Below, one piece after another: positions 1 through 64,000 of a stretch of DNA of 64,000 nt. Position numbers and translations under genes: made by a program. Each line of letters starts with the position of its first letter. Positions within the stretch are counted from its first letter, which is position 1. The stretch is taken from the NCBI GenBank assembly GCA_030147525.1, contig JASBVF010000003.1, forward strand, positions 1 to 64,000, read 5' to 3'. The stretch comes from Bacteroidota bacterium. GTDB taxonomy: Bacteria > Bacteroidota > Bacteroidia > Chitinophagales > Saprospiraceae. The notes under the pieces are model-generated. The model was not told where the DNA came from. It did not search any database and saw nothing but the letters and a program-made list of their open reading frames with translations.

Positions 1-209
1 GCTCCAGAAAAAATATTTCCAGGTGGTGGATATATACAATGTATATTTTCATTTTTTATGATTTCACTTCCGAGCTCATTCAATATCCCTTCTGAGACAA
101 TAAATTGCCATTCGAAGTTTTTATTCTTTATGACTTCTTGAATAAACGAAACTCCTATTTGTATTCCTCCCCCTATTACGAGGGTTGATGCGTTAACAGT
201 TATTTTCAT
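1..209 (-). CDS. Glycosyltransferase, N-terminal part (cut by window edge)
   Basis: An ATG at 209-207 opens a frame that stays open to the window edge (69 codons). It begins MKITVNASTL and continues VIGGGIQIGVSFIQE. This glycine-rich beta-alpha start is typical of the N-terminal Rossmann half of GT-B glycosyltransferases in polysaccharide loci. The catalytic C-terminal half lies outside the window, so donor and acceptor cannot be judged. It lies 23 bp downstream of the next gene in the same orientation and is probably in the same transcript. The reading frame is clear; the family call is inference from the N-terminus alone. Confidence 0.6.
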   Translation of the reverse strand, partial: MKITVNASTLVIGGGIQIGVSFIQEVIKNKNFEWQFIVSEGILNELGSEIIKNENIHCIYPPPGNIFSG

Positions 210-232
210 TCTTATAGAAAAACAAAGTATAG

Positions 233-1300
233 TTATTGTGTCAGAGTCTGGTAAAACTCTTGGCAAATATATTCAGAACTATATTTGTCGATTTTTTCTT
301 TTGATTGAGCACCAAAATTACTTCTTATTTCTTCATTAATCAATAATTTTTTTAGCATCTCTACATACTGCTTATGATTTCTTACGTCAATCAAATAGCC
401 ATTGATTGTGTCTTCTATTAAATCGGCAGGACCTGCAATGCAGTCATAACTTATGCATGCACAACCTGCAGACATAGCCTCAGCCAAAGCATTTGGAAAA
501 CCTTCAGATGTTGAAGTAAATGCAAAAATTTTGCTCTTATTATAAAAATCATCAATTACCTTTTGATTCCCCCAGAAAATTATCCTATCCTTTAATTTAG
601 ATTGGTTTGCTTTTTCGATACATTTTTTCATTAAAGGCCCATCGCCTAAAAACCAAAGTGACCAATTATCGTCATCAATTTCCTCGAAGTATTCAATAAG
701 CCAATCCTGATGTTTTGTCTCAATAAATCGACCAACATTTAAAATAATGTTTTCTCTTTTCATGTCAGAAATAGGGAAATAAGTAACAGGATTTCCTATG
801 ACTTTAATGTTTGGATGTTTTAAATTTTTCAGGATTATTTTTTTCGCATAATTAGTTTGAGCTATTATAGCTGTAGCTCTTTTGTACATTAGTTTATTTA
901 GCGTGTCTATGAAAATACCATAGCTTATACCTGGCATGCTGCGATCAGAAACGATTTTTTTTATGCCAAGTCCTACTGAGGCAATAATTGCAAATGAATT
1001 ATATCTGCCTCCAAAACACAGCAAACTGACTGGATGTATTTCTTTGAGTTTAGTTCTCAGGTATCTGAAAATTTTTAGGGTAAAACAAATCCTACTAAAT
1101 TGTCTATAGTCAAAATCCGGACGATGAATAATAATATTTTCATCTAAATTATAAAAGACATCTCCTCCTGTCAAGAGTATAAAATGAATTTGTTCAGGTT
1201 TGAACCTTTGGATATAGTTCGCTATCTCCGCCATCACTCGTTCAGAACCTCCAGGAGTTAGAGTAGGAGTTATTAATGCGATTGACTTTTCGTTATCCAT
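233..1300 (-). CDS. GT4-family glycosyltransferase
   Basis: A 355-residue GT-B fold protein. The N-terminal motif TPTLTPGGSERVMAEIANYI is the usual acceptor-side start of GT4 enzymes. The C-terminal half has NVGRFIETKHQDWLIEYF (donor-domain start, about residue 180) and the EGFPNALAEAMSAG block (about residue 270) carrying the E-x7-E pair that contacts the nucleotide-sugar. It should act on the cytoplasmic face, adding one sugar to the lipid-linked repeat unit; donor and linkage cannot be read from the sequence. The asparagine synthase stop and this ATG abut as TAAATG, so the two are translationally linked. DNA here is visibly AT-richer than in the housekeeping genes beyond 42 kb, as is common for transferred polysaccharide genes. 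Confidence 0.85.
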   Translation of the reverse strand: MDNEKSIALITPTLTPGGSERVMAEIANYIQRFKPEQIHFILLTGGDVFYNLDENIIIHRPDFDYRQFSRICFTLKIFRYLRTKLKEIHPVSLLCFGGRYNSFAIIASVGLGIKKIVSDRSMPGISYGIFIDTLNKLMYKRATAIIAQTNYAKKIILKNLKHPNIKVIGNPVTYFPISDMKRENIILNVGRFIETKHQDWLIEYFEEIDDDNWSLWFLGDGPLMKKCIEKANQSKLKDRIIFWGNQKVIDDFYNKSKIFAFTSTSEGFPNALAEAMSAGCACISYDCIAGPADLIEDTINGYLIDVRNHKQYVEMLKKLLINEEIRSNFGAQSKEKIDKYSSEYICQEFYQTLTQ

Positions 1301-3190
1301 TTAATTCATCCATCGATTATACCACATCTGATACATTAATATCCTCCAAATTATTGGAGTATAGTGTAACCTATTCTGTTGAAAAAGTTCTATCTGCGAA
1401 AGAACAAATTTAGGATTGAAAGTACCTGACTTTGAGAGAGCTGATTCATTGGCAAATTCATGTAATAAGTAATTCAAATCTTTTTTTAACCACTTATTTA
1501 TTGGCAATGTAAAACCTGTTTTTGGACGTTCCATTAGTCTATTAGGGATAAATTGATGGACAATATCTTTTAGTATTTTTTTTTGAGTAATTCCGTCATA
1601 TTTATATTGAAATGGGAGGTTTGCAACAAATTCGATAAGTCTGTGGTCTAACAATGGTTCCCTACCTTCCAATGAAACCGACATACTAGCCCTATCTACC
1701 TTAGTCAATATGTCGTCAGGTAAATAATTCAAATAATCCGATGTCATTGGTATTTCGAGGAAATTATGTATTAAACTTTTTTGATTAAAATCAACATTAT
1801 CATCATTTTTATTATTCAATAACAATTTTTTAGTATAATTAGCAGGAAGCCTGTTCATTAAATAATTAAGATAGCTGGCTTGTGTGAACTTATTTCTATG
1901 TATTGACGCTGAATATGTTGAAACTTTATGCTTTAGTGCAAGCATATTTTCGGGAATCAAAAATGATATAACATTTGATATCTGACTAACAATTGGCTTG
2001 GCCAGATTTGGAACAAAATCCATTTGCTTCAAATAACGCGTAAAATCTCTATAACTGTTATATCCTGCAAATACTTCATCACCTGCATCGGCAGATAGTG
2101 CCACTGTCACACTTTTCCTTGCCAATTTGCTAACAAGTATTGTCGGAATAGCGGAGCTATCAGCGAAAGGTTCATCATAATAATAGGGTAATAATGGTAT
2201 TATATTTTGTGCCTCCTTAGATGTGCAGATGTACTCAGTATGATCTGTTCCTATATAATTAGCTATTTCTCTTGAAAAAGGAGCCTCATTGTTTCCTTCT
2301 TCGAACCCTATGGTAAATGTTTTTAGTTTCTCTGTACGATCTTTTTGTAAGATGGAAGTTACAGCTGTACTATCATAACCACCGCTTAAAAATATCCCGA
2401 CTGGAACATCTGAAACCATTCTATACTCGCATGAGCTTATAAGCAATTCAGTGATTTCAGTTTTTGCTTCTTCGTATGGAATAATATTTTTTTGTTTTTC
2501 GTATATTTTTTCTAAATTCCAATATGAATTTATTAGTAATTCTTTGTTTTTCAGGTCGAGCATTAACTTATGACCTGGTTTTAATTTAAACGTGTTTAAA
2601 AATATAGTTTTTGGAGAATTAATGTAACCGTAGTTAAGAAACTCGTCAATAACTATTTCATTCAATTTCTTGATAAATCTTGGATGTTCGTGTAAAGCTT
2701 TCAATTCTGAACTAAAAATAAAGATTTCATCATGCCAATAATAATAAAATGGTTTAACACCAGCTCTATCTCTGATTGCAATAATTTTTTGTTCTTTTTT
2801 ATCCCAAATAACAATTGAAAACATACCAATAAACCTCTTGACGGCATCTGCCCCCCATTGAACATATGCATGTAATATGACTTCAGTATCAGATTCGGTT
2901 AGAAATTTGTGTCCAAATATTTTTAGCTCTTTTTTAATTTCTTTATAGTTATAAACCTCTCCATTATACACAATTGTTAGGTGTTCAAAATGCATAGGTT
3001 GATGTCCACCTGAAGAAGTATCAATTATTGATAATCTGGTTTGTCCCATTCCAACTTGACAATTGGTTAGATTTGCTATTTCCCATCCTTTATCATCAGG
3101 GCCACGGTGATGCAAGGTGTTTACCATTTTCTCCAAATGTTCATTATAAGAAAGATTCCGAAAATCTATAAAACCAGTTATCCCACACAT
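1301..3190 (-). CDS. asnB: Asparagine synthase (glutamine-hydrolysing)
   Basis: A 629-residue class II glutamine amidotransferase. Cys2 is the amidotransferase nucleophile once Met1 is removed (MCGITGF). HHRGPDDKG and VYNGEVYNY are glutaminase-site motifs in the N-terminal domain. The synthetase domain has the PP-loop SGGYDS at about residue 268. Family members convert aspartate plus glutamine and ATP to asparagine; copies inside O-antigen or capsule loci are often thought to amidate a uronic acid or attach an amino group to the polymer. The locus makes uronic acids (38,107-39,405), so amidation of a sugar carboxylate is a reasonable inference but not shown. Length is normal for the family. 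It is tightly packed with neighbours, with 1 bp to the upstream gene's stop. Confidence 0.9.
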   Translation of the reverse strand: MCGITGFIDFRNLSYNEHLEKMVNTLHHRGPDDKGWEIANLTNCQVGMGQTRLSIIDTSSGGHQPMHFEHLTIVYNGEVYNYKEIKKELKIFGHKFLTESDTEVILHAYVQWGADAVKRFIGMFSIVIWDKKEQKIIAIRDRAGVKPFYYYWHDEIFIFSSELKALHEHPRFIKKLNEIVIDEFLNYGYINSPKTIFLNTFKLKPGHKLMLDLKNKELLINSYWNLEKIYEKQKNIIPYEEAKTEITELLISSCEYRMVSDVPVGIFLSGGYDSTAVTSILQKDRTEKLKTFTIGFEEGNNEAPFSREIANYIGTDHTEYICTSKEAQNIIPLLPYYYDEPFADSSAIPTILVSKLARKSVTVALSADAGDEVFAGYNSYRDFTRYLKQMDFVPNLAKPIVSQISNVISFLIPENMLALKHKVSTYSASIHRNKFTQASYLNYLMNRLPANYTKKLLLNNKNDDNVDFNQKSLIHNFLEIPMTSDYLNYLPDDILTKVDRASMSVSLEGREPLLDHRLIEFVANLPFQYKYDGITQKKILKDIVHQFIPNRLMERPKTGFTLPINKWLKKDLNYLLHEFANESALSKSGTFNPKFVLSQIELFQQNRLHYTPIIWRILMYQMWYNRWMN

Positions 3191-3191
3191 C

Positions 3192-4319
3192 TTACTCTGA
3201 TATTATATTTCCTAACATATCACTTGACATGAATTCAATTTCAGGCCAGATAGTCAGCAGTTTTTTTATAAGGTCTACTAAGACCTGCAATGTTTTATCT
3301 CTATTTTGCTTATTAATTCCTCCCATAAAATTTACTCTATGTATGCTGATTATGGCTGGCTTATAGAATTTAAATGCTGTTTCAATTTCTTTTAGAGAGG
3401 AATTTACCCAATCTTTATTTGGGTTTTCAGCTACTTCTAGTGAAGCGTTTCTGGTTAAGAAAATTTGGTTATACTTATTTCTTTGACCAGTATAATGCCA
3501 ACTCTTTGAGATTTCTTTTTTATTACATTTTGGTACTTTCTGGGTATTTCCACCTTGTATATATTTTATATCAATTTTGCATAACCCCTCATTTAAAGAT
3601 ATCGGCCAGGTATAGCATGGAGCTATAAATGATTGTGATTTGAAACCGTATAATTGTTCAAATATGTGACCGGCATCTGTTATTATTTCCTGAATATTAA
3701 ATTTTATGTTTCCATATTGTCCTCCAAAGGCATCCAGATATTCTTTTGAACATGACAAACAATTTTTTTTTACATGTGCAGTAAACATATTTAGGTTGAA
3801 AATTTCGATTGCTGCAGAATCTTTAGAATTTAATGCTTCTAACCAATTAGATATATTAACATGTTCTCTTCCATGTAATTGCGGTATGAAAATTCCTTTT
3901 TTAATACCTTCGTGATAAAGTGATAAAACACGGTCTCTACCTGGATATTTATTAAGCGTTTTGTTGAATGGCTCATAAAAATAACTTTGAAAATCAGTTT
4001 CCTTTATCTTATCAAAATCAGGATTGGCAACAATGTGATTAGCTGTAATAACTGGATGATTATCATATTTATCTTTGAACATTAACAGTACATCATATAA
4101 TTTCTCCAAGTCATCATTTGTTTCCAATGTATCATTTCTATTGTACCAACATTCATCAACTGGATATCCTTTCTTAAGCAAATATTCGTAAATATCTTTA
4201 GACGCCATACGAATCATACCCCAGTCATCCGACTCAAATACTACTATTTTCCTGTTGGTATGCCATCCAGGCACATTAAAAACAAAGTTTCGAATATTAT
4301 TCTTTATGCTCGAAATCAT
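3192..4319 (-). CDS. Polysaccharide deacetylase-like protein
   Basis: A 375-residue protein from an ATG at 4319; a GTG at 4337 would overlap capG by 13 bp and is less likely. VVFESDDWGMIRMAS near residue 30 gives the acidic ESDDWG that substitutes for the TFDDG metal motif of NodB-type deacetylases. PQLHGREHVN (about residue 140) and ISIHRVNFMG near the C-terminus supply His residues. Proteins of this type are annotated as polysaccharide (de)acetylases in Bacteroidota EPS loci. It could remove N- or O-acetyl groups from the repeat unit, but catalysis is inferred from weak motif similarity only. There is no signal peptide, so action in the cytoplasm on precursors is implied. It is packed between asnB and capG. 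Confidence 0.6.
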   Translation of the reverse strand: MISSIKNNIRNFVFNVPGWHTNRKIVVFESDDWGMIRMASKDIYEYLLKKGYPVDECWYNRNDTLETNDDLEKLYDVLLMFKDKYDNHPVITANHIVANPDFDKIKETDFQSYFYEPFNKTLNKYPGRDRVLSLYHEGIKKGIFIPQLHGREHVNISNWLEALNSKDSAAIEIFNLNMFTAHVKKNCLSCSKEYLDAFGGQYGNIKFNIQEIITDAGHIFEQLYGFKSQSFIAPCYTWPISLNEGLCKIDIKYIQGGNTQKVPKCNKKEISKSWHYTGQRNKYNQIFLTRNASLEVAENPNKDWVNSSLKEIETAFKFYKPAIISIHRVNFMGGINKQNRDKTLQVLVDLIKKLLTIWPEIEFMSSDMLGNIISE

Positions 4320-4324
4320 AGGAA

Positions 4325-5461
4325 CTACTCCTGCCACACTACCCTTTTTACATAATCTACATAACTTAATATGATTCGCACCACTTTATCCGAAACGTTG
4401 GGCATGCTGTAATCAGTGACAAGCCTGAAAGGGCGATGTACTTCCAGATTGTATTCTTTTTCCAGTTGAATTAGTCCTTGCAGGATACGTTCGGGATTAA
4501 GTCCAGTCATTATGACGGCAGCTTCTTCCATTGCTTCCGGTCTTTCATGGGCTTCCCGGATATTGAGTGCCGGGAAGTTTAAGATAGAAGATTCTTCGGA
4601 GATAGTTCCGCTATCTGATAAAACCGCAAAACTATAGATTTGTAAGGAGTTGTAATCGCTGAAGGCCATTGGTTTAAGGAATTGGATTTCGTGCCGCACC
4701 TTCACCTTTTTGTTTTCTATCATTTTCCGGGTACGTGGATGGGTGCTTACAATAACGGGGAATCCATATTGTTCAGCGAGAGTGTTTAGGCTGGTAATCA
4801 GGCCATTAAAGTTCTTGGGATTGCTGATATTTTCCTCCCGGTGTGATGACACCACGAAGTACTTCCGCTTTTCCAATTGTAACCTTGCATGTATGTCGGA
4901 TTGTTCGATTTTTGGCAAGTAATGGTGAAGCACTTCGAACATGGGAGAGCCGGTTTTGATGATACGGTCGGCCGGCAGGCCTTCACGGAGCAGGTATTCC
5001 CGTGCGATGTGACTGTATGTCAGATTGATATCCGCAATATGGTCCACGATTTTGCGGTTGGTTTCCTCTGGAACTCTGAGATCAAAACAACGATTACCAG
5101 CCTCCATGTGGAAGATGGGGATGTGCATTTTCTTGGCAGGGATGGCGCAAAGGCAGGAATTGGTATCGCCCAACACTAAGAAGGCATCCGGTTTTTCCTG
5201 CTCTAGTACCTCTTCTATTTTAATTAATATTTGGCCAATCGTGGCCGTAGCTGTCCTACCTGCCGCATTCAGAAAGTGGTCTGGTTTGCGGATTCCCATA
5301 TCTTCAAAGAAAATCTGGTTGAGCTCGTAATCATAATTTTGACCGGTATGTACAAGGGTATGGTCTATCGCCGGGGATTCATCCAGAGTAGTAATGACCC
5401 TCGAAAGGCGAATGATTTCTGGGCGTGTACCCACGACGGTCATGACTTTAATTTTCTTCAT
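4325..5461 (-). CDS. capG: UDP-N-acetyl-L-fucosamine synthase (CapG/WbjD/FnlC-type 2-epimerase)
   Basis: A 378-residue non-hydrolysing UDP-HexNAc 2-epimerase: VVGTRPEIIRL at the N-terminus, GQNYDYELNQIFF, LVLGDTNSCLCAI, HMEAGNRCFDLRVPEETNR (about residue 125) and the DSGTISEESSIL UDP-binding block (about residue 285). By sequence alone it could be a WecB-type UDP-GlcNAc epimerase. The neighbouring capF and capE strongly favour the last step of UDP-L-FucNAc synthesis, epimerisation at C2 of UDP-N-acetyl-L-pneumosamine. The substitution GNRCFDLR and this gene order match CapG/WbjD-type proteins. It lies 13 bp downstream of capF. Confidence 0.85.
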   Translation of the reverse strand: MKKIKVMTVVGTRPEIIRLSRVITTLDESPAIDHTLVHTGQNYDYELNQIFFEDMGIRKPDHFLNAAGRTATATIGQILIKIEEVLEQEKPDAFLVLGDTNSCLCAIPAKKMHIPIFHMEAGNRCFDLRVPEETNRKIVDHIADINLTYSHIAREYLLREGLPADRIIKTGSPMFEVLHHYLPKIEQSDIHARLQLEKRKYFVVSSHREENISNPKNFNGLITSLNTLAEQYGFPVIVSTHPRTRKMIENKKVKVRHEIQFLKPMAFSDYNSLQIYSFAVLSDSGTISEESSILNFPALNIREAHERPEAMEEAAVIMTGLNPERILQGLIQLEKEYNLEVHRPFRLVTDYSMPNVSDKVVRIILSYVDYVKRVVWQE

Positions 5462-5474
5462 GGCTTAATTTTCT

Positions 5475-6614
5475 TTATACCTTTTCCATCCAGGTATCCG
5501 GATCTTCCGGATCATACCATTCGTTTATCCAGAATATAGTATATAAATCTTCATCACCCGTATTTGTTATATTGTGAGTATACCAAACAGGCATATCTAC
5601 ATAGGCAGGCTCATCGCCATCAATGTAAAAACTGATTACTTCTTCTGTTCCAATTCTGCGCAGGTGTATCAATGCCTTCCCCTTAATAACAGCAAATCTT
5701 TCGATTTTACGGGTATGAAAATGATTGCCCCTTGTTATACCTTTCCTTGTGGTTGAAAATGACACTTGTCCTGATGTACCCAAACGTGCCAGTTCGGCGA
5801 ATAATCCTCGATTGTCTGTATGTGTCGAAAAGCGTACCGGATAATAATCGTGAACAGACATATAACTTCGGAAGGTATTAAATAAATTCCGTTCAAAAAT
5901 ACTCTCTATAGATGGTATTATGCCTTTATCAAAATACAATTGCTTATAATCAGATAGCAGCGTCAGCAGTTCGGAAACTTTGAGTTCATGAGTATGTTTA
6001 ATTTCTCTGGTCTCAGTAATATATAAGTTTAATTCTTCTTGTAGTTTCTCAATTCTGATTATAGAAATTATTTCACTTATAATTTCCCCAACGTATATTA
6101 ACTTTAAATTACCATCTACTTCAATTTTGGGTGTTTGTCCATGTGTTAATTGATAGCAAAATGTAGCAACAACTGAATTGTGAAAAGGTTTACCAAACGG
6201 ACCGAAAACGTTTGGTATTATCAAGCCAACATATGATCCACCATTCCTTTTTGCCCATTCTTCCAGCGATATTCTTCCTTCTTTTTTGGATTTAGCGAAT
6301 AAATTGTCATTTTTCTCCTGTATAGATGATGAGAAAATTATTAGTGGAAGTGAACATGTTCTTTCAAGAGATAGAATTAATTTACTAGTTAATTCAATAT
6401 TGGTTTCGTGTGCATAGGGATCGTTATGTCGATTAACTGCTGCCAAATGAATGATTACATCGCATTTAGAAACAAAGGCATCTAAAGAAGTCTCATCATC
6501 GAATATTTCTCTATTGAATGGAATGCGCTTAAAATCTTCGGGATATAACCCCAATGTATTATATAAATTTGTTCCAATGAACCCTGTCTGACCTGTTATG
6601 CCGATTCTTTTCAT
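5475..6614 (-). CDS. capF: UDP-2-acetamido-2,6-dideoxy-hexos-4-ulose epimerase/reductase CapF
   Basis: A 379-residue bifunctional enzyme of UDP-L-FucNAc synthesis. The N-terminal SDR domain (about 1-240) has a short Rossmann start ITGQTGFIGTNLY and IHLAAVNRH. The C-terminal cupin (about 255-375) has RGNHFHTRKIERF with metal-binding His residues and a DMPVWYTHNI strand. This two-domain order is specific to CapF/WbjC/FnlB: the cupin epimerises C3 and the SDR reduces C4 with NADPH. The ATG lies only 8 bp from the left end of a nested insertion sequence, so its original leader has been displaced. Translation now depends on an AAAAAG stretch next to the IS end, or on readthrough from the element. 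Confidence 0.93.
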   Translation of the reverse strand: MKRIGITGQTGFIGTNLYNTLGLYPEDFKRIPFNREIFDDETSLDAFVSKCDVIIHLAAVNRHNDPYAHETNIELTSKLILSLERTCSLPLIIFSSSIQEKNDNLFAKSKKEGRISLEEWAKRNGGSYVGLIIPNVFGPFGKPFHNSVVATFCYQLTHGQTPKIEVDGNLKLIYVGEIISEIISIIRIEKLQEELNLYITETREIKHTHELKVSELLTLLSDYKQLYFDKGIIPSIESIFERNLFNTFRSYMSVHDYYPVRFSTHTDNRGLFAELARLGTSGQVSFSTTRKGITRGNHFHTRKIERFAVIKGKALIHLRRIGTEEVISFYIDGDEPAYVDMPVWYTHNITNTGDEDLYTIFWINEWYDPEDPDTWMEKV

Positions 6615-7202
6615 ACTTTTTAGAAGCTATCTCAAAAATACCTAAGCAATATTTTAATACACCCCAGCATCACAAAAGCCAAAAAGTTCTCTGAATGATA
6701 TTCGTAGCGGACCACAAGCCGACGGAAGTTGAAAAGCCATGCCAATAGCCGCTCTACTTTCCAACGTCTTTTGTAACGCCTCAATGCACGGCCATCCTGG
6801 GTTTTTGGCTTTTTACGGTTGGAACGGTGCGGTGCAATCATCTCGACACCTTGAGCTTTCAGCCTCTCGTCGAGTGGGTCGCTGTCATAGGCTTTGTCTC
6901 CTATAAGCTTTTGAGGGACTTCCTCCAGGAGTCTATCCTCCAAAGTGTCTTCAACAAGGGTGACTTCGTGTGGTGAAGCGCTTGCCAGGTGAAGGGCGAC
7001 AGGAAGACCAGCGCTGTTTGCAATGGCCATGATCTTGGTCCCTTTGCCACGCTTGGTTTTCCCAACACAGAGCCCCCTTTTTTTGCCGGCACAAAGGTGC
7101 CGTCGATAAAGCATTCCGAAAGGTCCAGACCACCCCGCTTGTGAAGGTCGTTTGCAAGTGCTTCAAGAATAGCCGAGAACACGCCATTGTCAGTCCATTT
7201 TT

Positions 7203-8487
7203 AGGACTGTACGAAACTTGAAATAAAAGACTGACAATCAAGAAGGCAAAGCCAGTTGATTCCCTCACAAGGGTGGTTTTTCTTTAAGTTCATTGACAAG
7301 TAGCAAGAGTAAGTCTTCCTCAAACTTCATTTTGGCAATTACGTAACTCGAAATCTTATTGGAAACTTTGAGTACCAGAATGAAGATGGCTGTCAACATA
7401 GCCGTGTAGATTTGGATTTGCACGCCATTTTCACTCCTGTTGATTAAGTGTTTTATTCCAAGATGTTGCTTGAGGAAGCGGAAAAAAACTTCGATATCCC
7501 AACGTTTTCTGTAAATCCGTGCAATATCCGCTGCACTAAGATCCCAGATGTTTGTGATGAAGATAATGCGTTCACCTGTCTGTGAGATTTCCGCTTCGAT
7601 CAGCCGAAATGGATGTTCCATCAGTTTGCCTCCATCTGCATAGAGGTAGACTTTGGAATCCTGGAGCAACTTCAACCCATCTGCTTTGCGGCCTTTGATG
7701 TCCCGGTGTGTCTCTATGAACTTGTATTTCGTACTGGCTGCACCCCGAGTCACGAAACAGATGCCTGTTTTGTCAAAAGCCTTCAGCGTTGAGCGACTTT
7801 TAAGTCCCTTGTCGAACACGACGATGTCGCCGTCCTGAATGCCGGCTGCTAAAATGGCTTCTTTTAAAGCTCGTTCCTCCGCCAGGTGGGGCTGATCGAA
7901 AAAGCATTTAACCGAAGCAGGTATTTTGGCATGCATCTCAACGGTGAACTTGAGTTGTACCTTTGAATAGCCTTCTTTAGGCGTGGTACCAACCCGCATC
8001 CCCCATTCGACCAAGGCTGAACTGATAGGTACCATCGTCGAGTCAAAGCGCTTGATTTTTTTGAAAAGCCCTTTGTCTTGCAGATATTTTCCATAGCGAT
8101 CCACGGCCCATTGAAAAATCTGCCGAAAATACTCGGGATTCATGCTATTAAGCCTATCCGCAATGGAACTGTGCCGGGTCTTGTGCCCTCCTTTACCGCT
8201 CAAAGCGCTGAAAAAGGGCGAATTGTAGAGATGCTCCATGATTCGGGTACTTATTTTGGCATTCCTAATCATGGCAAAAACTAACAGTTTGAGCATCCTG
8301 TCACCATACAAACGGCTTACGTTGTAGTCGATGTTAGTTTCTTTTCCGATTTGTTCCAAAAGACCCTTGGGAATGGATTTGAAAATCTGGCTTACATCTT
8401 TCTTTGTCAAAATATTGGCTTGTTAAGTGAACTTTTTCACTCAACATAATGACTTTCAGTCAATTATTTCAAGTTTCGTACAGTCCT
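7203..8487. mobile_element. IS4-family insertion sequence nested in the IS5-family element
   Basis: It is bounded by perfect 24-bp inverted repeats (7203-7226 and 8464-8487, starting AGGACTGTACGAAACTTG) and by an 11-bp direct duplication AGTCCATTTTT at 7192-7202 and 8488-8498. Total length is 1285 bp. The long 9-12 bp duplication and the transposase inside fit the IS4 family. The intact ends and intact transposase suggest a recent, possibly active insertion. Confidence 0.95.
7265..8410 (-). CDS. IS4-family transposase with N-terminal DUF4372 domain
   Basis: A 381-residue transposase. Residues 1-95 (QIFKSIPKGLLEQIGKET through HSSIADRLNSM) resemble DUF4372, the usual N-terminus of this IS4 subgroup. 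DDE residues are visible as KRFDSTMVP (first Asp, about 123), VVFDKGLKSR (second Asp, about 200) and the YRKRWDIEVFFRFLK signature holding Glu (about 308). It is uninterrupted and carries all catalytic positions, so it is probably functional. It is transcribed in the same direction as the surrounding capsule genes. Confidence 0.93.
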   Translation of the reverse strand: MTKKDVSQIFKSIPKGLLEQIGKETNIDYNVSRLYGDRMLKLLVFAMIRNAKISTRIMEHLYNSPFFSALSGKGGHKTRHSSIADRLNSMNPEYFRQIFQWAVDRYGKYLQDKGLFKKIKRFDSTMVPISSALVEWGMRVGTTPKEGYSKVQLKFTVEMHAKIPASVKCFFDQPHLAEERALKEAILAAGIQDGDIVVFDKGLKSRSTLKAFDKTGICFVTRGAASTKYKFIETHRDIKGRKADGLKLLQDSKVYLYADGGKLMEHPFRLIEAEISQTGERIIFITNIWDLSAADIARIYRKRWDIEVFFRFLKQHLGIKHLINRSENGVQIQIYTAMLTAIFILVLKVSNKISSYVIAKMKFEEDLLLLLVNELKEKPPL

Positions 8488-8748
8488 AGTCCATTTTTGA
8501 AAATGCCTGTGGCAGGTCTGATAAGATGGATACCGGTCCGGCAAGTCTTGCCATCGGGCGCCTGTGCGGAGTATCCAGAGGATGCCATCAAGCACGGGAC
8601 GTGGTGGGGTACTTGGTCGACCCTTGCCATCAGGGCGCTTTTTTATTGGGATATGTGGTTCTACTAAAGCCCATTGTTCGTCTGTCAAGTTCATAATAGC
8701 GTAGTCTTTTTTACGCTAATTTATACAAAATCATTTTTGAGATAGCTT

Positions 8749-9780
8749 CTAGTCAGGAAAATAAGCTGTTGTTACTTCTTGAAGTACATCACGTCGAATT
8801 ATAGGCAATTTTAGAAGTAATTTTTTCATGCCTTCGATATCCAGGCGATGTGTATTGTGAGAATGGTATTCATCAAAAGTAGTGGCGTCTGGAACGCCTT
8901 CCGAGAAATATTGATTGTAATTTAGATCCCGGTTATCTGCAGGTATTCTGTAGTAGTTTCCCATATCTTCTGCTTTTACCATGTCCTCCCGATTTACAAG
9001 TGTTTCATACAGTTTTTCTCCATGTCGAGTCCCGATAATCCTTATGGGTACAGTCCTTTCATACAATTCCATTAAGGCATGAGCCAGGGTCTCGATAGTA
9101 GCGGCCGGAGCTTTTTGAACAAACAAGTCACCCTGCATTCCGTACTGGAAAGCGAACCAAACCAAATCCACTGCATCCTCCAGTGTCATCATAAACCTGG
9201 TCATGCTTGGGTCAGTGATAGTCAAAGGTTGTTTTTTTTTGATTTGATCAATAAAAAGTGGTATAACAGAACCTCTTGAGGCCATTACGTTGCCGTAGCG
9301 AGTACCACAAAAGATGGTCTTCTTATCGTCAAGGTTTCTTGATTTTGCAACCATGACCTTTTCCATTAGGGCTTTGGACATGCCCATGGCGTTAATTGGA
9401 TAGGCGGCTTTATCTGTACTGAGTATTACCACATTTTTTACCTCAAAAAGGGCAGCTGCTGTCAGTACATTGTCCGTACCAAGAATGTTAGTTCTCACTG
9501 CTTCCAGCGGGAAAAATTCACAGGATGGAACTTGTTTAAGGGCCGCCGCATGAAAAATGTAGTCCACTCCTTTTACAGCCTGTTCCACACTATCCAGATT
9601 GCGAACGTCTCCTATATAGAATTTCACTTTAGGATTATTGAGTCTTTTCCTCAAATCATCCTGTTTTTTTTCGTCGCGGCTGAAAATCCGGATCTCCTTA
9701 AAATATTCAGAATTTAGGAAACGATTTAAAACTGCATTCCCAAAGGAGCCGGTGCCACCGGTGATAAGTAAAGTTTTCAC
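8749..9780 (-). CDS. capE: UDP-GlcNAc 4,6-dehydratase, C5-inverting (CapE/WbjB; may also serve as PseB)
   Basis: A 343-residue extended SDR starting at GTG 9780. TGGTGSFGNAVLNRF is the NAD(P)-binding motif. SRDEKKQDDLRKRL is typical of the FlaA1/CapE/PseB group, and VVILSTDKAAYPINAMGMSK replaces the usual SYK triad with the STDKA-P-x-MGxSK form. Length matches CapE, WbjB and FnlA (about 340). The product, UDP-2-acetamido-2,6-dideoxy-L-arabino-hexos-4-ulose, is the common precursor of UDP-L-FucNAc (CapF, CapG) and of pseudaminic acid (PseC onward). No other dehydratase of this type occurs in the window, so it may feed both. Its stop codon TAG was rebuilt by the IS insertion. Confidence 0.9.
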   Translation of the reverse strand: MKTLLITGGTGSFGNAVLNRFLNSEYFKEIRIFSRDEKKQDDLRKRLNNPKVKFYIGDVRNLDSVEQAVKGVDYIFHAAALKQVPSCEFFPLEAVRTNILGTDNVLTAAALFEVKNVVILSTDKAAYPINAMGMSKALMEKVMVAKSRNLDDKKTIFCGTRYGNVMASRGSVIPLFIDQIKKKQPLTITDPSMTRFMMTLEDAVDLVWFAFQYGMQGDLFVQKAPAATIETLAHALMELYERTVPIRIIGTRHGEKLYETLVNREDMVKAEDMGNYYRIPADNRDLNYNQYFSEGVPDATTFDEYHSHNTHRLDIEGMKKLLLKLPIIRRDVLQEVTTAYFPD

Positions 9781-9795
9781 AATAATTTTTTTTTG

Positions 9796-11088
9796 TTAAT
9801 GGCCTACAATCAACTCAGACAAACTAATATCAGATTTTGCAAGGAATAGCGATATTGGATTCCCAATTAACAGCAAGGGATCTACAAAGTAGAAACAAGC
9901 CCTAAAAGTTACTAATATATGCAAAATTAAAACAGGAGTCATGACAGTTGCGAATCTTTTTAATGCCAATCTGTTTTGATTTTCTTTATGAAGGTACATT
10001 AATCTTATTAAGGAAATCAGAAAGAAAATATAATTAAACCTTGCTAATGAGCCCAAGCTGAATGAAAGGAGAGTAGTACAAAAAAATAAAGTATACAGAA
10101 GATTCCATTCTTCTAAAAACTTATCCTTACGTAGCTTTAATAGGTTTAAATAGTCCAGTATAAACAAGATAAGAAATGAAAAATTGATTAGACTCACTCT
10201 TAAAGTGACATACCAATTCGCTTCACTTAAGGCTGCTTGTCTGTCTTCGAAGTATTCCTGATCTGTGTAAGCTGATGCTCTGGATTGAATAGAGGTTTCG
10301 CTAAAAACATTTAACGATTGACCAACAAAATCTAATATGCCTGAAGTGCTCGTAAATAAAAAAAATGCAATTGATGATAAAATCAAAAAGTGAGAGATTA
10401 ACTTTGAGAAGTTTAAAACTTTATATAAAAAGAATACTGCAACTGGAAAAATGAATGTGTAGTGTATAAATAAAGATAAGGAAAAGAGAATTAAATAAAT
10501 TAGCTTATTGCTGCGAAGATATTTGAAGACATAAGTAATAAATAGAAACAATGCTGTCCAGAAGCGCACTCCTGTTACCCCCACATAATAAGGAACCAGT
10601 AGGGCGAGAAACAAAAACAGAAATTTCCAGGTCCATTCTTTTCCAACTCCTGTAATAATCACTGCTTCTTCCAGGAATTTTAAAAACAGAAAGGTATAAA
10701 TTAAAGAAACAATTGCAAAAAACCATCTTGGTTCAGAAGTAATTCTTGAAACAAAAAAACCTAAGGATAGTGCATAAAAATCTGGTTTTGTATTGTATGT
10801 GTTCGATTCTATATATGAGAATTTGACTAAATCATCGGAATAATTATTTGATAGCAAATAAAAGTATTCTTGAAAAGAATATGAGCTTATGACTTGAAAA
10901 TCTTTTTTATAACTAATTATATCGCCACTGTAAAAAAAAACATTGAATCCAAACCAGAATGAAAATAATAAAATAATTTTATGATACTTTCTACTCCAAA
11001 TTTTGTTTACTGCAAACAGAAATGCAAGAAATGGATAAAAAATACCTATCAGGAACAGGATTGATGGTTTCGCTTTTGTTATTGACAC
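9796..11088 (-). CDS. wzy: EpsG/Wzy-like polysaccharide polymerase
   Basis: A 430-residue integral membrane protein with roughly ten hydrophobic helices, starting at GTG 11088. The topology and the motifs FYSGDIISYKKDF near residue 60, PYYVGVTGVRFWTALFLFI near residue 175 and SLFIHYTF fit EpsG-family polymerases, which like Wzy join lipid-linked repeat units on the periplasmic face. It is the only polymerase candidate in the locus and sits with the flippase and glycosyltransferases. Sequence conservation in this class is low, so the call rests on topology plus the short R-x2-x-A and H-Y motifs. It lies 15 bp upstream of capE. DNA is strongly AT-rich. Confidence 0.75.
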   Translation of the reverse strand: MSITKAKPSILFLIGIFYPFLAFLFAVNKIWSRKYHKIILLFSFWFGFNVFFYSGDIISYKKDFQVISSYSFQEYFYLLSNNYSDDLVKFSYIESNTYNTKPDFYALSLGFFVSRITSEPRWFFAIVSLIYTFLFLKFLEEAVIITGVGKEWTWKFLFLFLALLVPYYVGVTGVRFWTALFLFITYVFKYLRSNKLIYLILFSLSLFIHYTFIFPVAVFFLYKVLNFSKLISHFLILSSIAFFLFTSTSGILDFVGQSLNVFSETSIQSRASAYTDQEYFEDRQAALSEANWYVTLRVSLINFSFLILFILDYLNLLKLRKDKFLEEWNLLYTLFFCTTLLSFSLGSLARFNYIFFLISLIRLMYLHKENQNRLALKRFATVMTPVLILHILVTFRACFYFVDPLLLIGNPISLFLAKSDISLSELIVGH

Positions 11089-11104
11089 CTATTAAAATAT
11101 AAAA

Positions 11105-12274
11105 TTAATTCTCAAAAAGCTTTTTCCAATGTTCAGCAATCAATTCAGGTTTAAACTTGTCTAAAGAGTCATAAGCTGTTTGCCCCATCTTGATTCGACT
11201 TTTATCATCTTCCATCAATCTTGAAAGTTGATCTATATATTCTTTAATGTCGTAAGGTTTAATAATTAAACCTGTTTTTTCATGCTCAATAATATCTGTT
11301 AATGAACTAAAAGAATTGAATGCGAAGGGAACAACCCCGTAAGCCTGGGATTCAACCAAAACCATAGGGAAACCTTCAAATGCGGATGTCATACAAAAAA
11401 TCTTAGAGCGCTGTAGAAAAGGACGAGGATCTTGAAAGCCGTAAAAATTAATATTGCTTATCTGCTTTTCTATGACTCTTTTTTCCAACTCTTTCCGAAA
11501 CGTACCATCTCCTAATACGTCGAATTCCCATTCAGGAAATTTACTTGACAATTTTGTCCATATTTCTAAAATTAAATCTGCTCTTTTTTGAGCTACTTCA
11601 ATTCTTCCTACAAACAAAATACGATTTTCCTTTTTATATTCTATGTTTTCAACCACACTAAATGGTACAGGATTAGGTATGCTAATAATTTTTTCACTTG
11701 GAAATGATTTTATAAAAGTTTTTAATTCAGGTATAAAATGTGGGGAGAGTAAAACGAGCTTATTGGATACCTTAATTGCATTCTTAAAATATAAACTATA
11801 TTTTATTTTATTTATGTATTTCAATATTTTCCAAAAAAATTTAAAATTTAAAAATTTAAGTATTTTTCTGTACAAAGCATTACTCATGATAATATTTTCA
11901 TAACTATTTTGAAGACAAGCAATGCAATTATGATGGACTGTATAAGTTTTAACTCCTTTGTCAGGAGTTATAGCACTTAGAAAAGCAATAGATTTTTTAT
12001 AGATTCCTGCTTGATTTATTATTACATTTATTTCTTTTTCAATAATCAATTTCCTTACAAATTCGATATTTTCTCTTGAAAGAACTCTATTTTTTAGAGG
12101 AAGAAAATATTGAATAACCCCATCAATTTCTGTCTGAGAACCGTGTGCTAAAATTAGGTATTGAACCTTCATTCTTTTTTTTATAAACTCCTTTGCTAAG
12201 GTGGATGTTACTCGCTGTACACCTCCTTTATCAGGCTCAATGGGAAATTGGGAAATAAAGAGTATATTTGTCAT
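11105..12274 (-). CDS. GT4-family glycosyltransferase
   Basis: A 389-residue GT-B enzyme. The N-terminus FISQFPIEPDKGGVQRVTSTL has the G-G-x-x-R acceptor-side loop. The donor domain starts at ILFVGRIEVAQKRADLILEI (about residue 220), followed by FDVLGDGTFRKELE and the SAFEGFPMVLVESQAYG block with the E-x7-E pair (about 300). It should transfer one sugar of the repeat unit in the cytoplasm; the sugar is unknown. Its ATG overlaps the stop of the next upstream gene by 4 bp, a coupling arrangement. It lies between the sialyltransferase-like gene and the polymerase. Confidence 0.87.
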   Translation of the reverse strand: MTNILFISQFPIEPDKGGVQRVTSTLAKEFIKKRMKVQYLILAHGSQTEIDGVIQYFLPLKNRVLSRENIEFVRKLIIEKEINVIINQAGIYKKSIAFLSAITPDKGVKTYTVHHNCIACLQNSYENIIMSNALYRKILKFLNFKFFWKILKYINKIKYSLYFKNAIKVSNKLVLLSPHFIPELKTFIKSFPSEKIISIPNPVPFSVVENIEYKKENRILFVGRIEVAQKRADLILEIWTKLSSKFPEWEFDVLGDGTFRKELEKRVIEKQISNINFYGFQDPRPFLQRSKIFCMTSAFEGFPMVLVESQAYGVVPFAFNSFSSLTDIIEHEKTGLIIKPYDIKEYIDQLSRLMEDDKSRIKMGQTAYDSLDKFKPELIAEHWKKLFEN

Positions 12275-13344
12275 TCAACAGTTTTTACCATTTGCCAAAA
12301 CCTTGGATATTCATGCTTTAAAGGAATGTGATCGGTATCTGGTAATAAATTAAACAAGGTGTAAGATTTATGATGTAAAATATGGCCATATATCAAAAGT
12401 GATGAACCATTACCTATAACAGTTACATTTTTAGAAACTATCAATAGAGCCTCGAGGATGGTTTGATAGGACAATAATTCCGTATGAAAGTTCAAAGATT
12501 GAAATACATCTAATGTAACTTTTTTTTCATCATCGGATTGATCGGGACGAAATTTGATAAAAACTTTATTCGTTGTAAGGTGCTTGGCTGACAGCATTTT
12601 TTTAAGAAAGATTTTTAATGTACTTTCAAAGGAATCAAGGTTAATCCCGTATACTCGGTTCATTGCGTCACCAATCCATAAAGAACTATCACTAATATCT
12701 AATTTATTTGATAGTTTTAGCATCTCTTCTTTTATAGCTTCAAATGGAACGACTACTTTTTTAGCAAAAGGTATATTTTTAAAAGCTTCATCGGAAAAAC
12801 AATAAAATTTCACATCCCTTACAAATGCATAACAGTTGGGATGAATTGGCAAACTGAGCATTTTTACAGATCTGCCCCTTAATATTCTGAGTAATCCGTT
12901 GACAATTAATTTTCGATCTTTCCAGAAATCTACTCTCCATGGAAAAATTTGATTGTCAATTGTAAATAAGGTTAAACTATCATAGTTCCCGTAATTTACT
13001 ATCCCTTCTTCTATGAAATGATAGGCCTTGCATTTTGGGTTTGTGATCAATACCCTGTTGCCAACTGACATCAGGTCTATATAGGCAGTGTACTCCTCTC
13101 CACCTGTAATTCCTCGGATGTACCTGTCGTAGGCATTAGGGTAATTAAAGTTCTTGATTTTTTTAAACAGGCTCATTGAGCTTTCCACCTGATCATAAGA
13201 AGGGAAATGCGCATATCCTGTTAATCCGATCTCATAGTTGGAAGTGAGAAAAACAATGGATGGTTTCTCCAGATTCAAATATTTGGACACAGCCAGGGCT
13301 GAGAGAAAGGTGATGTGAGAATGTATGGTAAAAATGTTTTTCAA
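12271..13344 (-). CDS. Sialyltransferase-like protein (polysialyltransferase/GT52-type fold), candidate nonulosonate transferase
   Basis: A 357-residue soluble protein from a TTG at 13344 with GGATT upstream; no ATG is available nearby. Three signatures of bacterial sialyltransferases of the polyST/GT52 type can be read: the acidic-acidic-Gly motif in YHFIEEGIVNYG (about residue 110), a basic-Pro motif IKFRPDQSDD (about 265) where the usual HP is replaced by RP, and GNGSSLLIYGHI near the C-terminus (about 320) matching the conserved Ser motif. The locus makes a CMP-activated pseudaminic-type acid, so a transferase of this fold is expected here. I infer that it adds the nonulosonate. The RP for HP change is unusual and could affect CMP binding. 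Confidence 0.6.
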   Translation of the reverse strand: MKNIFTIHSHITFLSALAVSKYLNLEKPSIVFLTSNYEIGLTGYAHFPSYDQVESSMSLFKKIKNFNYPNAYDRYIRGITGGEEYTAYIDLMSVGNRVLITNPKCKAYHFIEEGIVNYGNYDSLTLFTIDNQIFPWRVDFWKDRKLIVNGLLRILRGRSVKMLSLPIHPNCYAFVRDVKFYCFSDEAFKNIPFAKKVVVPFEAIKEEMLKLSNKLDISDSSLWIGDAMNRVYGINLDSFESTLKIFLKKMLSAKHLTTNKVFIKFRPDQSDDEKKVTLDVFQSLNFHTELLSYQTILEALLIVSKNVTVIGNGSSLLIYGHILHHKSYTLFNLLPDTDHIPLKHEYPRFWQMVKTVE

Positions 13345-13356
13345 ATCCTTGAATGA

Positions 13357-14640
13357 TCAATTTAAATGTTGCCCTTTTTCAAAGGCAAAATAATAGTTCC
13401 GGTAGAAGTAAAGATCTACCAAAAGGGTGGCTAAATAACCTGCTATCAGGGCTTTAGGAAAAATCGCCAGGCTAAATTCAGCAGTGTAATGGAAATAGAA
13501 TAGAATGATTGCCCAAATAATCATGCCGGCGGTATAAGCCTTTAAGCGGTCAAAATTCTTTTTTATCACCATGTAGATATTGCTGAAAACGGAAAGGATA
13601 CTGATAAGACTTACTATCAACATCCATTGTGCTGCTTCAATTCCACCGACGTAATTTGGAAGTAGATTTTCAACGACCCACGGCAAAACGGGCCATCCAA
13701 TTGCCAGAACAAAAAGGTAGAGTAGGAAGGAAATACCAACAAATTTCAACGGGATTTTCATTAACTCTATAAAACTTTTTCCCTGGCCATAAGCATAACT
13801 CATCTTCGGAAAACTGATGCTACTGATAGACGATGTAACTGTTTGCAGCGTCCCGTCCACCATTGTTGCTAAAGCATAAAGTCCCAGTGCTTTTGTGCCC
13901 CCCATGAATAAAATGGCAGTGCGTTGAATAGTTGGCCAAAGTCCATACATACTCGCCACAGCATAAATCGGCATTCCAACTTTATATAGCACTTTTAAAT
14001 TAGCAAATGACCAATTCGGTTTTGTTTTAATGGGTCTCCAGCGATAGGTTAATATCCAGTTTACCAATGTAACACCGGCTGCCCTCATACACAATCCGTA
14101 AAAACCATATTTCCATACCCAATAAATACCTGCAAATGCTACAATAGAAGAAACAAGAGAAATAGCTGATAGTTTATTGAAGTCGGTATTTGACCGGTAA
14201 AGTATTTTTAAGTATTTGGTGACATAAAATGCTTCAAATGTAGAGAGACCAATTGTCATTATCCCAAATCCAAGTTTAAAATCGTTTAACAAAATAAAAT
14301 ATAATGCGACAATAAATGATGTAACCAAAGAGAATATTCCAAGTACCTGACTCCAGTAGTTTGCAACTGAGGCAAATTCTTTGACTCTCTCTTGCTCTCC
14401 TTTGCCCATATAATAAGGTAATTCCCTACTAAGGCCACTCGGAATTCCCAGTTGAATCAAAATAATATAGCTGGTTATGATATTAAATGAATTAAAATAG
14501 CCAAGTTCTTCCGGTAGCATCCATTTTGCGACGAGAAACCCGCTGACCATTGTCATGGCATTTCCTGTAAGACTGGACATGCTCATGAAGACAATCATAT
14601 TGCCAGTCTTATTTCTTTCTAGAAAGAACTGCTTGATCAT
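13357..14640 (-). CDS. wzx: Wzx-type polysaccharide flippase
   Basis: A 427-residue polytopic membrane protein of the MVF/MATE-like polysaccharide transport class. The N-terminal half carries GNAMTMVSGFLVAKWMLPEE and a paired-helix pattern giving about 12 hydrophobic segments; LGYFNSFNIITSYIILIQLG and GLSRELPYYMGKG are typical of O-antigen flippases. It should move the undecaprenyl-linked repeat unit to the periplasmic face for the polymerase at 9796. Its start overlaps the end of the SGNH gene by 32 bp and it is followed after 12 bp by the sialyltransferase-like gene, so all are probably on one transcript. Confidence 0.88.
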   Translation of the reverse strand: MIKQFFLERNKTGNMIVFMSMSSLTGNAMTMVSGFLVAKWMLPEELGYFNSFNIITSYIILIQLGIPSGLSRELPYYMGKGEQERVKEFASVANYWSQVLGIFSLVTSFIVALYFILLNDFKLGFGIMTIGLSTFEAFYVTKYLKILYRSNTDFNKLSAISLVSSIVAFAGIYWVWKYGFYGLCMRAAGVTLVNWILTYRWRPIKTKPNWSFANLKVLYKVGMPIYAVASMYGLWPTIQRTAILFMGGTKALGLYALATMVDGTLQTVTSSISSISFPKMSYAYGQGKSFIELMKIPLKFVGISFLLYLFVLAIGWPVLPWVVENLLPNYVGGIEAAQWMLIVSLISILSVFSNIYMVIKKNFDRLKAYTAGMIIWAIILFYFHYTAEFSLAIFPKALIAGYLATLLVDLYFYRNYYFAFEKGQHLN

Positions 14641-15289
14641 GGGGTTTGAATTCCCGGCCAGCCCATTGTTTTAACTCAGACTTTAGCTTTTGAAATAATA
14701 TCAGTTGACCGGTTTTGTTGAGGTGATGATAATCAGATAGAATTCCTTCTCTGGGGAAGGTTGAATTATCAATGAAATATGTTTCAGATTTTAATATTTC
14801 GTTGTATTTAAGGATGTTCTGTGAAACACGAGGCACGATTTGCTCATATTCTTCACATCCTGGTAATATTCCAATTGCCCAAATAGGAATATCTTCAAAA
14901 CGTTTTTTCAGGTTGATCAGCGTTTTTTTAAATTGCCTGTAAGGCGTATAGGTAATCCCCCTGTACTTTCGCATTAACCTGACGAAGGGTTTGAAGACCC
15001 GGAACAACCTGAGTTTTTTGATGATTTCGAGTTCAATCCTACCAAAGGCTCTTGGTGTACAATCCACGATCCCACAATGAAGTAGTATAAGGTCGGCTTG
15101 AATAAAACTGTAGTAATTTAGCTGGGAGTACAGATCGACAATCGTTGCTCCACCGAGACCGACATGAATAAATTCTATCTCTGGCAATTCTTTGCGTAGC
15201 AGAGAAACATAAATATCTTCCCATCTTACCTCTCCATCCGGGTGTTTTCTGGGCAGGGATAGCGAATCGGTCAATACTAAGACTCTCAA
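14609..15289 (-). CDS. SGNH/GDSL-like hydrolase or acyltransferase
   Basis: A 226-residue protein with SGNH blocks. Block I is VLTDSLSLPR (TDS in place of GDS, Ser at about residue 9), block II is VGLGGATIVDL with Gly, block III HCGIVD replaces the usual GxND, and block V is SDYHHLN with the Asp-x-x-His pair near residue 200. Such proteins in capsule loci add or remove O-acetyl groups on the polymer. It has no signal peptide. The only plausible start is TTG at 15289; the IS66 transposase stop lies in the same frame 36 bp upstream, so the IS66 insertion replaced the original leader and possibly the first few codons. Confidence 0.68.
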   Translation of the reverse strand: MRVLVLTDSLSLPRKHPDGEVRWEDIYVSLLRKELPEIEFIHVGLGGATIVDLYSQLNYYSFIQADLILLHCGIVDCTPRAFGRIELEIIKKLRLFRVFKPFVRLMRKYRGITYTPYRQFKKTLINLKKRFEDIPIWAIGILPGCEEYEQIVPRVSQNILKYNEILKSETYFIDNSTFPREGILSDYHHLNKTGQLILFQKLKSELKQWAGREFKPHDQAVLSRKK

Positions 15290-15325
15290 TTCAAACAGAT
15301 ATCTATTAATTTTTAATATAAATAT

Positions 15326-16726
15326 TTAGGTCGTCGCAAAACGATATGACGGGATTTTTCCCTCAAAAATATTTCTAAGTTCTTTGAAAGGATTGAGTTG
15401 TAGTTTTCTCACGGTGGAGATAAAACTATAGATACGGGCATAATTTTGGGCACCTTTCAAGGTTCTGAAGCATCCTGCTACCTTCAGTTTCGACTTTGTT
15501 GGCCGGATATCCCGCTCAGCCAGATTATTGGTGAAAGGCACACATTTATGCCAGGCAAATGCCAGTACGGCCTCCCGGTAATTATCCAGGCGGTTCAGCA
15601 AGTTTCTGCCTTTGGTATTTGAATATCTTCCTCTGCCGGAAGGCGGTGGTTGCGGGGGCGGTTCCTCCCGGTAACCTTCCCAGATTAGGCTGTCATATGT
15701 ATTTAGTGCTTTGTCCTGTTCTTTCGGTGGAAGCTTTTTGGTGCCCTGTGCTGTATCGTTGTAAAGTTTCAGAAGGAAGTGATGAAATTTTTCAGCCCAG
15801 CTGCTTCCCGTTTCCATTAGGCCTTTGAGTTCCCGCAGCAGATGGGCGCCGCACACGCCATGTTTGGCTTTTTCAAAAAGAAAATAGAAAGCATAACAAT
15901 CATGGATAAGCCAGCCCTGGTAGTCAGGCAAGATGGACAAATGGGGCTCGTGGGCCTTGCTGCCTCGCTTTTTGTGGACAAATTGATAAGTATATGAGGT
16001 ATTTCCCAAAGTATGCAGCCAATGTCCACAGCCTTCAACACGGACGCCACTTTCGTCGGCATTGTTTACTTCGGCATTCAGCAATTGAGTTTTGATGTAA
16101 TCTTCTTCTGCTTGCAGCCGGTCGTAAGCGTCGTTTTGACATTGAACGATCGTGGCTTCATTCAGCGGTACAGAAAAAAGGTCGTCAAAGAGTTGCTGAA
16201 TTTTGGACATGGACATGCACCCGTTTTGGTGCAGCAACGTAACGAGTGACCGTACACCCGGTCCGTACTGGACAGGAGCTTGGACGCCTGCGGGAAATTC
16301 GCCCTGATTTTGGGTGCCACAATGTGGACAGGTACAGCCATAGCTGCGGAATTCTTTGATATATAGTTTGATTTCAGGAAGATCAAATTGCTGACGGCGG
16401 CTATTCAGGGTAAATTCAGTGGCGGGGCTTAGATGTTGGTGACAATGCCTGCATTGGTCAGGTTTGATGTCTTCAATCTCATCAGGGTGCGCAACCATTT
16501 TCAGTGTGTTGCCTTTATGGCCTTGCTGTCCGCCCTGCTTCTTTTTCTTCTTTGGAATGGCTGGTTGCTTCTTAAAGCCATCGGAAGAAGGCGGACGGCT
16601 GCTGTTCCGGCTATTCTGATTGAGCTTCTGCTCTAAATCAGATACCCGGTTTTGGAGGAGTCCAACCGTAGCTAAAAGTTGATGTATCAACTCGTGACAG
16701 GCTTCTATGGTGTCTGGTAGTTTCAA
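15326..16726 (-). CDS. tnpC: IS66-family transposase TnpC
   Basis: A 466-residue DDE transposase. The N-terminal coiled segment LLQNRVSDLEQKLNQNSRNS with SSRPPSSDG and a Lys/Gln-rich KKKKKQGGQQGHKG stretch is the classic IS66 leader. A zinc-finger-like CRHC and CPHC pair follows at about residues 92 and 134. Catalytic Asp in NNADESG (about 226), second Asp in LIHDCYAFY and Glu in NNLAERDIRP (about 412) are all present. No tnpA or tnpB accompany it, as in the ISBst12-type subgroup. I could not find convincing terminal inverted repeats in the short flanks (15290-15325 and 16727-16784), so element boundaries are undefined. It separates pseI from the SGNH gene. Confidence 0.92.
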   Translation of the reverse strand: MKLPDTIEACHELIHQLLATVGLLQNRVSDLEQKLNQNSRNSSRPPSSDGFKKQPAIPKKKKKQGGQQGHKGNTLKMVAHPDEIEDIKPDQCRHCHQHLSPATEFTLNSRRQQFDLPEIKLYIKEFRSYGCTCPHCGTQNQGEFPAGVQAPVQYGPGVRSLVTLLHQNGCMSMSKIQQLFDDLFSVPLNEATIVQCQNDAYDRLQAEEDYIKTQLLNAEVNNADESGVRVEGCGHWLHTLGNTSYTYQFVHKKRGSKAHEPHLSILPDYQGWLIHDCYAFYFLFEKAKHGVCGAHLLRELKGLMETGSSWAEKFHHFLLKLYNDTAQGTKKLPPKEQDKALNTYDSLIWEGYREEPPPQPPPSGRGRYSNTKGRNLLNRLDNYREAVLAFAWHKCVPFTNNLAERDIRPTKSKLKVAGCFRTLKGAQNYARIYSFISTVRKLQLNPFKELRNIFEGKIPSYRFATT

Positions 16727-16784
16727 CTCATTCCTTTTTGCGAAATGTACGAGTTTTCTGAAAAATCAAAAAGTACCTAAGTAG

Positions 16785-17843
16785 TTACTTTTTAATTAAA
16801 TTCCATGATAAGGGGGTTCCTTTGGGAATATCCAGACCTGATTCCCTGTTGATAAGGTTCTCGTAATGCCTGGAATGCAAACCATCACCCGGGCGGATTA
16901 TCCTGATATTTTCGGGGGTAAATGGCTCACCTTTTCTGATATCCTTCACCACATAAATCGAACGCCTGAATTGGCGGCTCTTTTCTTCCGCTTTTTGCGT
17001 ATCCAGTTGAACGGCTCCTAATGCCTGGAAAGCCCGCTCCGTTTCAATGACCAAAGCTCTCAATTCTTCCGGTTCCATGGAGAAAGCGCTGTCCACACCG
17101 CCATCAACCCGCCGCAAGGTGAAGTGTTTCTCTATCACCCTCGCTCCCAATGCCACGGCAGCAACCGATGCTCCGACCCCCATCGTATGATCGGAAAGGC
17201 CGATGATACAGTCTGGAAAAATTTCCTGAAGCACTGGGATGGTGAGGAGGTTGGTATTTTCCGGAGTTGCAGGATAGGTGCTGGTGCATTTCAGGATAAC
17301 CAGTTCTTTACAGCCATGCTGTTTCAGAATTCGGACCGATTCATATAATTCATCCAGGGTTGAAGTACCGGATGACATAATTACAGGTTTGCCGGTTCTG
17401 GCAATTTTTTTCAATAGTGGATGATGACCACTTTCAAAAGAGGCGATTTTGTAAGCTGGTACGTTAAGCGATTCCAGAAAATCAACGGCAGTTTCATCGA
17501 AAGGAGAGGAAAAAGCAACCATGCCAAGTGTGTTAGCATATTCAAAGATTTCTCGGTGCCATTCCCAGGGAGTATAGGCTTCCTGATATAGTTCATATAG
17601 ATTTTTACTATACCACAGGGATTTTGGATCGGTAATATCAAACAAGCCACCTCGGTGATTGATGGTGATGGTATCGGCTGTGTAGGTTTGCAGTTTTAGA
17701 GCATGAGCGCCTGAATCGGCTGCTGCTTTGACCAATGACAAGGCACGCTCCAGCGATTGGTTGTGGTTGCCGGACATTTCAGCGATAATAAAGGGTTTGT
17801 GCTGCGGTCCAACCATATTTGCCCCGATTTTTATTTCTATCAT
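16785..17843 (-). CDS. pseI: Pseudaminic acid synthase PseI
   Basis: A 352-residue NeuB-family synthase: TIM-barrel start FIIAEMSGNHNQSLERAL, LKLQTYTADT, EAYTPWEWHREIF (a segment typical of PseI rather than NeuB or LegI), SSGTSTLDEL, IGLSDHTMG and VIEKHFTLRR carrying the metal-ligand His. The C-terminal SAF domain (about 290-352) starts at SIYVVKDIRKGEPF. It condenses 2,4-diacylamido-2,4,6-trideoxy-L-altrose with phosphoenolpyruvate to give pseudaminic acid. Its ATG overlaps the formyltransferase stop by 4 bp. The IS66 transposase lies directly downstream. Confidence 0.93.
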   Translation of the reverse strand: MIEIKIGANMVGPQHKPFIIAEMSGNHNQSLERALSLVKAAADSGAHALKLQTYTADTITINHRGGLFDITDPKSLWYSKNLYELYQEAYTPWEWHREIFEYANTLGMVAFSSPFDETAVDFLESLNVPAYKIASFESGHHPLLKKIARTGKPVIMSSGTSTLDELYESVRILKQHGCKELVILKCTSTYPATPENTNLLTIPVLQEIFPDCIIGLSDHTMGVGASVAAVALGARVIEKHFTLRRVDGGVDSAFSMEPEELRALVIETERAFQALGAVQLDTQKAEEKSRQFRRSIYVVKDIRKGEPFTPENIRIIRPGDGLHSRHYENLINRESGLDIPKGTPLSWNLIKK

Positions 17844-18709
17844 GTCAGTATTTTTCCAACTTCGAAAAGAACAGGATATGTGTATTCAATTTCTGATATT
17901 TCTATTGCACCTGTTGGTGTTTTGACTATAACAGAATGAGGAGTGTGTGCCAAGATACAACCATTGGGTTGATCGAAATGAAAGCCAGCTTCACTGAATT
18001 CAGCTTTGTGTACAATAATTTTCATTCCTTCCAAGAAAGTAAATGCCCCAGGGTAGGGTTTGGCTTGTGCCCTAATCCAATTCCTGATTCGCTCTTTGCA
18101 CCATGACCAGTTGATGGCTCCGTCATCAGGGCTTCGCTTACCGAAATAAGTAGCTTTGGTGGAGTCCTGTGCTACACGATTCAACGTGCCAGCGGCAATA
18201 TCTGATAAAATAAAGTCTATGACCCCAGGATAAAAATTACCAAACTTTTTCAGTATCGAGGCGCCGGTATCATTTTCCCTGATCGGAATTTCCACCTGGT
18301 GGACTATATCGCCTTCATCTACTCCTGCCTCCAGCACATGAGCTGTAATACCAGTTTTTGATTCACCATTGATGATCGCCCACACATGGGGCGTCCGTCC
18401 CCGGTATTTGGGCAATAGGGAACCGTGAATATTGACGGCCAGCTTGCCTGGCAGCCTAATTAGTTCCTGTCCGATAATGAACAGGTAATTCACCGATAAC
18501 AATACATCAAATTGAAAAGATTTTAGAAAAGGAAGGGCTTTTCCGTTTCTTGGATTACCGGCGTAAAAAGGAATGTTCTCCTGATGACAATATTCAATAA
18601 TGGCAACGGAGTTTTTATCCGTCATGACAGCAACAATGTTGTTCAGGGCTATCACATGTTGTAGCGCCTTAAGCCCAAGGCCTCCGCTAACCAGCATGCA
18701 CAACCTCAT
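17840..18709 (-). CDS. Sugar N-formyltransferase-like protein in the pseudaminic acid block
   Basis: A 289-residue protein of the methionyl-tRNA/sugar formyltransferase fold. NIHGSLLPKYRGRTPHVWAI (about residues 93-112) contains the catalytic Asn and the SLLPxYRG hallmark; His94 and VDEGDIVHQ (with the catalytic Asp region, about 130) complete the N10-formyl-THF transferase core. It is too short and in the wrong context for tRNA formylation. It lies between pseG and pseI, overlapping both by 23 and 4 bp. I infer that it formylates an amino-sugar intermediate of the nonulosonate pathway. PseH, the N-acetyltransferase normally acting at C4, is absent from the window, so this enzyme may take its place. 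Confidence 0.78.
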   Translation of the reverse strand: MRLCMLVSGGLGLKALQHVIALNNIVAVMTDKNSVAIIEYCHQENIPFYAGNPRNGKALPFLKSFQFDVLLSVNYLFIIGQELIRLPGKLAVNIHGSLLPKYRGRTPHVWAIINGESKTGITAHVLEAGVDEGDIVHQVEIPIRENDTGASILKKFGNFYPGVIDFILSDIAAGTLNRVAQDSTKATYFGKRSPDDGAINWSWCKERIRNWIRAQAKPYPGAFTFLEGMKIIVHKAEFSEAGFHFDQPNGCILAHTPHSVIVKTPTGAIEISEIEYTYPVLFEVGKILT

Positions 18710-19700
18710 TGGGTATTACAAGTGATTTGAAAATTTTTAATATACGCTCACTAGATTTTCCATCCAAGAGGGATTGCTGGAGTAGTAGCGCCTGTGCAGC
18801 GGCATCATTGCTGACACCAGGAAAATCGTCCAATGCGAAAGCGATTTTCGTATAGAGAAAGTAATTGTAAATATCCAGTTGATTATCGGCTGTCATTGAT
18901 AAGTATAGTAGCCCTCCAATACTCAAGTATTCATAAGCGATTGTGCTAGGCGAAGTGATTGCAGTTTGGCATTTTTTCATGAATGTTGCCATTTGATGAG
19001 TATCTAAGTTTGTCAAAATCGTCACTTTAAGGTTGCTGTTCCTTACGAATTTGTCCAACTCATTCTGGTATGGATAAGCAGCTCCTGTAATCACATAACA
19101 TTGGTTAAAGGCATTGGATAACTCGCATTTTTGAAGGGCCTTCAATGTTTCATTCGTGGGGTCAGCGCCGCCAAAGCAGATTAAAATGTTGTTGTCTGGA
19201 GGAGGAAGTTCTCTCTCGGATTGTTTAACTAGGAAAGGCTTACGGAGCATAGCATAAGGCAATCCCAGGTAAAAAAGGGTATATGGTTCTGCTGAATAAG
19301 CAGCGGGGGATACTCCACCTGCGTGATTGATGACTACATCTGCTACAAAATGAAAATTGTGGATGTCGTCAATACAGACAATTTTACATCCTATTGCCCG
19401 GATGATTTTCTGATAGCGGGTTTTAAAGTAATAGCCGTCCAGAACGACAATTTCGTTTCTCTTTAGATAATGCTGGACAATGAAGAGTGCTTCTTTTTCA
19501 TGGTTTTCAGTTTCAGGCAGTTCGATAATTTTATTGCATACTTCCAGGATTTTAGTCTTAATCGAGGGTATCGGTTGACGGATGATAAAATGGCAGTCAA
19601 AGTCATTCCGGAGCATTTCTGCCAGCGCAAGGGAACGAAAAATATGACCAAGTCCTATCTGGGAATTCCCATCTGCCCGAAAAAACACTTTATTCTTCAC
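18687..19700 (-). CDS. pseG: UDP-2,4-diacylamido-2,4,6-trideoxy-L-altropyranose hydrolase PseG
   Basis: A 337-residue GT-B-like nucleotidase. FFRADGNSQIGLGHIFRSLAL contains the GxGHxxR catalytic His; FLGLPYAMLRKPF and CFGGADPTNETL are PseG hallmarks, and TSPSTIAYEYLSIGG is the UDP-binding end. It releases UDP from the trideoxy-altrose intermediate before PseI. I chose GTG at 19700 because its GTGA overlaps the methylase stop by the usual 4 bp and leaves the normal PseG N-terminus; a TTG at 19724 would extend it by 8 residues. Its 3-prime end overlaps the formyltransferase. Confidence 0.92.
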   Translation of the reverse strand: MKNKVFFRADGNSQIGLGHIFRSLALAEMLRNDFDCHFIIRQPIPSIKTKILEVCNKIIELPETENHEKEALFIVQHYLKRNEIVVLDGYYFKTRYQKIIRAIGCKIVCIDDIHNFHFVADVVINHAGGVSPAAYSAEPYTLFYLGLPYAMLRKPFLVKQSERELPPPDNNILICFGGADPTNETLKALQKCELSNAFNQCYVITGAAYPYQNELDKFVRNSNLKVTILTNLDTHQMATFMKKCQTAITSPSTIAYEYLSIGGLLYLSMTADNQLDIYNYFLYTKIAFALDDFPGVSNDAAAQALLLQQSLLDGKSSERILKIFKSLVIPNEVVHAG

Positions 19701-20326
19701 TTTTCCTTTTTCAATAGAAACCAACTTATGTCATCTTGTGGAAAAGCAGGGTCTCTTTTGTAAACAAACCCATAATCCACTAAATTCAGATCAGGATATC
19801 TTTCCAACATTTCACCTGCAAAATCTCTTTTAAACAATCTATCGGTATGCCCTCTGTAGGTGATTGAAACAGGTGATGGATTATAATACTCACAAATAAG
19901 AATATAACTTTCTGCAACGTCATAGAGTTTTTGATAAACGAAATGCAATTTTTCCGGGTTAATGTGAATTAAAACTCCTTTGATGAGTGCTACTTCAAAA
20001 GTCTTTTCCGATTTAAAATCAAAAATAGAAATATTTGATACATTATTTACTCCTATATTTTCTGACAAATGCGTTGCAGCCTTTTCATTTATTTCAATAC
20101 CATGAAGCTGAATGCCTGGAAACAATTGTTGGATTGCTTTTAAATTCATTCCGACATTCGCTCCAAATTCGATCAAGGATTTAGGCTTGCCAACGTACTT
20201 AAGCGCTTTTGTAAAGAAATTGAGATTTGAAGCAAGCAACTCTTGGCTTATATTTCTTCCAATGTATTCATTTCCAAACTCTCCGGCCCAAAATTGCTCT
20301 TGCTCAGTACTGAATGCTTTTTTCAT
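19697..20326 (-). CDS. Pseudaminic acid biosynthesis-associated methylase
   Basis: A 209-residue SAM-dependent methyltransferase fold. SLIEFGANVGMNLKAIQQLF (about residues 50-69) is motif I, IQLHGIEINEKAA is motif II, and VALIKGVLIHINPEKL carries a post-motif region. The N-terminus with FWAGEFGNEYIGRN resembles the family described as pseudaminic-acid-biosynthesis-associated methylase, which usually sits beside pseG or pseI. Its acceptor is not established; methylation of the nonulosonate or its precursor is inferred from gene neighbourhood. It overlaps the fusion gene upstream by 4 bp and pseG downstream by 4 bp. Confidence 0.82.
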   Translation of the reverse strand: MKKAFSTEQEQFWAGEFGNEYIGRNISQELLASNLNFFTKALKYVGKPKSLIEFGANVGMNLKAIQQLFPGIQLHGIEINEKAATHLSENIGVNNVSNISIFDFKSEKTFEVALIKGVLIHINPEKLHFVYQKLYDVAESYILICEYYNPSPVSITYRGHTDRLFKRDFAGEMLERYPDLNLVDYGFVYKRDPAFPQDDISWFLLKKEK

Positions 20327-22092
20327 TGATTAATTTTTGTTTTTTCGTTTAGAATATTAATAAGTGTCTGGTCTGTTTTGTATTTCAATGTCAAATGTGC
20401 ATTTAATTTGGCAATTTCGGGGTGCTTATCGAGTATATCGTATATATCTCTTAAGTTATAATCGTTTTTATCAAGCAGTTTTTGGTGAAGGGAATTAAAC
20501 ATAGTTAGGTCATCATCGTAATCCAGAGTAAGACGATAATTTCTCACCAGTTCTCCTGGAAGATCAATCAAATTGATATTGAAATGCTCCTCATTATTCA
20601 TAAAATACCATGTCATATATTCAGAATACTCGGCACTTGGGAAGTAACTTTTAACTTTTTCCAATGCTTGGGCATTAATAATTTCTAAATTAGTCCCAAC
20701 GGCAGCCTCATTAGCTGCTGTATAGTCAGCACCCGTTTCAAAATGGGATTTCAACAATAACTGGCAAATGTCATTATCAATAAAAGGCATGTCGGCAGTC
20801 ACCCTTATAATTACATCAATTTTCAGTTTCCTGATAATGTCAAGGTATCTCTGAATGACATCATCGGGGTGTCCTCTGTGAAAAAAAACCGCATCGTTAT
20901 ACGTGTAATCAGCCAATGGTGCGTCGCTTTCTAAATCAGAAGTTGCTAATATGACATAATTGATATTAGAAAACCTGCAGGCATTTTTAAGGCAAGTTTC
21001 TATAGAAGTTAAATCACCGATCTTCAACAACGCTTTATCTTTAAGTCTGGAAGATTTTAACCTTCCGGCTACGATCACGGCAATTACGGCCTTTTTAAAA
21101 TCTGCTTTTTGAAGGGTTTCATTTTGTCTTTTGTTAACAGCGAGGATATGAAAAGAGGCTAGGAGTTCCCGAAGGGAAAACGTGTCGAGCCCCTCTTTTC
21201 CTGATCGTTTGTATTGCAGATCGTCTGCTAAGGAAATTCCCTGCCCTTTTGCTTTATCATCAGTCAATAGCGGTTTCATCATTGATTTAGTGAGATAATC
21301 TTTTTCCTGCTGATTGATAAACGGAGCAGTGACCAACACGGTATAATCTTCTATGAGTTGAACCATTCTGTCGAATTGGGATTTATTCAAGCTTGAATAA
21401 TGGTCATACTCAGTTTTTTCCCCTTCCAACAATACGTGTTTTTCGATGATATCGGCACCATTTGCCTGAGCGAGAACAGGAAGCCATAATGCATACTCAT
21501 TATTGCGATCAATATGATCGGCAAAAACAATTCTTTTTTTAAACAATTCTTTTACTTTTTGTATTTTGGAAATACCAGAATCAGTCAATTGGGTAGGGTA
21601 TCCCTGGAATCCTACTTCCAGCAGGATTTCTTCTGCATTGATTGTGGTGCTAAGTTGAAGGAGAAGCTCATCAATTTTTTGAATCTCAAGTGATGCTACA
21701 TTGACAATTAACTTTTGTCTTGATAAATCAATATCTGACAAAGCTTGTAAAACTGAAAGATTATACAGAACAGACACTTGGAGTTTTATTCCGAAGACTT
21801 CATTGATATTTTCTTTGAGGATTTGTACCCCATACAAGTCAAATATGTCTAACCAAACATCTTTGTGCTTTTTTGTTTTTTGAATGATGTCTTTCCACTG
21901 AGCTGGATCAAAAAATAATTTTTGATATACAGAATACCATTGAAAGTCAGGAGTAGCAATCTCATCCTGTTGAAGTGGTTGAAACTTCATTCCATAGCCT
22001 GTGGTATAAACAGAGAATTCATCAATTAGTCTATGCAGGTAATCAATATTGCCTCCGTGTGTATTAGCTGCTTCGATAATTATATAAGGCAT
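20323..22092 (-). CDS. NeuB-like synthase fused to SpsF/PseF-type cytidylyltransferase
   Basis: A 589-residue fusion from ATG 22092, four bases after the pseC stop; the longer frame from 22152 would overlap pseC by 56 bp. Residues about 1-260 form a divergent NeuB-type barrel: YIIIEAANTHGGN keeps the Glu, GYGMKFQPLQ the Lys, DIIEKHVLLEGEKT the His. About 265-325 reads like a SAF domain (KGQGISLADDLQYKRSG). About 335-580 is an SpsF/PseF cytidylyltransferase: VIVAGRLKSSRLKDKALLKI, RGHPDDVIQRYLDI and RVTADMPFIDND. The second half should activate the nonulosonate as its CMP ester. The first half duplicates PseI's role with retained catalytic residues, so it may make a second nonulosonate or have changed function. 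Separate SpsE and SpsF proteins are known; the fusion is what stands out. Confidence 0.82.
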   Translation of the reverse strand: MPYIIIEAANTHGGNIDYLHRLIDEFSVYTTGYGMKFQPLQQDEIATPDFQWYSVYQKLFFDPAQWKDIIQKTKKHKDVWLDIFDLYGVQILKENINEVFGIKLQVSVLYNLSVLQALSDIDLSRQKLIVNVASLEIQKIDELLLQLSTTINAEEILLEVGFQGYPTQLTDSGISKIQKVKELFKKRIVFADHIDRNNEYALWLPVLAQANGADIIEKHVLLEGEKTEYDHYSSLNKSQFDRMVQLIEDYTVLVTAPFINQQEKDYLTKSMMKPLLTDDKAKGQGISLADDLQYKRSGKEGLDTFSLRELLASFHILAVNKRQNETLQKADFKKAVIAVIVAGRLKSSRLKDKALLKIGDLTSIETCLKNACRFSNINYVILATSDLESDAPLADYTYNDAVFFHRGHPDDVIQRYLDIIRKLKIDVIIRVTADMPFIDNDICQLLLKSHFETGADYTAANEAAVGTNLEIINAQALEKVKSYFPSAEYSEYMTWYFMNNEEHFNINLIDLPGELVRNYRLTLDYDDDLTMFNSLHQKLLDKNDYNLRDIYDILDKHPEIAKLNAHLTLKYKTDQTLINILNEKTKINQ

Positions 22093-22096
22093 CCTA

Positions 22097-23251
22097 TCAG
22101 TTATTGTAAAATGCTTTAATGGTGTCAATGACAAATGCTTGCTCCGATTCATTTAAAGAAGGATAGATAGGTATGCTTAGGCATCTGTTGTAATATTCTT
22201 CAGCGTGGGGCAGATCCCCTTCTTTCCATCCAAATTGCCTGTAATAAGGCATCAAATGGCAGGGAACATAATGCACTTGGGCCCAAATATTTTTAGTTCG
22301 CAAGTAATTTACCAATTCGGTGCGATTATTGATCTCAATAACATATAAATGATAAGCATGACCTTCTATATCCCCGGACTGCCTCACAATAAAATTTTTA
22401 TTTCTAAATTCTTCAAAATAATTTTTGGCTATTTCACACCTTCTCTCTATACCTTCAGTGGCCCTTTTTAATTGGCTTAAACCCAAAGCGGCTTGAATAT
22501 CTGTTAGTCTGTAATTGTACCCTAACTCTTGCATTTCATAGTACCATACTCCATGGTCATATTGTTTTTTAGAGGGGTCTTGCTGAATACCATGGGTCCT
22601 AAGGTTTAATAATCTTTTGTACAGACTTTCGTTATTGGTTGTAATCATGCCTCCTTCCCCCGCCGCAATATGTTTAACAGGATGAAATGAAAAAATAGAT
22701 AAATCTGCGAAATTACCGTTACCGCAATTTTGCTTTATTCTAAAACTGTCTTTAAAATAACCCCCCGGAGCATGGCATGCGTCTTCGATAATCCAGCATC
22801 CGTTCTCTTCGGCCAGTTTACGAAATTCTTCCAAATTTACTGCCCGGCCTGCAAAATCCACAGGGATAATACCTTTGTAAGTCCCCATAGGTTCGGCTTC
22901 AAGAAGTTTTCGAACTGCATTTATATCGATAAGGTAGGTTTCTGGGTCAATATCAGCAAAAATAACTTCGCCTCCCGCATAACGAACACAGTTTGCAGTG
23001 GCGGCAAATGTTATAGGGGATGTAATGACTTTATCACCTTTCTGAACTCCAAGGGCAAGTGTGCAAAGATGAAGTGCTGCTGTGCCATTGGAAACTGCGA
23101 CAGCGTATTTACATCCTATGTATTCAGCGAAGGCATCTTCAAACAATTTAATATTTGGACCCTGAGTTAGCCAATCTGATTTTAAAATGTCTATGACTGC
23201 CTGAATATCTTCATTTGTAATATCGTGTCTTCCGTATGGAATTTTTTTCAT
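22097..23251 (-). CDS. pseC: UDP-4-amino-4,6-dideoxy-L-AltNAc transaminase PseC
   Basis: A 384-residue PLP aminotransferase of the DegT/DnrJ/EryC1 family. IPYGRHDITNEDIQAVIDIL and SDWLTQGPNIKLFEDAF are the PseC-type N-terminus; SNGTAALHLC binds the PLP phosphate; IEDACHAPGG holds the PLP-ring Asp; FHPVKHIAAGEGG carries the Schiff-base Lys (about residue 188). It adds the 4-amino group to the C5-inverted 4-keto sugar using glutamate. First in the pseudaminic block by transcription order, it follows wzc after 19 bp. Its substrate is the product of the capE-encoded dehydratase or of a PseB elsewhere. Confidence 0.93.
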   Translation of the reverse strand: MKKIPYGRHDITNEDIQAVIDILKSDWLTQGPNIKLFEDAFAEYIGCKYAVAVSNGTAALHLCTLALGVQKGDKVITSPITFAATANCVRYAGGEVIFADIDPETYLIDINAVRKLLEAEPMGTYKGIIPVDFAGRAVNLEEFRKLAEENGCWIIEDACHAPGGYFKDSFRIKQNCGNGNFADLSIFSFHPVKHIAAGEGGMITTNNESLYKRLLNLRTHGIQQDPSKKQYDHGVWYYEMQELGYNYRLTDIQAALGLSQLKRATEGIERRCEIAKNYFEEFRNKNFIVRQSGDIEGHAYHLYVIEINNRTELVNYLRTKNIWAQVHYVPCHLMPYYRQFGWKEGDLPHAEEYYNRCLSIPIYPSLNESEQAFVIDTIKAFYNN

Positions 23252-23270
23252 TTCTTAGCTTATAAAATTT

Positions 23271-25655
23271 CTAATTATTTTTTTTTACTATTTTATCATC
23301 GTCATAGTAACCATAACCATAACCATAACCATAACCATAACCATAACCATAACCATAACCATAACCATAACCATAACCTCCTCCGGCCTTTAATCCATTA
23401 AATACAATATTCACTTTATTTAACTTAGAATTACGGTAAATATCGTCTATGATGTTTAATTGTCCTTTTCGGGTATATCCATGTCGTACAACAAAAAGAG
23501 TACTGTCTACAAATTCATTTAGCAAAAGAGCATCTGCCACCAAACCAACAGGTGGTGTATCGATCAATACAACTTCAAATTCTTCCAGGAGGTGGTTTAA
23601 CAAAGCCTTCATTTTTTGTCCCATCAGCAATTCGGCCGGGTTGGGTGGGGTAGGACCACTGGGTACATAATATAAATTGGGTTGCAGGCCTGTGGGCAGA
23701 ATGACTTCCTCCATACTCTTATCACCAATCAGGTAATTAGTGACGCCATACGTTTCCGGCTGTTCAGTGATGTATTTGGTTAATTTGGGTTTGCGAAGGT
23801 CTAATCCCACCAATACGGTCTTTTTATCGGCAATTGAAAAGCTGATTCCCAGGTTTACCGTAATAAAGGTTTTACCCTCGCCACTGGCACTGGAGGTGAC
23901 AAGAATGGTCTTATGTTCCTTTTCAGCTCCGACAAACTGCATGTTTGTGCGCAGGAGCCGAAACATCTCAGCGATGGAAGACCGGCTGCCTTTACTTACC
24001 ACAATCTGTTTTCCGGATTTATTGTGACTTACCCCGCCGATTACGGGTGTTTTCGTGTTTTGATCTAAGTCTTCTTTACTCTGTACCTTGTCATTCAGCA
24101 TATCCAACAACAAAATGATCAGCGTGGGTATGGCCATGCCTAATGCCAAGGCAATCGCATAGACCAATTGAGGTTTGGGTTCTACGGGTTCACCTTGTGC
24201 TCTTGCCGCATCGACTACCCTTGCATTGGAAGGTGTTACGGCCATGGATAGCGCAGTTTCTTCTCTTTTTTGCAATAGAAATAGATAGAGGCTTTCCTTG
24301 ATGTTTTGCTGACGCATGATCTCCAGCATTTCCCGTTGAATCCGGGGAATACTTCCGGTCTTTCGGTTCAGTTGGTTGTTTTTTGTCTCTATCTGTTTAA
24401 GGTTGAGTTCCGCATTTCTTATTTCATCCCTAATGGCGGCCAGGATGTTTTCCCGCATGTTCTTTAATTGGGTTTCCCGGGCTGCTACGGACGGGTTGTC
24501 AGGCGTGGCGCCTCGCAACAGTCTTTCACGGTCAATGAGAATTTCATTAAATTTAGTCAGTAATTCTGTAACAGCCGGACTGGAAATGCCAATATTCACC
24601 GGTACATAATCGAATGAAGAGGACCTGTTCTCCAGGTAATCTTTGATGGACCTGAGCAAGTTTAACTGAATATTGAGTCTGGATAAATTCTTATCATATT
24701 CGAACAATTCAGCGCTGATTTGCTCGGCCGTTAACTCCATGGGCAATGGAATTTGATTTTGCCCTTTGAAAGTTTCCAATCCTTTTTCTACTTCCTTGAG
24801 TTCCTGGGTCAGGAATACCAACCGGTCTTCTATGAATTGAAGGGTATTGGTGCTGACCTGGTTTTTTTCTGCAATGGCGGCCTCATTGTATTTCCTTACT
24901 AAATTGTTCAGAATGTTTACAGCTTTTTGCGGAACTGGATCAATGAGAGAGAGTACCAACACGCTGGAATATTTTGAAGCGTTGGCGATACTTAAAGCTG
25001 TTGAATAATCGGTTGCAATTTTTTCGATTGGGGATATCGTCAAGTGTAGTACCCTCTCGGAACTCAACGGGAATTCCTGGTTTCTGGAGAAAAGAAAGGT
25101 GCCGTATTCATTGGTAAAAGGTATATCGAATTGCTGTTGGGCCTGAAACTCTCCAGCCTTGAATGTAAAGGCAGGTTCGTCGAGTAACGTAATTTCAAAC
25201 TGGGTCATCCTTTTTTCACCCGGAATAAAGGAATCCAACTGAATTGGACTATCGAGGTACAATTCGCTGGATTTGATGCGGCCTTCTCCGACAAAACGAA
25301 CATTTAAGTTCAGGTCTTTGACCACCTCTTCCATCAGTGTCCTGGACTTCAGTACCTGGATTTCGTTTTCGATGTTTTTGTCTCCGGCTTGTATGCCCAG
25401 TTCTTCAAACAATTTTTCCTCTGATAATCCGACAGACTGTTTTTCATCCTTGATCAGGATGGAAGTTTTGGCCATGTATTTTGGGGTCGAGTATCGTAAG
25501 TACACTTTGGCAATGGCAAAAGCTACCACCGGGAATATCAGGTACAAATACCAGAAGCGGAGGACGTATTTAAAGAAAAATCCCTTCAGGTCGAAGGATT
25601 CTTCCTGCTGTTGAATGTTGGTGTCGAAGCCGTTGTTGGAAGCGTTATTGTTCAA
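23271..25655 (-). CDS. wzc: Wzc-type polysaccharide co-polymerase with BY-kinase domain and Gly-Tyr repeat tail
   Basis: A 794-residue inner-membrane protein: a Wzz-like N-terminal segment with a hydrophobic helix at about 28-50, long periplasmic coiled regions, a second membrane helix at about 500-520 (LVYAIALALGMAIPTLIILLL), then a cytoplasmic tyrosine-kinase domain. Walker A is SSASGEGKTFITVN (about 590), Walker A-prime is LVGLDLRKPKL, Walker B is VVLIDTPPVG. The C-terminal tyrosine cluster, the autophosphorylation region, is a pure Gly-Tyr tandem encoded by 6-bp repeats at 23311-23376, followed by YYDDD and a basic end. The protein controls chain length and export with Wza. The only available start is TTG at 25655. 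Confidence 0.93.
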   Translation of the reverse strand: MNNNASNNGFDTNIQQQEESFDLKGFFFKYVLRFWYLYLIFPVVAFAIAKVYLRYSTPKYMAKTSILIKDEKQSVGLSEEKLFEELGIQAGDKNIENEIQVLKSRTLMEEVVKDLNLNVRFVGEGRIKSSELYLDSPIQLDSFIPGEKRMTQFEITLLDEPAFTFKAGEFQAQQQFDIPFTNEYGTFLFSRNQEFPLSSERVLHLTISPIEKIATDYSTALSIANASKYSSVLVLSLIDPVPQKAVNILNNLVRKYNEAAIAEKNQVSTNTLQFIEDRLVFLTQELKEVEKGLETFKGQNQIPLPMELTAEQISAELFEYDKNLSRLNIQLNLLRSIKDYLENRSSSFDYVPVNIGISSPAVTELLTKFNEILIDRERLLRGATPDNPSVAARETQLKNMRENILAAIRDEIRNAELNLKQIETKNNQLNRKTGSIPRIQREMLEIMRQQNIKESLYLFLLQKREETALSMAVTPSNARVVDAARAQGEPVEPKPQLVYAIALALGMAIPTLIILLLDMLNDKVQSKEDLDQNTKTPVIGGVSHNKSGKQIVVSKGSRSSIAEMFRLLRTNMQFVGAEKEHKTILVTSSASGEGKTFITVNLGISFSIADKKTVLVGLDLRKPKLTKYITEQPETYGVTNYLIGDKSMEEVILPTGLQPNLYYVPSGPTPPNPAELLMGQKMKALLNHLLEEFEVVLIDTPPVGLVADALLLNEFVDSTLFVVRHGYTRKGQLNIIDDIYRNSKLNKVNIVFNGLKAGGGYGYGYGYGYGYGYGYGYGYGYGYYDDDKIVKKNN
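23311..23376. repeat. 6-bp tandem repeat CCATAA x11 within wzc
   Basis: Eleven perfect copies of CCATAA, reading GGTTAT on the coding strand, followed by one degenerate unit. Each unit adds one Gly-Tyr pair, so unit gain or loss keeps the frame and changes only the number of tyrosines. The absence of silent third-position changes across eleven units points to recent slippage expansion. Confidence 0.97.
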
Positions 25656-25995
25656 TGGAAGATTTTATAATGGATAGAGGATAGTGGATTGTTCTGGGGG
25701 GAGTTCATAGGATTATTGGGTCATTAGTCATTGGGTTATTGGTATTTAGGGATGGTTTTCGTGGGAGTCCTTTTGACTTGGACGGGGCCTTGAACGGACA
25801 CAAGGCGCCGGGAGCGGCTAAGAGGGTGCCGCAATGAACGCTATTGTCTTCGAAATTTAGCAGGGGGCCTTTTTCCCCATTAGGGATCTGTCCACGTTAT
25901 GTTTCCCCATATGACTTCCCTTTTGACGTGGACGAATCCCTGAAGGGACACAAACGTGGCTTCACTCCTCACCCCTTATCCCTCATCCCTGTTCT
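25656..25995. repeat. Spacer between wza and wzc with GTGGACGG-type palindromic repeats
   Basis: A 340-bp stretch without a credible gene. The part nearest wzc has short WGGATAGTGG and GGGTTATTGG-like words. At about 25872-25955 two copies of the dispersed palindromic repeat face each other (TTAGGGATCTGTCCACG and its counterpart GACGTGGACGAATCCCTGAA), with a degenerate copy near 25785-25812. CCCTCATCCCT heptamers lie just before the wza stop. No promoter for wzc is evident, so it is probably read through from wza. Confidence 0.75.
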
Positions 25996-26910
25996 CTACC
26001 GTACAAAAGCGATGATCAGTGCAGCGATCGACAAGATGCCGGAGATGATCGGCAAGGTCTCCTGTATAGGGTCCCGGACGACGGCGACGGCTTCGGGAAT
26101 AGGTTCTACGTACACAATATCATTTTGCTGGAGGTAGAAGTAGGGCGACTGAAATACCTGTGGGGAGTGGATGTTGACGTACCCAAACTCCCGCTTGCCG
26201 TTTTGCTCCCTGATGACCATGATCTTTTCCCTGTTACTATATGGTGTAAGGTCCCCGGCCTGGCCGATGGCTTCCAGGATGGTCATGCGTTCGCCGGGTA
26301 CATTTATGGTGCGAGGGGCTCCGACCTCTCCGAGAACGGTAAAGCGGAAATTCAGAAACCTTATTATAATAGTGGGTTCGTTGAGGTAGGGTTTTAATTT
26401 ATCAGCGATAAGGGTTTTGGTCTCCTCGATGGTCCTCCCGGCTACGTCCAGGCTGCCGACGACCGGGATATCGATGTTGCCGTTGGGGTCCACAAGGTAA
26501 CCCTGCACGGTGGGGTTGTTTTGGCCGATCTGATTTATCATCTGCATACTCATCCCACCGAAGAGGTTGAAGGGTTCAGCAGTTTCCTGGTCGAGTGCTC
26601 TTACCAGGATAAACAGAACGTCGTCAGTCTGTATCTTGATCCGCACGGTATTGTTGATGTCGTGGTTCTGCAGGGGCACAAACTCCGTCTGGTTGCGGAA
26701 GTAGAGGAGTTGGGGGTGTTTGACGCAACCAGAAAACAAAAGCAGGAGGGTTAGGATGGAAAGTGGATAGTGGAAAGTGGATAGATTTTTAAATGATGAA
26801 CGATGAATGGTGAATGATGAATAGGCTGACCTGATGCTATTCCAAAGGTGAATGATAAACTTTTGGAAACGGTTGGGCTGTTTATAATTATTTTTGGATG
26901 GATGGATCAC
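25996..26910 (-). CDS. wza: Wza-type polysaccharide export lipoprotein
   Basis: A 304-residue outer-membrane export protein. The lipobox LLFSGC places the acylated Cys near residue 62. Residues about 85-190 form a Poly_export domain (IKIQTDDVLFILVRALDQ, GYLVDPNGNIDIPVVGSL). A SLBB domain follows (FTVLGEVGAPRTINVPGERM, ILEAIGQAGDLTPYSNREKI). The C-terminus is hydrophobic, with IISGILSIAALIIAFV as in the membrane-spanning helix of Wza proteins. It should form the outer-membrane exit channel with Wzc. The only start seen is GTG at 26910, giving an unusually long, basic N-region before the signal helix. Part of that region is encoded by degenerate TGAATGATGAA-type repeat DNA, so the true start is uncertain. 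Confidence 0.85.
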   Translation of the reverse strand: MIHPSKNNYKQPNRFQKFIIHLWNSIRSAYSSFTIHRSSFKNLSTFHYPLSILTLLLLFSGCVKHPQLLYFRNQTEFVPLQNHDINNTVRIKIQTDDVLFILVRALDQETAEPFNLFGGMSMQMINQIGQNNPTVQGYLVDPNGNIDIPVVGSLDVAGRTIEETKTLIADKLKPYLNEPTIIIRFLNFRFTVLGEVGAPRTINVPGERMTILEAIGQAGDLTPYSNREKIMVIREQNGKREFGYVNIHSPQVFQSPYFYLQQNDIVYVEPIPEAVAVVRDPIQETLPIISGILSIAALIIAFVR

Positions 26911-27017
26911 GTTGCTGGGCTTGAAATTTTAAAGTAGTGGAAGAGCGAACAGATTTTTAGTGAAATTTCTAAAAATTTACGGGTAATTTTTTGTGAAGAT
27001 CCCCTTGTTCAAAATTT

Positions 27018-27250
27018 TTTCGGGGGACTTTGAAAAAATTTTCCCGGAGTTTGAAATTTTTTTCGGGGAAAAAAATTTGAGTTTCCCGGAACTGAAAAAT
27101 TTTTCCGGGGAAAAAGGTTGAGTTTCCCGGAGTTGAAATTTTTTTCGGGGAAAAAATTTTTGAGTTACCCGGAGTTTGAAATTTTTTTCAGGAAAAAAAA
27201 TCTGAGTTTCCCGAAACTGAAACTTTTTTTGGGGATAAAAACGGGGAAAT
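27018..27250. repeat. Tandem array of about five 41-42 bp hairpin units
   Basis: Units read TTTCCCGGAGTTTGAAATTT then TTTTCGGGGAAAAAAATTTG AG, with drift between copies. Each unit is an imperfect palindrome (TTTCCCSGA against TCGGGGAAA) around an A/T core, so each can form a short hairpin. The array lies upstream of wza on its leader side. The regular A and T tracts also suggest bent DNA. There is no coding potential. Confidence 0.85.
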
Positions 27251-27328
27251 TTTCAGCGGGTGAAGAAAATTTTCAATTTTGATGTTTGGCCGTATGAAAT
27301 TGGCACACTTTTTTAGCTTATTTTAGAA

Positions 27329-27520
27329 GCGATTTGACAAATGATTTTGTTTTTTGGACACTGATTTTCACGGATTACACTGATTATTGGAATGCATTAT
27401 TCAGGAAAAAAATCAGGGTATTTTTCTGACACTGATTTACACGGATTACACTGATTTCTGGGTAGTCATTTTTCAGGAAAAAATCAGTGTAATTTGTGAA
27501 AATCAGTGTCGACAAATCGC
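27329..27520. repeat. MITE-like palindrome of the CACTGATTTTCACGGATT family
   Basis: A GACACTGATTTTCAC-type 29-bp repeat at 27357-27385 is matched in inverted orientation at 27482-27510 with two mismatches, and a further direct copy lies at 27428-27457. The outer ends GCGATTTG (27329-27336) and its complement (27513-27520) extend the inverted symmetry. The interior holds two TTTTTCAGGAAAAAAATCAG-like segments. It contains no gene. The same repeat family flanks the GxxExxY gene at 34.9 kb. Confidence 0.85.
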
Positions 27521-27833
27521 ACTACAAAAAGATACTTTCCGTAAAAAATTATTTGGATGTAACGTGACTAATCACGTTGTCTGAATTTTATCTCTGTAAC
27601 ATTTATCTGTTACAAATTTTCACACACCGACTTTGTATGACAGGCATCAGGTCTGCCTGTTTGATATTTTGCTGAACAATTGATGCCTTCGGCTGGCATG
27701 TTGCTTAGTGGTGTCAGGCTGCGCCGCAATTTGAATTTTTTACGGAATCCTATGTGGAACGGAGAAGGGACCGTGGTCGTAAGATCATCTGGTTCTGTCA
27801 ACCCCGGAAAACCTTTGAAGTTCCACTTTTTGA

Positions 27834-27886
27834 GGGTTTGAGGGGTTTGAGGGGTTTGAGGGGTTTGAGGGGTTTGAGGGGTTTGA
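27834..27886. repeat. 9-bp tandem repeat GGGGTTTGA x5-6
   Basis: Five perfect copies of GGGGTTTGA plus one 8-bp copy, followed by degenerate TTTGTTTGAAGGGG. The same word family recurs inside cysC (36914-37008) and just upstream of it (37268-37310). Confidence 0.93.
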
Positions 27887-28005
27887 TTTGTTTGAAGGGG
27901 GGGGGCTTATATTTTCCAGGAATTTGCTGTGTGTTTTTTGGATGCGAGTTATGGTATGTTTTCATAGCTCTAAGGCATCCGTGTGCTTCCCACTTGAAGC
28001 CCTAT

Positions 28006-28045
28006 TAACCATTAACCATTAATCATTATCAATTATTAACCTTTT
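28006..28045. repeat. Left TTAACCATTAA repeat block flanking the orphan gene
   Basis: Reads CTATTAACCATTAACCATTA followed by ATCATTATCAATTATTAACC. It is the inverse of the block that starts at 28695 on the other side of the gene. Confidence 0.85.
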
Positions 28046-28070
28046 TTTTAACGCTTAAATTTTAACGATT

Positions 28071-28694
28071 ATGCTATTAGAAATTATTTTTTCTGATTGG
28101 ACCAAAGCGGACGATGGCAACCTTTTCGCCAACACAAATGGCCTGGTGACAAAGACAAAAGGAAAGCCGGCTTATGCCAATGTACAAGATCAGGTTCTGG
28201 AGGTCGAAGCTGAAAATGCCCGGTTCAACGTGGCCAGCGACAATGCCAAAGATGGCAGTAAATCGGCTAAAACGACCCTGGAAAAGGTCAGGACTGAACT
28301 GCTTTTCAAACTTAAAATTCTTTTTATGATGATGGAGTTAAATGTCAATGAACCGGAAAGTTATTTCCTGAACGCCGGCTTGAGGGTTCGTGCGAAGCCG
28401 GTTCGGGAGCGTACTCCGCTGGAAAGACCCGAGCTGGATTACTTTGTAAGAGACGTATTGTCCGGCACTGTAAGGGGTAAAGTCAAAAATTTTCCAAAAG
28501 GTGTCACCCAACTGGCTGTCGAGTATTCTTATGATGGCGGAACAACCTGGCACAACGGCACTTATTCCGCCGGGAAAATTTTCAAGCTGGCCAACCTCAC
28601 CACGAAAGTCACCGTCACCGTTCGTGTTAAATTTCTGGGCACTCACGGCCGCCAAAGCGATTGGAGCGAGACGAGGGAGGTGTTTGTGCTGTGA
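28071..28694 (+). CDS. Hypothetical protein with C-terminal fibronectin-III-like segment
   Basis: A 207-residue protein I cannot place in a named family. The first 110 residues are charged with a helical MMMELNVNEPESYF segment and no signal peptide or membrane helix. Residues about 125-207 (VLSGTVRGKVKNFPKGVTQL, VEYSYDGGTTWHNGTY, VRVKFLGTHGRQSDWSE) have the strand pattern and Trp/Tyr placement of a fibronectin type III domain. It is the only plus-strand gene among minus-strand capsule genes, placed between two divergent halves of the locus, and inverted TTAACCATTAA repeats flank it on both sides. An inserted cassette is more likely than a capsule function. Confidence 0.7.
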   Translation: MLLEIIFSDWTKADDGNLFANTNGLVTKTKGKPAYANVQDQVLEVEAENARFNVASDNAKDGSKSAKTTLEKVRTELLFKLKILFMMMELNVNEPESYFLNAGLRVRAKPVRERTPLERPELDYFVRDVLSGTVRGKVKNFPKGVTQLAVEYSYDGGTTWHNGTYSAGKIFKLANLTTKVTVTVRVKFLGTHGRQSDWSETREVFVL

Positions 28695-28800
28695 TTAATG
28701 TTTAATTTATAATGGTTAATGGTTAATGGGGGGACTCACGGATTTGCCCGGAAATTAACCATTAATCATTATACATTAACCATTAAACATTAACCATTGA
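28695..28800. repeat. Right TTAACCATTAA repeat blocks flanking the orphan gene
   Basis: Directly after the stop codon comes ATAATGGTTAATGGTTAATG (about 28711-28730), inverted relative to 28006-28045. It is followed by ATTAACCATTAATCATTATA and further copies to 28797. The last copy runs into the end of the UDP-glucuronate epimerase gene, whose last codons (NV and stop) come from the repeat. Confidence 0.85.
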
Positions 28801-29859
28801 ATAATACTCCCTGTACCAGTCAATAAACGCATCGATCCCGTCCTGTATCTTAGTTTCCGGCTTATAGCCCAGGTTTTCGACCAGGTCTTCGACATTGGCG
28901 AAGGTGGCGGGTACGTCGCCGGGTTGGATGGGGAGCATTTCTTTTTTGGCTTCGATGCCGAGTTTCTTTTCGATGGCTTTGATGAAATCCATCAGCTTTA
29001 CGGGGTTGTTGTTGCCGATGTTATAGACTTTATACGGCGCTTTGGAGGTCGAGGGGTCGGGTTTTTCACCCTGCCAGTCCGGGTTTCCGGCTGGCGGATT
29101 GTCGATGACCCGGACGATGCCTTCCACGATATCATCCACGTAGGTGAAATCCCGCACCATGTTTCCGTGATTAAATACTTTGATTGGTTCGCCTTCCTGC
29201 ATGGCCTTGGTGAAAAGAAACAAGGCCATGTCCGGGCGGCCCCAGGGGCCGTAGACGGTGAAAAAGCGCAGTCCGGTGGTCGGCAAACCGTACAGGTGGC
29301 TGTAGGTATGCGCCATGAGTTCGTTGCTTTTTTTGCTGGCGGCATAGAGTGAAATCGGGTGATCCACGTTATCGGAAGTGGACAGTGGCATTTTTTCATT
29401 CAGGCCGTACACACTGGAGCTGCTGGCATAGGCCAGGTGTTTCACGCCATTGTGGCGGCAAGCTTCCAGGATATTGGCGAAACCAACGATATTGCTTTGG
29501 ATATAGGCATGCGGGTTGATAATGCTGTAGCGTACGCCTGCCTGTGCCGCCAGGTTGACGACTGCATCGAACTGGTGTTCTTTGAAAATGCGGTCGATGG
29601 TGTCCCGGTCTTCGAGGTTGGCTTTGATGAAACGATACTTTGGATGCTTTTCGCTTTGCACGTAGTGCGGTTCCCCTGAAGGGGATGACAAAACAGCAGC
29701 CCGGGATATACCAGCCTGTTTCAACCGGTCGTACTTGAGATTGACGTCGTAGTAGTCGTTGATGTTGTCGATTCCGACTACTTCATCACCCCTTTCTAAC
29801 AATCTGTTTGCGAGGTGAAATCCGATGAAGCCGGCGGTGCCGGTGATGAGAATTTTCAT
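28783..29859 (-). CDS. UDP-glucuronate 4-epimerase
   Basis: A 358-residue extended [23 protein letters not shown] is the NAD motif, [17 protein letters not shown] is a strong marker of UDP-glucuronate/CapI-type epimerases, [12 protein letters not shown] follows, and SSSSVYGLN with YAASKKSNE supplies the Ser/Tyr/Lys triad. [20 protein letters not shown] is also typical of the CapI group. It interconverts UDP-GlcA and UDP-GalA in the cytoplasm. No UDP-glucose dehydrogenase of Ugd type lies in the window, so UDP-GlcA must come from elsewhere. The last codons lie in a TTAACCATTAA repeat. Confidence 0.9.
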
Positions 29860-29885
29860 TGTTGTTCGTTGTTCGTTGTGGCACT

Positions 29886-30059
29886 TTGTTTCCCGTCAGG
29901 GATCTGTCCACGTTAAGGTTGCTGTTTGAAAACGGGGCGGCCCTTGTGACGTGGACGGGTCCCACCGAGGGATGAAAACGGGACGTGGACGGTTCCCGCC
30001 GAGGGATGAAAACGGGGCAGCCCTTGTGACGTGGACGGTTCCCTAAAGGGATACAAAGG
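29886..30059. repeat. GTGGACGG palindromic repeat array
   Basis: One inverted copy (TTTCCCGTCAGGGATCTGTC) followed by three to four direct copies of the unit GACGTGGACGGKTCCC-N4-GGGATRMAAA, spaced about 35-60 bp. It fills the gap between wlbA and the epimerase gene. Each unit contains a CCC-N4-GGG mini-hairpin. CTCTCAC microsatellite sequence follows up to 30112. Confidence 0.85.
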
Positions 30060-30113
30060 TGCTATGCATCTCTCACCCTCTCACTTCTCTCACTCTCTCA
30101 CCCTCTCACTTCT

Positions 30114-31073
30114 CTACTCAAAAGGATGTTTCGCCAACGGCAGCTTCGCCAGCTCATGCCAGTGACCGTGGAGGCCGACGGGGCGGGCATTCCGGATGTC
30201 GTGCACGATTTGCACGGCGGTGGCTGCATCGTCGAGGCCGAAACCCTGGCCGGACAGGATGGCTTCATAGCTCCGGGTGTGGAGGTCCGTGAAGCCGTCG
30301 CTGAATTCTATTTCTTCTCCATCCACGGTGACGGAACGATAAGTGCGGGCGCCTTTGGCCCGGATGTGTTCCGGAATCGTATCGTAATTGATGCTGAGGA
30401 ACCATTTTACCCGGGCTTTGTCTAGTTCCAGGTAGCCGGATGCCCGGTCGTGGGTGTGGACGTGGACCGTGTTTTCCCGGATATTGCCAAACAGCCAGGT
30501 CAGCATATCGTAAAAATGAACGCCGATGTTGGTGGCGATGCCGCCGGATTTGCTGAGGTCGCCTTTCCAGCTGGCGTAGTACCATTTGCCGCGGGAAGTC
30601 AGGTAGGTCAGGTTGACATCATAGACTTTTCCGCCGGGGTCGTTGTCGATTTTCTGCTTGAGTGCCAGCAGGGCAGGGTGGAGGCGAAGCTGCAGAATGG
30701 TGTATATTTTTCTGCGGGATTCTTTCTCCAATAGTTTTAAACCGTCGATGTTCCAGGGGTTCAGTACGAGCGGTTTTTCACAAATTACATCCGCACCAAT
30801 ACGCAGGCCGAAGCGGATATGTGCATCATGCAGGTAGTTCGGCGAACAAACCACCACATAATCGATATCAAGTCCTTCTCTTTTCAGCTTGTCCAGGTGA
30901 CGGTCGAAGCGTTCGAACTCGGTAAAAAAATCAGCCTGCGGAAAGTAGCTGTCGATTACGCCCACGGAGTCGTTTTTATCATAGGCTGCCACCAGGTTAT
31001 GACCTGTTGCCTGAATGGCTTTCATGTGACGGGGGGCAATGTAGCCGGCTGCTCCGATTAAGGCGAAATTCAC
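30114..31073 (-). CDS. wlbA: UDP-GlcNAcA 3-dehydrogenase WlbA/WbpB
   Basis: A 319-residue Gfo/Idh/MocA oxidoreductase from GTG 31073. FALIGAAGYIAPRHMKAIQ is the WlbA-type NAD motif; CSPNYLHDAHIRFGLRIGAD and the EKPLVL motif with Lys (about residue 100) are diagnostic; NIGVHFYDMLTWLFG holds the active-site His. It oxidises C3 of UDP-N-acetylglucosaminuronate, feeding the aminotransferase WlbC. Characterised homologues keep tightly bound NAD and reoxidise it with 2-oxoglutarate, giving 2-hydroxyglutarate, which makes the lhgO gene in this locus notable. Repeat arrays flank it on both sides. Confidence 0.92.
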   Translation of the reverse strand: MNFALIGAAGYIAPRHMKAIQATGHNLVAAYDKNDSVGVIDSYFPQADFFTEFERFDRHLDKLKREGLDIDYVVVCSPNYLHDAHIRFGLRIGADVICEKPLVLNPWNIDGLKLLEKESRRKIYTILQLRLHPALLALKQKIDNDPGGKVYDVNLTYLTSRGKWYYASWKGDLSKSGGIATNIGVHFYDMLTWLFGNIRENTVHVHTHDRASGYLELDKARVKWFLSINYDTIPEHIRAKGARTYRSVTVDGEEIEFSDGFTDLHTRSYEAILSGQGFGLDDAATAVQIVHDIRNARPVGLHGHWHELAKLPLAKHPFE

Positions 31074-31115
31074 GGTATTAATGATGAATGTTTAATGATG
31101 AATGATGGCTGCGGC

Positions 31116-31316
31116 TTTTGTGTCCCGTCAGGGATCTGTCCACGGCACGTTTGTAAAAGAGAAAACGGGACGGCACTTATGACTTGGACGGGTCCCTGAA
31201 GGGATACAAACGTGACTTGGACGGGTCCCACCGAGGGATGAAAAACCGTCGTGATGGAACGGTTCCCTGCGGGATGAAAACCCTTGAGACGGAACAGTTC
31301 CCTACGGGATGAAAAA
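31116..31316. repeat. GTGGACGG-family repeat array
   Basis: An inverted copy (GTCCCGTCAGGGATCTGTCC) is followed by four direct units at 34-36 bp spacing, each with a YCCC-N4-GGG mini-hairpin and ending in GATACAAACG or GATGAAAAC. The last unit ends 7 bp before the wlbB stop. The upstream part, 31074-31110, is TGAATGATGG-type word repeats. Confidence 0.85.
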
Positions 31317-31322
31317 ACCTCG

Positions 31323-31901
31323 TTATTCTGAAACGGGGGCTACGGTACCATTCGAAAGCTGGTACTTCATTCCCGACCCGGGACAAACAGCTTCTCCTTT
31401 CTCGTTAAAATGCAACCGCTCGCCGTGTTCGCTCATCCAACCTATTTGACGGGCGGGATTTCCAACCATCAAGGCGTAAGGTTTCACTTCTTTTGTCACC
31501 ACGGTCCCGGCGCCGATGAAGGCGTATGCGCCGATGTTATGTCCACAGACGATGGTGGCGTTGGCGCCGATGGTGGCGCCTTTTCCGACCGTGGTTTTCA
31601 TGTATTCTCCTTTTCGGTTGACGGCGCTGCGGGGGTTCATCACGTTGGTGAAAACCATGCTGGGGCCTAAAAACACATCGTCATCGCAGGTGACGCCTTC
31701 GTAGATGGAGACGTTGTTTTGTACTTTGACATTGTTTCCCAGTACCACGCCGTTCGCCACGAATACATTCTGTCCGAGGTTGCAGTTTTTACCGATTACG
31801 GCTCCGGACATGATATGGCTGAAGTGCCAGATTTTGCTGCCGTTGCCGATGGTGGCGCCGGGGTCGATGATGGCGGTGTCGTGAGAAAAGTAGTTAGCCA
31901 C
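31323..31901 (-). CDS. wlbB: UDP-2-acetamido-3-amino-glucuronate N-acetyltransferase WlbB/WbpD
   Basis: A 192-residue left-handed beta-helix acetyltransferase from GTG 31901. It shows repeated hexapeptides ([56 protein letters not shown]), then [17 protein letters not shown] and [20 protein letters not shown], the signature order of WbpD/WlbB. The C-terminal [19 protein letters not shown] is also characteristic. It acetylates the 3-amino group to yield UDP-GlcNAc(3NAc)A. It is separated from wlbA and wlbC by about 250-bp repeat-filled gaps. Confidence 0.93.
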
Positions 31902-32063
31902 GAATTTGCGCTAATTAAAACGAATTAGTCAGGTTGAAATATTCGTGTAAAATTCGAGTGAATTAGTGGGCGAAAAACATCTCGTTGTTCGATGGTCCCT
32001 GCCCGACTGACTCGGTCAGGCGGGTTTTTTGATTTGGGGACTTTCTTGCCAGGCTGCTGCGCA

Positions 32064-32153
32064 CCTTTGTTTCCCTTTAGGGATCCGTCCACGTCATAAG
32101 GGCTGCCAAACGGGAAAACGTGACGTGGACGGATCCCTAAAGGGACACAAAGG
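32064..32153. repeat. Long palindrome (33-bp arms) of the GTGGACGG family after wlbC
   Basis: The arms at 32064-32096 and 32121-32153 are complementary over 33 bp with one mismatch (CCTTTGTTTCCCTTTAGGGA against its partner) around a 24-bp loop. On the minus strand it begins about 7 bp after the wlbC stop codon. In RNA it would be a very stable stem, so it could act as an mRNA 3-prime stabiliser or attenuator. There is no T-run, so it is not a classical terminator. Confidence 0.9.
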
Positions 32154-32159
32154 GGGCGT

Positions 32160-33299
32160 TCACTCAAAAAATGAACACACTGATTCGCTGATAAACCCCA
32201 GCAACTCCCCGTCCATTTCTGTGTGGATAGGAAGGGAGATGACTTCCCGGCAAAGCTGCTCGGTGACGGGGAGCGTGAAGCCCGCCGGAACATATTTTTC
32301 AAATGCTTTCTGCTTGTACAGCGGCACGGGGTAGTAGATCATCGAGGGGATGCCTTTTTCGGACAAATAAGCCTGGAGGTCGTCCCGCCGGCTGTTTTTT
32401 ACCCGCAGGGTGTACTGGTGAAACACGTGGGTGGAATTGTGCTGCCGGGCAGGCGTTTGCAATTCCTGGATATTTTGGAATGCCTCGTCGTAAAAGGCGG
32501 CGGCACTTTGACGGGCGGCCGAGTATTCGTCGAGATGCCGAAGCTTTATATTTAAAATGGCGGCCTGCAGGGAATCCAGCCGGGAATTGACGCCGGTGAC
32601 GTCGTGGTAGTATTTCTTTTGCTGGCCGTGGTTGGCGATCATGCGGAGTTTGGCGGCGAGTGCGTCGTCGTTGGTCATCATAGCGCCGCCGTCGCCCATG
32701 CAGCCGAGGTTTTTAGAAGGAAAAAAGGAGGTGCAGCCGATATGGCCGATGGTTCCTGTTTTCTTAACGACTCCGTTTTTAAAGGTATAATCCGCTCCGA
32801 TGGCCTGGGCATTGTCTTCCACCACGAACAAGTTGTGCTGTTCGGCAAGGGCCATGATATCTTCCATGTCTGCGCTTTGTCCATATAAATGGACAGGCAC
32901 GATGGCTTTGGTGCGGGGGGTAATGGCTTTTTCGATGATGTCAGCCGTGATGTTAAAGGTGTCCGGATCGACATCGACCATCACCGGTTTCAAGTGTAAA
33001 AGTGCGATAACTTCCGCTGTGGCCACGTAGGTAAATGAAGGAACAATGACCTCGTCGCCGGGTTGAAGTCCGAGGGCCATGAAGGCTATTTGCAGAGCAT
33101 CCGTACCGTTGGCGCAGGGGATGACATGCCTCACACCCAGATACGTTTCCAGTGCAGCCTGAAAGGTCTTTACCTGCGGCCCCTGAATATACTGCGTGGA
33201 GGATAGGGTGTCCTGCACAGCCTTGTCGATCTCGTCTTTGATCCGCAGGTACTGGGAACCAAGGTCGACCATTTGGATATTTTTTTCTGTGGTGTTCAT
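32160..33299 (-). CDS. wlbC: UDP-2-acetamido-3-oxo-glucuronate aminotransferase WlbC/WbpE
   Basis: A 379-residue DegT-family PLP aminotransferase starting at ATG 33299. A longer frame to 33485 only translates repeat DNA and is rejected. IQMVDLGSQYLRIKDEID is the usual N-terminus; CANGTDALQIAFMAL binds PLP phosphate; VVEDNAQAIGADY contains the PLP Asp; SFFPSKNLGCMGDGGAM carries the Schiff-base Lys (about residue 185). It aminates the 3-keto sugar made by WlbA using glutamate, producing 2-oxoglutarate that WlbA can use. The downstream palindrome starts right after its stop. Confidence 0.92.
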   Translation of the reverse strand: MNTTEKNIQMVDLGSQYLRIKDEIDKAVQDTLSSTQYIQGPQVKTFQAALETYLGVRHVIPCANGTDALQIAFMALGLQPGDEVIVPSFTYVATAEVIALLHLKPVMVDVDPDTFNITADIIEKAITPRTKAIVPVHLYGQSADMEDIMALAEQHNLFVVEDNAQAIGADYTFKNGVVKKTGTIGHIGCTSFFPSKNLGCMGDGGAMMTNDDALAAKLRMIANHGQQKKYYHDVTGVNSRLDSLQAAILNIKLRHLDEYSAARQSAAAFYDEAFQNIQELQTPARQHNSTHVFHQYTLRVKNSRRDDLQAYLSEKGIPSMIYYPVPLYKQKAFEKYVPAGFTLPVTEQLCREVISLPIHTEMDGELLGFISESVCSFFE

Positions 33300-33316
33300 C
33301 TTTTTAATCGTCGGTG

Positions 33317-33578
33317 GCTTCCCATATGACGTGGACGGATCCCTAAAGGGAAACAAACGAGGCGTGGACAGTTCCCGCCAAGGGATGAAAACGAGGCTTC
33401 CCTTATGACGTGGACGGATCCCTAAAGGGAAACAAACGAGGTGTGGACAGTTCCCGCCAAGGGATGAAAACGAGGCTTCACTCATGACGTGGACGGATCC
33501 CTAAAGGGAAACAAACGTGGCCTGGACGCCTGCCTGGATGACCCGGTCTGACAGGGTTCCCGCCGAGGGATGAAAAGG
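33317..33578. repeat. GTGGACGG repeat array between wlbC and cysN
   Basis: About six units alternate between two variants, TGACGTGGACGGATCCCTAA-type and GTGGACAGTTCCCGCCAAGG-type, in one orientation, three and three, in a higher-order period of about 74 bp. This is the longest array in the window. It covers most of the 322-bp gap; the rest (33579-33621) is short low-complexity sequence, and no gene is seen. Confidence 0.88.
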
Positions 33579-33621
33579 GTAGCGGGAACGAACAATAAAC
33601 AACCAACAACGATCAACGAAA

Positions 33622-34872
33622 CTATCCAATAACCATCCCCGCCCCGACGGTTTCGTTGGTGCCTTCGTCGATCAGGATGACGCTGCCGGTGATGCGGTTT
33701 TTGCGGTAGGCATCAACGAACAGGGGTTTGGTGGTTCGTATGGTGATCCTGGCGATATCGTTCATGCCGACGGACTTGTCTTCGAGGTTACGGTGCAGGG
33801 TATTGACGTCCATTTTGTACTGGATGTCTTTTACCAGGCAGCGGACGTTTTGGGTCGTGTGCTGGATGGCATATTTACCCCGTTGTTGCAGGGGCTTATC
33901 GTTGAACCAGCAGACCATGAGGTCGAGGTCCTGGGTGACTTCGGGGTGGTTGTTTTCCCTCACGATCATGTCGCCCCGGCTCAGATCGAGGTCATCGTTC
34001 AACAGTAAGGTGACGGACATGGGGGGGAAGGCTTCTTCGATCTCGCCGTCAGCCGTATCGATCTTTGCGATGGTGGAGGTGAAACCCGAAGGCAGCAACA
34101 TTACCCGGTCACCTTTTTTCATCACACCCCCTGCCACTCGGCCTGCATACCCCCTGTAATCGTGGTAGTCGTCATTGTAAGGACGCACTACATATTGAAC
34201 AGGGAAACGGGTATCAATAAAATTATGATCGCTTCCGATGTGCACATTCTCCAGGTAATAAAGTAGGGTAGAGCCTTCATACCAGGGCATGTTGGCGGAG
34301 CGTTCCACCACATTGTCGCCCTTTAGGGCTGAGATGGGAATGAAGGAAATGTCGTGCACATCCAGTTTGGAAGCAAAACGTTCAAAGTCTTCTTTGATGG
34401 TTTCGTAAACTTCCTGCTTGTAATCCACCAGGTCCATTTTATTGATACAAATGACCAGGTGCGGAATCTGCAGCAGGGAGGAAATGATGGAATGACGCCG
34501 GGTCTGTTCGATCACACCATTGCGGGCGTCCACCAGAATAAGTGCCACATTGGCTGTCGAAGCGCCGGTAACCATATTTCTTGTATACTGAATATGACCG
34601 GGCGTATCGGCAATGATAAACTTTCTTCTGGGCGTCGCAAAGTAGCGGTAAGCCACGTCGATGGTGATGCCCTGTTCCCGTTCGGCTTTCAGGCCGTCGG
34701 TTAATAGTGCCAGGTTGACTCCTTCTTCTCCTCTCCGCTCTGAGGCGGTTTTTACGGCTTCGTACTGGTCTTCGAAAATGGATTTCGAATCGTACAACAG
34801 CCGTCCGATGAGGGTGCTTTTCCCGTCATCGACTGAGCCTGCGGTGGAGAATCGGAGTAACTCTGAAGTCAT
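33622..34872 (-). CDS. cysN: Sulfate adenylyltransferase subunit 1 (GTPase)
   Basis: A 416-residue translation-factor-like GTPase. G1 is GSVDDGKSTLIGRLL, G3 is DTPGHIQYTRNM, G4 is NKMD (about residue 130) and the switch region has REQGITIDVAYRYF. The beta-barrel domains follow to the end. With CysD it makes adenosine 5-prime-phosphosulfate from ATP and sulfate, GTP hydrolysis driving the reaction. No CysC domain is fused at its C-terminus (the fused CysN/NodQ forms are over 600 residues), which fits the separate cysC at 36.3 kb. A nuclease-fold gene cassette separates it from cysD. Confidence 0.95.
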   Translation of the reverse strand: MTSELLRFSTAGSVDDGKSTLIGRLLYDSKSIFEDQYEAVKTASERRGEEGVNLALLTDGLKAEREQGITIDVAYRYFATPRRKFIIADTPGHIQYTRNMVTGASTANVALILVDARNGVIEQTRRHSIISSLLQIPHLVICINKMDLVDYKQEVYETIKEDFERFASKLDVHDISFIPISALKGDNVVERSANMPWYEGSTLLYYLENVHIGSDHNFIDTRFPVQYVVRPYNDDYHDYRGYAGRVAGGVMKKGDRVMLLPSGFTSTIAKIDTADGEIEEAFPPMSVTLLLNDDLDLSRGDMIVRENNHPEVTQDLDLMVCWFNDKPLQQRGKYAIQHTTQNVRCLVKDIQYKMDVNTLHRNLEDKSVGMNDIARITIRTTKPLFVDAYRKNRITGSVILIDEGTNETVGAGMVIG

Positions 34873-34889
34873 TTATTGTTGCTTTTTTT

Positions 34890-34924
34890 GGACACTGATT
34901 GCACTGATTTCACGGATTTTATTA
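34890..34924. repeat. Left inverted repeat of the GxxExxY cassette
   Basis: Reads GGACACTGATTGCACTGATT then TCACGGATTTTATT. It corresponds, inverted and with mismatches, to 35330-35367 on the other side of the GxxExxY gene, and belongs to the repeat family seen at 27357-27510. It lies 18 bp upstream of the cysN ATG. Confidence 0.8.
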
Positions 34925-34943
34925 AGAAGAAGTGAAATCGTAT

Positions 34944-35318
34944 TTATCGGATAACCCGTTTATGTTGAAAAGATCGGGCTCCAAAGTTCAGGATGAGAGA
35001 AAGTTTGGATTGGGCAATTGAAATATAGTTTAAGGCCTGTTTTACATGATCTTCCACTATACCACTACATGCTTTTACTTCAAGGATAATTTGGTCAAAA
35101 ACTACAAAATCTGCATAAAAATCATGAGGTAGTATGATGTCTTTATAATGGACGTCATAGCGCTTTTCTCGTTCAAAGGGGATGTCGTGAAGATTGAATT
35201 CGTATTCCATGGCATCCTTGTAAACGATCTCTTTTAACCCAGGTCCTAAAATATTATGGATTTCCATACAGATTCCGATAACAGAATAAGTTTCCCTTTC
35301 AAATAATAAACTGCTCAT
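34944..35318 (-). CDS. GxxExxY-family protein (PD-(D/E)XK nuclease-like fold)
   Basis: A 124-residue protein with the family motif GPGLKEIVYKDAMEYEF (about residues 26-42, the Gly-x-x-Glu-x-x-Tyr core), an N-terminal SVIGICMEIHNILG helix, and the PD-(D/E)XK-like core YADFVVFDQIILEVKA (about 70-85), where Asp and the Glu-x-Lys are properly spaced. The family is widespread and often multicopy in Bacteroidota with no established biochemical role; a nuclease activity is inferred from fold motifs. It sits between cysD and cysN, bounded by inverted copies of a CACTGATT/CACGGATT repeat, so it looks like an inserted cassette rather than a sulfate-assimilation gene. Confidence 0.88.
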   Translation of the reverse strand: MSSLLFERETYSVIGICMEIHNILGPGLKEIVYKDAMEYEFNLHDIPFEREKRYDVHYKDIILPHDFYADFVVFDQIILEVKACSGIVEDHVKQALNYISIAQSKLSLILNFGARSFQHKRVIR

Positions 35319-35329
35319 TTTGAATTAAA

Positions 35330-35367
35330 TAAAAGGAAATCTGTGAAATCTGTGTACATCCGTGTCT
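35330..35367. repeat. Right inverted repeat of the GxxExxY cassette
   Basis: Reads AAAAGGAAATCTGTGAAATC then TGTGTACATCCGTGTCTA. Its complement (GACACGGATGTACACAGATT, TCACAGATTTCC) aligns with 34890-34924 over about 34 bp with several mismatches. It begins at the cysD stop codon (35366-35368), so the stop forms the cassette edge. Confidence 0.8.
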
Positions 35368-36268
35368 AGAAATACCCATCCTTCTTCCGATCCTCCATCG
35401 CTGTTTCGGAGCGCTTGTCGTCCGTGCGGCCGCCACGTTCGGTTTTGCGGCTGGCAGCGACTTCTTCGATGATTTCTTCGATGGAGGAGGCACTGGATTC
35501 CCAGACGCCGGTGCAAGTCACATCGCCGATGGTGCGGCAGCGGACCGTCATTTCAACAACTTTTTCTTCCGGGCGTTTGGGGATGAACTCGGAGTCGGCC
35601 AGGAGAATGCCGTCCCGGTGAAACACTTTTCGCTGATGGGCGAAATAGAGGCTTGGCAGCGGTACATTCTCTTCAGCGAGGTATTGCCACACGTCCAGTT
35701 CCGTCCAGTTGCTGATGGGAAAAATGCGGAAGTGCTCACCAAATTGTTTACGACCATTGAAAAGATTCCAGAGTTCCGGACGCTGATTTTTAGGGTCCCA
35801 TTGGCCAAATTCATCCCGGTGGCTGAAAAAGCGCTCTTTGGCACGGGCTTTTTCTTCATCCCTGCGGGCGCCGCCGATGGCAGCATCGAATTTTCCGTTT
35901 TCCAGTTCCTCCAGGAGTACGGCAGTCTGTAGAAAGTTTCGGCTGGCGTTGTATCCTTTTTCCTCCGTCACTTTGCCTTTATCAATGGCATCCTGGACAG
36001 ATCCCACCAACAATTTTGCATTCAAGTCTGCTACCCAATTGTCCCGGTATTCAATGGTCTCGGCAAAATTGTGCCCCGTATCGATGTGGAGCAAGGGAAA
36101 AGGGATTCGGGCCGGATAAAAGGCCTTTTTGGCTAAATAAGAAACTAATATGGAGTCTTTTCCGCCGGAAAACAGCAAAACAGGATTTTCAAACTGCGCT
36201 GCCACTTCCCGAAGGATGAAGATGGATTCTGCTTCAAGTTCTTTTAAATGGCTGAGTTGATAATTCAT
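35366..36268 (-). CDS. cysD: Sulfate adenylyltransferase subunit 2
   Basis: A 300-residue PP-loop ATP pyrophosphatase. LLFSGGKDSILVSYLAKKAF (about residue 31) is the PP-loop; HIDTGHNFAETIEYRD, GARRDEEKARAKER and GQWDPKNQRPELW are the conserved CysD blocks; it ends in the typical RKKDGYF. It adenylylates sulfate in complex with CysN. Length is normal and the C-terminus complete, so the adjacent cassette did not damage it. Located inside a polysaccharide locus without reduction genes, it probably serves polymer sulfation. Confidence 0.95.
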   Translation of the reverse strand: MNYQLSHLKELEAESIFILREVAAQFENPVLLFSGGKDSILVSYLAKKAFYPARIPFPLLHIDTGHNFAETIEYRDNWVADLNAKLLVGSVQDAIDKGKVTEEKGYNASRNFLQTAVLLEELENGKFDAAIGGARRDEEKARAKERFFSHRDEFGQWDPKNQRPELWNLFNGRKQFGEHFRIFPISNWTELDVWQYLAEENVPLPSLYFAHQRKVFHRDGILLADSEFIPKRPEEKVVEMTVRCRTIGDVTCTGVWESSASSIEEIIEEVAASRKTERGGRTDDKRSETAMEDRKKDGYF

Positions 36269-36318
36269 TCTTATAGTAGGCCTGTAGGCAGTAGGCGAGT
36301 AAGCCTGTAAAAGACTCG

Positions 36319-37266
36319 CTAACTGCGAATGTGTGGTTGCAGGTAGTTAAAAAGTTTTTCTACGGATGTTTCAAGGGGTTCTTCAGCCGTATTCAATTCC
36401 AGGGCCGGATGTTCCGGCGCTTCGTAGGGAGAATCGATGCCGGTGAATTCCTTTATTTCTCCTTTCCGGGCTTTTTGATACAGCCCTTTTACGTCACGCT
36501 CTTCGCAAACTTCCAACGGGGCGTTGACGTATACTTCTATAAAATCTTCTGCTCCAATGATATCTTTGGCGTATTGCCGTATCTCCCGGGTCGGACTGAT
36601 AAAGGTGCAAATGGTAACAACGCCGCTGTGGCAATACAATTTGGCGACTTCGGCAATCCGGCGGATATTTTCCTGACGATCTTCCAGGCTGAATCCAAGA
36701 TTGGAATTGATGCCGCTTCTGATATTATCTCCATCCAGCATTTGGGCGAAGTAGCCGTTTTCCATCAGTTTGCGTTCGAGCGCATGCCCGATGGTGCTTT
36801 TACCGGAACCCGAAAGGCCGGTAAGCCAGATGACCTTGCTTTTTTGCCGGAGGAATTGTTGCCGTTCATCCCGGCTGAGCATTTGGTCGAAGGTGGGGTG
36901 GATGTGGGTGGGTGTTTGTGGGGTTTGATTTGTTTGAAGGGTTTGAATGGTTTGATGGGTTTGAGGAGTTTGATTTGTTTGATGGGTTTGATGGGTTTGA
37001 CGGGGTTTGCCCCATTTTACACGCTGCCAGATGCGTTCGTGGAAGTAGTAGAGGAATATTTTGGTGAAAACTTCGATACCTCCGATGGATAAGGCTTTCA
37101 GAGGACTCCCGGTAACCAGCCATGCGATGGCGGTTGTGTCCAAAGTTCCCAATACCCGCCACGAAACACCTTTTGCTATACTTCTGGAATGAGATTCTTT
37201 CAAGGCAATGAGAGAATGTGGGAATTTAGAATGAGAGAATGAAAGGATGATCAAAACTTTGGGCAC
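36319..37266 (-). CDS. cysC: DUF2061-APS kinase fusion with repeat-encoded linker
   Basis: A 315-residue fusion. Residues about 28-85 (SIAKGVSWRVLGTLDTTAIAW, IGGIEVFTKIFLYYFHERIW) form a DUF2061 membrane domain. A 40-residue linker of QTHQTNQT-like triplets follows (about 87-125). Residues 135-315 are APS kinase: P-loop GLSGSGKSTIGHAL, LDGDNIRSGINSNLGF, CTFISPTREIR and GLYQKARKGEIKEFTG. It phosphorylates APS to PAPS, the sulfuryl donor. The start shown is GTG at 37266; its first 25 residues are partly encoded by GAGAATG-type repeat DNA, so TTG at 37203, just before KESHSRS, may be the real start. Confidence 0.88.
   Translation of the reverse strand: MPKVLIILSFSHSKFPHSLIALKESHSRSIAKGVSWRVLGTLDTTAIAWLVTGSPLKALSIGGIEVFTKIFLYYFHERIWQRVKWGKPRQTHQTHQTNQTPQTHQTIQTLQTNQTPQTPTHIHPTFDQMLSRDERQQFLRQKSKVIWLTGLSGSGKSTIGHALERKLMENGYFAQMLDGDNIRSGINSNLGFSLEDRQENIRRIAEVAKLYCHSGVVTICTFISPTREIRQYAKDIIGAEDFIEVYVNAPLEVCEERDVKGLYQKARKGEIKEFTGIDSPYEAPEHPALELNTAEEPLETSVEKLFNYLQPHIRS
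36914..37008. repeat. Degenerate 9-bp GGGTTTGAT repeats coding the CysC linker
   Basis: About ten degenerate units of GGGTTTGAT/TGTTTGAAG encode Q-T-H/N/P triplets on the minus strand. The period is a multiple of three, so length changes keep CysC in frame. The same word appears outside genes at 27834-27886 and at 37268-37310. Confidence 0.88.
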
Positions 37267-37481
37267 GAATCAAACCCCTCAAACAATTCAAACTCATCAA
37301 ACCACTCTGAATGCAAACAAGGCTTCGCCGCTCATAGGTCGCAAGGCCCCTATCAGAAATAAAAAATACCCGCAAAAAGCCCGGCCCGAAGGCTGGACTG
37401 AAAAATGAAATGCCATATCTGGCTATAGGCCTTTGGTTCGTATGGCCTTTGGCTACCGGCTTTTATTCACCGGTCACCGTA

Positions 37482-38030
37482 TTATTCAATTTTCTTCAAC
37501 AGCGTGGCATCGACGCTCATTTTCAGCGTGTAGCCGACTGTTTCCAATTCTACCAACATGTGTTTTTTGCCTTGTTTTTCCACCAATCGGCCACGGAGGC
37601 CGGTGAGTTTTCCGCCGACCACTTCAACAGCGTCTCCTTCCTGAAAACGGCCGGGTTCGGCTTCTACGTCGATCCCTTCACCCACGACCCGCCGGAGGAT
37701 ATTGATCTCCTCATCCGGTATGGACAACAGGTTTCTGGCAAACCGCAAAAACTTGACGACATTTTCCGTTTCCAGTACCCTTACATAATCGTCGTTGGTA
37801 ATCCTGACAAAAATGTAACAGCTGATCAGCGGGATGTCGTGCCGTTTTATCTTCCGGGTATATTGCCGGACGACCGTTTGCAAAGGCAAATAATTTTCAA
37901 TGTTCTTACTATCCAAAAGCCGCTTTACGACTTTTTCACTTTTATACCTGGTGTAAACTGCAAACCAGCGTGGTTCAGTGGGATGTAAATGATTTTCGTA
38001 ATCCTTCTCACTTTTTTGCAGTCCATTCAT
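37482..38030 (-). CDS. UpxY/RfaH-type NusG-like antiterminator
   Basis: A 182-residue NusG paralogue. The NGN domain (about 20-118) starts PRWFAVYTRYKSEKVVKRLL and has NYLPLQTVVRQYTRKIKRHD and PLISCYIFVRI. The C-terminal KOW region (about 128-165) has GDAVEVVGGKLTGLRGRLVE. Proteins of this type in Bacteroidota sit at the start of capsule operons and let RNA polymerase read through the long operon. Its position, upstream of cysC and more than 35 kb of same-strand polysaccharide genes, fits that role. Short ATTCTCTC repeats lie just upstream (38088-38106). Its recruitment site could not be identified. Confidence 0.9.
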   Translation of the reverse strand: MNGLQKSEKDYENHLHPTEPRWFAVYTRYKSEKVVKRLLDSKNIENYLPLQTVVRQYTRKIKRHDIPLISCYIFVRITNDDYVRVLETENVVKFLRFARNLLSIPDEEINILRRVVGEGIDVEAEPGRFQEGDAVEVVGGKLTGLRGRLVEKQGKKHMLVELETVGYTLKMSVDATLLKKIE

Positions 38031-38106
38031 ACTCAGTTAGTTGAGCCGAAAATTTTATCAGGTCTATTTTTTATGTTATTCAACATTCTCTCATTCTCTC
38101 ATTCTC

Positions 38107-39405
38107 TCAAAGCCTCCAATAAGCCAATCCGTTCTGCTGAACAGTAGCCGGTTGGAATACTCCTTTGAGGTCCATTAAAATCGGATCACTATTCATCAGG
38201 GATTTGAAACGAGCCATGTCGTAATCCATGTACTCTTTGTGATTGACTGCAACGATCACGGCATCGTAATCGCCGGATGGTGCATCGAGTAGAGACAGAC
38301 CGTACTCATGTGCAAATTCATTTGGCGATGCATAAGGATCGACCATATGAACATTGATTGAGTATTGCATCAGCTCCCTGACCAGGTCAGCTACTTTGGA
38401 ATTGCGGATGTCAGAGACGTTTTCCTTGAAGGTGACTCCCATGACCAGTACACGAGATTCCTGAGGTGATTTGCCTCTTTTGATCAACTTCTGCACCAGG
38501 CGCTTGGCGATATGCCCGGGCATACCATCGTTAACGGACCGGCCGCTGAGTATCACTTTGGGTTCGTAACCCAGTTTTCTGGACTTGTGTACGAGATAAT
38601 ACGGATCCACGCCGATGCAGTGTCCACCGACCAGGCCGGGAACGAACTTTAGGAAGTTCCACTTCGTACCGGCCGCTTCCAATACTTCCTTGGTATCAAT
38701 GCCCATCATATCGAAAATCATGGACAATTCGTTCATCAGGGAAATATTGATATCACGCTGAGTATTTTCAATGACTTTGGCTGCCTCCGCTACCCGGATG
38801 GTCGAGGCTTTATAGATGCCGGCTTCAATGATGGAGCCGTAAATATCAGCGATTTCTTCGAGCGCTTCCTCGTCGTTTCCTGATACGATCTTCAGGATTT
38901 TAGTCAGGGTGTGCTCTTTATCGCCCGGGTTGATGCGCTCAGGGGAATAGCCCAGTTTGAAATCCTTACCGAGTTTTAATCCGGAAAGCTCCTCTAAAAT
39001 CGGAAGGCAGTCTTCTTCCGTACAGCCGGGATAAACTGTGGATTCATAGACGACATAGTCTCCTTTTTTCAAAATTTTTCCAACGGTCTTGGATGCGCTC
39101 AGCACAGGTTTGAGATCCGGGACTTTTGCGTCGTCCACCGGGGTGGGAACTGCCACAATGTGGAAGTGGGCTTCTTTCAGGTCGTCAGGGTTGGAAGTAA
39201 AATGAATATCGCAGCCTTCAAATTCTTCAGATTCCAATTCTTTTGAAGGATCAATGCCTTTTTTCATCAACTCGACTCTTGCCTCGTTGATGTCGAAACC
39301 GATGACCTTGAATTTCCTGGCAAAAACCAAAGCGAGCGGAAGGCCTACATAGCCTAATCCGATCACGGATATTTTTTTCTTCTTGTCAGTCAGTTCTTTA
39401 AACAT
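38107..39405 (-). CDS. UDP-N-acetylhexosamine 6-dehydrogenase (WbpA/WbpO/TviB family)
   Basis: A 432-residue nucleotide-sugar dehydrogenase. VIGLGYVGLPLALVFARKF is the NAD motif; YESTVYPGCTEEDCLPILEE and GYSPERINPGDKEHTLTKI are typical of the UDP-HexNAc group rather than UDP-glucose Ugd; FVPGLVGGHCIGVDPYYLVH holds the catalytic Cys (about 262). It oxidises C6 twice to the uronate using NAD. With WlbA, WlbC and WlbB in this locus, UDP-GlcNAc is the most likely substrate, giving UDP-GlcNAcA. A UDP-GalNAc specificity (TviB/WbpO) cannot be excluded by eye. Confidence 0.88.
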   Translation of the reverse strand: MFKELTDKKKKISVIGLGYVGLPLALVFARKFKVIGFDINEARVELMKKGIDPSKELESEEFEGCDIHFTSNPDDLKEAHFHIVAVPTPVDDAKVPDLKPVLSASKTVGKILKKGDYVVYESTVYPGCTEEDCLPILEELSGLKLGKDFKLGYSPERINPGDKEHTLTKILKIVSGNDEEALEEIADIYGSIIEAGIYKASTIRVAEAAKVIENTQRDINISLMNELSMIFDMMGIDTKEVLEAAGTKWNFLKFVPGLVGGHCIGVDPYYLVHKSRKLGYEPKVILSGRSVNDGMPGHIAKRLVQKLIKRGKSPQESRVLVMGVTFKENVSDIRNSKVADLVRELMQYSINVHMVDPYASPNEFAHEYGLSLLDAPSGDYDAVIVAVNHKEYMDYDMARFKSLMNSDPILMDLKGVFQPATVQQNGLAYWRL

Positions 39406-39475
39406 TTTCCTTTGAGTTTGGGTGCCTGAATTTCAGGGTGTTAAATTGTTTCTGTGGTTTGCGGGGTTCTATTTA

Positions 39476-40675
39476 TTATCTATCCATTCGCTGCAATGCT
39501 TTTTTCGCAATCGTCTTTCCAATGGAAAGGGAAGACGTAGCTGCCGGTGAAGGCGCATTGATCACGTGGATCATTTTTTCGTTTTCGATGAAATAAAAAT
39601 CATCTACCAGGTTGCCCTTTTTATCAACTGCCTGTGCCCGGACACCGGAACCGCCCCGCTCGAGATCGTCATAGCCGACTTCGGGGACGAGGTGCTGCAA
39701 AGCTTTGACGAAGGCTCGCTTAGAGAATGAACGATGTAATTCATCCAGCTCAACCCGCCAATATTTGGCAGCCAGCCTGCGCAGCCCGGCAAAAGTGAGT
39801 ATTTCAGCCAACTCGCCAGGATGAATGTCCCAGCGGCTGTAACCTTCCCTTCTGAAAGCCAGGACGGCATTGGGTCCCGCTTCGATTCCGCCTTCTATCA
39901 TGCGGGTGTAATGAACACCCAGAAATGGGAAATCAGGATTAGGAACCGGATAAATCAGGTTGCGAACGAGGTGCTGTTTTTCTTTGGACAACACATAATA
40001 TTCGCCCCGGAAGGGGAGGACCTGAACATCCAACCGTTGGCCGGCCATGGTTGCAATTTTATCTGCATACAAGCCTGCGCAGTTGATCAGTAACCTGGTT
40101 TTTATTTCAATGTGAGGAGTTGTGACGATGACATCTTTCGGCTGTGACTGAATGTCCAGGACGGCTTCTCCCAAAATGAGTTCGCCACCGTTGGCCGTCA
40201 TCAACTCCCTGTATTTTTCCGCTACACTTTTGTAGCTGATAATGCCTGCCTGCGGAACCCAAATGGCTTCGATGCCGGCGGCATGTGGTTCTATTTCTTT
40301 CAAGGCTTCAGGGCCGATTTTTTCGATGCCCTTCAATCCGTTTGCAATTCCACGCTGAAAAATCCGGTCGAGCATTCCTCTCTCTTCGCTGCGGGTGGCA
40401 ACGATCACCTTTCCGCAAACCTCGTGCGGAATACCGTGCTCCTTGCAGAAGATCAACAGCGCTTCGTATCCTTCCCGACAGTTCAGTGCTTTCAAACTTC
40501 CGGGTTGGTAGTAAATTCCCGAATGAATGACCCCGCTGTTGTGACTGCTCTGATGCGCTGCGACCGTATTTTCCTTGTCGACCACGGCTACTTTTAACCC
40601 CGGTTTTTCTTCCAGCAGGCGCCAGGCCGTTGCCAGCCCCACAATTCCTGCTCCTATAATGGTAACATCGTACAT
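39476..40675 (-). CDS. lhgO: L-2-hydroxyglutarate oxidase/dehydrogenase
   Basis: A 399-residue DAO-family flavoprotein. VTIIGAGIVGLATAWRLLEE is the FAD motif; AAHQSSHNSGVIHSGIYYQP is the LhgO signature with the His ligand region; EHGIPHEVCGKVIVAT and PFRGEYYVLS follow; the C-terminus has INAPSPAATSSLSIGKTIA. It oxidises L-2-hydroxyglutarate to 2-oxoglutarate, passing electrons to the membrane quinone pool. It is the gene next to the UDP-HexNAc dehydrogenase, same strand, 70 bp apart. Its presence in a locus with WlbA and WlbC, which exchange 2-oxoglutarate and 2-hydroxyglutarate, suggests a recycling role. Confidence 0.93.
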   Translation of the reverse strand: MYDVTIIGAGIVGLATAWRLLEEKPGLKVAVVDKENTVAAHQSSHNSGVIHSGIYYQPGSLKALNCREGYEALLIFCKEHGIPHEVCGKVIVATRSEERGMLDRIFQRGIANGLKGIEKIGPEALKEIEPHAAGIEAIWVPQAGIISYKSVAEKYRELMTANGGELILGEAVLDIQSQPKDVIVTTPHIEIKTRLLINCAGLYADKIATMAGQRLDVQVLPFRGEYYVLSKEKQHLVRNLIYPVPNPDFPFLGVHYTRMIEGGIEAGPNAVLAFRREGYSRWDIHPGELAEILTFAGLRRLAAKYWRVELDELHRSFSKRAFVKALQHLVPEVGYDDLERGGSGVRAQAVDKKGNLVDDFYFIENEKMIHVINAPSPAATSSLSIGKTIAKKALQRMDR

Positions 40676-40704
40676 TTTTTATTTAGCAGTTACCAGTTAG
40701 TTTT

Positions 40705-40743
40705 CATCCCCCATCCCTCATCCCTCATCCCTCATCCCTCATC
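40705..40743. repeat. 7-bp tandem repeat CATCCCT
   Basis: Four perfect CATCCCT copies (40712-40739) with degenerate units on both sides lie between the regulator gene and lhgO. The same word also ends the spacer next to wza (about 25975-25990). No coding role is seen. Confidence 0.9.
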
Positions 40744-40751
40744 TCTGTTAA

Positions 40752-41288
40752 TCAGTCCTTCGACCAGATCAGCAGCGAATGGGTATTCGGGTCATTGTTC
40801 AGGTGGCTGTTTTCAAATTCCGTCTGATTGAAGATCAGGTAGCGGATTTTGCGCTTCACCACCTCTTCCGCTTTTTCGACCAGGTTGAGCAGGTAACTTC
40901 TGTCAATGTCTCCTACAAAAATCAGATCGATGATCTGGCTGTCCAGCCCTTTGGCGAAATCGCCGACCAGAAAGACCTTTTCCACATCACCGAGGCGCTC
41001 GATGATGGTTTCAATGACATGGTCAATCCCGATCGTTTTTCTAAGTATGTTATGAATTTCCCTGAACAAGGGATGAAGTGTATTGGCACGGAACATCTTT
41101 TTGTTCCCGTCCAGAAAAGAATTCAGCATGCCTGCTTCTTCCATTCTGTTCAACTCGATTCGGATGGCGTTCGATGAATCGCCAAACTCACTCTCCAGGC
41201 TCCTCAGGTAAGCTGTGGTGTTGCTGTTCAGGAAAAATTTCATCAACAGCTTAATCCGGGTCTTTGAAGAAATGAGTGCCTCAATCAT
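40752..41288 (-). CDS. Winged-helix regulator with degenerate nucleotidyltransferase-like domain
   Basis: A 178-residue protein. Residues 1-75 read as an ArsR-like winged helix: ALISSKTRIKLLMKFFLNSN, then LRSLESEFGDSSNAIRIELN as the recognition helix and GMLNSFLDGNKKMFRANTLH as the wing. Residues about 100-178 resemble a minimal nucleotidyltransferase fold (VFLVGDFAKGLDSQIIDLIF), but the GS-x9-DxD catalytic set is incomplete, so it is probably a ligand or partner domain. It is the first gene of the minus-strand locus, and such proteins often precede polysaccharide operons in Bacteroidota. A perfect 15-bp inverted repeat upstream is a candidate autoregulatory operator. Confidence 0.8.
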   Translation of the reverse strand: MIEALISSKTRIKLLMKFFLNSNTTAYLRSLESEFGDSSNAIRIELNRMEEAGMLNSFLDGNKKMFRANTLHPLFREIHNILRKTIGIDHVIETIIERLGDVEKVFLVGDFAKGLDSQIIDLIFVGDIDRSYLLNLVEKAEEVVKRKIRYLIFNQTEFENSHLNNDPNTHSLLIWSKD

Positions 41289-41300
41289 TTATTAATGAGT

Positions 41301-41315
41301 AGTATTTTTACTCAA
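41301..41315 (-). promoter_or_regulatory. Proximal candidate operator AGTATTTTTACTCAA
   Basis: Thirteen bases upstream of the regulator ATG. It is the exact inverse of 41414-41428. It also overlaps a smaller palindrome GAGTA-N7-TACTC at 41297-41313, the size expected for a dimeric winged-helix site. Function is inferred. Confidence 0.6.
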
Positions 41316-41334
41316 TTTACGAGTGATGATGAGG

Positions 41335-41361
41335 CAAATATAATGGCGGAATTGAAACAAA
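41335..41361 (-). promoter_or_regulatory. Possible proximal promoter of the regulator gene
   Basis: TATATTTG on the minus strand (41342-41335) matches the Bacteroidota -7 box TAnnTTTG. A TTTG at 41361-41358 is a poor -33 candidate because the 15-bp spacer is short. It lies between the two operator copies. Confidence 0.4.
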
Positions 41362-41413
41362 AAAAGATTTAGACAGGAAAATGATTGTTTTGTTTAATTT
41401 TTTAAATTCTTCT

Positions 41414-41428
41414 TTGAGTAAAAATACT
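41414..41428 (+). promoter_or_regulatory. Distal candidate operator TTGAGTAAAAATACT
   Basis: An exact 15-bp inverse of 41301-41315, with centres 113 bp apart. It sits downstream of the likely main promoter (41533-41562) and upstream of the second -7 box, so binding at both sites could loop out or block the promoter region. Confidence 0.6.
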
Positions 41429-41532
41429 GACAGGGAATTGAACTTATAAATTGATTCAATCTTTCATCCCCATTATGATTCGGGCGGCTGGTGATCTTCC
41501 TTTCAGCCGCACTGAAGCTCACAGTTTTAAAG

Positions 41533-41562
41533 CAAATATATCAATGGAATTTTTAATTCAAA
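41533..41562 (-). promoter_or_regulatory. Candidate promoter for the locus regulator
   Basis: On the minus strand TTTG (41562-41559) and TATATTTG (41540-41533) are 18 bp apart, close to the Bacteroidota -33/-7 arrangement. It would give a leader of about 240 nt to the regulator start at 41288 that contains both operator copies. Confidence 0.5.
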
Positions 41563-42111
41563 ATAATTTCAGCAGAAATAGAACCTGGAGAAAGAATAGC
41601 CTTGCTTAGCTAAAAAAGAAATTCACTCAAGTTGAAAACGGGGCCTGCAGGAATGTTTGGCCGTGAGCCCGGGGATGACTTTTATCAGAAGTGGTTGATC
41701 TTCAATAATAAATGGTACAACCGTCCTTTTTGGCATAAAAAATGCAAAGGGTTAGACGTCTTACCCAAAATATTGCCCTCCTCTTTTATTCCCCCTTTTG
41801 CGATTTTTTTTATTCAGATGTATTAAAAATTCCTGGCTCAACCCGGGAAAGATGAACACACTCGTATGCCATGCTACGTGAAAAACGACTATGACATTTT
41901 AACATCCTATTTTGAAAGTGGTGAGAAAGGTTGAGAAAGAGGCAAAAAATGTACTTAAAATCATCTTAGAAACAAGCTTCCTGTACAACTCCTTGATTAC
42001 TCACCCTAAACCCTTGAAATACCGAATGATTCATTTTTATGCACAAAGCCGGGTAGCCGGCTATTTTGAAAACAAGCTTAAGGTTTTTAAAACCGGTGAC
42101 GCTGTGAAAGC
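41563..42111. other. Spacer between regulator promoter and TMTC-like gene
   Basis: About 550 bp with no supportable gene. Two short plus-strand frames (41632-41826 and 41912-42115) lack recognisable domains, and the second overlaps the stop of the convergent gene. No hairpin with a T-run was seen. Confidence 0.5.
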
Positions 42112-43935
42112 CTAACGACCGGAAAGCCGCAGATAATGCGTGCTTTTCTCCTGGTCGCCCAACTGGGCAAAAGCCTGGGCAAGCAGGTAAAAATCGTTGG
42201 GTTTTCGCAGATGATCCGGAATTCTCTCCAGTGTTTCCGCTGCTTCCCGGTAGCGTTGCGTGTGAAAAAACAAGTTTCCTAAACTATTGAGGGCGTAGTA
42301 ATTATCAGTGTCAAGTGCCAGTGCGGCCTGGAGCGATGCCTCTGCTTCCGGGTAATTTCCCAGAATGATATGCATGTTGCCAAGGTGGATGTGACCGGTG
42401 GGAATGTTGGGGTAGATGGATAAGGCGATTTCAAGCTCATCGATGGCCTGGCGGGCGTATTCCCTTGCTTTGGCGGGGTTGGATTTTTGGTTGTTCACTG
42501 CCTGCCGGGCCAGTGAGCCTCCCTGGTTTTTGTGCATCCGGGCATTGTTGGGCGCCAGTTTCACATCATGGTTAAACAGTGCATACCTGTTTTTCCAGTA
42601 AGGGAGATGGGACTCGATTTTAAAAATTGCTATACTCGAAATGAGTGCCACAATGGCCACCAGCGGGAAGTTTTGACTGAAAAAATCAGAAGCAGGGCTT
42701 CGATTCGGGTCATCTGTTTTTTTAATCAACTTCACCAAAAGCCAGGCAGCGAGGAAGCAAATTCCCAGCACAGGTGTGTAGAGAAACCGGTCGTTGTAGG
42801 CGCTTACATTCGTGATAATCAGGCTGGTGAATATTGAAACCGTTATGAAATAATGTAGTGCTCCGTAGCCGTAGGCTTTTCTTTTCCAGAGGCCGTGTAA
42901 TCCCAGCGCCAGCAGTCCGAGATTAGCCAGCAGCGAGGCGTAAACCCGCCAGTCGTCCCAATTGACCAGCGGAATTGTAGAGTAGGAGTAGTCGCTGATG
43001 AGTGGGTGCGGGAAGACAGTTTTTAACAAATAATGGCCTAACACGAGCAGGTTGGAAGCGGATCGTTGCGCAAATCCCTCGGCGGCCAACAGCGAGTTGT
43101 CCAGGTAGGTGAGGGTAACTCCTGCATTCAGACCGCCGAGTACGCTGGTGCGAATGATCAGGAAAAGGACAATTGCACCTACATACGGCAGCATGGTCAG
43201 CAGGATTTTGCCCGGTTTCAGATCCCTGAAAAAATACAGCATCAATGGTAAAATGGCCACGGTTGTGATGACTTCTTCCTTTGAAAACAGGCCGATAGCG
43301 TAAAATACCAGTGACAAAAAAAGCGTCAAAAATTTCCGGTTGTCCAGGTGTTTTAACAAAAGCCAGGCCGCCACTACAAAATTCAGAAAGCCAAGCATCG
43401 TATCCCGGCTTTTGATGTTGGCGACCACTTCAAGGTGAATGGGATGCAGTACGAACAGCAGGCATGTGATGACAGGCAGGGCAGGGTGGTGGTCCCGCAG
43501 GAGTTTTGCCAGCAAAAGGAAAAGGAAAAAAGCGGTCAGACCGTAAAAAATCAGGTTGAAAATATGATTCACTGTCGGGTTGAGCCCCCAAACTTCGTAC
43601 TCGAATGCCAGCGTGGCCAATGGAACCGGCCGGTAAGCCCTGGCAATCAAACCTTCATCGTAACCTTGAAAATAGCTGGTGGTCCAGATTTCATCCAAGC
43701 CTTCCACGCCCTGCTGTACGTAGCGGTTGTCTTTCACGACGGCATCGTCGTCGTACACAAAATCAAAATTGTAGCTCGGAGCATAGACGGCCATCGCCAA
43801 AGCGGCCATTGCCCCGGCAATCAGGAGTTTCCATTTTTTTGAAAATGGTTCCCTGAAGTCTGGTAAGGCGGACTTTGTTTTTGACGTATCTCTGCCAGCC
43901 GTTTTCTGTCTTTTTTGTTTTTTGCCCTTTGCCAT
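42112..43935 (-). CDS. TMTC/GT-C-like membrane protein with C-terminal TPRs
   Basis: A 607-residue protein with a Lys-rich cytoplasmic N-terminus (about 1-33), about ten hydrophobic helices (34-440), and three or so TPR units at about 470-600 (AREYARQAIDELEIALSIYP, GHIHLGNMHIILGNYPEAEA, ALNSLGNLFFHTQRYREAAE). NFDFVYDDDAVVKDNRYVQQ after the first helix has the acidic DDD of GT-C lipid-linked-sugar glycosyltransferases, and LHPIHLEVVANIKSRDT is typical of TMTC-like proteins. It may transfer a sugar or sense assembly partners in the inner membrane; substrate unknown. It is downstream of an FAD oxidoreductase gene on the same strand, 92 bp apart. Confidence 0.78.
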   Translation of the reverse strand: MAKGKKQKRQKTAGRDTSKTKSALPDFREPFSKKWKLLIAGAMAALAMAVYAPSYNFDFVYDDDAVVKDNRYVQQGVEGLDEIWTTSYFQGYDEGLIARAYRPVPLATLAFEYEVWGLNPTVNHIFNLIFYGLTAFFLFLLLAKLLRDHHPALPVITCLLFVLHPIHLEVVANIKSRDTMLGFLNFVVAAWLLLKHLDNRKFLTLFLSLVFYAIGLFSKEEVITTVAILPLMLYFFRDLKPGKILLTMLPYVGAIVLFLIIRTSVLGGLNAGVTLTYLDNSLLAAEGFAQRSASNLLVLGHYLLKTVFPHPLISDYSYSTIPLVNWDDWRVYASLLANLGLLALGLHGLWKRKAYGYGALHYFITVSIFTSLIITNVSAYNDRFLYTPVLGICFLAAWLLVKLIKKTDDPNRSPASDFFSQNFPLVAIVALISSIAIFKIESHLPYWKNRYALFNHDVKLAPNNARMHKNQGGSLARQAVNNQKSNPAKAREYARQAIDELEIALSIYPNIPTGHIHLGNMHIILGNYPEAEASLQAALALDTDNYYALNSLGNLFFHTQRYREAAETLERIPDHLRKPNDFYLLAQAFAQLGDQEKSTHYLRLSGR

Positions 43936-44027
43936 GAGGTGTAACTTAAATTCTGGATGCTGAAAGGCTTGCTTTTATGCGGGAAGCCATTTTTTACATG
44001 CCATGGAACAGCTTTGGGCCCTTGATA

Positions 44028-45593
44028 TTACTTTAATACTTTTTGCACGGCCCTGGCCACATTTTGCCCGTCCATAGCAGCTGAAATAATTCCGCCAGCG
44101 TAGCCGGCGCCTTCCCCGGCGGGGTATAAACCCTTGATTTCTACGTGCATACAGGTTTCTTTGTTGCGGGGTATCCTGACCGGTGAGCTCGTCCGGCTTT
44201 CCGTGGCGATGACGTTTGCTTCTTCGGTGAAATACCCTTTCATTTTCCGTCCGAACTCCTGGATTCCATTTCGCAGTCGCTGGTAAATGAAATCCGGCAG
44301 CAGCTCATGAACCGGCGCTGCCACAAGTCCGGGAATGTAGGAGGTGTCCGGCAGGCTTTTCGATACTTTTTTTGAAATGAAATCGGTCATCCGCTGTGCC
44401 GGGGCTTTCTGGCTGCCGTCGCCGAAGTTGAACATGGCTTTTTCGACACTTTCCTGGAAGGCGAGTGCAGTGAAAACGCCTTGATCCTCGAATTTTTTCA
44501 AATCATTCAGTTCCACCTGAACGACTGTGCCTGAGTTGGCATAGGCCGAGTCTCTTCTTGACATGGACATGCCGTTAACAACTATTTCACCGGGGGCTGT
44601 AGCCGCAGGAACGACCAATCCTCCCGGGCACATGCAGAAGGAAAATACGCCCCGGTCGCCGACCTGGCAGGCCAGCCGGTAGCTCGATGCAGGCAGGTAT
44701 TCGTCTCTGGGCGACTGGCGGTACTGGATTTTGTCGATGAGTGACTGCGGATGCTCAACACGGACGCCGAGGGCAAAAGGTTTTGCCTCGATCAGTACAT
44801 TTTTTTGATGTAACAAATAATAAATATCCCTGGCGGAATGACCGGTCGCAAGAATCACGGCCTCAGCCAGCCGTTCCGTTGACTGGTTGATGACGACGCC
44901 TTTCATGGTCTCATTTTCGATGATAAAATCAGTGACCCTGGCGTCAAAATGCACCTCTCCGCCGTAGTGCAGGATGGTTTCACGGATATTGGTCACGATC
45001 TGCGGAAGTTTGTTGGAACCGATGTGCGGGTGGGCATCGATCAGAATGTCCGGATTGGCGCCATGTTCGACGAAGAGTTTCAGGGCTTTGTAAATGTCGC
45101 CCCGTTTGTGGGAGCGGGTGTACAGCTTGCCGTCGGAGTAAGTGCCGGCGCCTCCTTCCCCGAAACAATAATTGGAGTCGGGGTTTACCTGGTCGAATTG
45201 CTGGATGGCCCTGAGGTCACGGCGGCGTGCACGCACATCTTTTCCCCGGTCAAAGATGACCGGTTTCAGCCCCAGTTCGATGAGTTCGAGGGCGGCAAAG
45301 TACCCGGCAGGACCGGCGCCAACGATGATGACTTCCCTGCTTTCGCTGACGTCCTTCAGGTTGTCGAGCAAAGCGGGTTCGCCGCCGGATTTTTCACCGG
45401 AGAGAACCTCGACCCTCAAACGGAAGTAAGGCTGACTACCCCGTGCATCGATGGAACGCTTGAGGACATGGACTTCGGTGGCTTTTCCGGAAGGGATTTT
45501 CGCAACTTCCAAAGCACGTCGCTGTACCAACGCCTGGTCGGCAGCTTCGTTCGGCAATAACTTGATTTCTACGGTTTTACGCATGGGGCGCAA
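44028..45593 (-). CDS. FAD-dependent dehydrogenase, COG2509 type
   Basis: A 521-residue oxidoreductase. An N-terminal domain of about 90 residues precedes VIIVGAGPAGYFAALELIEL (FAD motif, about residue 90). GEGGAGTYSDGKLYTRSHKR is diagnostic of the COG2509 family; AVILATGHSARDIYYLLHQK and GMSMSRRDSAYANSG follow, and the C-terminus has GLYPAGEGAGYAGGIISAAM, closing the FAD site. The physiological substrate of this conserved family is not established. The gene reads as a complete housekeeping gene. Its start at ATG 45593 lies 39 bp from the stop of the small secreted protein gene. Confidence 0.9.
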   Translation of the reverse strand: MRPMRKTVEIKLLPNEAADQALVQRRALEVAKIPSGKATEVHVLKRSIDARGSQPYFRLRVEVLSGEKSGGEPALLDNLKDVSESREVIIVGAGPAGYFAALELIELGLKPVIFDRGKDVRARRRDLRAIQQFDQVNPDSNYCFGEGGAGTYSDGKLYTRSHKRGDIYKALKLFVEHGANPDILIDAHPHIGSNKLPQIVTNIRETILHYGGEVHFDARVTDFIIENETMKGVVINQSTERLAEAVILATGHSARDIYYLLHQKNVLIEAKPFALGVRVEHPQSLIDKIQYRQSPRDEYLPASSYRLACQVGDRGVFSFCMCPGGLVVPAATAPGEIVVNGMSMSRRDSAYANSGTVVQVELNDLKKFEDQGVFTALAFQESVEKAMFNFGDGSQKAPAQRMTDFISKKVSKSLPDTSYIPGLVAAPVHELLPDFIYQRLRNGIQEFGRKMKGYFTEEANVIATESRTSSPVRIPRNKETCMHVEIKGLYPAGEGAGYAGGIISAAMDGQNVARAVQKVLK

Positions 45594-45632
45594 AGCTAAG
45601 AAAAATGGCGGATGGCCTGCAAGTGCCGGAAG

Positions 45633-46043
45633 TTACTTCAGCATCAATGTGTTGGGATTTTCCAGGTAAAATTTTTCAGGAACGAATACTTTCAGCCGGG
45701 CAATTTCGAAGCACTCGCCTGTCCGGGTGCGGATGGGAACCCGTTTTTTGTCGTGGCTGCGAAGCGTAAAAACGCCGCCGGTGGTGTCGGCTTCGATGAC
45801 GTAGCGCTTTTCTTTTTCAATGAAATGGTTAAAAATGGAAGGAGAGGAATTGTAGAGTTCGACTTTTGTTTCGGTCATGAGGTTGGTGCCTGCCCAGAAT
45901 TCAATCTCGTATTCGCCGTAGAGGTCGAGAGCGATGGATTCTGTTTCGCCGATCTCAAAGGTTTGATGGAAAGTTTTTTCCAGTTGGCCAAATGAAAAGC
46001 TGATGCAAAAGAGAACGAAAACAATGGTCAGTGAATATTTCAT
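45633..46043 (-). CDS. Small secreted protein, paralogue of the 46198 gene
   Basis: A 136-residue protein with a clear signal peptide (MKYSLTIVFVLFCISFSFG, cleavage after about residue 19). The mature part has beta-type strands (ESIALDLYGEYEIEFWAG, RYVIEADTTGGVFTLRSH) that correspond to SIMLDFEGEVILKSWKED and RYNLNVEEADGELKIIAP in the next gene, so the two are distant relatives. Both resemble the adhesin-like DUF2807/DUF4097 repeats, without clear membership. Function unknown; probably periplasmic or surface. Confidence 0.75.
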   Translation of the reverse strand: MKYSLTIVFVLFCISFSFGQLEKTFHQTFEIGETESIALDLYGEYEIEFWAGTNLMTETKVELYNSSPSIFNHFIEKEKRYVIEADTTGGVFTLRSHDKKRVPIRTRTGECFEIARLKVFVPEKFYLENPNTLMLK

Positions 46044-46142
46044 GAAAAAGATAATGCGATTGTAAAGTTAAATCCTGTAGATCTGCGGGCTCTAAGCCTG
46101 CATTTGTAAGACTCGCAGGCCTGCCCGTTTTCCATAAATCAG

Positions 46143-46177
46143 AAAGGGTATAACGTCCGCTTAACGCTATACCCTTT
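46143..46177. terminator. Hairpin between the two small secreted protein genes
   Basis: AAAGGGTATAACG and CGCTATACCCTTT can pair as a 13-bp stem with one mismatch around a 9-base loop. On the plus strand a T-rich stretch follows; on the minus strand, downstream of the 46198 stop, T-richness is weaker (CTGATTT). It probably ends the minus-strand gene. Confidence 0.6.
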
Positions 46178-46197
46178 GAATTTGTTTTGATTGTAAA

Positions 46198-46641
46198 TTA
46201 AAATTCTGTCTTCGGTACCTCCACCATTCCGGTAGCTTCGTCGGCCCGTGTTTTTACCTGCACATTTTCCGGAGCATACACCACAAAGGAAATGTGCTCG
46301 CCGAGGTCAGAGCCGTTGCGGAGTTTTACCTGACGATTGAGGCCCGGAGCGATAATTTTAAGCTCGCCATCGGCTTCTTCAACATTCAGGTTGTAGCGTC
46401 CGGCCTGCACGAGTGACTTAAGTACGGATTCCGTGCCGTCCAGCAGTTTGATGTTCATCATTACCCGCATCTGATCTTCCTTCCAGGACTTTAAAATTAC
46501 TTCGCCCTCGAAGTCGAGCATGATGGTGCTGTAATTTTTTACGTTGAAAGATTTGACAAGCGTTTTTTCAGCCTGCTGTGCGTGGGCAGGGAAGGTCGCT
46601 AAAATGAGTGGGATGAGTAGAGTGGGAATGAAAGCTTTCAT
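46198..46641 (-). CDS. Small secreted protein, DUF4097/DUF2807-like
   Basis: A 147-residue protein with signal peptide (MKAFIPTLLIPLILATFPAHA, cleavage near residue 21). The mature chain is predicted mostly beta: STIMLDFEGEVILKSWKEDQ, RVMMNIKLLDG, NLNVEEADGELKIIAPGLNR, HISFVVYAPENVQVKTR. The strand order, ending in a V-Y-A-P-E-x-V-x-V edge, is what DUF4097/DUF2807 proteins show. It is a paralogue of the 45633 gene. The mRNA has an unusually strong Shine-Dalgarno (46647-46652), so high expression is likely. Function unknown. Confidence 0.78.
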   Translation of the reverse strand: MKAFIPTLLIPLILATFPAHAQQAEKTLVKSFNVKNYSTIMLDFEGEVILKSWKEDQMRVMMNIKLLDGTESVLKSLVQAGRYNLNVEEADGELKIIAPGLNRQVKLRNGSDLGEHISFVVYAPENVQVKTRADEATGMVEVPKTEF

Positions 46642-46646
46642 GTTGA

Positions 46647-46652
46647 CCTCCT
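46647..46652 (-). promoter_or_regulatory. Strong ribosome binding site AGGAGG
   Basis: AAAAAAGGAGGTCAACATG on the minus strand: a perfect AGGAGG five bases before the ATG of the 46198 gene. Most genes here have weak or no Shine-Dalgarno, as is usual in Bacteroidota, so this one stands out. Confidence 0.8.
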
Positions 46653-46698
46653 TTTTTTGATTGCTCCAAAATATGGTTTAATTACACTAAAGTCAAGT

Positions 46699-47538
46699 TT
46701 ATGACTCAATTTGGTTGTATTGGTTTAATGCTTTTTTTATGCTAACCAGTTTTTTGAGCAAAGTGTTCAGTTGCTCGAGTGGAAGCATGTTGGCACCGTC
46801 AGAAAGTGCTTTCTCGGGTTCGGGGTGTGTTTCGAGGAAAATTCCATCTGCGCCTGTGGCAATTCCGGCGCTGGCAATGGTACTGATCAGGCCCGGCCGG
46901 CCACCGGTGACACCGCTGGGCTGATTGGGCTGCTGCAGTGAATGCGTACAATCCAATACGACCGGCACACCGAAGGAGCGCATGACCGGAATACCTCTGA
47001 AATCGACCACCAGGTCCTGGTAGCCGAACGTAGTGCCCCGCTCGGTCAGGATGACTTTTTCATTGCCGGTTTCCGTTATTTTTTCTACGGCAAACTGCAT
47101 GGCTTCCGGGCTGAGGAACTGTCCTTTTTTTACATTGACCACTTTGCCGGTGGCAGCGGCAGCTACCAGCAAGCTGGTTTGCCGGCAAAGGAAAGCCGGA
47201 ATCTGCAGGACATCGACGTATGGGGCAGCGATTGCCGCTTCTTCGTCTGTGTGAATGTCGGTGGTCACAGGGATATTGAATTTTTCTCTCACTTCAGCCA
47301 GAATGTTGAGCGCTTTTTCGTCTCCGATGCCGGTGAAGGAGTTTAGTTTTGACCGGTTGGCTTTTCGGTAAGAGCCTTTGAAAATGTAGGGAATTTCAAG
47401 TTCGTTGCAGATGTCAAGCACCTTGCCGGCCACTTCCAGGGCTAACTCCCTGCTCTCGATGGCACAGGGGCCGGCGATGAGGAAAAAGTTTTCACTTTCG
47501 TGGAATTTCAGGTGAGGGATGAAGGAATGAAGTTGCAT
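46699..47538 (-). CDS. kdsA: 3-deoxy-8-phosphooctulonate (KDO-8-P) synthase
   Basis: A 279-residue TIM-barrel synthase. FLIAGPCAIESRELALEVAG, YIFKGSYRKANRSKLNSFTG, TDIHTDEEAAIAAPYVDVLQ, IPAFLCRQTSLLVAA, VNVKKGQFLSPEAM, TERGTTFGYQDLVVDFRGIP and DCTHSLQQP are the conserved KdsA blocks. It condenses arabinose 5-phosphate with PEP for lipid A-core synthesis, so the organism makes KDO-containing LPS. ATG 47538 (MQLHSFIP) is preferred over a TTG at 47547. It is monocistronic by appearance. Confidence 0.96.
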   Translation of the reverse strand: MQLHSFIPHLKFHESENFFLIAGPCAIESRELALEVAGKVLDICNELEIPYIFKGSYRKANRSKLNSFTGIGDEKALNILAEVREKFNIPVTTDIHTDEEAAIAAPYVDVLQIPAFLCRQTSLLVAAAATGKVVNVKKGQFLSPEAMQFAVEKITETGNEKVILTERGTTFGYQDLVVDFRGIPVMRSFGVPVVLDCTHSLQQPNQPSGVTGGRPGLISTIASAGIATGADGIFLETHPEPEKALSDGANMLPLEQLNTLLKKLVSIKKALNQYNQIES

Positions 47539-47617
47539 GTTTCTCAAAAATAAAATTCAGTAAATATGCCGGTTTCGGTTATTGCGGCAAAACTACGTCA
47601 TGCCGGTTTGATAAAAC

Positions 47618-47651
47618 AAAAAAAAGCTTCGCAGTAACAACCTGCGAAGCT
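47618..47651 (-). terminator. Rho-independent terminator of the barrel-protein gene
   Basis: On the minus strand AGCTTCGCAG pairs perfectly with CTGCGAAGCT around a 7-base loop and is followed by TTTTTTT. It lies 34 bp after the stop codon of the 47685 gene and is the clearest intrinsic terminator in the window. Confidence 0.93.
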
Positions 47652-47684
47652 CTTTGAAATCCATTAATTATGTTAGAAAGATGA

Positions 47685-48278
47685 TTAGATTTTTAAAGTA
47701 AAGCCCATATTTAACAGGGAAATACCGTAGCCAAGTTCTCCGTAGATGCCGATTGTTTTTGTAAAGAAATAGGATGTTCCGACATAAGCAGCATACAGTA
47801 GTTTTCCTTCAGGTGCATTGGGATCATAAGGTGTCGGTGCGTCCAGGTTTCTTTCGTAAGGTAAACGGCTTCCGGCCATGTACTCGTCGATGTTGGCAAA
47901 ATGATAGCCCAGCATGATTCCTCCGTAAATATTCATGCGGTTGGAAATCTCTTTTTCCATTTGGCCTCTGATCCCGATGGCCATGGATTTGTTGACCAGG
48001 TAGGTGGCAAACCCGTCGCCGAAGGACCGGGTGTCAGTGGTAGCAGAAGCGAATCCGGCAAATGCATTCATGCTGAAAATTTTACTCACCCTGAATCCTG
48101 CCCGGAAATTAACCGGAACAGAATTACTTACACTTTTATCTTTCATGTAGGCTGGCAATAAGCCAACGCCTGCGCTGAAGGAAAACCTGCCTTGATGATA
48201 AGATTGAGATTGTGCAGTTAACAGATCCGAGGTGAGTAGGACGCATAGTAGCATCAGCGTCAGGGATAGACCTTTCAT
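47685..48278 (-). CDS. Outer-membrane beta-barrel protein
   Basis: A 197-residue protein with signal peptide (LSLTLMLLCVLLTSDLLTAQ, cleavage after about residue 22). Alternating hydrophobic strands (FSFSAGVGLLPAYMK, VNFRAGFRVSKIFSMNAFAGF, YGGIMLGYHFANIDEY, GTSYFFTKTIGIYGELGYGI) indicate an 8-stranded barrel; the C-terminal strand NMGFTLKI lacks a terminal Phe. It is of the general porin-family/OmpA-barrel type common in Bacteroidota. Ligand unknown. Its own terminator suggests a single-gene unit. Confidence 0.8.
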   Translation of the reverse strand: MKGLSLTLMLLCVLLTSDLLTAQSQSYHQGRFSFSAGVGLLPAYMKDKSVSNSVPVNFRAGFRVSKIFSMNAFAGFASATTDTRSFGDGFATYLVNKSMAIGIRGQMEKEISNRMNIYGGIMLGYHFANIDEYMAGSRLPYERNLDAPTPYDPNAPEGKLLYAAYVGTSYFFTKTIGIYGELGYGISLLNMGFTLKI

Positions 48279-48657
48279 AGTTTGTGTTTTTTAATGAGAA
48301 AAAAATGAAATCTTATGGGAGGATGCGAAGGGGAGGGATACTCTACCTTTACAAATGTCGAGCCAAAGCTGGCTGTTATTCAAGGCCGGAATCGGAAATG
48401 CAGAGTTGCTTGTCCGTTTTCCGTATAAGTCTTGTTAATTTTATACAGGCAGGTTGTTTTGTTAAAGGACGCAGGATGTCGGTGAGGTCTACCGTGTTTT
48501 TGGTTATTTGGAATTGATTTTCAGTAATTTGTAAAATTGAAAAAATGTTAAGTTTTTAGAAAATTTGAAATTAAGTAATTAAACTACTGGCTGTCAATTT
48601 CTTAATTTCAAATTTCCTGATGATGTTTGTCAAATTTAATAAAGACAAACATCATAC
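48279..48657. other. Spacer with two inverted repeats downstream of the permease gene
   Basis: No gene is supportable. AAATTTGAAATTAAG (48561-48575) is repeated inverted at 48601-48615 across a 25-base loop, and ATGATGTTTGTC (48620-48631) pairs perfectly with 48644-48655, starting 2 bp after the permease stop. The rest, toward 48278, is the leader of the barrel-protein gene. No matching -33/-7 pair was found. Confidence 0.6.
48620..48655 (-). terminator. 12-bp perfect hairpin directly after the permease stop
   Basis: ATGATGTTTGTC and its complement form a 12-bp stem with a 12-base A/T loop just downstream of the TAA at 48658. There is no clear T-run, so it may stabilise the mRNA 3-prime end or work together with the second inverted repeat at 48561-48615. 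Confidence 0.5.
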
Positions 48658-49917
48658 TTACGAGGTGTGCCTGATGGCATCGACCGGATCCATTCTGGCG
48701 GCCTGTAAAGCCGGGATTAGCCCGGATGCAACGCCGACGACAATGGAAATGCCCAGTCCCCACATCATGTTGATGACGTCCAGATAGATTGGGAAAGGCA
48801 GCGTGTCTTTCAGCCCCACGAGCAGGACATACACCAGTGCAAGGCCAATCACACCGCCGATGACGCAAAGGATGACAGATTCGATCAGGAATTCAAGCAG
48901 TATGACATTTTGTTTAGCGCCCAGTGCTTTTTTGATGCCGATGATGTTAGTGCGCTCTTTTACGGACACAAACATAATGTTGGCGACACTGAAACCGCCA
49001 ACGATAATGGCGAAGATTCCGATCACAAAACCAACCAGGTTCAACACGCCGAAAACGCTGTCCATCAGTTTGGCAATGATGGAGAGGCTGTTGAGTGCAA
49101 AGTTGTTATCCTCCTTCGGCTTAAGCCTGCGCTCTGAACGAATGACCCAAGTCAGGTCGTCTTTCAATTCCTGCATGCTGAAGCCGGATTTGGGCTTGAC
49201 GTTGATGGTTGTCCCCCAGAAATTGCTGGTTTTGACATTGGCGATTTTTTTTGCCAGTTCATAAGAAACGATGATGGTTTGATCAAAATCCATCACTTTC
49301 AGCAGATCTTTTCCTGATTTTTCAAAAACGCCGATTACTTCGATGCTGTGGCCGCCCATTTTGACGATCTTGCCGATGGGGTCTACGGAGCCGAATAGTT
49401 CTTCTGCCACCTTGTAGCCAATCATGGCCTTGTTCATTCCGTGGAAGTACTCCGTCTGTGTGAGATACCGGCCTTTGTCGTAAGTAACATTGAAGAGTTC
49501 GTCAAAGTCATAGGTTACGGCGATGGCGATTGCCCGCTCCACGCTGCTGGAACGCCACTTCAAAGTTTTAGCGCCGATAAAAACGTGGTAATCAATCAGC
49601 CCGGTGGCTTTGGATTTGGCTTTGATGGCCTGAAAGTCTTCGTAGCTGGGGTTCGGGCGCCGCATGTATTTCCAGTAGTTCTGACTGGGGTCCTCATCCC
49701 AGGGCATTTTATTGATGTAGATGACATCGTCTCCCAGTTTTTTAAGGCTATTCATTACATTGTCCTGCAGGGAATTGACGGCAGACTGTACGGCGATAAT
49801 GCAGAAAATACCAATCGTGATACCCAACAGCGAAAGGAAGCTGCGCAACTTGTTGGAAATCAGCTGGTCGACGGCCTGCATGACACTTTCGTAAATGACT
49901 CGTAAAATGACTTTCAT
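48658..49917 (-). CDS. MacB/FtsX-type ABC transporter permease
   Basis: A 419-residue permease from ATG 49917 (MKVILRVIYESV); an in-frame ATG at 49977 adds 20 residues with no homology-like features. The first helix is about 20-42 (LRSFLSLLGITIGIFCIIAV), followed by a large periplasmic MacB_PCD domain and three C-terminal helices (about 285-405) with the FtsX signature KERTNIIGIKKALGAKQNVI. Such permeases pair with an ATPase for lipoprotein or peptide export, or mechanotransmission; no ATPase gene is adjacent. GLIPALQAARMDPVDAIRH is the standard MacB C-terminus. Confidence 0.92.
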   Translation of the reverse strand: MKVILRVIYESVMQAVDQLISNKLRSFLSLLGITIGIFCIIAVQSAVNSLQDNVMNSLKKLGDDVIYINKMPWDEDPSQNYWKYMRRPNPSYEDFQAIKAKSKATGLIDYHVFIGAKTLKWRSSSVERAIAIAVTYDFDELFNVTYDKGRYLTQTEYFHGMNKAMIGYKVAEELFGSVDPIGKIVKMGGHSIEVIGVFEKSGKDLLKVMDFDQTIIVSYELAKKIANVKTSNFWGTTINVKPKSGFSMQELKDDLTWVIRSERRLKPKEDNNFALNSLSIIAKLMDSVFGVLNLVGFVIGIFAIIVGGFSVANIMFVSVKERTNIIGIKKALGAKQNVILLEFLIESVILCVIGGVIGLALVYVLLVGLKDTLPFPIYLDVINMMWGLGISIVVGVASGLIPALQAARMDPVDAIRHTS

Positions 49918-50062
49918 CCGGGTTGTTTTTAAAATCTGGCCGAAGTTTACAATTAAATGGTCTATTTTAAAATCCATTCGATGAAGAAAGTGTTTTTCTC
50001 TGCCAACGATTTTTTATAAAAAACTGAAAAAAGGCGCCGGAGCGCACACAAGCGGAATTGTT

Positions 50063-50070
50063 TACCTTCG
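50063..50070 (+). promoter_or_regulatory. Possible -7 box of the mnmH-selD operon
   Basis: TACCTTCG is one base from the TAnnTTTG consensus and lies 40 bp before the mnmH ATG. No good -33 TTG is at the right distance. Confidence 0.4.
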
Positions 50071-50109
50071 CCGTTTTATTCAGGTTCTCAAACGGAGGCG
50101 TCCAAGCGC

Positions 50110-51153
50110 ATGAAAAATATGGTGAAAACCATTCAGATTAGTGAATTTTTAGCTCAACACCAGGAACGGGTTTTGCTCGATGTCCGGACTCCTGCCGAAT
50201 ACCGTCATGGTCATCTTCCCGGCGCATCAAACCTGCCGCTTTTCAGCGATGAAGAGCGGGCGGAGGTTGGGACATTGTACAAACAAGTCAGCCCTGAGAA
50301 GGCATTCATACGGGGACTCGATCTTGCAGGGGCGAAAATGTCCGGGTATGTGAAGGAGGCCATGCGCCTGGCGCCCGGCCGCAAGGTTGCCGTACACTGC
50401 TGGCGGGGCGGGAAGCGAAGCTCAAGCATGGGTACGCTGCTGGCTTTTTCGGGGTTCGATGTGCAGGTGATCGAGGGAGGTTACAAAGCTTACCGGAATC
50501 ACATTTTATCGGAATTTGAACGGCGGAAACTCCGTTTTATCGTATTGGGCGGAAAAACCGGAAGCGGAAAAACGGTGATGCTTCAGCAACTTGCCGCTAT
50601 GGGCGAGCAGGTCATTGATCTCGAAGGTCTGGCCAATCACAAAGGCTCGGCATTCGGCGCACTGGGCGAAGCACCGCAACCCACGGTCGAACAATTTGAA
50701 AATGAGTTGTTCAGCGTTTTTCAAGGTATTGATCCCGAAAAACGGGTGTGGGTGGAAAATGAAAGCCGCAGCATCGGGCGGGTTTTTGTTCCGCAAGGTT
50801 TTTGGGATCAAATGAAATCCTCGCCACTCCTGCGTATCGAAGTGCCTTTCGAAGAGCGCATCCGTTTTTTGATTGATGGTTATGGTGGATTTCAACCGGA
50901 GGAACTGGAAGCCTGCCTGCTGAAAATTCAAAAACGAATGGGCGGCCTGAACGTTAAAACTGCCCTCGACGCCTTTCACCAGGGCGACCTGAAAACTGCA
51001 ACGGAAATCGCATTGCAGTACTATGATAAATCCTATACCCACGCTACCGGCAAGGGTAATTTTTCAAAAATACTGGATGTCGAAGTAGAGAAAATTGATC
51101 CGCTTCCGGCTGCACAACAACTAATTCAACTGGCTGATGAACACCACTTCTGA
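50110..51153 (+). CDS. mnmH: tRNA 2-selenouridine synthase
   Basis: A 347-residue protein. An N-terminal rhodanese domain (about 5-125: LLDVRTPAEYRHGHLPGASN, then HCWRGGKRSSSMGTLLAFSG with the catalytic Cys) is joined to a P-loop domain with LGGKTGSGKTVMLQQLA (Walker A, about residue 145) and DLEGLANHKGSAFGALGE, the MnmH hallmark. It replaces the 2-thio group of the wobble uridine in tRNAs for Lys, Glu and Gln with selenium, using selenophosphate. Its end overlaps selD by 17 bp, so the two are coupled. Confidence 0.95.
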   Translation: MKNMVKTIQISEFLAQHQERVLLDVRTPAEYRHGHLPGASNLPLFSDEERAEVGTLYKQVSPEKAFIRGLDLAGAKMSGYVKEAMRLAPGRKVAVHCWRGGKRSSSMGTLLAFSGFDVQVIEGGYKAYRNHILSEFERRKLRFIVLGGKTGSGKTVMLQQLAAMGEQVIDLEGLANHKGSAFGALGEAPQPTVEQFENELFSVFQGIDPEKRVWVENESRSIGRVFVPQGFWDQMKSSPLLRIEVPFEERIRFLIDGYGGFQPEELEACLLKIQKRMGGLNVKTALDAFHQGDLKTATEIALQYYDKSYTHATGKGNFSKILDVEVEKIDPLPAAQQLIQLADEHHF

Positions 51154-52219
51154 AACCGAACCAATCAAACTGACACAATACAGTCATGGCGCCGGCTGTG
51201 GTTGCAAGATTGCACCGAAAGTGTTGGAAAAAATATTGCAAACCGGAAAACCTGGTGCTGCTTTCCCCGGTCTGCTCGTAGGGAACCAGACAAAAGACGA
51301 TGCTGCTGCCCTGGATTTGGGCGATGGAACGGCCCTCATCAGCACGACCGATTTTTTCATGCCAATCGTCGATGATGCCTATGAATTCGGCCGGATCGCT
51401 GCTGCCAACGCCATCAGCGATGTGTATGCCATGGGTGGTAGTCCGCTGATGGCGATTGCCATTCTTGGATGGCCGGTGGACAAACTTTCACCGGAACTGG
51501 CGCAGCAGGTGCTCGAAGGCGGGCGAAGTGTTTGCGCTGAAGCTGGTATTCCACTGGCAGGCGGCCACAGTATCGATTCCCCGGAGCCAATTTTCGGTTT
51601 GGCGGTAACGGGCCGGGTGCCTTTGCCTCATTTGAAACAAAACGACCGGGCGCAGGAGGGCGACTACCTGTTTTTAACCAAACCGTTGGGAGTGGGTATT
51701 CTCTCCACCTCGCAAAAACGGGGTGCGCTGAAACCGGAACACCTGCCGGTGATGATCGACAGCATGACCGCTTTAAACAATATCGGTGAAAAACTGGGTC
51801 GATTGCCGGGTGTGACAGCCATGACGGACGTAACGGGTTTCGGCCTGTTGGGCCACCTCGTTGAAATGGCGGAAGGCGCCGGTCTGAGTGCCGAATTATT
51901 TTACGATAAAATTCCCGTGCTGGAAGGCGTCCGGGAATATCTCGCACAGCGCATTTCACCGGATGCAACGACCCGGAACTGGAGCAGTTACGGTGAAAAG
52001 GTGAAATTTGGAGAAGGTTTGAATGTGCTGGAGGCATTTCTACTGCTTCCGGACCCGCAGACGAATGGCGGATTGCTCATTGCTGTCCGGGAGGAGTCGG
52101 TGTCTGAAGTGCAGCAGCTACTGAAAGCCGAAGGTTTGTCCCTTGCATCAGGGCCGGTCGGCAGAATGATAGCTAATGGGGAAAAGGTAGTGGTGGTTTC
52201 AAAAAGTCAAACAGGTTAG
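51137..52219 (+). CDS. selD: Selenide, water dikinase (selenophosphate synthetase)
   Basis: A 360-residue AIRS/PurM-family enzyme. GAGCGCKIAPKVLEKIL (about residues 17-33) has the catalytic Cys and the Lys of SelD; DDAAALDLGDGTALISTTDF, AANAISDVYAMGG, GGHSIDSPEPIFGLAVTG and TDVTGFGLLGHL are the conserved ATP-binding blocks. The active-site residue is Cys, not selenocysteine. It makes selenophosphate from selenide and ATP for MnmH. No selA, selB or selC is in the window, so only the tRNA use of selenium is documented here. Confidence 0.96.
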   Translation: MNTTSETEPIKLTQYSHGAGCGCKIAPKVLEKILQTGKPGAAFPGLLVGNQTKDDAAALDLGDGTALISTTDFFMPIVDDAYEFGRIAAANAISDVYAMGGSPLMAIAILGWPVDKLSPELAQQVLEGGRSVCAEAGIPLAGGHSIDSPEPIFGLAVTGRVPLPHLKQNDRAQEGDYLFLTKPLGVGILSTSQKRGALKPEHLPVMIDSMTALNNIGEKLGRLPGVTAMTDVTGFGLLGHLVEMAEGAGLSAELFYDKIPVLEGVREYLAQRISPDATTRNWSSYGEKVKFGEGLNVLEAFLLLPDPQTNGGLLIAVREESVSEVQQLLKAEGLSLASGPVGRMIANGEKVVVVSKSQTG

Positions 52220-52344
52220 AATCAAGACCTCTTCGTATCCATATCTTTCTAATAGTTGATAACAATCAGGTTTTTAGTTGATCGCTATCATTTGATTAAA
52301 TGTTAAAAATGGCGATCGTGATTTTTCAACAAATATCATTTGAT

Positions 52345-53676
52345 ATGAGAAAAATCATAGTTCTAAACCTGATGAAAGGCTTCTTAAGCCTCATTTTAAT
52401 GGTCGTGATCTTTAGTCAATGTAATTTGATTGATGATGCGATTGACCCGCCTGACGATAGCACAAAAGTTGGGGACACACTCTGGATCCATGACCTTGCC
52501 GGTGCTGATTCGATGTTTATTGACAATTCACTTGCGATAGGCGCCGACGGAAGTATTTACTACGCCAAGGGTGGCGGAACAGTTTACTGGACGGCTACAA
52601 GAATTGTGGCGCTAAACAAAGAGAATGGTAGCGTAAAATGGGAATCTCCTCCACTGGACCATATTGGCTTGTCCAGCCAAATTGTAGTTGGTGACGACGG
52701 GACTGTTTTTGCCATTGGTTACTACACGCTGTATGCCATTGATGCCAACACAGGCCAGTTCAGATGGACCTGGAAAGTTCCTGAGACCGTGCCAAATCCT
52801 GAGGGAAGCGGCGATATCTACACCTACGGGCAAATCGGAGCACTGGCGCTGACAGATGGAGGCGACCTGGTACTGGGAAGTATCGGTAGTGGTGCATATA
52901 GCAGAGGTTTGTACTGCGTGCATAAACTGGGAACAACAAGCTGGTATAACCTGGCAGCAAACGGATGGGGGATTTACAGCGGTATTGTGGCAGGAAAAAA
53001 TGGACAGATTCATTACTACACCGACATCGGTAATAAACTGAAGTTGATGTCGGTCGATGCAAGCACAGGTGTCATCCAGTGGGAAAAAGAAGTAGCGGCA
53101 GTGTCATCCGGAGCTAACAATATTGCGATCAATGACGAAGGTTTTTTAATCTGTTCTTTTGCTGAAAAACAGGGAGACCAGCGTCATATTCACCGAATAA
53201 ATCCTGCTACAGGCGATATTGTCTGGAGTAGTGCAGCCGAAAGTACACACGGCTCCAAGTGGGTGGCTCCGGGCGGAGTTGTTTACCAGCATTTTTCATC
53301 GGAAGGCGGTATTAACAGAATTGATGCATTTTCAGGTAACAAACAGGTCTTCAGCCAAACCCTCGCCACTGATAAAATCGGAGCGATCAACATCAACGAA
53401 GAGTTGATCTTTGCCAATGCATACCAGGGAAGAGCCAGTCTGGGTACCTTCGATCCGAATGGTTCGGAGGTATGGTCAGTAGACATGAACGGGATTTTGA
53501 GTGAGCCCATCGTTATTTCCAACGAAAAAGTGATTTACGGCATCATCAATCTTCACCCTGTTTCGAGATTACCCCAAAAAATTTGTGCAATCCAGGGAAA
53601 TGCAAAGCTGTCGAACTCTTGCTGGCCAAGGGTATGGCATGATAACCGGAATACTTCAAACCTGAATAAACATTAA
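52345..53676 (+). CDS. PQQ-like beta-propeller lipoprotein
   Basis: A 443-residue protein from ATG 52345 (an ATG at 52300 adds 15 residues). The signal peptide GFLSLILMVVIFSQC ends in a lipobox-like FSQC, so it is probably a lipoprotein. The mature part has repeated propeller blades, each with a W or G-x-x-W pattern: IVALNKENGSVKWE, YAIDANTGQFRWTW, MSVDASTGVIQWEKE, HRINPATGDIVWSS, IDAFSGNKQVFS and LGTFDPNGSEVWSV. This is the outer-membrane PQQ/WD-like fold of BamB-like proteins. Its function is not evident, and no PQQ-dehydrogenase catalytic motif is visible. Confidence 0.82.
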   Translation: MRKIIVLNLMKGFLSLILMVVIFSQCNLIDDAIDPPDDSTKVGDTLWIHDLAGADSMFIDNSLAIGADGSIYYAKGGGTVYWTATRIVALNKENGSVKWESPPLDHIGLSSQIVVGDDGTVFAIGYYTLYAIDANTGQFRWTWKVPETVPNPEGSGDIYTYGQIGALALTDGGDLVLGSIGSGAYSRGLYCVHKLGTTSWYNLAANGWGIYSGIVAGKNGQIHYYTDIGNKLKLMSVDASTGVIQWEKEVAAVSSGANNIAINDEGFLICSFAEKQGDQRHIHRINPATGDIVWSSAAESTHGSKWVAPGGVVYQHFSSEGGINRIDAFSGNKQVFSQTLATDKIGAININEELIFANAYQGRASLGTFDPNGSEVWSVDMNGILSEPIVISNEKVIYGIINLHPVSRLPQKICAIQGNAKLSNSCWPRVWHDNRNTSNLNKH

Positions 53677-53843
53677 AAAAGAGGTCACAACACCCTGTCG
53701 GTTTGTAAGCGTCCGTTTATGCTTGAAGCAGGCAAGTTTGCGAGTAGGCCGGTTGGCGAACAGATTGATTTTCAATTGGTTAAATCTGGCCGACTCGCAT
53801 TCCGAATTTCTTTGAATTTAATCATTGTCTGAAAAAGTCCAAA

Positions 53844-54200
53844 TCATTCCACGAATCGAATGGTAAACGGATACTTGAAATCTTTCCCTTCACTGGCTTT
53901 TATGGTGGCCAGAATGACCAGTACAAAAGCCGCAAGACCAAGGCCAATCAAGAGGAAAATACCAACCACCACAATGATGAGTATAACTGCTGCAATGCAG
54001 TAAATAGTCAGCGAAATCTGAAAGTTCAGTGATTCGGCAGCATGGGCCCTGACGAAGGCGGATTCGTCTTTTTTGATCAGGTAAATGATAAGCGGCGCCA
54101 GAAACCCGGCTACAAAGGTGAGTACATGAGAGAGCAGTGCCATGGTTTTTTCATCCTGTGAGGGTTCGAAAGAATCTTCCATTTGATCGAGTACGGACAT
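53844..54200 (-). CDS. DUF4870 domain-containing membrane protein
   Basis: A 118-residue protein with an acidic N-terminus (MSVLDQMEDSFEPSQDEKTM) and three hydrophobic helices (LLSHVLTFVAGFLAPLIIYL, SLTIYCIAAVILIIVVVGIF and LIGLGLAAFVLVILATIKAS), with SAFVRAHAAESLNFQISLTI between helices one and two. This is the DUF4870 layout. Function unknown; no partner genes. Confidence 0.88.
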   Translation of the reverse strand: MSVLDQMEDSFEPSQDEKTMALLSHVLTFVAGFLAPLIIYLIKKDESAFVRAHAAESLNFQISLTIYCIAAVILIIVVVGIFLLIGLGLAAFVLVILATIKASEGKDFKYPFTIRFVE

Positions 54201-54562
54201 GTTAGTTGTTTTTAGATTGAGTTGTAAGATGGATCGGGAAAGCAGGTTTTACAGTGCCGGTCAGCAGTGCTTTTTTAGCTTTTTCGCTCATCGGCCAGCC
54301 TGTCTTTTCCGTATGCCACCGAAATAAGACCTTCTAACTTGATTCTGATAAAAAAATGGATGGAAAGATAATTTTTGCAGACAAAAAAACAGAAGATGCT
54401 CCAAAACCCAGGTTTTTTTTATAATGATTTACAAGCGAGGTCTTGATCTATCTTTGCAAATTTTAAGACGCTTTTCGCTATTGTGGAGAACTTTAGAGTT
54501 CGCAACAGTGACTTGGTATAATTTTAGCGCTAAGGGCTGTCAGAATTCCCTGTGCAACAACC
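54201..54562. other. Divergent spacer before the giant T9SS protein gene
   Basis: A 362-bp region with no gene. It contains the leader of the DUF4870 gene (minus strand) and, toward the plus-strand gene, a good -7 box at 54449-54456. No long inverted repeats were noticed. Confidence 0.6.
54449..54456 (+). promoter_or_regulatory. -7 box TATCTTTG upstream of the T9SS protein gene
   Basis: An exact match to TAnnTTTG, giving a leader of about 100 nt to the ATG at 54563. A -33 element is weak (TTTAC at about 54428-54432). Confidence 0.5.
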
Positions 54563-57500
54563 ATGAATAGACCGATCGTTTTTACCATATTTTCTCTGGC
54601 GACTATTCTTTCCCTCCGGCTTCCGGGTGCTTTTCTACCAGACTATTTTGAGGCGAAGAATGAAATGACCTACCAGGCCAATCAGCAGCCTATGGTCATT
54701 ACAGCCACTTCCGGTGGCAGCCTGCCCAATGTCAATGTAGGCTATTGTCAAACAGGCCAAACCACCGTAACATTCACTAACCAGGGCACGGGCGGCAATC
54801 CGGCGCAATCACTGATTAAAAATCTTTCTCTGGGCATTGGCCTTTCCAGTACTTTTTCTCTTCAGGATAACGCTTTTACCATTACCGGTATTCGCATTGC
54901 CGGCGTGGATATTCAGAATTTTCAGGCAATGAACGCTCTGGACTTTACATCTGACCCGGATGGCCCCGGTGGACTGAGCGATGCGGACGGGGACGGTATT
55001 TTCGATGATTTAGCCTTGGGCAGGAGTGTGGAAGTGACTGCTTTTTACACTTTCAACTGCTCGCTTGCCGCTAATTTCGATCTGAATGGGAATTGCCTGA
55101 ACAGTTTTTCCACGGCCTTCAACGCCCGAATGAATTACCAGGAGGCAGATGGCTCGCAGCAGTCGTACACGCTGCCAAACTACCTGCTTCCGGCTAATGA
55201 AAATACCTCCTTCGAATTCTTTTCCGATCCTGATACCTACCTCGGACTCGATACTTTTTTTGTCACCCTGCGGCAAACCAGGAGTGTTCGTTTTTTTCAA
55301 AATACCTGTAACAACGGCCGGCTGGTCGTCAGGGTACCATTGGCAAATGGCCTCTCAGCCGTGACGGATTCCATTCGTTTTATTAAAAATAATAACACTG
55401 TCATTCCACTACTGAGTAGCGCAGTTCAGAATGACACGCTGGTTTTGACTTACAATGCTTCGTTCAGTACCTTTTTGAGTGGAGACTACACGTTGCGGCT
55501 GGCGTTAGCGGCTGATTGTTTTTATGTGGTGGGACCATCGTCCATTCCTGTTTCAGTTGAGCATTTTTGTTCGGATTGTAGTTGCCGTCACCTTTGGTTT
55601 TGTGGTGAAATACCCGGCCCGGTCACACACGCCACCACGCCGCCCTGTCCGTCGGAAGTTGTGCCAGAGTGCGCAGACGGCTTGCAGACGCTTGGCTTTG
55701 AAGCAAACCGGACGACTTTCGGGTTTGCAAATACCGATTTCACGATCCCTTTCAATCCTGCATTTGCCAATAAAAAAGTAGCGCTTGGCTGCGATTCCGT
55801 GCAGATGAAAATGTCCGGCATCGTAGGCATGTCGAGTGTGACGGACAGCATTGGGCTGGTCATCACTTACGGCAACCCAAATGGCACAGCTTCCAGCGGT
55901 GAAATATTTCAGTTTGATGGCGGTAACCTTAGAATCCGGCACAATGGCAGTATTTTCAACTGTCCGGTGTCCACCGCTAATCTGTCCGTCACTTCGGTTT
56001 TGGGCCAAAAAAGCATGCGTTTTGACCTGAGCAGTTGTCTTGCGGGGCTGGGCTTCGCATTGAGTCCGGGCGATTCGCTTTTGTTTACCGGTAAATTTTA
56101 CGTCAATCCTGACGGTCCGTTTTTACAATCTTTTGAAAAAGTACCCGCCTTCAGGGGCTGGTTTTTTAACACCATCAATGGCACGCAGGTCGAGTGCGAC
56201 AACTTCGGAGAAACTTTCACGCTCGGTAAAAGCAGGGCCGTTTACGCTTTTCCAAACACCTCCGCCGGTATGCCGAATGGCTGCAACAACGGCGAGATCA
56301 ACTGGCGGCTGTTTGTCCCGAATAATCAGTTTTCAGCTTTTTTTGGCAATGAATTCCGCCCGGCTGCAAGGGTCGACTCCATTGTCTTTGACTTCGATCC
56401 CGGCATCCTGCAGGGTTTTGAAAATATTCAGGTTTCCGTTTCCATCCCCGGCCATCCGGTTTTTGGCAACAGCTACTTCCCGGTGCAGTCGCTGACGGCT
56501 TTTCCGAACGGACACTACGTTGCCAAATTCGATACGTTGGCTTACACGCCGTCGCTGAATGTGGTGACGGAATACATTTTTGATCTGAAACTAAAAATGA
56601 CACCCCGGTGCGCTTCAGCGCTTAGCAGTGCAAACAGCAACGGGAATTATGCCATTCAATCCAAAATAAGTTACAAAGGCCGGTACTACGCCAACAGTAT
56701 CGGTAGCGGTAGTTGCGTAGAGCTTAAAAACGAAACGGCGTCTACGACGCTGGCCTATAAAAATCCGCCAACTTTTACCCTTACGCCTCTGACGCCGGTC
56801 AATGATACAGTTGCCAACGACCAGGCAGGCTGGGACGTTGAGCTTTGCAATACCTCTACCTTTTCCGCCGCCGGTTTGACCTGGCTGGCCGTCGAGGATG
56901 CCACCGGAACGCTGGACATAACTTCCATTCAAAACATCACAAATCCGGGCAACCCCACGTCAATGACTTTGCAGCCTTACGGACAGTTTGTTTTTGTCAA
57001 TGGCCCTGCCGTTGCTGCAAACCAATGCATCAGACTGCGCATCAATGCCACGGTAAACAATTGCGGTGACGCAACTTTCAAACTGCGCAGCGGCTGGAAT
57101 TGCGGACCCTTCCAGCAGCCTAACTGGAACCCCGGCCTCTACCCGCCCTGCCAGGAGAAAAACCTGACGCTGGGCGTCGTCAATCCGGGCGTTTCGCCGG
57201 TGCAAATCAGTTTCACAAACGTCATGAGCGTTTGCGAATCGGGAGGAACGGAGTCCGTAACCATCAGTGGAGTGTTGACCAGCGGAGTGGCCCTGCCAGC
57301 GGATGTTTTTACGGTGAAATTTGTGTACGATGAAAACGACGACGGCATTGCGCAGTCCACAGAGCCGGTGCTCGGGCAGGTGCAATTGAATGGTGCTGTT
57401 TCGCCCGCCAATCCATTGGTTTTTAATCAAAATATTCAAATCACACCTGAACAGGCATGTGTCCTGCTTGCCGTGCTGGAAGCCAACACGACTGACCTTT

Positions 57501-59692
57501 GCGGAACGGTAACGCTGGCGATTCCTGCCCCTAAGTTGGACAATGCGGGCGACGATCAGTTTTTCTGTACCGTTCCGGGTAATCAGGTTCAGACGGTGAT
57601 TGGCGATGGAGCATGTTCTGGAAATGGCTACCAGTATAGCTGGACGGCCCTTGCTCCGGCCACATCGACCATGCTGAGCGATCCGGTCAGCCCAAATCCA
57701 ACCCTGACATTTGACGCAAATAATTTTTTGGGAGAAACGCTGATTTTCGTGCTGGAAACACAGCGGGTTGGTTGCACCGGCAGTAGTTTCGATACGGTTC
57801 AAGTCAAATTGCCGGCATCAGCCGATGGCTATTTTTCATCGGACCAGGTTAGCCTGCAATCGGCGGACTGTCAGGGCACGGCTGAATTGTGTCTGAACGT
57901 CACAGCCGCCGAACTGCCTGCACTGACTTTTACCGATAACGGAGCTGTATACGCCGGAGCGGTAACACCCTGTGGTTCTGCTTCTTTTGCACTGAACCTT
58001 ACCACAGGAAGCCATGAAATCATCATTTCCAATGCATCCTCCGGTTGTGCGGATACGGTGCAGGTGCTTGTTACCTGTACCACCACGGATACGGTGGAGT
58101 TGGAGGTCGTTCTTAATCAGTCGCTGACATTTTGCTTGAACAGCGATGAGTTGACCGGACCGGTAACCAGTTTGACCAACATCTGCCCTGACGGCAGCCA
58201 GGTGAGTTACCAGGTTCAGAACGACTCCTGTTTCATCATTACCGGCGAGGCAGTTGGCAGCGAGACAGCCTGTCTTGTCGCCTGCGATGCGGCTGGTTTT
58301 TGTGATACAACCATCGTCCTGATCAACGTGCTTCACCCGTTGCCGCAAGGCATCAAGGATACCATTGCGGTCAGTCAGGTTGGGGAATACTGCTTCGATC
58401 CGCAATTAGTGAACGTACCGGGTCCTCTGACGGTGATTGAAAATATTTGTCCACAGCAAAGCGGGACATCGTCCACTTTTTCAACGAATGCTATGGGGTT
58501 CTGCGTAAATTACGAAGGGCTGTCCATTGGTACTGATACGGCTTGCATTCGTCTATGTGATGCTGCCGGAAATTGCGACACCATTAATATCTGTGTGACG
58601 GTCGTGCCGGGAAACATCGTGACCGATACCGTTTTCATTTTTATTGAAACCGATACTTTTTGCCTGGATGAAACCCTGCTGCCCGGCGCCGTGGTCAGTG
58701 TGGAAGATATTTGCCCTCAGAGCAACGGGGATGAAGTAAATTTTACCATCATTGGAGACTGTGTCAGCTACAATGGGGTGGCAGTGGGTGTCGATACGGC
58801 CTGCATTCGCATGGAAGATGAGTTTGGGAATGTCGCACTCGTACACCTGGTTGTCACGGTGGTGAAAACATTCCCGGAAACGTATTGCGATACGCTGTAC
58901 ATCGGCGAATCGGGGTCGTTTTGCCTCGATACGATCGAGTTGCCCGGCTTGTATGATCCGTTCAGTTTTCGTGAAATATGCCCGGCGGCCAACACCGGAA
59001 ACGCTGATTTTTTCCTGGAGCCGGTCAGCAGGTGCGTGTTTTACACGGGAGAGGAATTGGGCGTGGACAGTGCCTGCGTGGTGGTTTGCGACACCTTTGG
59101 TTATTGCGACACGACTTATTTTTGCCTGCTGATCATTGATTACCCGGAGCTGCCGGGGTTGGGCGACGATATCGTTACGACGAAAAAAAATACGCCGGTG
59201 GTGATTGACTTTTTGGCGAATGATACGCTGTTCGGTGGCATTGTGGATATTTTTATCCTGGACCCGCCAATTTCCGGGGAGGCGATTTTAAACCTTGATA
59301 ACTCGTTTACCTACATTCCGGAAGATCCGTTTTGTGCTCGCTGGGATGAATTTACCTACGTTGCCTGCAACCCCAACGGCTGCGACACTGCAACGGTGAG
59401 GGTTTTCATCGAGTGTATCGAACTCACTGTTTTCACAGCAGTTTCGCCAAACAATGACGGCGTGAACGATGTATTTTACATTGCGAAGATTGAAGATTTT
59501 CCGGAAAATACGCTGCGGGTGTACAACAGATGGGGCAGTCTGGTGTTTGAGACTTCGGAATACGAAAATAACTGGCCGGGCAGTTGGGGGGATGATACAG
59601 ATTTGCCGGATGGCACTTATTATTACATCCTCGAATGGACGGACGGCGAGGCCACAACTGTGCAGCGAGGGTACATTGAGTTGTTCCGATAG
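54563..59692 (+). CDS. Giant secreted repeat protein with type B (gliding-motility-type) T9SS domain
   Basis: A 1709-residue secreted protein. The signal peptide covers about 1-25. A long N-terminal beta-rich part has conserved Cys residues. From about 1175 to 1525 there are four tandem units of about 88 residues sharing the pattern DT-x-FCLD, LPG, ICP, C-x-x-Y-x-G, GxDTACI and CD-x-x-GNCDT. An Ig-like domain with FLANDTLFGG at about 1530-1610 follows. The C-terminal domain (about 1621-1709, VSPNNDGVNDVFYIAKIEDF, LRVYNRWGSLVFETSEYENN, LPDGTYYYILEW) is the gliding-motility-associated CHU_C type, which targets proteins to T9SS export and cell-surface attachment. Its role is probably adhesion or surface coating. 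Confidence 0.92.
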   Translation: MNRPIVFTIFSLATILSLRLPGAFLPDYFEAKNEMTYQANQQPMVITATSGGSLPNVNVGYCQTGQTTVTFTNQGTGGNPAQSLIKNLSLGIGLSSTFSLQDNAFTITGIRIAGVDIQNFQAMNALDFTSDPDGPGGLSDADGDGIFDDLALGRSVEVTAFYTFNCSLAANFDLNGNCLNSFSTAFNARMNYQEADGSQQSYTLPNYLLPANENTSFEFFSDPDTYLGLDTFFVTLRQTRSVRFFQNTCNNGRLVVRVPLANGLSAVTDSIRFIKNNNTVIPLLSSAVQNDTLVLTYNASFSTFLSGDYTLRLALAADCFYVVGPSSIPVSVEHFCSDCSCRHLWFCGEIPGPVTHATTPPCPSEVVPECADGLQTLGFEANRTTFGFANTDFTIPFNPAFANKKVALGCDSVQMKMSGIVGMSSVTDSIGLVITYGNPNGTASSGEIFQFDGGNLRIRHNGSIFNCPVSTANLSVTSVLGQKSMRFDLSSCLAGLGFALSPGDSLLFTGKFYVNPDGPFLQSFEKVPAFRGWFFNTINGTQVECDNFGETFTLGKSRAVYAFPNTSAGMPNGCNNGEINWRLFVPNNQFSAFFGNEFRPAARVDSIVFDFDPGILQGFENIQVSVSIPGHPVFGNSYFPVQSLTAFPNGHYVAKFDTLAYTPSLNVVTEYIFDLKLKMTPRCASALSSANSNGNYAIQSKISYKGRYYANSIGSGSCVELKNETASTTLAYKNPPTFTLTPLTPVNDTVANDQAGWDVELCNTSTFSAAGLTWLAVEDATGTLDITSIQNITNPGNPTSMTLQPYGQFVFVNGPAVAANQCIRLRINATVNNCGDATFKLRSGWNCGPFQQPNWNPGLYPPCQEKNLTLGVVNPGVSPVQISFTNVMSVCESGGTESVTISGVLTSGVALPADVFTVKFVYDENDDGIAQSTEPVLGQVQLNGAVSPANPLVFNQNIQITPEQACVLLAVLEANTTDLCGTVTLAIPAPKLDNAGDDQFFCTVPGNQVQTVIGDGACSGNGYQYSWTALAPATSTMLSDPVSPNPTLTFDANNFLGETLIFVLETQRVGCTGSSFDTVQVKLPASADGYFSSDQVSLQSADCQGTAELCLNVTAAELPALTFTDNGAVYAGAVTPCGSASFALNLTTGSHEIIISNASSGCADTVQVLVTCTTTDTVELEVVLNQSLTFCLNSDELTGPVTSLTNICPDGSQVSYQVQNDSCFIITGEAVGSETACLVACDAAGFCDTTIVLINVLHPLPQGIKDTIAVSQVGEYCFDPQLVNVPGPLTVIENICPQQSGTSSTFSTNAMGFCVNYEGLSIGTDTACIRLCDAAGNCDTINICVTVVPGNIVTDTVFIFIETDTFCLDETLLPGAVVSVEDICPQSNGDEVNFTIIGDCVSYNGVAVGVDTACIRMEDEFGNVALVHLVVTVVKTFPETYCDTLYIGESGSFCLDTIELPGLYDPFSFREICPAANTGNADFFLEPVSRCVFYTGEELGVDSACVVVCDTFGYCDTTYFCLLIIDYPELPGLGDDIVTTKKNTPVVIDFLANDTLFGGIVDIFILDPPISGEAILNLDNSFTYIPEDPFCARWDEFTYVACNPNGCDTATVRVFIECIELTVFTAVSPNNDGVNDVFYIAKIEDFPENTLRVYNRWGSLVFETSEYENNWPGSWGDDTDLPDGTYYYILEWTDGEATTVQRGYIELFR

Positions 59693-59791
59693 CGTAAGTT
59701 CGCCGGAATTCTTTGAATAATTTGATGAAAAACGAGGCTGCCTGCATGCCTGCAAACTTGTTTATTTTCAGAATTTATACCTCTCAGGCTG

Positions 59792-60340
59792 ATGAATTTT
59801 ATTGTTTACGACCTTGAAGCGACTTGCTGGGAAGGCCGGCCCCCAAACATGGTGCAGGAAATTATTGAAATCGGCGCCTATAAAATCAATCGGTACGGCG
59901 AGGTGATGAGTACGTTCAACCGCTTCGTCAGGCCTGCGATGAATCCGACGCTGTCGCTTTTTTGCCGCCAGCTTACAACGATTGATCAGGTGACCGTGAA
60001 CCGGGCCCGGCCATTTCCGGAGGTGATCGAAGATTTTCAGGAGTGGGCTGGGGTACTGGATTACGAAGAGTGCATGTTTTGTTCCTGGGGTTCATTTGAT
60101 AAAAGAATGCTGATCCAGGATTCGACGTTGCACCGGCTGGAATCGGACTGGATCGAGCCTTACCACCTGAACGTCAGGCGGCAGTATCATGAAATTCGTG
60201 GCTGGAATACCTACAAAGGGCTAAAAAAAGTGGTGCTTTTGGAGGGGTTTGAGTTTTCGGGGGTTTATCACCGGGCTATTTCTGATGCTGAAAACCTGGC
60301 GAAGATTTTTATCAAATACATTGATATGTGGAGGTTTTGA
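59792..60340 (+). CDS. DEDDh 3'-5' exonuclease (ERI-1/KapD type)
   Basis: A 182-residue exonuclease domain. YDLEATCWEGRPPNMVQEII gives the first catalytic Asp and Glu (residues 6 and 8); FCSWGSFDKRMLIQD holds the second Asp (about 103), and GVYHRAISDAENLAKIFIKY the His and last Asp (about 160 and 165). The ATCWE form is typical of the ERI-1/KapD branch. The substrate is probably the 3-prime end of RNA or DNA; the sequence does not say which. There is no partner gene. It is followed by GAGAGAATGAGAGAAGATGA microsatellite. Confidence 0.9.
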   Translation: MNFIVYDLEATCWEGRPPNMVQEIIEIGAYKINRYGEVMSTFNRFVRPAMNPTLSLFCRQLTTIDQVTVNRARPFPEVIEDFQEWAGVLDYEECMFCSWGSFDKRMLIQDSTLHRLESDWIEPYHLNVRRQYHEIRGWNTYKGLKKVVLLEGFEFSGVYHRAISDAENLAKIFIKYIDMWRF

Positions 60341-60463
60341 GAGAATGAGAGAAGATGAGAGAAGATGAGAGAAGACCTTAAAATCTGAACCTGCACGGAA
60401 TCCTCCTCGTCGGTGGAATTATGGAATTTGTAGTTTGAATAGCTCAGGGAGGGTGAAGGTGCT

Positions 60464-60471
60464 TACATTTG
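60464..60471 (+). promoter_or_regulatory. -7 box TACATTTG upstream of the DUF4412-like gene
   Basis: Matches TAnnTTTG. The nearest TTTG is at 60434-60437, 26 bp upstream, longer than usual. It gives a leader of about 48 nt to the ATG at 60526. Confidence 0.4.
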
Positions 60472-60525
60472 CTTTTAAATCAATGCCCGGCCAACGCCGG
60501 ATTTAATTCAATCAAAAATTAGACA

Positions 60526-61233
60526 ATGAAAAAAATCATTCAATTAAGTTTTTTATGCCTGGCAATATTCGCTGTCACTACCTCCGCCCATGCGCAAAAA
60601 AAGGTGAAGGAAGGTGTCGTTAAATTTGAAATGTCGGCAGACGGCAATGATTCTCCTGAAATGGCGATGCTGGGTGGGACTACGCTGGATTTTTACTTTA
60701 CAGAAAAAATGCAGCGGATGGACATGAACATGATGGGTGGCATGATGCGCATTCAGACCATCGTTCCGCTTGCAAATCCGAAAGAAGCCGCACTTCTGAT
60801 GGACATGATGGGCCAGAAATTCCAGTTGACAGAGTTGTCGGAAGATGACCTTAACGGCAGTAACAATTTTATGAACATGGACAACGTCGAAAGCGTAACC
60901 TACGATCAGAAAGATAAAAAAACGATTGCCGGTTACCCTTGCTACCGGGCTAACCTGAAGATGGACAACGGCATGGAAATGAAGTATTACATCACCGAAA
61001 AAATTCAGCCTCCTGCAGGACTGAAAAAGACGGATCAGCCGGTTCTCAAGGGCTATCCGCTCGAGATGGTGATCGATACAGGTCAGGGTTTTGAAATGGT
61101 TTTCAAAGCGACAGAAGTCCTGAGTGAATTGCCGAAGGATAGCTTCAAAGTGCCGGAAGGTTACCAGAAAAAAACAATGAAGGAATTTGAAGAAGAAATG
61201 GGCAACATGAATTTAGGCCCTGGCGGAAACTAA
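60526..61233 (+). CDS. Secreted DUF4412-like protein
   Basis: A 235-residue protein with signal peptide (IIQLSFLCLAIFAVTTSAHA, cleavage near residue 23). The mature part is Met-rich and acidic (KMQRMDMNMMGGMMRIQTIV, ALLMDMMGQKF) with IAGYPCYRANLKMDNGMEMK and VPEGYQKKTMKEF near the C-terminus. This pattern fits the DUF4412 or GLPGLI-like periplasmic families, whose role is unknown. Its own promoter and terminator suggest a single-gene unit. Confidence 0.78.
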   Translation: MKKIIQLSFLCLAIFAVTTSAHAQKKVKEGVVKFEMSADGNDSPEMAMLGGTTLDFYFTEKMQRMDMNMMGGMMRIQTIVPLANPKEAALLMDMMGQKFQLTELSEDDLNGSNNFMNMDNVESVTYDQKDKKTIAGYPCYRANLKMDNGMEMKYYITEKIQPPAGLKKTDQPVLKGYPLEMVIDTGQGFEMVFKATEVLSELPKDSFKVPEGYQKKTMKEFEEEMGNMNLGPGGN

Positions 61234-61263
61234 ACCGCAAACAATTTCCTTCAGCGGAAAATG

Positions 61264-61306
61264 AATTCTCCAATCGCCCTTGACGGGAGGTTGGAGAATT
61301 TTTTTT
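61264..61306 (+). terminator. Rho-independent terminator of the DUF4412-like gene
   Basis: AATTCTCCAA (61264-61273) pairs perfectly with TTGGAGAATT (61291-61300), with an additional GCCCTTGACGGG loop hairpin, followed by TTTTTT. It lies 30 bp after the stop codon. Confidence 0.92.
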
Positions 61307-61504
61307 GCAATTTTTATGACGAATTTGTAAGCAAAACGGGTTCCAAGGCATCTGAAAAACTTGAAAAGTACTGGTACTCATCATTTTTGATTAATTTTTG
61401 ACTTTGTATTCATGGTTGGCAAATTTGTGGGCGACTGCGAGAAAAAGAATGTTTAGCCGGGCATGTTCACAAACAACTTTTCCTGGAGAATAATACAATC
61501 TTTT

Positions 61505-63973
61505 ATGCAACTAAAACCTATCCTCTCAGTGCTTGCACTTCTGCTTTCGGTGGCTGCTGTTAGTTCAACGGTAGAGCCATTCTGGGATCAGCATTTTACG
61601 AATGGATTCCCGGCCGGCTGGTCGACCGGCGATGCCTCCGGCCAAAACGTCGGATGGGAGTTTTGTGAAAATCCTGTTACCTGCCCGCCTTACACTTTCG
61701 CATTCCTTACCTGCAGGGACAAAAACTTCAACTCGCCGACCTACGACGATGGCTATATGTTCGTCAATTCTTTCAAACATGGCTTTTTGAGTAAACCGCA
61801 TGTCAGCTACCTTCGCACAGCTCCGATTGATTGCAGCCAGAAACAGGAGGTATTCGTTCGGTTTTCAACCTACATTTTTACACAGTACAGCGACCCTGAC
61901 ACGGGGGCGGTACTCCGGGTGAAAAACGGGGCAGGGGAGTGGCAGACTTTCACCATTTTCCCTTTTTTGAATAGTGAAACTGTAAAAAAGCCAATTTCCT
62001 GGAACCCCCAGGATGTGTTGCTCGACATTTCATCCGCTGCTGCCGGACAGGCGAATGTGGAGATTGAATGGCGCTGGACGGTGAATTTTGAGGCAAGCTG
62101 GCAAATTGACGATGTTGAGTTGTTTGATAAAAACCCGCTGATGGACAACGTCGTCTGGGGCGGAGAGCCGGGCGAAGGTGACTTCAGTGGCGGACTAAAT
62201 GGGTGGACCGTTTCATCGCCTGTTTTCGACACCTGCCAATGGAAATGGCTCGCTAACCCGCTGATTGACTTTCCTGACCCTGATACGTTGCCGGATGTGA
62301 TCGGGTGTTCGCCCACCTATTATAATGGTGTAGCTGCGGTGAATGCGACGTTTTGCAGTGCTACTTTCGGGCCTTCTCCTTTTACAAAAAGTGCGTTGCG
62401 TTCACCTTCCATTGATCTTTCCGCAGTAAGTCCGGGAACCAAACTTGCGCTTCGTTTCAGTCAATCCGTTGCAACGGGCAATGCTGCCGTGAACGAACTG
62501 CCGGTAACTTCGGTGGTGGTGAGCATCGATGGAGGGCAGACGTTCATTGATACGATCTCTGCGAATCCTACGCTACCTTTCAGCCGTGGGTATTGCGGGA
62601 TGACTACACTCAACTTACCCCAGGCTGTGGCCGGGAACAGTGACGTGAGGATACATTTTATTTTTTCTGGTGACATTTTTTATTGGATGATAGACGATGT
62701 GACCATCGTTCGAAGGAATGATTTTGATGTCAGGCTAAGTCCACAATTCCATGCAGTTTCACAGGATTATTTAGTACCGGCAAGCCAGGTGCGGCCCATC
62801 GGCTTTTTTGCCGATATTGAAAATATTGGGCAGGAACCTCTGAACCTGGTCACTGCCTTTGCTACCGTCAGCAATGACCTGACCCAGGAGATTGTTTTTA
62901 GGGACACCCTTCATTTAGGGATGCTGCTGCCCGGCGAAGTCGCCGGAGATATTGCTTTTGAAAAGACATTCACCCCGCCGGCAGCTGCGGCCAGGTACAG
63001 ATGCACCTACTGGGTAGCCGCCGACGAACCTGATCAGGATTTTTCAAACAACCGGATCAGTTGGAAATTTGAAGTGACAGATTCCACATACTCGAAAGCG
63101 GCCGGGCTTTGTCAGGTCTCCGGATATTTTGCGCCCAACCAGGCATTATTGTACGAAGCGGGCACCTGTTTTTTTGTGCCAAAAGGCAGCAAAGTTGCCG
63201 CCACATCCCTGAGTTTTGCTTACAAAGAAGCCAAGGATTTGGCCAGCCCCCCTGGCGATGCTTTTCTTCAAACGGCTTTGTACCGTTGGAAAACAGACTC
63301 AACTTACGCCGATGCCAATGTGGATACCATTGCCAACTCCAATGAATACGAGCTGGTTGCCATTAACGAACACAAGGTCAAGGTTTCCGACAATAATAAA
63401 ATCATCAATGTGCCCATTGATTTTGAAAATGCAAGCATCCCGCTGGAAGACAGCACCTACTATTTTGTCACAGTCGGATATCTTAATCCGGTAGGGCCAG
63501 CCGGCCAGGAAGTTCCGTTTTTTATCGGCGGCAGTGAGGAAGTTGACTACACTTCCAGTTTCTGGCTGTCCTACCAGATGGGAATTCCGGCCTACGTATC
63601 GATGCTGCGGTTGGGAGGTGATGATTTTTTCCGTGCAAATGCCTGGGCCTTGCGGCGAATACCCTTTGTTCAACTACATGTTCAGCAAATCACGACTGCG
63701 ACGGAAAACCGTCCTTCCGTCGTTAGTTTGGAGGTGTTCCCCAACCCGGCGCAGAACTTCATCTATGTAAATGCAGATTTCGGAGGGATGCAGCGACAGG
63801 TAAGCGTAGAAATTTTTGATATTTGCGGCCGGTTGGTAAAAAGTACAACGGTGGAAAACACATTTGTCAGCCAGCTACCACTCAATGTGGGTGACCTAAG
63901 CAACGGTTCTTATACCTTGCGTGTTCTTTCAGATCATCAGGTTGGTGTTGCTAAATTGATGGTTTCAAAATGA
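61505..63973 (+). CDS. T9SS type A sorting-domain protein
   Basis: An 822-residue secreted protein from ATG 61505; an ATG at 61463 adds 14 residues before the helix. Signal peptide LSVLALLLSVAAVSS. Two jelly-roll-like segments begin WDQHFTNGFPAGWSTGDASG and DFSGGLNGWTVSSPVFDTCQ, both with the MAM/laminin-like W-Q-I-D-D-V and W-M-I-D-D-V ends (about residues 200 and 395). The C-terminal 75 residues (SLEVFPNPAQNFIYVNADFG, VSVEIFDICGRLVKS, LSNGSYTLRVLS) form the type A T9SS sorting domain. It is presumably secreted and anchored or released by T9SS. Partners unknown. Confidence 0.9.
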   Translation: MQLKPILSVLALLLSVAAVSSTVEPFWDQHFTNGFPAGWSTGDASGQNVGWEFCENPVTCPPYTFAFLTCRDKNFNSPTYDDGYMFVNSFKHGFLSKPHVSYLRTAPIDCSQKQEVFVRFSTYIFTQYSDPDTGAVLRVKNGAGEWQTFTIFPFLNSETVKKPISWNPQDVLLDISSAAAGQANVEIEWRWTVNFEASWQIDDVELFDKNPLMDNVVWGGEPGEGDFSGGLNGWTVSSPVFDTCQWKWLANPLIDFPDPDTLPDVIGCSPTYYNGVAAVNATFCSATFGPSPFTKSALRSPSIDLSAVSPGTKLALRFSQSVATGNAAVNELPVTSVVVSIDGGQTFIDTISANPTLPFSRGYCGMTTLNLPQAVAGNSDVRIHFIFSGDIFYWMIDDVTIVRRNDFDVRLSPQFHAVSQDYLVPASQVRPIGFFADIENIGQEPLNLVTAFATVSNDLTQEIVFRDTLHLGMLLPGEVAGDIAFEKTFTPPAAAARYRCTYWVAADEPDQDFSNNRISWKFEVTDSTYSKAAGLCQVSGYFAPNQALLYEAGTCFFVPKGSKVAATSLSFAYKEAKDLASPPGDAFLQTALYRWKTDSTYADANVDTIANSNEYELVAINEHKVKVSDNNKIINVPIDFENASIPLEDSTYYFVTVGYLNPVGPAGQEVPFFIGGSEEVDYTSSFWLSYQMGIPAYVSMLRLGGDDFFRANAWALRRIPFVQLHVQQITTATENRPSVVSLEVFPNPAQNFIYVNADFGGMQRQVSVEIFDICGRLVKSTTVENTFVSQLPLNVGDLSNGSYTLRVLSDHQVGVAKLMVSK

Positions 63974-64000
63974 GCGGACGTTGAGGTGTTAAAGGTGTTT

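Follow-up and report, generated by a model that had tools for sequence, protein, structure and literature searches.

A GxxExxY gene lies between cysD and cysN in the window analyzed, a stretch of 64,000 nt. All three genes are encoded on the minus strand: cysN at 33622–34872, the GxxExxY gene at 34944–35318 (a 375-bp ORF encoding 124 aa), and cysD at 35366–36268. The left arm of an inverted repeat (34885–34919, TTTTTGGACACTGATTGCACTGATTTCACGGATTT), composed of the words CACTGATT and CACGGATT, was located on the 3' side of the GxxExxY gene, and its inverted copy, the right arm (35337–35372), on the 5' side. Arm, gene and arm together form a foldback element of 488 nt (34885–35372); local alignment of TTTCTAGACACGGATGTACACAGATTTCACAGATTT with the reverse complement of TTTTTGGACACTGATTGCACTGATTTCACGGATTT gave a score of 17.0. 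Both host genes are intact, as cysD and cysN matched their families over their length. These results bear out an earlier note on this DNA, which had described a 124-residue GxxExxY gene between intact cysD and cysN and had placed its flanking inverted repeats at 34890–34924 and 35330–35367. That note also had the right repeat begin at the cysD stop codon, and the right arm indeed overlaps this codon (35366–35368); for its spacing of 18 bp between the left repeat and the cysN ATG (34870–34872), 12 nt were measured to the left arm, or 17 nt if measured to GGACACTG.

A gene-free palindrome of the same words was found at 27351–27516, inside the span 27329–27520 for which a solo copy had been claimed. 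Its best arms (27351–27388 and 27479–27516) are 87% complementary, and it contains a nested copy (27428–27510) with arms at 27428–27457 and 27481–27510. The exact pattern CACKGATTNNCACKGATT matched twice in the genome of the window (G000), both times within this solo copy, and its reversed control gave 0 matches. Further repeats were observed in the window: an interspersed family of 50–100 nt (GACGTGGACGGATCCCTAAAGGGAAACAAACG and variants) in both orientations, between genes and at gene ends, at 29885–33585; five overlapping copies of TTTCCCGGAGTTTGAAATTTTTTTCGGGG... with a spacing of about 42 nt at 26998–27240; and inverted 9-nt arrays of the TTTGAGGGG type at 36894–36995 and 37269–37303, the former lying in an ORF (36319–37266, adenylylsulfate-kinase-like by eye) in which it encodes a QTHQTNQTPQT linker.

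The GxxExxY protein of the window matched TIGR04256 with 124.9 bits (curated cut-off 35, E 1.9e-36) and PF13366 PDDEXK_3 with 115 bits (curated cut-off 22, E 3.1e-33). It carries the motifs G25xG27, E30, Y33, D70, E80xK82 and Q94xxxY98. The best Foldseek match of its AlphaFold2 model (pLDDT 95) was SSO0001 (4ic1, E 7.3e-4), which we take to be Cas4, followed by weaker matches to lambda exonuclease, LHK-Exo, MGME1 and RecE (E 0.007–0.08); a search of PDB chains by sequence returned none at E≤1. Of 223 members analyzed for residue conservation, 8 had internal stops and were set aside; E30, E80 and K82 were found in all of the other 215, D70 in 214, Q94 in 211, and Y98 in 210. Judged from the model, the fold is of the RecB/Cas4-type PD-(D/E)XK, and the protein shares with Cas4, RecB and lambda exonuclease both this fold and the E-D-ExK-QxxxY residues; it differs from them as a minimal form of 124 aa with no cysteine among its invariant or nearly invariant columns. 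GxxExxY is under purifying selection, with a median dN/dS of 0.09 over 44 pairs (dS 0.05–1.2, pairs not independent) at the hemW|cyclase site of Flavobacterium described below. Fold and residues thus point to a conserved nuclease that is probably active. Annotation as a defence system was rejected, PADLOC and PHROGs giving weak matches (E 0.026 and 0.018, respectively). We know of no established function for the GxxExxY family.

Taken singly, the repeat of the window is significant near the 1% level (p near 0.01), its score of 17.0 being the 99th percentile of the cross-locus null, of which 1.4% reached 16; the case therefore rests on the family and not on the window copy. Arms were sought by aligning the 300 nt upstream of each gene to the reverse-complemented 300 nt that follow it, at a cut-off score of at least 16. 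The same-family set comprised 113 loci from the genome of the window and from genomes of the same family, of which 110 were used (L017, L090 and L102, with less than 150 nt on one side, were excluded), and its null consisted of 3,300 cross-locus pairs. Inverted repeats reached the cut-off at 68/110 of these loci against 1.4% of the null. The corresponding values were 38/78 against 6.5% for named loci (the best 80 of at least 577 from a collection scan, with L163 and L217 too short), 17/28 against 5.8% for further loci of the phylum, and 21/29 for Flavobacterium (29 of 30 loci used), where the null is high (19%) because members of the genus share arms. All four GxxExxY genes of genome G000 have flanking inverted repeats; the three outside the window scored 31, 36.5 and 50.5.

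The same method applied to other genes found no arms even at a score of 14: 0/30 for ParE toxin loci, 0/18 for small GIY-YIG loci of the family (22 fetched, 4 dropped as short), and 0/8 for UvrC loci. GIY-YIG genes, considered as a third cargo family, were accordingly rejected. An origin of the repeats as chance palindromes or ordinary terminators beside small genes would suit the near-1% level of the window copy, but the ParE and GIY-YIG controls, the cross-locus nulls and the correlation between words and protein clades (see below) refute it for the family as a whole, and we consider it exceedingly improbable. That the association between GxxExxY cassettes and repeats is real is near certain.

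GxxExxY genes lacking the repeat, which the earlier note had held to speak against its proposal, do occur in part: 42/110 same-family and 40/78 named loci fall under the cut-off, and at least one of them (L095) has weak arms by eye. In L095 (G072:C33), an in-frame fusion joins the GxxExxY cassette to the 3' end of a gene that is acetyltransferase-like and resembles window 31323–31901; a gene similar to window 30114–31073 comes next (by eye). Presence of GxxExxY is patchy (61/100 genomes of the family, 121/150 of Flavobacterium), and degraded copies occur too; in the phylum, the genes were found in 152/296 sampled genomes, in 149 of them above the family cut-off. Armed loci outside Bacteroidota were assigned to Planctomycetota (L205), Anaerolineae (L175), a cyanobacterium (L211), Opitutaceae (L191) and Methanosarcinales (L220 and L226), all from metagenome assemblies, so that mis-binning is possible; the Acidobacteria locus L162 had no arms.

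Each arm is built from a short word that recurs at intervals of about 9 nt: among arms of at least 24 nt, the best period was 8–10 in 86/114. We compared words over 130 loci scoring at least 14, out of the 113 and 80 loci of the two sets, and found that four protein clusters differ in their word sets. The cluster LGPGLLES (88 loci) has mostly CRCAGAG, CRCAAAG, ACATAG and ACAAAAG; GNGFQEVIYQRA (23 loci) has TGTCTGAAT-AGGATT; LGYGFLEKVY (15 loci) has mostly ACGGATT; and EIVYKDALEYEF, the cluster of the window itself (4 loci), has CACGGATT and CACGAAT. Arm similarity correlated with protein identity (Mantel Spearman 0.384; 0/500 permutations were as high, the largest being 0.10). Three viral GxxExxY loci were found, all with the word expected for their clade (by eye, with no null). 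In hand-made patterns, the words face inward at 104 loci and outward at 12, with 14 ties and a ratio of 2:2 in the four-locus cluster of the window; as they mostly face inward, the gene lies in the loop. Word direction was dropped as evidence on the direction of the gene, since a palindrome reads identically for either direction.

The match between clade and word may come partly from joint inheritance of a linked cassette. In protein pairs 45–65% identical, the first 30 nt of the arms scored at least 10 in 5–10% of pairs, compared with 0.2–0.3% for the 30 nt just outside the arms and 0.4–1.0% for the 30 nt just inside. Linkage alone is therefore insufficient; constraint on the arms or their concerted change would explain the difference. 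In pairs less than 45% identical, the arms showed no higher similarity than the adjacent sequence.

Gene-free copies were surveyed in Flavobacterium with the pattern AACCGCAARGNNCGCAAAG, which has 798 exact copies in 150 genomes, with up to 64 per genome; the reversed control gave 0 in every genome. Thirty sites were fetched and 29 viewed, one being too short. Seven of the 29 are gene-free palindromes of 39–131 nt scoring at least 15, the clearest being L388 (96 nt) and L397 (101 nt), and four (L389, L398, L400 and L401) are GxxExxY cassettes with arms like those of the gene-free palindromes. For the other 18, no second arm reached a score of 15, so that single or decayed arms are the form met most often and outnumber hairpins. 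The pattern was present in 78/121 genomes with GxxExxY (64%) versus 3/29 without it (10%; Fisher p 1.2e-7, kinship ignored), and among genomes smaller than 4.5 Mb in 47/88 versus 3/29. Copy number of the pattern followed the number of GxxExxY genes, with a partial Spearman of 0.40 (genome size removed, kinship ignored).

At the genome scale, an exact-word array scan gave 4 matches in 400 kb of G000 and 0 in G062; it missed the window cassette and was therefore replaced by an alignment census. At a score of 19, the census of 400 kb of contig 19 of G000 found 16 inverted repeats, two of them with cassette words by eye (27351–27516 and 201739–201815); in 400 kb of G062, a genome with 6 GxxExxY genes, it found 8 inverted repeats scoring at least 19, none with cassette words by eye. 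Cassettes that score too low for this census include those of the window (17.0) and of L100 in G062 (15.0). A local repeat expansion was observed at G053:C119:32804-33149, where four tandem copies of TGTCTGAATCAGGATT, one every 110 nt, adjoin the GxxExxY gene L107.

The main rival explanation is that the repeats are moved by another enzyme, such as a RAYT-type Y1 transposase, an IS transposase or the recombination machinery, with GxxExxY as a passenger or accessory in the loop. REPIN hairpins are attributed to RAYT (PMC3116915), the pattern occurs in three of the 29 Flavobacterium genomes where GxxExxY was not found, and unrelated four-helix-bundle genes share the arm-gene-arm layout (see below). 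Such a mover accords poorly, however, with arm words that follow the GxxExxY clade, with purifying selection and near-invariant catalytic residues in GxxExxY, and with the 64% versus 10% distribution of the pattern; we regard it as unlikely.

Orthologous sites were compared for gain and loss. The cysD|cysN junction was readable in 9 genomes of the genus, that of the window included. GxxExxY with arms was present in G000 and G107 (arms scoring 17.0), and remnants were seen in G061. The insert-free junctions that the earlier note had proposed to look for in close relatives were found in the same genus, with short gaps of 5 nt in G102 and 47 nt in G109. Four genomes of the genus carry, on reading the gaps, what is presumably a nucleotidyltransferase/HEPN-like pair.

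A second site, hemW|cyclase, was read in 70 Flavobacterium genomes, out of 136 with the cyclase, and its states were assigned by word counts and length. GxxExxY cassettes were found in 20/70 (arms of at least 16 in 17 of these, and short ORFs in two), gene-free word arrays in 21/70 (13 of CRCAAAG words and 8 of CGGAT words), gaps of 10–44 nt in 13/70 (one, L463, retaining part of an arm), another repeat element in 5/70, and other contents in 11/70; because the first 30 loci were the nearest relatives of a single gene-bearing copy, these proportions are not those of a random sample. Split in the middle, the gene-free arrays had palindrome scores of 5–13.5, and many are therefore decayed or one-armed. 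The other repeat element (L451, L452, L457, L518 and L536) is an unrelated inverted repeat (TTTCAGCATCT...AGATGCTGAAA), some copies of which hold a GIY-YIG-like ORF by eye.

On a hemW tree of 66 sequences (4 were too short), in which 28/63 branches are weak, GxxExxY presence changed at least 13 times, at least 7 of these changes being forced by well-supported branches, and all states together required 31 changes. The GxxExxY label was more clustered than expected by chance (shuffled mean 16.7, with 11/500 shuffles as low). Reading occupied and empty sites recovered neither a clean target-site duplication nor an exact pre-insertion boundary, the sites being too diverged. The cassettes do have inverted arms, as classical IS and MITE elements do; orthologous empty and occupied sites, as known for homing-type genes, exist at both cysD|cysN and hemW|cyclase. 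Most likely, the window copy is itself an insertion, between cysD and cysN, of the mobile element proposed below.

The only near-identical pair of loci within one genome was L143 and L144 (two sites in G018), which share about 1 kb, 97% identical, holding a GxxExxY cassette that adjoins the apparent end of a gene we take to encode an Rpn-type nuclease. This pair was rejected as proof of transposition, since the shared homology runs past the arms; being larger than the cassette, it makes gene conversion possible. Such homology outside the cassette would also be expected if GxxExxY were a host-useful structure-specific nuclease, engaged in surveillance of cruciforms or repeats, that sits beside repeats under its control and whose cassettes spread via homologous recombination between repeats. 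The Cas4/RecB-like fold, purifying selection and tandem repeat copies near a GxxExxY gene agree with this host role, but a mobile element better accounts for the patchy presence, the degraded copies and the turnover at one site, and we judge the host role very unlikely.

The arm-gene-arm layout was also found around genes of the S23/IVS four-helix-bundle family TIGR02436, with arms of at least 16 at 19/29 loci (L325 was short) against 1.8% of the null. Genome G000 has 9 TIGR02436 matches, and all four loci fetched have arms. The arm words of this family have a period of 7 nt, versus 9 in GxxExxY arms. Two TIGR02436 genes occupy the cysD|cysN junction in the relatives G009 and G010. A similar layout with a different protein was observed in the window, where inverted arrays of the 7-nt unit ATTAACC (28000–28040 and 28691–28789) surround a 207-aa ORF (28071–28694, plus strand) that had no Pfam match over the cut-off.

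IVS elements with an S23 protein and complementary ends are known from rRNA, and the Coxiella IVS is excised by RNase III (PMC4990558). The GxxExxY element could be of this type and act at the RNA level, its arms pairing in the transcript, where they would be substrates of RNase III or serve as terminators, making intergenic insertions tolerable, and its protein being RNA-level or neutral. The matching layout of the TIGR02436 loci agrees with such a role. Nevertheless, G-U mismatches in the arms did not exceed A-C mismatches either in GxxExxY loci (173:180) or in four-helix-bundle loci (28:23), and therefore gave no sign of selection for RNA pairing; no Rfam family reached its gathering score in window 26500–37500; and the GxxExxY fold is nearest to DNA nucleases. 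We find action at the RNA level rather improbable.

The arm-gene-arm layout, the clade-word match, arms more similar to one another than the adjacent sequence, gene-free copies, site turnover, purifying selection and near-invariant catalytic residues all support a mobile foldback element, and we slightly favour, as the full mechanism, a REPIN/RAYT-like one with the nuclease as partner enzyme. The element would consist of two inward-facing word-array arms with a period of about 9 nt, the loop between them holding the GxxExxY gene; arrays and hairpins that lack the gene would be its non-autonomous or decayed form. We infer that the Cas4/RecB-like nuclease may recognize, at the DNA level, the word array belonging to its own clade, perhaps in the form of extruded or single-stranded hairpins, and may process it. 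Such processing would spread the nuclease's own cassette and, in trans, gene-free copies, as proposed for RAYT and REPINs. The earlier note had proposed a repeat-bounded unit with gene-free copies and a link between GxxExxY and a repeat family, and in this it was well founded; its interpretation as a whole is partly supported.

Several known systems resemble the element. REPINs and RAYT (PMC3116915) are likewise systems of short inverted repeats outside genes, with copies that lack a gene, in which a small enzyme gene lies near repeats of its own type and the repeat type matches the enzyme type. In contrast to RAYT, a tyrosine (Y1) transposase, the GxxExxY enzyme is a RecB/Cas4-like PD-(D/E)XK nuclease by its predicted fold, and its arms are arrays of short words about 9 nt apart with the gene in the loop. 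IVS/S23 elements have in common with it a small gene between complementary ends, a patchy distribution and an insertion tolerated by the host locus; however, the GxxExxY protein is not a four-helix bundle, the window copy lies between cysD and cysN rather than in rRNA, and the word period and the lack of a G-U signature of RNA pairing set it apart. Homing endonuclease genes are similar in being free-standing small nuclease genes, present or absent at orthologous sites with their neighbours kept, whereas GxxExxY lies between inverted arms and has gene-free counterparts, and small GIY-YIG genes of the same family genomes are armless. Compared with eukaryotic foldback transposons such as Galileo, GxxExxY elements have an unrelated enzyme and prokaryotic hosts and are very short. 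In the open-licence literature searched, a link between GxxExxY and repeats was not found; the name GxxExxY appears there in passing, once each in two papers, and the accession PF13366 in one more.

We tentatively propose that GxxExxY proteins may be the mobilizing enzymes of an unrecognized prokaryotic foldback class: minimal Cas4-like nucleases that would read arrays of clade-specific words spaced by roughly one helical turn, spreading gene-free copies as well as their own cassette. As part of the same tentative proposal, the S23 four-helix-bundle elements with their 7-nt words may form a sister class to the GxxExxY elements outside rRNA, which suggests that S23/IVS-type elements may be part of a broader group that inserts between protein genes in an arm-gene-arm arrangement. 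If true, the proposal would explain the dispersed words CRCAGAG, CRCAAAG, ACGGATT, TGTCTGAAT-AGGATT and ACATAG in assemblies from Bacteroidota to Planctomycetota, Chloroflexota, Cyanobacteria and Methanosarcinales. Short repeats of one class now have a probable partner, and since dispersed repeats are linked to GxxExxY, with clade-matched words and an orthologous site in short-gap, gene-free and gene-bearing states, the function becomes directly testable. Similar pairings of nuclease type and repeat word across several bacterial phyla and in some archaeal assemblies suggest an overlooked kind of mobile DNA.
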